From: a virus | DNA length: 21,702 nt | Strand: one strand, 5' to 3' | IMG/VR virus record: IMGVR_UViG_3300032356_000151 | Location: 1-21,702 of that record | Part shown: positions 1 through 21,702 of the stretch, piece after piece | Layout of the letters: each line of letters begins with the position of its first letter | How positions within the stretch are numbered: the stretch's first letter is position 1 | Translations under genes and position numbers: made by a program | Notes under the pieces: model-generated | The model's input: the letters and a program-made list of their open reading frames with translations, nothing else | Told to the model about the DNA's origin: nothing | The model's database searches: none

Positions 1-454
1 GCGTGGCACCCGTGCACGTTGGCGGGGTCCGCCGGAATCAGCCGCGGCTGGTTTCCCACTCGTGCGTGGCACCCGTGCACGATGCCGTGGCTTGAGGGAA
101 TCAGCCGCGGCTGGTTTCCCACTCGTGCGTGGCACCCGTGCACGATGCCGTGGCTTGAGGGAATCAGCCGCGGCTGGTTTCCCACTCGTGTGTGTCACTC
201 GTGCAAGCTGGCGGGTCCGGTGGGAATCTGCCGCGGCTGGTTTCCCACTCGTGTGTGGCACCCGTGCACGTTGGCGGGGTCCGCCGGAATCAGCCGCGGC
301 TGTTTTCCCACTCGTGCGTGGCACCCGTGCACGATGCCGTGGCTTGAGGGAATCAGCCGCGGCTGGTTTCCCACGCGTGTGTGGCACGCGTGCAATCCGC
401 CGGGGCTCGAGGGAATCTCTCGGGAGCGGTTTCCCGCGCGTGTGGCTCACGCGG
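1..454. repeat. 63-bp-period tandem palindromic repeat array downstream of hsdS
   Basis: Seven consecutive units of exactly 63 bp (1-63, 64-126, 127-189, 190-252, 253-315, 316-378, 379-441) are followed by a 13-bp remnant that ends at the hsdS stop codon. Each unit starts with G(C/T)GTG(G/T)CAC and ends in TTTCCCAC-type sequence. Each holds a 12-bp palindrome, CAGCCGCGGCTG, nested inside GGGAA...TTTCCC. The first half varies in four types: A (units 1, 5), B (units 2, 3, 6), C (unit 4) and D (unit 7), giving the order A-B-B-C-A-B-D, which implies past block duplication. There are no unique spacers, so this is not CRISPR. The period is a multiple of three, so long frames stay open by chance. 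The array reaches the left edge and may continue. It is probably non-coding, a minisatellite or hairpin array at the 3' end of the hsd operon. Confidence 0.93.
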
Positions 455-1387
455 TCAGACGATATCCGATCCGTCAGGGGGAGGAGGGTCTGGCCGCAGC
501 CGTGGCGCCACCTCGCGCACATCCACCTTGCCGGTCACCACGTCGGCGAAGAGCCGCTCGCGGTACTCGCGCAGCAGTTCGATTTCCCGGCGGCCGGCGG
601 CGATGGCGGCCTCAAGCTTAATGGTTATGGCGTCGAGGCGGTCCACCACGGCGGTTTTCCTGGGCGCCGCCCGCATGGCTTTTCCTCTTTGGCGGGCGCG
701 ACTCTTTCTGCTGACGGTTCGTTGGATAACCACCTGCCGGTACTCCTCGAGCAGGCTAATCAGTTTTTCCATGGCGCGAATCGAGCGCCGGATCCGCAGG
801 TCGATGTAATCGAGGCAACGGACGATGGCGGTTTGTTCGTGGAGCGGAGGGAGAGGGATCGGGAATATTTTGAGCTTTGCGTGGGATAGACCCGGGATGG
901 TGCTTCCGTAAGCGAACGCCGCCAGTGTAGGCTGTGACACAGCCAGGACATGGTACAGATATTCATTCGCTGCCACAGGGTGAGGCAGAAGAATCCTACA
1001 ACCCGTGCCTGCGCACGCTGCGACCCGCAAGAGGCCTAACTTACCAAAGGGGGTCCCTGCGGTGGATATGACGATGCTGCCAGCAGGAGCTAGAGTTGTA
1101 CTACAAGCGTTATATGCTTCCTGCGTAATGCGTCGCGCGCTATTGTCAATGTACCTGCTTTTCAGCTTGCCCAGGTCGTCTGGCGTGATCCATACGATGT
1201 GGCCATCCCAATACTCCGGCCTGCGGGTTGAAGGCGTCGCCCCGGTGAGAATGTGCGCGACCGAACCCAGTCGCCTTAACTCCCAGTGCTCCGGCACCTT
1301 TCCCAACCACGGGACGCCAGATTCTCTGTAGGACGGGTAGGGTTGAAGGAGGGGGAGCATGCAGTCATGTCTCTCGCGCATGATCAC
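455..1387 (-). CDS. hsdS: Type I restriction-modification specificity subunit, single-TRD form
   Basis: This is the DNA-recognition subunit of a type I restriction-modification complex (310 aa; the family usually has about 400-460). Residues 17-40 carry the opening signature (SGVPWLGKVPEHW), and residues 40-175 form one target-recognition domain. Residues 176-225 are the central conserved helix (IPLPPLHEQTAIV, then LLEEYRQVVIQ). Residues 226-246 are a basic linker. Residues 247-292 are the C-terminal conserved helix (REIELLREYRERL, ADVVTGKVDVR). The second target-recognition domain expected between the two helices is absent. The start is GTG at 1387, overlapping the hsdM stop as GTGA, which indicates translational coupling. 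The protein could act as a homodimer of half-subunits, as known for some truncated HsdS proteins, or be a deletion remnant. Family assignment is secure; activity is inferred. Confidence 0.9.
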   Translation of the reverse strand: MIMRERHDCMLPLLQPYPSYRESGVPWLGKVPEHWELRRLGSVAHILTGATPSTRRPEYWDGHIVWITPDDLGKLKSRYIDNSARRITQEAYNACSTTLAPAGSIVISTAGTPFGKLGLLRVAACAGTGCRILLPHPVAANEYLYHVLAVSQPTLAAFAYGSTIPGLSHAKLKIFPIPLPPLHEQTAIVRCLDYIDLRIRRSIRAMEKLISLLEEYRQVVIQRTVSRKSRARQRGKAMRAAPRKTAVVDRLDAITIKLEAAIAAGRREIELLREYRERLFADVVTGKVDVREVAPRLRPDPPPPDGSDIV

Positions 1388-3462
1388 GCTGAACCTCCCA
1401 GTAACTCCCTCAACGACTCGTCAGCCTCCTTCGCGGCCACCAGAATGTCGCTGCGTATTTCGTCCAGCGAGCGCAGGGCCTTGGGCGTGTAGAAGTACTG
1501 GTTGAAATTAATTTCATAGCCCACCTTGACGCTTGCGGGGTCGTACCATGCATCCGGCGCGTAAGGCAGCACCTCGCGGCGCAGGAAGGTCTCGACGGCC
1601 GTGCGTTGGTCATCGGGTCCGGGCAGGTAACCGGGCTCGTGGCAGGCGGGAGACTCGAGGAAGGGGATCTGCTCGCTATCGCGCAGGTCCGGGTCCGGCT
1701 CGTACTCCACAACACGCGGCCCGTCCTGTATGCTTGCCTCGAAAAGGGAGAGTTGGGAGGATGTGGTGCCGTCTTTGCCGCGGATGGTGACCTCGAACAG
1801 GCCGCGCAACGGATCGGGCGCGGTGCCGCGCCTGTGAATCCTCTTGATGACCGGCGGTCCGTCCTCTGCGCGCTCGCCCTCTTCCCGAAGACTCCTGATC
1901 TGCCCGGGGGTATAGGCCCGCCCGGGGTCGATGCCCTTCAGGCGCAGAGGGCGTTCCACTGTCACCCTCCAGTAGCCGAACGCCGCATTGGGGAGAATCT
2001 TTGAGCACCCGGTCTCCTCGAATCTGAGGAAGGTCTCCACGATGCGGCGGATGTCCTCTTCCGACAGCTCCCGGTTCTTCTTGCCCAGGTTCTTGCGCAG
2101 GGGCGTGTACCACTGCGTGGCGTCGATGAGCTGCACGCGGCCCTTGCGGTGCTCAGGCTTCCTGTTGGTGAGTAGCCAGACGTAGGTGGCGATATCGGTG
2201 TTGTAGAACATGTTGAACGGCAGGGCCACGATCGCCTCCAGCCAGTCGTTCTCGATGATCCAGCGGCGAATATTGCTCTCGCCCAGGCCGGCGACCCCCC
2301 TAAACAGCGACGAACCGCTGTGCAGCTCGGCGATGCGGCTGCCGAGCGGGGTGCCGTGCTTCATCTTGGAGAGCATGTTGGCTAAGAAAAGCATCTGTCC
2401 GTCGCTCGTGGGTGGGATGAGAGAGAGTTTCTCTCCCCGGTGCTGCACAATGAAGCGCGGGTCCCGGACGCCGTTCTTGCCGCCCATGCGCGCGAGATCA
2501 GCTTCCCAGCTCCGGCCGTACGGCGGATTGGAGAGCATGAAGTCGAACTCGCGGCCCGGGAAGGCGTCGTTAGAAAGCGTTGATTGCCCTGGGCCTCCGA
2601 CGATGTTGCCGATGGCGTCCCCTTCGCCCTTAAGCAGCAAGTCCGCTTTGCAGATGGCGCAGGTTTCGGGGTTGATCTCCTGACCGAAAAGGTGCACAGA
2701 GAGTTGTTTGCCACGTTGGCTCGCAAGAGCCAGTAGGGTTTCCTCGGCGACAGTGAGCATCCCGCCTGTGCCGCAAGCGCCGTCGTAAAGAAGGTAGGTG
2801 CCGTCGGTGATGTGGTCAGCGATCGGTTCGAAGATGAGCCGGGCCATGAGCCGCACGGCGTCCCGTGGTGTCCAGTACTCGCCGGTTTCCTTGATGTCTT
2901 CCTCGCTAAAGCGGCGCACCAGCGCCTCAAATATGGTGCCCATGGCGTGGTTGTCGAGGCCCGGCAGGCGCACGCTGCCTTCGCTGTTGAGCACAGGATA
3001 TGGGCTCAGGTTGATCGAGGGGTCAAGGAACTTTTCGATGAGTCCGTCCAGCGCGCCAGCTTTGGCCAGCCGCGGGATATGGGTGCGGAACCCGAGGCTG
3101 TCTATGATCTCCTGGACGTTGGGGGAGAAACCGTCCAGGTACGCCGTAAAGTCGTTCTCCAGACCCTGGCGGTTGGCGCTGGCCCCGAGGTCACGCAGGG
3201 TGAATTCCGAAGTGTTGTAGAACGCCTGTCCGGCGGCCTTGCGCAGGGCAGCGTCCTGATCCACGATGCCCGCTTTGTCAAGCCTAGCCTTCATCGCGAG
3301 CACCTCCTGCTTGGTGGGCTCCAGCACCGCGTCGAGCCGGCGGATGACGGCCATCGGGAGAATGACGTCGCGGTACTTGGTGCGTACGTAGAGGTCTTTC
3401 AGCACCTCGTCCGCAATGCCGCTAATGAAGTTCACGATCCATGTGAGTTGTCCGTTTTCCAT
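1384..3462 (-). CDS. hsdM: Type I restriction-modification DNA adenine methyltransferase subunit
   Basis: HsdM (692 aa) transfers methyl groups from S-adenosylmethionine to adenine N6 at the sequence chosen by HsdS. The helical N-terminal region (about 1-160) is followed by the methylase core. That core has GEYWTPRD (194-201), the AdoMet-binding motif I DGACGTGGM (227-235), EINPETCAICKADLLLKG (262-279) and the catalytic motif IV NPPYG (312-316). The C-terminal part contains KVGYEINFNQYFY, common in longer HsdM proteins. It is longer than the classical ~500 aa form but all key motifs are intact. The ATG at 3462 follows a GGGG stretch with ordinary spacing. It heads a two-gene operon with hsdS. 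No hsdR endonuclease gene is visible in the window, so the pair may act as a methylase only or have hsdR beyond the left edge. Confidence 0.96.
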   Translation of the reverse strand: MENGQLTWIVNFISGIADEVLKDLYVRTKYRDVILPMAVIRRLDAVLEPTKQEVLAMKARLDKAGIVDQDAALRKAAGQAFYNTSEFTLRDLGASANRQGLENDFTAYLDGFSPNVQEIIDSLGFRTHIPRLAKAGALDGLIEKFLDPSINLSPYPVLNSEGSVRLPGLDNHAMGTIFEALVRRFSEEDIKETGEYWTPRDAVRLMARLIFEPIADHITDGTYLLYDGACGTGGMLTVAEETLLALASQRGKQLSVHLFGQEINPETCAICKADLLLKGEGDAIGNIVGGPGQSTLSNDAFPGREFDFMLSNPPYGRSWEADLARMGGKNGVRDPRFIVQHRGEKLSLIPPTSDGQMLFLANMLSKMKHGTPLGSRIAELHSGSSLFRGVAGLGESNIRRWIIENDWLEAIVALPFNMFYNTDIATYVWLLTNRKPEHRKGRVQLIDATQWYTPLRKNLGKKNRELSEEDIRRIVETFLRFEETGCSKILPNAAFGYWRVTVERPLRLKGIDPGRAYTPGQIRSLREEGERAEDGPPVIKRIHRRGTAPDPLRGLFEVTIRGKDGTTSSQLSLFEASIQDGPRVVEYEPDPDLRDSEQIPFLESPACHEPGYLPGPDDQRTAVETFLRREVLPYAPDAWYDPASVKVGYEINFNQYFYTPKALRSLDEIRSDILVAAKEADESLRELLGGSA

Positions 3463-3504
3463 GCTGTGCCCCGTTGCGGCCGGCAGCGACCGTTCTGCCG
3501 GGGC

Positions 3505-3542
3505 AGTATAGCACGCCGCTTTGGCCGTTGCATTATATGCAA
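3505..3542 (-). promoter_or_regulatory. Candidate hsdM promoter with overlapping palindrome
   Basis: On the minus strand, 3513-3505 reads TGCTATACT, an extended -10 element about 40 nt before the hsdM ATG. No good -35 box lies 17 nt upstream. Just upstream, 3542-3528 reads TTGCATATAATGCAA, a 15-bp inverted repeat (TTGCAT-ATA-ATGCAA) that itself contains TATAAT. The palindrome may be an operator, or its TATAAT may be an alternative -10. The elements are visible; function is inferred. Confidence 0.45.
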
Positions 3543-3576
3543 CAGTTGAGCCGGCGCTTCTGGGTCGGGCCGGAGA

Positions 3577-3619
3577 GAAAGACGAAAAGAAGCCCCCTGC
3601 CCTTCGGTGGGCAGGGGGC
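3577..3619 (-). terminator. Intrinsic terminator after the 3627-3860 gene
   Basis: An 11-bp perfect stem (3592-3602 with 3609-3619, six-base loop) begins eight bases beyond the stop of the small gene. On the minus strand it is followed by the T-rich tail TTCTTTTCGTCTTT. It isolates hsdM from upstream transcription. Confidence 0.85.
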
Positions 3620-3626
3620 GCGGGGG

Positions 3627-3860
3627 CTAGGACTCGGTCGGGGTGATCACCCAGCGGCCGAGATCTGCATCGTACTCAACCTGTACGCCCTGCCCCGCCA
3701 TTGCGACGGGTCGGCCTCCCGGGGTTCCGGCGCACCGGCACCCTTTCCAGGGGCAGAGGCTCCGGAGCGTGTCCTCGGGAATCGGGTGGACTCCCCCGGG
3801 GTACAGGACCCGGGCCTTGGTGTTGTGATACACGTTGCCGATTGTCACCATTCCTTTCAT
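3627..3860 (-). CDS. Small protein of unknown function (77 aa), independent unit
   Basis: The function is not recognised. The ATG at 3860 is chosen over longer in-frame starts because AGGAG lies 7 nt upstream and a promoter sits at 3909-3937. The product is 77 aa with a cysteine cluster (C36, C41, C43, in LCPWKGCRCAG) that could bind a metal, and a VLYPGGV stretch. The 97-aa protein at 5022-5315 has a loosely similar VWYPDGVP stretch. The gene has its own promoter, leader hairpin and terminator, so it is a monocistronic unit between the prophage late genes and hsdM. The leader closely matches that of the 5022-5315 gene although the proteins differ. An accessory role such as anti-defence or regulation is only a guess. 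Confidence 0.75.
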   Translation of the reverse strand: MKGMVTIGNVYHNTKARVLYPGGVHPIPEDTLRSLCPWKGCRCAGTPGGRPVAMAGQGVQVEYDADLGRWVITPTES

Positions 3861-3876
3861 GTTACTCTCCTCTCTT

Positions 3877-3937
3877 GCCGGGCTCTGCCCGGCGGTGTTT
3901 TCACTATAAGTATACCATATCTCGGCGGCCGGTAAAC
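3877..3937 (-). promoter_or_regulatory. Promoter and leader hairpin of the 3627-3860 gene
   Basis: On the minus strand the -10 is TATACT (3914-3909). A TTTACC -35 lies at 3936-3931 with 16-nt spacing. The -10 is preceded by GATATGG, shared with two neighbouring promoters. The leader folds into GCCGGGC-AGA-GCCCGGC (3893-3877), immediately before the AAGAGAGGAG ribosome site. Confidence 0.75.
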
Positions 3938-3968
3938 GCCCCGCGGGCAATTTTTCTCTGCCGGGCCG

Positions 3969-3992
3969 AAAAAAACCGGTCTCCAGGACCGG
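3969..3992 (-). terminator. Intrinsic terminator downstream of the 4083-4622 gene
   Basis: On the minus strand, CCGGTC-CTGGA-GACCGG (3992-3976) is followed by seven T residues (3975-3969). This is a classical rho-independent terminator. It lies about 90 nt past the stop codon, directly upstream of the promoter of the next small gene. Confidence 0.88.
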
Positions 3993-4051
3993 GGTCAATG
4001 AGTTTGCGCGTTCTTTAGGGCCTACAGGCCCGCGTTCATGTTACCACCGAC

Positions 4052-4078
4052 CGGCCGCCCTGTCAATCAGGGCGGCCG
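4052..4078. other. Strong 3' hairpin beyond the 4083-4622 stop codon
   Basis: An 11-bp perfect inverted repeat (4052-4062 with 4068-4078, five-base loop) lies four bases past the stop. On the minus strand no T-run follows, so it may protect the 3' end. On the plus strand it is followed by CTTTTC. A smaller hairpin (GGGCC-TACA-GGCCC, 4018-4031) lies further downstream. Confidence 0.7.
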
Positions 4079-4082
4079 CTTT

Positions 4083-4622
4083 TCAGACGTCTGGACCGTC
4101 TGCCGGGCCGTGCGGGCGGCCCGACAGAACCCACAGGTAGTGGATGACAATGGCGCGCCAGAGCAGGTCCCCGGAGGCTACCGCCAGCATCCGGGGATTC
4201 GCCAGCGCCCAACCGTAGGACCGCGGAGACACCGGCAGCTCCACCCTGTCGCTCCACGGGTCGAACCCCTTGGTACCGGGCGGCCCGGCGATATACCACC
4301 GGTACGCCCAGTGCCAGTACGGGTCCCCACGGCGAAGGGCGCCCGCCATGCCCTCGGCCGGGCACCGCACCCACTGCACCACGCGCTTCCGTGTCTTCTT
4401 GCCGATATGCCAGGGGAACACCCGGAAGCGGGTTGGCAGCTCCTTGGGCTGCGGCAGCCGGTTGGCTGCCGCGAGCAGGGGCGCCTGACGGTGCAAAACC
4501 TTGGCCGCAGCCACCGCCGGGGCACCCTCGCCCGACAGGGGCATACCCCAGAAGTCCCGGATCCTGTTCCCCGGGATGCATCTGAGCGCACCCCGGGCAG
4601 ACTCCAGATTCTTGAAAGTCAT
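4083..4622 (-). CDS. Protein of unknown function (179 aa) with long structured leader
   Basis: No family is recognised. The ATG at 4622 has GGGAGG six nt upstream, a strong ribosome site. The protein is basic and rich in tryptophan, proline and glycine, with no clear membrane segment or signal peptide. A central tryptophan/tyrosine-rich part contains DPYWHWAYRWYIAG, and a basic stretch GKKTRKRVV may contact nucleic acid. The gene has its own promoter with a perfect TTGACA, a leader of about 275 nt and its own terminator. It therefore looks independently controlled rather than part of the phage late operon. Its place between two other small single-gene units and beside an RM locus is typical of phage accessory cargo. 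Any anti-restriction role would be inference. Confidence 0.75.
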   Translation of the reverse strand: MTFKNLESARGALRCIPGNRIRDFWGMPLSGEGAPAVAAAKVLHRQAPLLAAANRLPQPKELPTRFRVFPWHIGKKTRKRVVQWVRCPAEGMAGALRRGDPYWHWAYRWYIAGPPGTKGFDPWSDRVELPVSPRSYGWALANPRMLAVASGDLLWRAIVIHYLWVLSGRPHGPADGPDV

Positions 4623-4897
4623 GTTTGCCTCCCTTGTGTGTAAAGGGCCCGGCTTTCAGGCCGGGCCCTAGCGCGCTGGACCGCGTTCAGGCTTTGGCGT
4701 GCCACGCGGTCCGCCCCCTTGGGACCAGCGCCGCCCACACCGGGCCAGCGCCTCCCCCTGCCAGCGGTCGGGCCTCCATCCGCCGGGGCCTCCCGCCCGG
4801 GGGTCTGGCGGTACCTCCCCGGCTGCTGCTGGTTAGCGCCCCGGGTGACTGCAGCTCCCGGGGCCTTTGCCCAGCAGCGGCTACCTAACCGTGCCAG
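4623..4897 (-). ncRNA. Long structured 5' leader (candidate cis-regulatory RNA)
   Basis: About 275 nt separate the promoter from the start codon, with no ATG-initiated frame of note. In transcript order the 5' end contains GGTTAG (4890-4885), which can pair with CTAACC (4836-4831). It also contains GCTGCTGG (4878-4871), which can pair with CCAGCAGC (4832-4825). These two pairings cross or compete, so a pseudoknot or a switch is possible around the hairpin CCCCGGG/CCCGGGG (4863-4857, 4845-4839). Further down are a 9-bp stem (4712-4704 with 4686-4678, 17-nt loop) and a 10-bp stem (4669-4660 with 4653-4644), the latter just before the Shine-Dalgarno. No known riboswitch consensus was recognised. 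Confidence 0.6.
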
Positions 4898-4901
4898 GAG
4901 T

Positions 4902-4930
4902 AGCATACCACATATCAGGCGGCGTGTCAA
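4902..4930 (-). promoter_or_regulatory. Promoter of the 4083-4622 unit
   Basis: On the minus strand, TTGACA (4930-4925), a 17-nt spacer and TATGCT (4907-4902) form the best promoter in the window. The spacer ends in GATATGTGG, related to the ATATGG found at the same place in the two neighbouring promoters. Confidence 0.85.
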
Positions 4931-4975
4931 CATCTGTGGAGAAAATTTCCTGGGGCTGATTACGCCCCGGCACGC

Positions 4976-5016
4976 AAAAGGCGCAAAGAGGGTGCGCGGC
5001 AGTTTGCCGCGCACCC
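4976..5016 (-). terminator. Probable terminator after the 5022-5315 gene
   Basis: A 12-bp perfect stem (4990-5001 with 5005-5016, three-base loop) starts five bases past the stop codon. On the minus strand its tail is TCTTTGCGCCTTTT, a broken T-run, so termination may be partial. Confidence 0.65.
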
Positions 5017-5021
5017 TTTGC

Positions 5022-5315
5022 TTACTCTCCTGAAGATGCCGTCACCGGCGCCCAGTAGGCCAGCCAGTTGGCCGAAATCACAAACCCCCTGGATGGGAAG
5101 GTGTCCGGGCCGACGGGCATCGCCTGCCCGTCGCGGATGCAGTCCGCGACCAGCCGGAGGGCCTTCTTAACATCCACCCCGGCCTTCAGCGGAAGGTCGG
5201 CCGGCACCCCATCCGGGTACCATACCCGGGTGTCCGGGAAGATGACGTCCTCCCGGCCGGGGCCGTACCGGGCCACCAAGCCCTGCTGCTCCAAATCCTT
5301 GTACTTCGTTGCCAT
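5022..5315 (-). CDS. Small protein of unknown function (97 aa), independent unit
   Basis: Not recognised. The ATG at 5315 has a perfect AGGAGG six nt upstream. The 97-aa product is soluble-looking and without a signal peptide. Its N-terminal third (KYKDLEQQGLVARYGPG) may be helical. VWYPDGVP in the middle loosely resembles VLYPGGV in the neighbouring 77-aa protein. The gene is a single unit with its own promoter, leader hairpin and downstream hairpin. It is the first gene after the prophage late block. No clear terminator was seen between 5419 and its promoter, so late read-through may add to its expression. Confidence 0.75.
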   Translation of the reverse strand: MATKYKDLEQQGLVARYGPGREDVIFPDTRVWYPDGVPADLPLKAGVDVKKALRLVADCIRDGQAMPVGPDTFPSRGFVISANWLAYWAPVTASSGE

Positions 5316-5329
5316 GTCAGCCTCCTCTT

Positions 5330-5395
5330 GCCGGGCCCGCGGCCCGGCGGGTGTTTCTTCACCTATATTATACCATATGTCATGCCGCGTCTAAA
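5330..5395 (-). promoter_or_regulatory. Promoter and leader hairpin of the 5022-5315 gene
   Basis: On the minus strand the -35 is TTTAGA (5395-5390), the spacer is 17 nt and the -10 is a perfect TATAAT (5372-5367), preceded by CATATGG. The leader hairpin GCCGGGCC-GCG-GGCCCGGC (5348-5330) lies directly before AAGAGGAGG. Compared with the leader at 3877-3893 the stem gains a base pair and the loop changes, but pairing is kept. Confidence 0.8.
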
Positions 5396-5418
5396 CCAGG
5401 CGGGGCAGGTTTTTTGAC

Positions 5419-6483
5419 TCAGCGCGCAACATCCGGCAGTCGGACCCAGCCCAGATGGACCACCCGCGACTCCGTGAGGTCGATGCGTCCGTGGCGATCG
5501 AACTGGGCCACACCGTAGCCGCAGGCCATGCGGTAGCCGCCCCACGGCCCGGAGCGGGCGTGATCGAGCGAGTAGGGTGGCAGGTGCGTGGCGCAGCCGA
5601 CCTCGTACAGGTAGCCGGAGCCCCCGAAGACCGGCGTCTGGGAGACCCGGTGGGTGTGGCCGGTGAAGAAAGCCCGCACCGGCAGGCGGAAGCCGAACTG
5701 ATCCGCGTACGCTTCCACCCGCTCCCGCATCCGCCGCACGGTCGCGCCCGGGGTGAGCAGCGAACGGTCGTAGTGCCCGAACACGGCGTCACCTATTTGG
5801 ATCAGCGGCGAGTCGATCCGGACAATCCCGAGGTCTGCCATCCGGTCGTACACCGTCAGCAGCCGCTGCAGCACGTACTCCTGCTCCTCGGGTCTCAGTT
5901 CCCGCGTGATGCGCTTGATCGGGCGCAACATGTGATTGGATTGACCGGAAACAACCTTGCCAAACGAGCCGGCGAGCAGCTCGAACAATCCGGCAGCGAT
6001 CGTCTCCTCCTGTGACGGGTCCGACAGGTACGTCTGATCAAACCGGCTGAACGCGTCGAAGTTCACAGCCTCGAACATGATCAGGCAGTCGGCCCCGCCC
6101 TCGCGCTCAAGCACCGCCCGGACGACATCCCAGTCCGTGAACGGCACGTGCAGATCATCAAGGAAGACGACCCGGCAGGGGAACGCAAGATCGAGGCGGG
6201 CGTTGCGGCAGACATTGCGGTAAGCGCGGCGCAGGACGTCCTGGCAGGCGCGACGCAGGCGCGCTAATTCAGACTCGAGCTGCCGCCTCTCCCGCATGCG
6301 CTGGCACCGTTCCACATAGCGCTCAATGTCCTCGCGCCGGACGACGCCGCGCAGATACTCGCTTAGACGTCCCTGGGATATGCCGCAGGCCCTGGCGGCC
6401 TCGAGCTGGGAGGCGCCACCGCGAACCAGCTCAACCGCCCTGTCCAGCCGCTCCAGATAGTCTGGCGGGACCGTCGGCGGCAT
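5419..6483 (-). CDS. HTH domain plus calcineurin-like metallophosphoesterase
   Basis: The 354-aa protein has an N-terminal helix-turn-helix-like segment (about 15-47, ASQLEAARACGISQGRLSEYL), then an arginine-rich helical linker (50-95) and a metallophosphoesterase domain. Ligand motifs appear in family order: DDLH (109-112), FE at 137-138 where GD is usual, SNH (182-184) where GNH is usual, GH (236-237) and GHTH (275-278). Most metal ligands are kept, with a conservative Asp-to-Glu change, so it is divergent but possibly active on phosphoesters, perhaps nucleic acid. The ATG at 6483 follows GGAGGGGG and lies three nt after the endolysin stop, so it is translated with the lysis genes. A role in DNA processing or late control is inferred only. 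Confidence 0.8.
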   Translation of the reverse strand: MPPTVPPDYLERLDRAVELVRGGASQLEAARACGISQGRLSEYLRGVVRREDIERYVERCQRMRERRQLESELARLRRACQDVLRRAYRNVCRNARLDLAFPCRVVFLDDLHVPFTDWDVVRAVLEREGGADCLIMFEAVNFDAFSRFDQTYLSDPSQEETIAAGLFELLAGSFGKVVSGQSNHMLRPIKRITRELRPEEQEYVLQRLLTVYDRMADLGIVRIDSPLIQIGDAVFGHYDRSLLTPGATVRRMRERVEAYADQFGFRLPVRAFFTGHTHRVSQTPVFGGSGYLYEVGCATHLPPYSLDHARSGPWGGYRMACGYGVAQFDRHGRIDLTESRVVHLGWVRLPDVAR

Positions 6484-6486
6484 CCG

Positions 6487-6888
6487 TCACCCCCTCCACT
6501 CAACGTGCGCCCGGTCCCAGCCATAGGGCGCCTCCATCCCCTCCGCCTCCGCCGCCCGTTTCAGCGCGTCAAAGAATTCCGCGCTGCTCCAGCCGTGGCT
6601 CCTGCTTACGATGTCAACGGCCTTGCCCGTCAGGTGCTTGCTCGCCAGCGTCCGCGTCACAGGCTGGCGGTCGCGGGAATGCCAGCGCCCGACGCCGTAC
6701 AACCATGCCTGCCGCGCCGGGGTGCGCCGCGCCTCGTAAACCACGGGGTCCCAGCCCGCTTTGCGTAGGCGCGTCAGGATCCGCCGCACACGCTCCGCCA
6801 CGTACGGCTCAAGGGAACCGATGTCCGTGATCCTTGGCGGCTCGGGCGGGGATTTCCCCCGGGAGCTCCGGGCCACTTTCATGGCCAC
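6487..6888 (-). CDS. Endolysin, M15-type peptidase
   Basis: This 133-aa product matches the single-domain peptidoglycan peptidases (D-Ala-D-Ala or L-Ala-D-Glu type) used as phage endolysins. The zinc site is visible as SKHLTGKAVD (83-92; His85 and Asp92) and AHVEW (127-131; Glu130 catalytic base, His128 ligand). There is no wall-binding domain or signal peptide, so it probably depends on the holin for access to the cell wall. The GTG start at 6888 is favoured because AAGG lies 7 nt upstream; the ATG two codons later is the alternative. It follows the holin-like gene by four bases. Confidence 0.9.
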   Translation of the reverse strand: MAMKVARSSRGKSPPEPPRITDIGSLEPYVAERVRRILTRLRKAGWDPVVYEARRTPARQAWLYGVGRWHSRDRQPVTRTLASKHLTGKAVDIVSRSHGWSSAEFFDALKRAAEAEGMEAPYGWDRAHVEWRG

Positions 6889-6892
6889 CGCG

Positions 6893-7072
6893 TCACCTTT
6901 TCAGCGTCACCGGCTGCGAGGTCAGAAGACGCATGACGATGGCCGCGATGGCCGCCGCCGGTGCAAGCCACGCCTCCGGCACCACCTGCCGCACCTCCGG
7001 GATTGAGTTCAGCCCGATGATCAGACCCATCAGCCAGATCGTCCGGCTTCTCCAGATCGACTTGCCTTTCAT
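6893..7072 (-). CDS. Holin-like small membrane protein (59 aa)
   Basis: This short frame encodes 59 aa beginning MKGKSIWRSRTIW. It has two hydrophobic stretches (about 12-24 and 36-50) and a charged N-terminus. The pattern, with a basic start, IW, and a final helix ending in RLLT, resembles the small phage holin-like proteins found next to endolysins. The ATG at 7072 has GGAGG six nt upstream, and the start lies one base beyond the preceding stop. The predicted role is to permeabilise the membrane so that the M15 endolysin can reach its substrate. Position and size support this; sequence similarity is modest. Confidence 0.78.
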   Translation of the reverse strand: MKGKSIWRSRTIWLMGLIIGLNSIPEVRQVVPEAWLAPAAAIAAIVMRLLTSQPVTLKR

Positions 7073-7073
7073 T

Positions 7074-7307
7074 TCATCCTCCGTTCATCAGCCTGGCCAT
7101 CGCCAGGAGAAATCCTCCGAGCCCGGTGAAGACGGCCACCAGAACCCCGGCGGCCACCGAGTACAGGAACCGGCGGAACTCCGCCACCGTGCGCTCTGCA
7201 GTTTCCGCTTCCGCCTCGTGGCGCTCGTAGCGGATCAGGAGCTCGTCCACCTTCCGCTCCAGCCGGTCCAGCCGGGTGACAATGGTCGTTAACTCCTCGT
7301 GGCTCAT
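7074..7307 (-). CDS. XhlA-like coiled-coil/transmembrane lysis protein
   Basis: The protein is 77 aa. Residues 5-45 form a charged amphipathic coiled coil (TRLDRLERKVDELLIRYERH). Residues 49-70 form one membrane helix (YSVAAGVLVAVFTGLGGFLL). This is the plan of haemolysin XhlA-family proteins, which sit beside holin and endolysin genes in Firmicutes phages and help in membrane disruption. The start is ATG at 7307, preceded by GGAG nine nt upstream; longer in-frame extensions lack a ribosome site. It overlaps neither neighbour and begins the lysis cassette. Confidence 0.8.
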   Translation of the reverse strand: MSHEELTTIVTRLDRLERKVDELLIRYERHEAEAETAERTVAEFRRFLYSVAAGVLVAVFTGLGGFLLAMARLMNGG

Positions 7308-7311
7308 CGCG

Positions 7312-7815
7312 TCAGCTCCACGGCCGCGTCCAGCGCGTCCTCTCGGTGATTGATGTGATCTGGCTGGCGCCCACCTGCGCCGTCGCCAGCCGCACCGCAT
7401 GGTCCGGCGCCGCCGCGCTCGTCGTCACCACCAGGTCCCGCACGCCCGCCGGCGTCTGGCGCAACCACACGTAGTTCGTCGCGTTCGCGATAGCCCCCTG
7501 CGAGAGCGCCGCGCTCAGGCGCACCGGCACCGCGCCTGTGTAAGACCCGGCGCTCCCCTGCGGCACGATCGCCGCCGTGCCCGCCGCCACCGTGAAGGTC
7601 ATCGTCCCCACGCCCGTCACGCACGGGGTGGGGGAGAGCGGCAAGAGCTGCGGCCCGATCACCTCCAGCGTCAGCAGGCGCAGCATGGCATCGAGCAGGA
7701 AGTCGTTATCCTGCCCGGCCACGAAGTTGGCCTGGATCTCGCCCTTCAGCTGCCCCCAGGTCGCGGCGCTGGATGTCGCAATGTTATTCGGAAACTGACG
7801 GATCACGTTGCTCAT
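7312..7815 (-). CDS. Putative phage tail/baseplate-associated structural protein
   Basis: This 167-aa product has no recognised family. It has a polar N-terminal helix (about 20-50) followed by alanine-, glycine- and threonine-rich beta-type sequence with several short hydrophobic strands (for example GTMTFTVAAGTAAIV). That composition is common in virion surface proteins. Its ATG overlaps the stop of the 1011-aa tail protein as ATGA, so the two are translationally coupled. It lies between the tail tip and lysis genes, where tail fibre and fibre-attachment proteins are usual. The role is inferred from position and composition. Confidence 0.7.
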   Translation of the reverse strand: MSNVIRQFPNNIATSSAATWGQLKGEIQANFVAGQDNDFLLDAMLRLLTLEVIGPQLLPLSPTPCVTGVGTMTFTVAAGTAAIVPQGSAGSYTGAVPVRLSAALSQGAIANATNYVWLRQTPAGVRDLVVTTSAAAPDHAVRLATAQVGASQITSITERTRWTRPWS

Positions 7816-10800
7816 GCCGTTGTCCAGCTCCTGCCGTTGTCCCGCGATACCAGCGACGTCACCGCGCCGCCGGTCCGGTAGCTCAGGATCAGTTGCCGCT
7901 CCCGCCCCTGCGGCCCGGGACGCACCACCACGGAAAGCGCCACAGCGTCGTCGTCTGAGGCTGCCGCTGCGGTGTGCGACTCCACCAGCGTCTGACCGCC
8001 GTCCACGCTCCAGCCCACGCGAACCTGCCCAGCCTGGGCGCGCCAGGCCACGTACGTGATCCCGGACGCCACATCGTGCAGGATAAACGGCCGCCCTGCA
8101 TTCGCCACCAGCATCGTTGCCTCGCTCCAGCTCTCCCCGTCATCCATGCTCACCCGAGTCCACACGGACCCGGCAGTCTCATAAACGATCCGGAGGCGGC
8201 GCCCCCGCTCGTGATCCAGAACCGCGATGGACGGCCACGAGCCCGGGAAAAGCGCCCGCGGCGGCTTCCAGCCTGCGGGCCCCTGACGGTCCATCAGCAC
8301 CATCCCGGCCTGTCCGAAGGCCCGGTAGAGCGTCTGAGTCACGGACAGGGTCTGGTGGATGCCCTCGGGGACCGGCTCCGCGCCAGCCTCCCCCTCGATG
8401 CACACCCGCGCCAGGCGCCCCTGCGGGATCTCCCCGGCCGCCGCCGGATACGGCGGCGCCTCCGGGTCCAGTGTCACATAGTGCTGCCCGGCCTGACGCA
8501 ATCCCGGCGAGCGCCACGCCCCGCGCCAGGCAGGGCACACATGCCAGACGGTGTCCCCGCGGTCGGAGACGTGCACCAGCGCCCCGTCGAGCGCCCCGTC
8601 TCCCGGGGCCGCCGCCATCCCGTGAGCCGCCCCGCCGATGAGCCGCGGGATGACCAGCCGGACCGGCGTCACGTTCTGCCCCACCGCGATGTAGTCCGCC
8701 TGCAGATGCGCCGGCAGGAGGATCGCGTCCTCGTAGTCCTCCTCGCCAGCCCCGGTCCGCACCGTCCGGCAGACCGGCACCATGTGGTAGGCCCACCGCC
8801 CGTTGTGCGCCCACTGCTCCACCAGGTGGTAGTCCAGCATATGCGCCGGGCCCAGCCACTGGTCATGCTCCGGAGGCCGGGCGCGGATGGCCTCGCTATA
8901 ATCGGCGTTGAACGCGCCGACGATGCCCAGATCGCCGATTCCGCCCAGGCGGCCCCACAGGCCGTCCACGCTCACGGCGCCCATCACATCGTCCAGCCGC
9001 CGCAGCTCCTCGACCTCTTCGCGGTCCCGGTTCCACTTGCCGAGGCGCTCGTCGGCGACCACCTTACCCTCACTCAGGAAGGCCATGATGCGCCGGATAT
9101 AGGTCTCGTCCTCGCTCTCCCGGTCCCGGAAGGCCGGCAGGTCGGCGAGCATCTCGTTCTGGATAAGCAGATGGCGGCGGCTCTCGCGTGCGAACCGGAT
9201 GCTCTTGATCACCCAGTCGTCCGCGGAATCGAAGGTGAGGCGCAGTGTCACGGGGCTTTCAACGCCCCAGCCCCAGCCGTAGGCCGGCTCGTTCAGGGTC
9301 TCGGTCGTATCCACCCCCTGCAGGTTGCCGGGAGCCAGCAGGTCAAATCGCAGCTCCGTCTCGGCCCCCTCACTTTCAAACGCCCAGGTTTTCTGCCCGA
9401 TGGTGAGCGTCCCGGTTCGCCCCGGCCCCGCCGTGGCGGCCGAAATGCGCAGGAAGCGGCAGCTTCCCCAGCAGGCCTGTTGCGGCGTCCAGGAGCGCTC
9501 CATCCAGCGCCCGGCAGGCCCGCTGCAGCGGATGCCGCCTCCCTGGAGCGCCAGCGTTCCGCTTGAACTCCAGGGCTGCAGGCTGGTGCACGCGTCCGCC
9601 ACGAAATACGGGATCAGGTAGAGAGCCCCCCACTCCCAGCCCGCACCCTCCAGCGGCAACAGCATCGGGCAGCGCCAGGCGTTGCGGTCGAGACCCGCCT
9701 CCTCCAGCTGGTCCGGGTCGAGCGTCCAGGCGAAGATCGGCGACCCGTCGTCGCGGATCTCTTCCTCCATGTGGTAGTGGCCCGGGCCGCCGAAGAAGCT
9801 CTCGTAGCCGCCCCGGATCCGGTAGTCCCGGTAGACCCACGTCCTGCTCCCGGGCCCGGTGAAGGCGGTCTCAAAGTCCGGATGAGCATACTGCGGCGGG
9901 GCGTTCGGAGGCAGGCCCGTCGGCTGCAGCTCCAGTTGCGCGTCGAGCACCTCGCCCGCGCCGTCCCGCAGGTCCGCCTCCGCGGTCACGGTCCTTGCCG
10001 GGCTGAAGTTCGCGCTTATTCTCAGGTCGGCCTCGAGCCCGATGTTGTACATTCTCCCGGTCAGCCGGTCGCCTGCGGCGGTCAGCCGCACAACATCCAC
10101 CTCTCCCAGGCCGTGCGGCCAGGTGATATCGTCGCGGATCGTCAGGTCCCACGGCTCAAATGCGGGGGAGGCCCCGGCGCTGCGGATATCCCGGCATGTG
10201 ACGATCCCGGTGCCCCCGTAATAGTCCACGATCCTCCCAGGCGCCATGGCATAGCCGGCGCCGCGGAAGTAGCCGATTACGCTCACCCGCCCGCGTGGCA
10301 GCTTCGCCGGTTCGGTCGTGGGCTCGAGAACGTAGTCCTGGCCCCACACGCGCACCCGCACGCGCCCGCCCGGCCACCAGCTCAGGCGCTCGAGTATCGC
10401 GGCATCGTATCGCCGCAGGTCCCGCACCTCGTCCTCCCGGTTCCAGGTGCGACCCCAGCCGGTGCGGTCCAGCTCCTCCAGCCGGGCGGCCAGGCGCGTC
10501 GGGTATTCCAGCCGCATCTCCACAGTCACGGGCACGGTCACGGCCTGCGGGCTCGCCCCGTCCGCAAGCACCACCGGCTCCTCCAGGAGATCGGCGATTT
10601 CATTGCCGATCTGCAGCCACACGAAGTCCAGCTGCAGCACCCAGCGCATCTGGTCCGGGTCAAAGGGATCCCGGAACATCTGGATCTTCACGTCGGCGCT
10701 GGCATAGTTATCTTCGAGGCGCATCCTGGCTACCGACACACTGTCCGGGCAGTACTCATACGGCGGGCTGGATCCGGCCAGAAACTCCCAGACGCAGCCG

Positions 10801-10847
10801 GCGTCGTTCGTTGTCTCGTTTGGCTCGACGATCCAGACGGCGCTCAT
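7812..10847 (-). CDS. Large phage tail protein with C-terminal Asp-box (BNR) repeats
   Basis: At 1011 aa this is the largest single protein in the tail module. The N-terminal part (about 1-330) is beta-rich and tryptophan-rich. The middle includes a charged helical segment near KWNRDREEVEELRRLDDV. The C-terminus carries Asp-box-like repeats: SMDDGESW (900-907), a degenerate SVDGGQTL (947-954) and SRDNGRSW (1001-1008). These mark sialidase-type beta-propeller folds. Such repeats in phage tail proteins suggest carbohydrate or surface binding, so this may be the receptor-binding tip protein. Ending just after an Asp-box suggests an incomplete or differently closed propeller. Its ATG overlaps the preceding stop (ATGA). 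The coding frame is certain; the receptor role is inferred. Confidence 0.85.
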   Translation of the reverse strand: MSAVWIVEPNETTNDAGCVWEFLAGSSPPYEYCPDSVSVARMRLEDNYASADVKIQMFRDPFDPDQMRWVLQLDFVWLQIGNEIADLLEEPVVLADGASPQAVTVPVTVEMRLEYPTRLAARLEELDRTGWGRTWNREDEVRDLRRYDAAILERLSWWPGGRVRVRVWGQDYVLEPTTEPAKLPRGRVSVIGYFRGAGYAMAPGRIVDYYGGTGIVTCRDIRSAGASPAFEPWDLTIRDDITWPHGLGEVDVVRLTAAGDRLTGRMYNIGLEADLRISANFSPARTVTAEADLRDGAGEVLDAQLELQPTGLPPNAPPQYAHPDFETAFTGPGSRTWVYRDYRIRGGYESFFGGPGHYHMEEEIRDDGSPIFAWTLDPDQLEEAGLDRNAWRCPMLLPLEGAGWEWGALYLIPYFVADACTSLQPWSSSGTLALQGGGIRCSGPAGRWMERSWTPQQACWGSCRFLRISAATAGPGRTGTLTIGQKTWAFESEGAETELRFDLLAPGNLQGVDTTETLNEPAYGWGWGVESPVTLRLTFDSADDWVIKSIRFARESRRHLLIQNEMLADLPAFRDRESEDETYIRRIMAFLSEGKVVADERLGKWNRDREEVEELRRLDDVMGAVSVDGLWGRLGGIGDLGIVGAFNADYSEAIRARPPEHDQWLGPAHMLDYHLVEQWAHNGRWAYHMVPVCRTVRTGAGEEDYEDAILLPAHLQADYIAVGQNVTPVRLVIPRLIGGAAHGMAAAPGDGALDGALVHVSDRGDTVWHVCPAWRGAWRSPGLRQAGQHYVTLDPEAPPYPAAAGEIPQGRLARVCIEGEAGAEPVPEGIHQTLSVTQTLYRAFGQAGMVLMDRQGPAGWKPPRALFPGSWPSIAVLDHERGRRLRIVYETAGSVWTRVSMDDGESWSEATMLVANAGRPFILHDVASGITYVAWRAQAGQVRVGWSVDGGQTLVESHTAAAASDDDAVALSVVVRPGPQGRERQLILSYRTGGAVTSLVSRDNGRSWTTA

Positions 10848-11224
10848 CTGACGGGTGTCTGGTCCGTTATGCGGTCTCCCGACGTGAAAAACTCAGCCCT
10901 GGTATAGGTCAAGACGCGGGTATATGGCCCGCGGCAGCCCCGGCTGTTCGGATTAGCCGGGTCGGGGCTGGAGGCCTGCGCGGCGGCCTCACGCGGCCGC
11001 TCCTCGTCCACGGGGCGCCCCTCCGCAGCGGGCTGGAGCCTGCGCGCCTGCTCCAGCAGCATGCGTGCCCGCATCAACCGGAGAAACCAGCTGTCGTCAC
11101 GCAGCGCCAGCGTCCGCCGCCCGGCAGGGGCAAGCGTCTGCCACGGGGGCAGCGGGATGTGCGGCGCGCTCATGTCCGGCAAGGCCGGAAGGCGCTCCTG
11201 TTGGTAGATCAGATCAGCCGGCAT
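10844..11224 (-). CDS. Small tail-module protein of unknown function (126 aa)
   Basis: The 126-aa protein has no recognised domain. The middle (RLMRARMLLEQARRLQ) is likely helical, followed by a proline/glutamate-rich stretch and a C-terminal segment rich in arginine and threonine. The ATG at 11224 has GGGAGA eight nt upstream. It overlaps the stop of the hub-like gene by 11 nt, and its own stop overlaps the next gene as ATGA. Tight overlaps on both sides and its position between two tail-tip genes suggest a tail-tip assembly or connector role, but nothing in the sequence proves it. Confidence 0.75.
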   Translation of the reverse strand: MPADLIYQQERLPALPDMSAPHIPLPPWQTLAPAGRRTLALRDDSWFLRLMRARMLLEQARRLQPAAEGRPVDEERPREAAAQASSPDPANPNSRGCRGPYTRVLTYTRAEFFTSGDRITDQTPVR

Positions 11225-13304
11225 CGCGCATCTCCCCCGTGTAGGTCGCCGGCCGGTGGTAGAACACCTCGTCGTCCCGAACGAGCCTCACGGCCACCTC
11301 CGTGATGCGGAAGGTCCCGCGCCCCTCAATTGTCACCCGGTCGCCGGGCCAGACATCGGGGTCCCACTCCGCCGACCAGACGGCGAACCGCACCGGGTCC
11401 ATCACCCCGGGGCGCTCAATAAGGGCCGAAAGCATCCGCCGGATATCATCGTCTCTGCGGACGCGGCTTTCGCGCAGCAGCGCCCACATACGCTCGCCGG
11501 TCCAGTTCCGCGGCCGCTCATTCACCGGCTTCAGCGGGTCCTCGGCGTCGGTGTCGATGACCTGCATCAGGGTATGCTCCCCGTCCGGCGTGCAGTAGTC
11601 GACCGCGAGCGTCGTCACCTCCGGGCGTATGGCGCGCTCCTCGTAGCTCCAGGCAAGTGTATGGCGCGCCGCGCCTGCGGACTGCCGCTCCGCGTCGCTC
11701 AGGAAAAACGTCTTCACCGGATCGCCCGCATCGTCGGCGAGATGGTACATGCGGAAGACCCACCGGTCCCCGCGCGGGCGCTCCTGAAAGCTGTAGCCGA
11801 ACAGCGACTCGATCCGTTCCAGCCAGTACTCCACTGTCTGGCCGGCCTCCACCGGGCACACGGGTGTTCCGCGAGTCCCGGACGGCATCTTCAGACCGGA
11901 GAGGTCCGGCAGCTCGATGTCCTGATCCTCCGTGGCACCGATCAGACCCAGCAGGTACCGCACCACCTTTTCCAGGTCCTCCCCGTCGAAGGGCCCGTGC
12001 GCGGGCATCTGCGTGGTCCGGGATCGGAGCATGAGCACGCCCTCCAGCTGCCAGCTCGCGCGCCGTGCCTGCGTGTTGTGCCCGAAGGTGCGGGCCGGGT
12101 CGTTTGCAAACCCGAGGAATACCGGCACCTCTCCGGCGCGGATCCGGACCAGGCGGTTGTGCAGCAGGGCGGTGCCGCCGTAGTTCTCGCCGTCCCGGAG
12201 CTCCAGCGCGCCGGCGGCCCCCCGACGCCCGTCAGAGAAGCGCAGCTCGAGCTCGGCCACGTCGTCTGTTACATCCAGAGGCGTGCCCGAACGCTCGGCG
12301 CCCTCGCCGGGCATGCGGATCCGCACGCCGTAGATTACCGGCGTCCAACCCGGCCGCCCGTCCGGGTTCTGCCCGGGCTCCGTGCCTGAGAGCATCACGT
12401 ACTTAATCCGGTAGGCGCGCTTCTGCCCGTCCCACGCGATCCCGGATTCGCTCTCTGCCTCGATGCAGGCTGCCAGCACGCCGCAGCCGGAAGGCACGTC
12501 CCATTCATCCAGACCGATCTCCGGCGCCTGCGACGGGCGCGGTGCAAGTGGCAGGTAGCGCACCGGGGTGACGAACTCCACCGGATCCGCCGGAAACACC
12601 GCCGGCATCGCCAGCACCATGCCCTGGCACAGCGGAAATTGAATCTTCAGCGGCCCGGCGGTGTGGACCGCGGCATGCAGCACCCAGCCCCATTCGTGCG
12701 AGGGGCTGTAAAAGCAGATGCGCCGGTCGCCGAGCGGCTGGATGTAGAGCTGCACGAACTCCCCGGAGATGTCGCGGGGATGGCGCGTGATATAGCCGAT
12801 GCGCCCCTCCTGCGGCAGGCTGCCGCCGGTTACCTTCGCCTCGCCGGTCGAGTACAGGCGCAGGGTGTACTGACCGAACGTGATGCGCGCCATCTCCAGT
12901 CGGTCCCCGCTCGTAGCGAAGGCGCGCAGCTCAAGCCACAGCGGCTGGCCCTCGAGGAAACTTCGGCGGGTGGAAATCTCGGCGTTGGTGCCGCGGGAGA
13001 GCAGGAAATAGTCGTACGCGGCCCGGAACTCGATCTCCGCCCAGTCCGCATCCGACAGGTTCCAGTCGCTCTTGCGCGGCCGCGCGAAGGCGCCCGTCGT
13101 GCTCGTGGCCCACGCGGAACTCATCTGGATGGGCCGGATCTGCAGGTGCCCGGTCAGCGGGCAGATCCACCAGTTGGGCGAGGGCCACTGCTCCCCTGCC
13201 GTCCCGCGCGCCCAGGAGAAATCGAAGCCGTCCCACATGGGCGGGTGCGCCGTGGTGCGCCCGGGAACATCCAGTTCGATTGTCAGCCTGTTTCCAATCG
13301 GCAT
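11214..13304 (-). CDS. Tail hub-like/tail-tip structural protein
   Basis: This 696-aa beta-rich protein follows the tape-measure gene, where distal tail and hub proteins are encoded. Residues 1-300 include many tryptophans and an inset of likely beta strands. The C-terminal half resembles hub proteins of the gp27/gpD kind: a segment with RLVRIRAGEVPVFLGFAN (ligand-plane interface type), and near the end DPDVWPGDRVTIEGRGTFRI, a pattern typical of the last hub barrel. No lytic or peptidase motif was seen. The ATG at 13304 follows a weak GGGAA site. In the operon it is separated from the tape-measure gene by the opposite-strand moron. Assignment rests on position and general fold pattern. Confidence 0.72.
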   Translation of the reverse strand: MPIGNRLTIELDVPGRTTAHPPMWDGFDFSWARGTAGEQWPSPNWWICPLTGHLQIRPIQMSSAWATSTTGAFARPRKSDWNLSDADWAEIEFRAAYDYFLLSRGTNAEISTRRSFLEGQPLWLELRAFATSGDRLEMARITFGQYTLRLYSTGEAKVTGGSLPQEGRIGYITRHPRDISGEFVQLYIQPLGDRRICFYSPSHEWGWVLHAAVHTAGPLKIQFPLCQGMVLAMPAVFPADPVEFVTPVRYLPLAPRPSQAPEIGLDEWDVPSGCGVLAACIEAESESGIAWDGQKRAYRIKYVMLSGTEPGQNPDGRPGWTPVIYGVRIRMPGEGAERSGTPLDVTDDVAELELRFSDGRRGAAGALELRDGENYGGTALLHNRLVRIRAGEVPVFLGFANDPARTFGHNTQARRASWQLEGVLMLRSRTTQMPAHGPFDGEDLEKVVRYLLGLIGATEDQDIELPDLSGLKMPSGTRGTPVCPVEAGQTVEYWLERIESLFGYSFQERPRGDRWVFRMYHLADDAGDPVKTFFLSDAERQSAGAARHTLAWSYEERAIRPEVTTLAVDYCTPDGEHTLMQVIDTDAEDPLKPVNERPRNWTGERMWALLRESRVRRDDDIRRMLSALIERPGVMDPVRFAVWSAEWDPDVWPGDRVTIEGRGTFRITEVAVRLVRDDEVFYHRPATYTGEMRDAG

Positions 13305-13332
13305 ATCAGTTCCCGCCAGCGGCCAGGTGTGC

Positions 13333-13351
13333 TATCATGGAGACGGAGAGG
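13333..13351 (+). promoter_or_regulatory. Extended -10 promoter and ribosome site of the plus-strand moron
   Basis: TGCTATCAT (13330-13338) forms an extended -10 element without a clear -35. It is followed by the purine-rich GGAGACGGAGAGG (13339-13351), seven nt before the ATG at 13358. The leader would be very short. This arrangement supports independent expression of the moron. Confidence 0.5.
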
Positions 13352-13357
13352 ATTCGC

Positions 13358-13819
13358 ATGGCATACACGCTTCACCGCTGCCGATTTTGCGGGCAACCCT
13401 ATTACGGCGGCACCCGCCACCGGTGCCCGCCACCGCCCCCGCCGCCGCCTCCACCCCCATGGGTCCGGAAGGAGAGCGGGGACGAGACCTATCTTTTCGC
13501 CACCATCGCGCTGACCCTTGTCGCGGTGGCCATTTTGATTGGACTGTCACTCGATCCGTCCATGCCGCCGTGGGCCGGGATGCTCCTCCTGACGGGCCTG
13601 TCCGGGTGCGGCCTGTCCGCAGTTATCGGCGGGGTCATCGGCGCAGTCCGCGGTCGGCTCTGGTACGGCGTCTTCTGGAGCCTGCTCTCCGGACCCCTGG
13701 GGTGGCTGCTTGCCGCCTGCGCCCAGGACCCACGGCCCCGGTGCCCATGGTGCCAGATGGTCATCCCGGACGGCGCGAAGGTGTGCGGACACTGCGCCCG
13801 CCAGCTGCCTCAAGCCTGA
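13358..13819 (+). CDS. Opposite-strand moron: zinc-ribbon/polyproline membrane protein
   Basis: This is the only convincing plus-strand gene in the window, inserted between the hub-like and tape-measure genes. The 153-aa product has an N-terminal CxxC...HxC motif (C8, C11, H21, C23), 11 consecutive prolines (24-34) and three predicted membrane segments (about 46-65, 74-96, 102-121). A C-terminal zinc ribbon follows (C129, C132, C143, C146). The ATG at 13358 is chosen because GAGAGGA lies 7 nt upstream and a promoter-like element precedes it; starts further upstream overlap that element. It ends five bases from the convergent tape-measure stop. Orientation, own promoter and membrane topology fit a lysogenic-conversion gene, for example superinfection exclusion, which is inference. 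Confidence 0.82.
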   Translation: MAYTLHRCRFCGQPYYGGTRHRCPPPPPPPPPPPWVRKESGDETYLFATIALTLVAVAILIGLSLDPSMPPWAGMLLLTGLSGCGLSAVIGGVIGAVRGRLWYGVFWSLLSGPLGWLLAACAQDPRPRCPWCQMVIPDGAKVCGHCARQLPQA

Positions 13820-13824
13820 CTTGG

Positions 13825-15060
13825 TCATGCCGGCAGGTATCCGAGCCGCCGCAAGATGTCGTAGATCATGGGGCCGAAGCGCGCGGCCAGCGCCGCCGCG
13901 ATCTCGTCCGAGATGCCGCTGAAGTTCACCTGCACCACCCGCTGCCGACCCTGCAGCTCGGCCAGGGACAGCGGCCGGGCCAACCGTGGTCCGCCGCCGA
14001 TGATCTCCAGTGCGGTCTCGGACCAGCTTTTCGTGTTCTTCTCGATGTCTTCGAGGAGGTGGTTCGCCCGCCGCTCCAGGTCGTTCGCTTGTTCCTGCAT
14101 TCGCAGGGCGGTCGCGCTCCCCTTCTCGACCGTGAGCAGATCCTGCGCGGCCGCGCGCAGCTCCGCGGCGGCCTCGCGCATCTCCTGCGCCGTTTCCTGC
14201 GCCTGCTCCTCCGGCGTCATGTTGGCGCGGCGCAAGGACTCGGCGCGGGCGCGCGCCGCACGCCCCCGGTTCTGGATCCGCTCGGCCCGCTCCATCCGGT
14301 CCGCGCGCGCCTCCAGCTCCTCCGCACGCCGCCAGAGCCTCTTGTATTCTTCCGGGGGAATCATGTACGGGACTTTGAGTAATAGCCGGATCCACCTTGC
14401 CTGTTCGCGCATCGACTCCACCGCCGTCTGCTGCGCCCTGCGATCGGCATCCTCTTCGATCTTGCGCGTGAAGGCGTCCACCACCTGCGCCACACCCATC
14501 GCGACTGTCACGGCGATCACGCCCACCGTCCCCAAGCCAGCCAGGCGTCCGCCCTGCGGGCCACCCATTATGGCGCCGCCCATCTGCATGGCCGCCAAGG
14601 CCGTATTGAGCTGCGCGAGCTGCCTCATCGCCCGCTCGCCCTCACGTGTCATATCGCTCATGCCGGCCGTCAGGGCGTTCAGCACCGGCAGCAGCCCGTA
14701 CTGGGCGGCCCGCACCAGCCGGGTCTGCGCCCGGTGTAACCGGATCTCCGCCGCCTCGCGCTGCCGGGCCAGGCGGATATCCCGCTCCCGGCGCCTCTGC
14801 TCCTCCTCCCGGACGATCTCCCAGGCCTGATCGATCGGGATGCCCTCGCGGCGTGACGGGCGGTCCACGCTCCTGCGCAGCCGCTCCAGATAGGCGTCCG
14901 CGCGCCGGCGGTACTCCGCCTCCGTCTCCACGGCACGCCGCCGGGGCCGCGTCGCGCGCTCCATGTCGCGCTCCAGCCGCCCCAGCTCCGCGCGCGCCTG
15001 CGAGGCGTCCATGCGCGCGCGCATGCTGATCTCTATGGTGCGGTTACCTTGCGGCGGCAT
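13825..15060 (-). CDS. Short phage tail tape-measure protein
   Basis: The 411-aa protein is largely alpha-helical with long charged coiled-coil stretches rich in Ala, Arg and Glu (about 20-130 and 230-360). A hydrophobic segment lies near 170-195 (GLGTVGVIAVTVAMGVAQVV). It opens with a short beta element followed by RARMDASQARAELGRLER, the usual start of siphovirus tape-measure proteins. The ATG at 15060 is chosen for GGAGGAGA upstream and a 17-nt overlap with the preceding gene. Position after the chaperone pair fits. It is short for the family, implying a short tail if tail length scales with the protein. No peptidase or lysozyme domain was seen. Confidence 0.85.
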   Translation of the reverse strand: MPPQGNRTIEISMRARMDASQARAELGRLERDMERATRPRRRAVETEAEYRRRADAYLERLRRSVDRPSRREGIPIDQAWEIVREEEQRRRERDIRLARQREAAEIRLHRAQTRLVRAAQYGLLPVLNALTAGMSDMTREGERAMRQLAQLNTALAAMQMGGAIMGGPQGGRLAGLGTVGVIAVTVAMGVAQVVDAFTRKIEEDADRRAQQTAVESMREQARWIRLLLKVPYMIPPEEYKRLWRRAEELEARADRMERAERIQNRGRAARARAESLRRANMTPEEQAQETAQEMREAAAELRAAAQDLLTVEKGSATALRMQEQANDLERRANHLLEDIEKNTKSWSETALEIIGGGPRLARPLSLAELQGRQRVVQVNFSGISDEIAAALAARFGPMIYDILRRLGYLPA

Positions 15061-15226
15061 CCGCGGCGATCTCCTCCAGTTGCAGCTCGTAGGCGGCCAG
15101 GAGTTCCAGCATCGCCCATTTCGGCAGCGGCGCAAATGCCGGATGCGTCCCGAGCCAACGCCCGCTCATCTCAACCAGGCGCCGGTCGAGCGGCACGGCC
15201 CAGTACTGCCGGCCGTCTTTGGTCAC
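15044..15226 (-). CDS. Second tail-assembly chaperone-like protein (60 aa)
   Basis: This 60-aa protein is encoded between the 138-aa chaperone-like gene and the tape measure, the position of the GT-type extension in siphoviruses. The sequence includes RWLGTHPAFAPLPKWAMLELL and an acidic helical end. It starts with GTG at 15226, overlapping the preceding stop as GTGA, with only a weak ribosome site. The frame is -1 to the upstream gene and stays open for several codons before the GTG, so it could be made by frameshift fusion, by reinitiation, or both. Its stop lies inside the tape-measure start region. Confidence 0.72.
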   Translation of the reverse strand: MTKDGRQYWAVPLDRRLVEMSGRWLGTHPAFAPLPKWAMLELLAAYELQLEEIAADAAAR

Positions 15227-15639
15227 GGCCCGCCGGCGCCATCCACTTTTAGGCGGTCTAGCTCCTCAACATCGAGGCCGTCCAGTCGGCAGATCGCGTC
15301 GACGACGGAGAACCACAGGCTGGCGTCCTTCTCGGCGAGCTCCACCCAGCGCGCGAACTCCATCTCCGGCTCGGCCACCCGGTGCTCCATCACCGTGCTC
15401 CAGAAGACAAGCGTCCGGTCCGGGCGCACCGTCCTGCCGCCGGGCAGCTCAAGGTCGTTCGCCGCGAAATAGCGCGTGCGCGCGTCCGCCTCCGTTGAAA
15501 TGGGTGCGCGGACGCTGTAGCTTGACGCCGGACGGATCCGGATGGAGTACTCCCGGCCTGGGGCGCGGATCACGGCCTCGACCGGCTCATCCGCATACTC
15601 AAGCGCATCCAGCGCTTCGGGTGTCAGGCGGTCAGCCAT
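15223..15639 (-). CDS. Tail-assembly chaperone-like protein
   Basis: The 138-aa acidic protein (MADRLTPEALDALEY...) follows the tail-tube gene, as tail-assembly chaperones do in siphoviruses. It probably binds the tape-measure protein and is absent from the mature virion. It has a beta-rich middle (RAPGREYSIRIRPASSYSV) and helical C-terminal region (FARWVELAEKDASLWFSVVDAI). The ATG at 15639 shares one base with the upstream stop (TGATG) and has GGGGGA eight nt upstream; a GTG five codons earlier is less likely. Its stop overlaps the next start. The assignment is positional. Confidence 0.72.
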   Translation of the reverse strand: MADRLTPEALDALEYADEPVEAVIRAPGREYSIRIRPASSYSVRAPISTEADARTRYFAANDLELPGGRTVRPDRTLVFWSTVMEHRVAEPEMEFARWVELAEKDASLWFSVVDAICRLDGLDVEELDRLKVDGAGGP

Positions 15640-16031
15640 CAGGTCGTCCCCCACGTCACGGCGCCCTGAATCTGTGCCTCAAGCATGAGCGTCGGCTGAT
15701 CCGTCGCGTTGTAGGACCACCGTGTGACGAGGCATTTGCCGCTCATTGTCTTCCCGCCCGTCTTCCCGGTCGGCTTGAACGTGAAGTTGAACTCCCCGGC
15801 CTCCGCCACCAGGTTGAGCGCGTCCAGAGTCGCCACCTCGGGCAGGCAGGTGGCCGTGATGGTGCCGTACTTCCGGACGCCGAGCGGCCACTCGGCGTCA
15901 TCGTTGATGGCGGTGTTGTCCACGGTGCGCATGCCGATCTCGACAGTTGCCTCGCGGACCACCGCGGCCAGCTGGTGGGTGCCGATCGTCAAAATCGTCA
16001 GCTCTCCCACGATCCTGTCTTTCGCTGCCAT
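15639..16031 (-). CDS. Major tail tube protein
   Basis: The 130-aa protein is beta-rich and follows the tail terminator-like gene, the usual site of the tube gene. It opens with MAAKDRIVGELTILTIGTHQL and contains the segments VREATVEIGMRTVDNTAI and MSGKCLVTRWSYNATDQP. These suit the small tube proteins of short siphovirus tails, which stack as hexameric rings. The ATG at 16031 has AGGAG six nt upstream, one of the better sites in the operon, in keeping with high production. It follows the preceding stop by one base. Confidence 0.78.
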   Translation of the reverse strand: MAAKDRIVGELTILTIGTHQLAAVVREATVEIGMRTVDNTAINDDAEWPLGVRKYGTITATCLPEVATLDALNLVAEAGEFNFTFKPTGKTGGKTMSGKCLVTRWSYNATDQPTLMLEAQIQGAVTWGTT

Positions 16032-16032
16032 G

Positions 16033-16536
16033 TCAGCTCCTCGTAATGATCTGCGTGATGGTGATCTCGAAGCGCGCCAGATGCGCCGTCAGCATGTCAT
16101 CGCCGCGGCGCACCAGCACGAAGCCTGTCTCGCCCCCGTCCACACTCACGAGGCTTGCCTCCCAGACCGCGCCGTCCAGATTCGCCTCGTCGCGGAACTT
16201 CGCGAGGACCGCGTCCACAAGCGCCTCGAATCGCGGCTCGCTCTCGCGCCCCGTATCGATCGACCAGGGCATCTTCAGCTCCAGCACGTAGCGGCTGGTC
16301 TGGATGACGTCCGGGCCCTCAAAGTCGTTGATGGCCCGGTCCGGCCAGCTCTCGGATACGCTTGCGCGCCGGATGTTCCACCAGGGTCGCCCGGCGGCCC
16401 GCCGCGCATTCATCCAGGCGGGGGTGCGGCCCCACACATCCATCCAGTCGCCCGCGCCCGGGATTGACAGGACCATATCGCGGATCAGCGCCCGGATCTG
16501 GCTGTCGCTCTTGAATGCGGGGTCACCGAAAGGCAC
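16033..16536 (-). CDS. Putative tail terminator/minor tail protein
   Basis: The 167-aa product includes an N-terminal helical region and the strand-helix-strand pattern FEALVDAVLAKFRD...ASLVSVDGG...ITITQIITRS. This alternation of long helix and strands is seen in tail terminator proteins, which cap the tube and join it to the head. The gene lies directly before the tail tube gene and after a gp10-like tail-completion gene, the usual location. The start is GTG at 16536 with GGAGG upstream. It follows the previous stop by one base. Function is inferred from position and secondary structure. Confidence 0.7.
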   Translation of the reverse strand: MPFGDPAFKSDSQIRALIRDMVLSIPGAGDWMDVWGRTPAWMNARRAAGRPWWNIRRASVSESWPDRAINDFEGPDVIQTSRYVLELKMPWSIDTGRESEPRFEALVDAVLAKFRDEANLDGAVWEASLVSVDGGETGFVLVRRGDDMLTAHLARFEITITQIITRS

Positions 16537-16537
16537 C

Positions 16538-17092
16538 TCAGGCTCCTCCGGAGATCAGGCGCGCCAGCCGGTCCGCCGCCTCGCGGAAAGCGCGCTCGAT
16601 GAGGGGCTGTGCCAGCGCCAGACTCCTCTGCGCGAACTCCTGCGCCCGCGTGCCCCGCCGCGCGATCGCAACCTGGATCCGGCGCGCCACCCCGTACGAC
16701 TCCCCGGGCGGCACATGAAGCTTGCGCTCGGCCCAGTGCACCAGCGGGCCGATCGGGGGCCAGTGCGGCCGGCTCCCGTACTCCACCACCGGGGCGTAAC
16801 CGGCCTGCCACCAGACATAACCACTGACGTCCACCGGCTCCTGCGACTGCACGCTCACCTGCGCGCCGATTGTGTCGCGCAGGAAAGCCGTCGCACCCAC
16901 CGGGGTCTGCTCAAAGGCGACGGTCCGCAGCTGCTCGGTCGCCTTCGCCATGGCCTGCTCCACGATCCGCGCCGCCTGCGGTCCCATTCCGGCGCGAAGG
17001 CGCGAGAGAAAACCATTCAGTTGGGAGAGCGAGCCTGATTCAGCCTCCATATGAAGCGCGTACGGCGCGCCGATGTCCTGCCAGATCCTCAC
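16538..17092 (-). CDS. HK97 gp10-like / minor tail Z-like tail-completion protein
   Basis: The 184-aa protein has the arrangement of the HK97 gp10/Z family, which joins head connector to tail. It has an N-terminal helix that includes LRAGMGPQAARIVEQAMAKA, then TPVGATAFLRDTI and VVEYGSRPHWPPIGPLVHWA. A C-terminal helical region contains ARRGTRAQEFAQRSL. The YGSRPHxPP motif is typical of that family. The start is taken as GTG at 17092, overlapping the previous stop (GTGA) with GGGGGTGG upstream. An ATG 14 codons later has no ribosome site, and a GTG four codons earlier is possible. Confidence 0.85.
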   Translation of the reverse strand: MRIWQDIGAPYALHMEAESGSLSQLNGFLSRLRAGMGPQAARIVEQAMAKATEQLRTVAFEQTPVGATAFLRDTIGAQVSVQSQEPVDVSGYVWWQAGYAPVVEYGSRPHWPPIGPLVHWAERKLHVPPGESYGVARRIQVAIARRGTRAQEFAQRSLALAQPLIERAFREAADRLARLISGGA

Positions 17093-17727
17093 AGCCGCGG
17101 CCACCCCCAGTCCGTATGGCGCGCCGCGGGGGAATGGGTGGCGTTGCCCTGCGCGTCCGCACCTGCCCCCGCAATCGCAAGACCCCGCCTGCGCAGGTGG
17201 GCGGACAGCTCGCGCCAGACGTCGGCCTTCTCGCGGTAGTTCACGCTGTCGGCCGGGATCGCGGGCGCGCTGCTACGTCCGAAGCGCGCCGCCACGGCCT
17301 GCGCGACGAGCGATGCCGCCAGATGCGCCGCAGCCTCCGCAAGGCTGTCCGGAATCGAGGCCTGGGTCCAGGGCAGGGTGAAGGTCAGCACGGCGCGATC
17401 CCCGGGCCCGTAGGCCCTGCCGAGGATCCGCCACCCGTCCGGGCCCACGAGCAGGCTCGAGGCGGCAAGCAGCCGCGGCCTGCGGCTGCCTGGAGGAAAC
17501 TCAACGCTCAGGATGCTGCTGATGCCCGCATCCCAGCCGGGCGGATAGGGCTGGTCCGGCCCCGCCTCCAGCACCAGCTCTGCCTGGGCCACCCGCGGCC
17601 GCAGGCGCGAGATCTCAAGCAGCGCCCCGGCCACGCTCGCCGCGTACACCTCCGCGCTTGCCAGGCGCTCCGCCTCCTCTCCTGCCTCGTCTGAGAGGAT
17701 CTGCCGCGCCCTGAGAGCGATGTCCAT
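17089..17727 (-). CDS. Head-tail connector/adaptor-like protein
   Basis: The 212-aa product lies between head genes and the gp10-like gene, where head completion/adaptor proteins are encoded. The N-terminus is helical (MDIALRARQILSDEAGEEAERL). A beta-rich middle follows (SILSVEFPPGSRRPRLL and VLTFTLPWTQASIPDSL), then a helical C-terminal half (LAEAAAHLAASLVAQAVAARF) with a basic end. The ATG at 17727 is preceded by a weak GGCGGG site and the prior stop is one base away. No catalytic motif is visible. The connector role is inferred from context. Confidence 0.7.
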   Translation of the reverse strand: MDIALRARQILSDEAGEEAERLASAEVYAASVAGALLEISRLRPRVAQAELVLEAGPDQPYPPGWDAGISSILSVEFPPGSRRPRLLAASSLLVGPDGWRILGRAYGPGDRAVLTFTLPWTQASIPDSLAEAAAHLAASLVAQAVAARFGRSSAPAIPADSVNYREKADVWRELSAHLRRRGLAIAGAGADAQGNATHSPAARHTDWGWPRL

Positions 17728-17728
17728 C

Positions 17729-18085
17729 TCACACCCGCCGCCACCAGATCAGCACTGACCCGGTCCCGTTCAGCTGCACGTACAGCCCGTTTTGCAGCCG
17801 CGCGCCCCCGGGCGGGAAGGCCTGAATGAATTCACCGTTCTGGAAGGCCTGCACGTCTCTTATCGCCAGCAGCTGCCCGCCCGGTCCAGTCCCGTCCCGG
17901 ACGGCCAGGTCGATCGAGGACACGACACCCACCGGGGTAAATCCAGCCACCACGCAGGGGCCGGTGTGCACCGTCCCGGTGGCGGTGACATGCGTGTAGT
18001 CCCAGCTTGCATCCAGCCGGCCCTGGGAGTCGGCCCGCAGAGCCGCGGGCGTCCCGCCGGGCGTCTCTGCAAATGTCAGGCTCAT
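17729..18085 (-). CDS. Small beta-rich putative head/neck structural protein
   Basis: The 118-aa protein is almost entirely beta-type sequence. Glycine- and threonine-rich strands include GTVHTGPCVVAGFTPVGVV, then VSSIDLAVRDGTGPGGQLL and NGLYVQLNGTGSVLIWW. This pattern is seen in small virion surface or decoration proteins, but no family is recognised with certainty. The ATG at 18085 has GGAG nine nt upstream; a longer upstream in-frame start overlaps the preceding gene and is rejected. It sits between the minor head protein and the connector gene. Confidence 0.75.
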   Translation of the reverse strand: MSLTFAETPGGTPAALRADSQGRLDASWDYTHVTATGTVHTGPCVVAGFTPVGVVSSIDLAVRDGTGPGGQLLAIRDVQAFQNGEFIQAFPPGGARLQNGLYVQLNGTGSVLIWWRRV

Positions 18086-18090
18086 GATAC

Positions 18091-18924
18091 TCACTCCATT
18101 CCGGGCGGCACCGCCAGCAGGCTGCACCGGCAGTTCACCGACTCCTCCGGCGGCAGCGCCGGATCCACCGGGTGCTGGCAGGGGTGCCCCCCCACGTAAA
18201 ACGGCTCGTTCACCGGCACGGGCGGCTGCAGACCGGCCTCCATGTGAGTCGGCCGCACGCGGTCGTCACCGGCTGTGCCCCAGCGCTTTTTCCACACTTC
18301 TCCCCGCGGTGCCTCCCGCTGATACTGCGCCACCCGCAGCCAGGCCGCGCGGTTGGCCACCCGGTTCGTCTCCGTCCGCACGATCGCCTCTGCGCGGTGG
18401 AATTTCGACGCAAATGTCAGCTTGTGGAAGTCTTCGCTTGCCACCTCGCGCATCGTCTCATAGAGGCTCCGGCCGGTGATGAAACCCGCGCGGATGGTGT
18501 TCCGGATGCTTGTCCGCACCGGCTCGACGATATCGCGCTTGACCAGGTCGAGCGTGAAATCCGCCCACAGGTCCAGGTACAGCTCCCCAGGAAGATCGCG
18601 GCGCATCACCGGGATGTCCCGGGCGTACCGGTCCACGGTGTGGTCCACGCGCTCAAGTCCCGAGCGCGCGGCATCATCCAGCATGGAGCCCACGGAGTCC
18701 TGCAGGCGCCGCTGCACCTGCTCCAGTGCCGCGTCAATCCTTTGCAGCACGCTGTCCAGCCGCCCGCGTTTCCACTCGCCCCGGGCGGCCAGAAGTTCCC
18801 GCAGTGCAAGCGACCGGGCTTCCTCCAGCTCGCGGCGCAGCGCCTCCAGATGGCGCGCGCTCAGGCGCTCCATCTCGCGCTCCGCGCGGGAAAGCTCCTT
18901 CTCCCACCACGGGCTGCCGCGCAC
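18091..18924 (-). CDS. Minor head protein, Mu F/SPP1 gp7 family
   Basis: The 277-aa protein carries the family signature in its C-terminal half. AIVRTETNRVANRAA is followed by KKRWGTAGDDRVRPTHMEAG, then PFYVGGHPCQHPVDP and ESVNCRC. In SPP1 and Mu this protein binds the portal and enters the head. The N-terminal half is helical and charged (RAEREMERLSARHLEALRREL). The GTG at 18924 follows GGAGG by ten nt. The gene usually lies beside the portal and before the protease and capsid genes; here it comes after capsid, decoration and a 76-aa protein, an unusual order. A strong hairpin lies in the 52-bp gap before it. Confidence 0.92.
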   Translation of the reverse strand: MRGSPWWEKELSRAEREMERLSARHLEALRRELEEARSLALRELLAARGEWKRGRLDSVLQRIDAALEQVQRRLQDSVGSMLDDAARSGLERVDHTVDRYARDIPVMRRDLPGELYLDLWADFTLDLVKRDIVEPVRTSIRNTIRAGFITGRSLYETMREVASEDFHKLTFASKFHRAEAIVRTETNRVANRAAWLRVAQYQREAPRGEVWKKRWGTAGDDRVRPTHMEAGLQPPVPVNEPFYVGGHPCQHPVDPALPPEESVNCRCSLLAVPPGME

Positions 18925-18947
18925 GCCTTCTGCCCTCCGGGCTATGC

Positions 18948-18977
18948 AGGCGCATCCGGGTGCTCCCGGATGCGCCT
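18948..18977 (-). other. Strong intercistronic hairpin between the 76-aa gene and the minor head gene
   Basis: A perfect 12-bp stem (18949-18960 with 18965-18976, loop TGCT) plus a closing A-T pair starts in the stop codon of the 76-aa gene. It lies about 25 nt before the minor head GTG start. No T-run follows, so it is not a standard terminator. It may stabilise the upstream capsid message or mark a processing site. Confidence 0.75.
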
Positions 18978-19207
18978 CACTTCCGCTTCCTGCCGGCGCC
19001 CTGCGCCGCGGGTGCGGCCCGGTCCTCCTGGCTCACCGCCCCTTCCGGATCCTCCGCCCGCGCCTGCTCGAGCACCGCCGCGTAAGGCCAGTCATCGTCC
19101 TCTGTCTCCCGGATCTCAACCAGGTCCAGCCCGTCGGCCTGGTGCAGCTCGATCCACTGCTCCAGCGCCTGGCGGTTCCCGGCCCGGATTACACGCCGCT
19201 CAGACAT
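18977..19207 (-). CDS. Small acidic/basic-tailed head-module protein (76 aa)
   Basis: The product is 76 aa. The first half (MSERRVIRAGNRQALEQW...) looks like a small globular unit, followed by an acidic stretch (EIRETEDDDWPYAAVLEQARAE) and a basic C-terminal tail (GAGRKRK). No family is recognised. The ATG at 19207 overlaps the preceding gene by eight nt; an ATG five codons further upstream is possible, and neither has a clear ribosome site, so coupling to the upstream gene is likely. Its position between decoration and minor head genes suggests a head-completion or DNA-contact role, which is only an inference. Confidence 0.65.
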   Translation of the reverse strand: MSERRVIRAGNRQALEQWIELHQADGLDLVEIRETEDDDWPYAAVLEQARAEDPEGAVSQEDRAAPAAQGAGRKRK

Positions 19208-19622
19208 AGCGGAACCGGACATGGCCGCCCGCGTTCGTCCACGTGCCGCCGGTGCCCACCCGCTCGGCTTCAATGATCAGCTTGTCGCCGGGCTGCATCG
19301 TGGTGCCCGGGCCGCTGCAGGGGACCAGCAGGCTGTTGTCCTTGCTGATGTTCACTCCTGACGTGAACTGCACCTGGCCGATCATGGTGTTACCGGCGCC
19401 GTTTGCGCCCCCGTTCCGGATGTTCAGGTTGATGCGGTTGGTGTTGTCGCCGGTGATAGCCGCCCCGGCGATCACGGAGACGCTTTCCACCACCACATCC
19501 GCCGGCGCCACCCACACGGCCGCCCGGTCACTTGCGCTCGTCGCATTCAGCGTCCGCACGAAGATGGGGGCCACCTGGCTGCCCGGCACGTAGCCGATGT
19601 GGCCAACCGTGTTCTTGCTCAT
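19200..19622 (-). CDS. Putative head decoration protein
   Basis: The 140-aa protein is beta-rich, with alternating hydrophobic residues and glycine/asparagine turns. Examples are ADVVVESVSVIAGAAITGD, NRINLNIRNGGANGAGN and TTMQPGDKLIIEAERVG. The final strands are HVRFRYV. It is encoded 56 bp after the capsid protein, the usual place of decoration or head-stabilising proteins. The ATG at 19622 has a perfect AGGAGG six nt upstream, one of the strongest sites in the operon, in keeping with a high-copy virion component. It may alternatively be a head-fibre or outer-capsid protein. Confidence 0.78.
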   Translation of the reverse strand: MSKNTVGHIGYVPGSQVAPIFVRTLNATSASDRAAVWVAPADVVVESVSVIAGAAITGDNTNRINLNIRNGGANGAGNTMIGQVQFTSGVNISKDNSLLVPCSGPGTTMQPGDKLIIEAERVGTGGTWTNAGGHVRFRYV

Positions 19623-19678
19623 GGTTTCCTCCTGTTGTTTTCAGTCCTTACCGGCCTGGAAAGGCTGGTGCAGCCCCG

Positions 19679-21702
19679 TTAGACTACGCTGCGATCCCAG
19701 GACAGCGGCTCCTCAACGGCGATGCCGTAGATGAAGCGCACCTTGTAGGTCAACGCGTCCGTCTCGAACTCGTCCTTGGTGAATAGCTCCGGCTGCTGGC
19801 GCCCCTGATAGAAGCCCACCTCGAGCGTCGGGGCGCTCGCCGGATCCGCGCAGAGATACCAGTCGTTCGGATCCGTCCAGAACGGCACCACGAGTACCTG
19901 ATAGGCGTTCCGGTGCCAGTTCGGTTCGGTTGCGTTAAAGTTAGCGGTCTGGACGAGCACCTGGCTGCTGGTCAGGCGCCATGCCGTCTCTTCCAGGTCC
20001 GGCGGCACAATCAACAGGCGCGGGATGATCGTGCCCGCATCCATCCTCTGGCCGCCGATGGTGTTCCCGAAGGTCGCGCGCTTCAGCATGTTCACCCGGC
20101 GCGCGCTCAGGGTGGCGCTCGAGAGCGGCGCGCTGCCCTGGTTGCCGCTGCCGCCTGTGGAGCCGTCCCCGCCCCGGAGCGTGCTCGAAGGATGGAACAG
20201 GGTCACGTTGTCCCCCATCGTCGGGTTGGAGGTCAGCACCCCGAACACATCCCGGTTCAGGGTCTGGCGCGCGGCGCGGCCCATGGCCACCGGGATGTTC
20301 CGAATGGCCCGAAGGTCGTCGTTTGCGATGGCCTCCAGCGTGATCGTAAACAGGCCGCCCCGCTTGCCGAGCGTGTAGCTCTCGCCCCCGTCCACCGGGT
20401 TCGCGAGCGGATGATAGGTGCCGTTCTCAGGCACCACCGGCAGCACCCCGAAGCCGCCGTATTTCACCAGGTACTGCGGCCGGAAGTCGGTCACACTGCT
20501 GATGGTGCTCGCGATCTGGCGCCACTCCTGATCGGCGTCCGGCCGGCTGAATTCGGCGATCAGGCGCCTGTGGAGCCTGTCCGCGAACACCGCCGCCCAT
20601 GTGGTCGTCAGCAGCGCCTCTACGCTGCGCTCGCTGTCGTAGCCTCCGCCGTGCGTATCCCTCAGGATCTCAATCGGCGGGGTCAGCCAGTCCTTGCCGG
20701 TCCAGCGGCAATAGGCCTCCCTGAAGCTGCGGAACGGCGGCACGCCGTCCACCGGCTGCCCGGCCAGCATCCCGTCGATCGCCGCGATCATGCGGTCGCG
20801 GGAATCTTTGGTCACCTGCACGCCCAGGCCGGTCACGCGCGCGCTCTGTGCGGCCTCGTCCAGGGCCTCCTTCACGCCCCGGATGCGCCGGTCCAGCTCG
20901 CCAGGCTCGAAGACGCGCCCGGCGAATTCGCTACGCACCAGCTCCGCCGCCTTCGCCGGCAACCGCGCCTCGGCAAGGCGCGCCTCGAGCAGCACGCCGC
21001 AGCGCTCACGCCTTGCCTCCTCCAGCAGCTGGCGCACCTCATCCGCGCCGTCAGTTTCAGCGGAGCGTCCATCGCCGCTGCTGTCCTCAGACCCGCCGGC
21101 CGCCTCCTGCGCATTCCGGGCCTCATCCAGCTCCCGCGCCAGCGCTTCCAGCGCCTCCGCAAGCGCGGGGTGCCTGGACGCCAGCTCCTCTGCCGTCAGG
21201 TTCTCCGGATCCTCCACACTCGCCTCGACCAGCTTCCAGAGAGCCGGCCGGGCTTTGATGTCCTCCATCGTCAGATTCATCTTTACCTCCCGGTATGAGG
21301 CCCACCACGGATCCTCCGCGGCGGACTCGAACAGCCGGCCGCCAGCGGCCGGCTGCACCACGATGTCCACGCTGTTTCCGGGGTCGGCGACGAGCGCCTC
21401 CACTTCCCGGATCAGCTGCCCGTTCTCGCGCACCACGCGGGGTTTGGCTGCCAGATCGATGGACACACCGATCAGCTCGCCCGCCTCGCGCGCCGCCCGC
21501 AGCACGGGCAGGTAGTGCTCGAACACGTGCAGGTCTCCCCGCACCGCGCCGTCCGCGTACCGGACATTGCGCCAAGTGCCGGCCAGGTTGCGCGGGTCGC
21601 TCCGCCCGGTCAGGTCTCCCGAGCGGTAGTGCCCGCTTCTCGCTGGCAGGCCCTCCATGATGTGGCAATCGCGCGCCAGCACCTCCTCGCGGTAGCGATT
21701 GC
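19679..21702 (-). CDS. Prohead protease-scaffold-major capsid protein fusion (5' partial)
   Basis: One uninterrupted frame reaches the right edge and continues past it. The sequence before the first possible GTG (21682) reads NRYREEVLARD, as expected inside a protease N-terminus. Counting from that GTG, residues 1-125 form the protease part, with GLPARSGH, H52/H56 in LHVFEHY, S74 in IGVSID and D106 in SVDIVVQPAAGG. Residues 135-285 are helical and charged, like a scaffold or delta domain. Residues 290-667 are an HK97-fold major capsid protein of Mu-T-like type, with TWAAVFADRLHRRLIAEFSR and QYLVKYGGFGVLPVVPENG. A strong ribosome site lies at codon 135. In other phages protease and capsid are usually separate genes. 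A small hairpin (19663-19675) follows the stop. Confidence 0.9.
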   Translation of the reverse strand, partial: NRYREEVLARDCHIMEGLPARSGHYRSGDLTGRSDPRNLAGTWRNVRYADGAVRGDLHVFEHYLPVLRAAREAGELIGVSIDLAAKPRVVRENGQLIREVEALVADPGNSVDIVVQPAAGGRLFESAAEDPWWASYREVKMNLTMEDIKARPALWKLVEASVEDPENLTAEELASRHPALAEALEALARELDEARNAQEAAGGSEDSSGDGRSAETDGADEVRQLLEEARRERCGVLLEARLAEARLPAKAAELVRSEFAGRVFEPGELDRRIRGVKEALDEAAQSARVTGLGVQVTKDSRDRMIAAIDGMLAGQPVDGVPPFRSFREAYCRWTGKDWLTPPIEILRDTHGGGYDSERSVEALLTTTWAAVFADRLHRRLIAEFSRPDADQEWRQIASTISSVTDFRPQYLVKYGGFGVLPVVPENGTYHPLANPVDGGESYTLGKRGGLFTITLEAIANDDLRAIRNIPVAMGRAARQTLNRDVFGVLTSNPTMGDNVTLFHPSSTLRGGDGSTGGSGNQGSAPLSSATLSARRVNMLKRATFGNTIGGQRMDAGTIIPRLLIVPPDLEETAWRLTSSQVLVQTANFNATEPNWHRNAYQVLVVPFWTDPNDWYLCADPASAPTLEVGFYQGRQQPELFTKDEFETDALTYKVRFIYGIAVEEPLSWDRSVV
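21278..21291 (-). promoter_or_regulatory. Internal ribosome site and start within the protease-capsid frame
   Basis: On the minus strand, GGGAGGT (21291-21285) is followed by AAAG and ATG (21280-21278), in frame at codon 135 counted from the GTG at 21682. Translation from it would give a 533-aa scaffold-capsid product (MNLTMEDIKARP...) without the protease part. The site is nearly ideal in sequence and spacing, much better than chance inside a gene. Confidence 0.8.

Follow-up and report, generated by a model that had tools for sequence, protein, structure and literature searches.

Tripartite phage genes that fuse protease, scaffold and capsid, and internal starts that yield a scaffold product, are each already known. 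In phages lambda (C/Nu3) and Mu (I/Z), an in-frame start inside the protease gene gives a scaffold product that lacks the protease, and in herpesviruses (UL26/UL26.5) a nested in-frame scaffold product is made from a nested transcript, with the capsid protein encoded separately. Among fusions, the tripartite capsid gene of Salmonella phage Gifsy-2, with its ClpP-like protease, is said to have been described by Effantin et al. in 2010. A passage of PMC8538268 cites that 2010 work for the Gifsy-2 gene. Pseudomonas phage MD8 has one gene, gp5, for protease, scaffold and capsid (PMC8508860), and the Mu-like phage PaMx73 has an internal start at Val177, with a Shine–Dalgarno (SD) sequence, inside its protease gene (PMC4378225). 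Fusion genes pose a problem of numbers, as a shell takes hundreds of capsid subunits but a much smaller number of proteases. This problem would be answered by a conserved internal start in such a gene, if used; the combination is apparently unreported, and in the open-access literature we found no report that joins a tripartite fusion with an internal start.

The gene described here lies in a window of 21,702 nt, the whole stretch of viral DNA that we analysed (IMG/VR record IMGVR_UViG_3300032356_000151). The single stop-free frame claimed in the initial annotation is borne out here; it lies on the minus strand, where its 673 codons run from 21700 down to 19679, and the contig edge leaves it open (Table 1). 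Very probably, this one frame encodes two nested proteins, a minority protease fusion and a majority scaffold–capsid protein, which would co-assemble and then be cleaved by the protease. The reading builds on three results: a frame that stays unbroken in relatives, modelled domain folds, and an internal start signal that is likewise conserved. At the contig's left end (window 1–444) a 63-bp unit is repeated in tandem about 6.6 times, next to genes for type I restriction–modification.

Table 1. Positions of the fusion gene, its parts and neighbouring features in the window
Feature	Position	Strand	Remarks
Protease–scaffold–capsid fusion frame	19679..21702	minus	5′ end missing at contig edge
Predicted gp21/assemblin-type prohead protease domain	21284..21700	minus	P0001 residues 1 to ~139; PHROG match and fold
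His24, candidate catalytic His	21629..21631	minus	Probable counterpart of the DxEHLxG His of most relatives
Ser80 (initially S74), candidate nucleophile in GVSID	21461..21463	minus	Invariant in 49/49 relatives
Asp112 (initially D106), in NSVDIVVQPAAGG	21365..21367	minus	Invariant in 49/49 relatives
Putative internal Shine–Dalgarno GGGAGGT	21285..21291	minus	−11.6 kcal/mol; kept in near relatives
Candidate internal ATG start (P0001 Met141) of scaffold–capsid product	21278..21280	minus	Boundary Met or GTG-Val in relatives
Charged helical scaffold-like (delta-domain-like) segment	20618..21280	minus	Residues 141 to ~361, predicted helices
HK97-fold major capsid domain, predicted	19682..20617	minus	Residues 362–673; PF25209 and fold
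HsdS, type I restriction–modification	455-1387	minus	Adjoins tandem repeat array
HsdM, type I restriction–modification	1384-3462	minus	Beside HsdS and tandem repeat array

The 5′ end of the gene can be read from near relatives, of which IMG/VR holds about 20 at 93–100% identity, many of them reaching further 5′. In these, the real start is a GTG (ATG in L013) lying 39 codons 5′ of the first in-frame codon of the window; its SD is GGAGG (−9.3 to −10.6 kcal/mol). This GTG overlaps the TGA of the preceding gene, in most relatives that of a 518-aa portal-like protein, and the complete fusion protein is about 712 aa long. The 667 aa initially reported were counted from an arbitrary GTG, the true start being outside the window; residue numbers used here, those of the window protein P0001, are the initial ones plus 6. 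All near relatives whose sequences cross the junction have the frame intact, and these are independent assemblies from different samples; a sequencing error hiding a stop or frameshift near 21280, which had been named as a possible refutation, is therefore ruled out for practical purposes. In two near relatives (L007 and L023), the DNA 5′ of the fusion gene bears no relation to the corresponding DNA of the others as far as the SD and start codon, a pattern suggestive of a recombination border where the gene begins.

The N-terminal domain had been called protease-like, and structure prediction upholds this. The gene's first 39 residues lie outside the window, so the domain is incomplete there; it matches PHROG 15531, head maturation protease, with an E value of 8e-8. 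An AlphaFold model of the domain from a near relative (L005; 49-row alignment, pLDDT 79) has T4 gp21 as its best match (5jbl; Foldseek E 2.7e-4; VIA-align Z 10.3, rmsd 2.9, 128 residues). Herpesvirus assemblins are the next matches, at Z 6–7.6, which alone may mean little. A sequence-profile search of the PDB with the protease gave no gp21 match, and the likeness to gp21 comes from fold comparison only. By its overall fold, then, the modelled domain appears to be of the T4 gp21 or assemblin type. The catalytic triad first proposed stands in part: its serine and aspartate (S74 and D106 in the initial numbering) are the same in 49/49 relatives, but its histidine, H52 (= H58), is probably wrong, being His in just 8/49. 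A DxEHLxGxGKD segment holds His in most relatives, and with a small alignment shift its probable counterpart here is H24, the likelier catalytic histidine of the two.

Downstream of the protease, the charged helix and HK97 capsid of the initial annotation are both recovered. The linker of about 220 residues is helical in the predicted model, at low to medium confidence, and its position and the analogy with the HK97 delta domain suggest that it is the scaffold. The C-terminal part is predicted to have the HK97 fold. Residues 362–662 match PF25209 (Phage_capsid_4) with an E value of 5.1e-47 and 161.8 bits against a gathering threshold of 27, and the scaffold–capsid model (pLDDT 73, medium confidence) resembles HK97-fold capsids and encapsulins. 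Its top Foldseek match is the D3 virion (9ous, E 3.6e-8), and its highest VIA-align score, Z 13.6, is to a phiCD508 capsid chain.

At the protease/scaffold boundary, in the same frame and exactly as annotated at the outset, the minus strand reads GGGAGGT (21291–21285), AAAG and ATG (21280–21278). This is the strongest start signal inside the frame, pairing with the anti-SD at −11.6 kcal/mol as against −8.4 for the next-best in-frame ATG, GTG or TTG. All near relatives covering the site keep it, one of them (L013) as the variant GGGAGGC. In two (L009 and L015), the four codons directly 3′ of the ATG are altered at several bases and the 18 bases 5′ of the ATG are identical. In two further relatives at 79% protein identity (L108 and L109) the junction residues differ, in L108 from YREVK-M to YEETKP-M, with one residue gained, and GAGGAG and the ATG are kept. 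These two are the nearest relatives in sequenced genomes, from bins labelled Acidobacteriota and Chloroflexota; their host is uncertain because both are on short contigs.

Codon choice by itself says little about this site. A synonymous-codon shuffle of the window gene does not make the internal SD significant (p = 0.34), because R-E-V-K can itself encode GGGAGG; the shuffle has little power, and the family-wide shift is small. Among near relatives, synonymous variation round the site is mildly reduced, at the 3rd–28th percentile depending on the interval taken. The shuffle result is what would be seen if the site were a by-product of an E/K/G-rich charged linker, purine-rich, SD-like and unused, in which R-E-V-K easily encodes GGGAGG. 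We nevertheless regard this as very improbable, on the strength of a comparison with relatives, which was used since the shuffle alone gives no significance.

Two scans yielded relatives of about 25–40% identity, among them 163 open reading frames (ORFs) in which 150 aa or more precede a capsid domain, or 113 when made non-redundant. Alignment columns were dropped as a means of locating the boundary Met, as MAFFT spreads the linker. We used instead a rule that looks at protein sequence only and takes the first Met lying 6 or more residues beyond the protease motif VDxVxxPxAGG; it applies to 56 non-redundant ORFs and misplaces the Met in two (L021 and L047). Across the 56, the mean anti-SD pairing energy is −7.31 kcal/mol for the boundary Met, and the remaining internal ATGs, 693 in all, average −2.59 kcal/mol (Mann–Whitney p 1.4e-24, not to be taken literally because the sequences are related). 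Pairing of −8 kcal/mol or stronger occurs at 39% of boundary ATGs and 1.7% of the others, and the boundary ATG is the best internal ATG in 32/56 ORFs, with about 7% expected. Weak sites, or none that is clear, are found in some relatives (L097, L158, L164 and L182).

The mean pairing profile has a single peak, made by 7-mers starting 9–16 nt 5′ of the boundary ATG; those that begin between −15 and −12 have means of −4.4 to −5.4 kcal/mol over a background of −0.6, and when the test window is moved along the gene the mean never falls below −4.2, compared with −7.0 at the site. In shape and spacing this is the profile of a putative ribosome-binding site. Pairing confined to this stretch and absent elsewhere in the linker argues strongly against a linker that is merely purine-rich. 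The residues before the boundary Met are not conserved (HQRGES, NLEKEEE, EAKEESD, NPEGNA), whereas the SD pairing is.

A second argument comes from relatives without a boundary Met. In eight such ORFs a Val stands at the matching position, which was assigned by eye; its codon is GTG in 8/8 (product of GTG fractions 2e-4), accompanied by SDs of −7.4 to −11.8; a ninth, L046, resembles them. The clearest pairs set L054 and L112 (EAIVNV, GTG) beside L041 and L047 (EAIMDV and EAIMNV, ATG). As the Val is GTG in every case, which a by-product of the linker would leave unexplained, it is the candidate start codon and not the residue that is conserved. The same observation bears on a further possibility, that the internal SD is not a start signal but a ribosome pause, giving the protease time to fold before the scaffold leaves the ribosome. 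An SD exactly at the domain boundary would suit a pause. Pausing, however, would not call for a start codon, and the correctly spaced ATG or GTG has nonetheless been retained; we consider this explanation extremely improbable. Comparison with relatives, rather than codon choice alone, thus places the candidate internal start above chance.

Conservation down to about 30% identity holds for the unbroken frame as well as for the internal site, and over that range no intact relative has protease and capsid as separate genes with the site lost, the arrangement that the initial annotation had said would count against it. The frame between protease and scaffold is open in nearly all complete relatives. 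One apparent natural split into protease and scaffold–capsid (L170) was rejected: relative to L029, it carries a 1-nt insertion (3980-3995) just after the internal ATG that breaks both products, so this broken or mis-sequenced copy is not evidence for separate genes. The same genome holds two further relatives (L171 and L173). Three short ORFs considered as separate capsid genes (L127, L142 and L186) were likewise set aside as capsid paralogues without scaffold. Similar short capsids occur beside fusions: in L080, a fusion ORF (3152-5294) is followed by a 371-aa capsid ORF (5495-6608) without protease or scaffold, and L142 shares a contig with the fusion L117.

An unbroken frame in nearly all complete relatives would also be seen if the full fusion alone were made, with a protease on every capsid subunit and the internal SD unused. 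The upstream start has a usable SD, and the MD8 paper describes one gene for three proteins, its main text making no mention of an internal start, Shine–Dalgarno or start codon (PMC8508860). Production of the fusion alone, however, would place hundreds of protease domains in each prohead and leaves unexplained the start codon and correctly spaced SD kept at the boundary in divergent relatives; we judge it improbable. A frame kept open in nearly every complete relative indicates that the fusion itself is useful, and an internal start that is also kept indicates the same of the shorter product. Two nested products, as first proposed, explain both most simply.

With two nested products, ribosomes starting at the upstream GTG, which overlaps the portal gene stop, would make the full protease–scaffold–capsid fusion, and those starting at the internal GGGAGGT-AAAG-ATG would make scaffold–capsid only, an HK97-like precursor. 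Scaffold and capsid parts are the same in both forms and would be the means by which these co-assemble; the shorter form would supply the bulk of the prohead, and the fusion, in the minority, would bring the protease inside. The protease would then cut the scaffold segment from both forms and free itself, and the shell would mature; as first proposed, a few fusion molecules per prohead may carry the protease in before cutting themselves free. What we infer in this scheme is translation from both starts and the ratio of the products, along with their co-assembly and where they are cleaved. Because the SD of the upstream start is itself fair (−9.3), the product ratio is not predictable from sequence. 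Against the two nested products we count the shuffle result, the mildness of the synonymous reduction, the relatives with weak sites and an ambiguous MD8 clade.

Fusions with other protease classes show the same pattern. In 30 fusions outside the window clade, with proteases that are ClpP-like or, for some and judging from their motifs, presumably S78-like, strong sites are enriched 125–245 residues upstream of the capsid domain: 13/61 linker ATGs reach −8 kcal/mol or stronger, compared with 1/187 ATGs inside the capsid domain. The cultured phages S1, RcSwan, LPPA33, PBb002, Pmp14 and mEp213 have a boundary ATG with a recognisable SD of varying strength. Candidate internal sites are ambiguous in the MD8-clade ClpP fusions, where the conserved ClpP motif KEETWMNG harbours the strongest internal SD, one that was not counted as a boundary start. 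We lean, with somewhat better than even confidence, towards tripartite genes of tailed phages, of any protease class (gp21-, S78- or ClpP-like), being generally two nested genes, in which competition between upstream and internal starts would set the protease dose per head and the nested start would have been kept or regained independently across fusion lineages. A conserved internal start, if used, would also mean that the precursor of the major capsid protein is concealed in records that name such a gene a single 'head maturation protease'; cultured phages of the same layout include mEp213, S1, RcSwan, Pmp14 and MD8.

Finally, the window gene can be placed among known systems. Like the Gifsy-2 gene and MD8 gp5, it lies beside a portal gene and combines protease and scaffold with an HK97-fold capsid in a single frame, with protease and capsid joined by a linker without interruption as in other tripartite fusions. 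Unlike theirs, which is ClpP-like, its protease appears gp21/assemblin-like, of a different fold class (gp21 fold at Z 10.3). The NCBIfam prohead protease/major capsid fusion families NF045541 and NF045540 have the same architecture, and the significant but partial match to them misses the protease: NF045540, the ClpP-fusion family, matches the window protein only from residue 360 on, and NF045541 scores 189.7 bits with this 5′-truncated protein, below its curated cut-off of 525. Given the gp21 fold and the NF045540 match beginning only at residue 360, the window fusion is therefore a sister variant of the Gifsy-2/MD8 kind and not a member of the same family.

The internal start, by contrast, recalls lambda C/Nu3, Mu I/Z and PaMx73, which have an in-frame start in the protease region; that of the window gene is putative, conserved and, with its SD, at the protease/scaffold boundary. 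In those phages the capsid gene is separate, whereas the internal product here would be scaffold plus capsid. That product would resemble HK97 gp5, in which the scaffold (delta domain) is fused to the capsid and removed by the protease; the HK97 protease, gp4, differs in having its own gene and entering by its own interaction. Herpesvirus UL26/UL26.5 shares the predicted protease fold class and a nested in-frame scaffold product, but UL26.5 comes from a nested transcript and the capsid protein is separate. The window gene would thus link, within one gene, the nested scaffold of lambda and Mu with the scaffold–capsid fusion of HK97.
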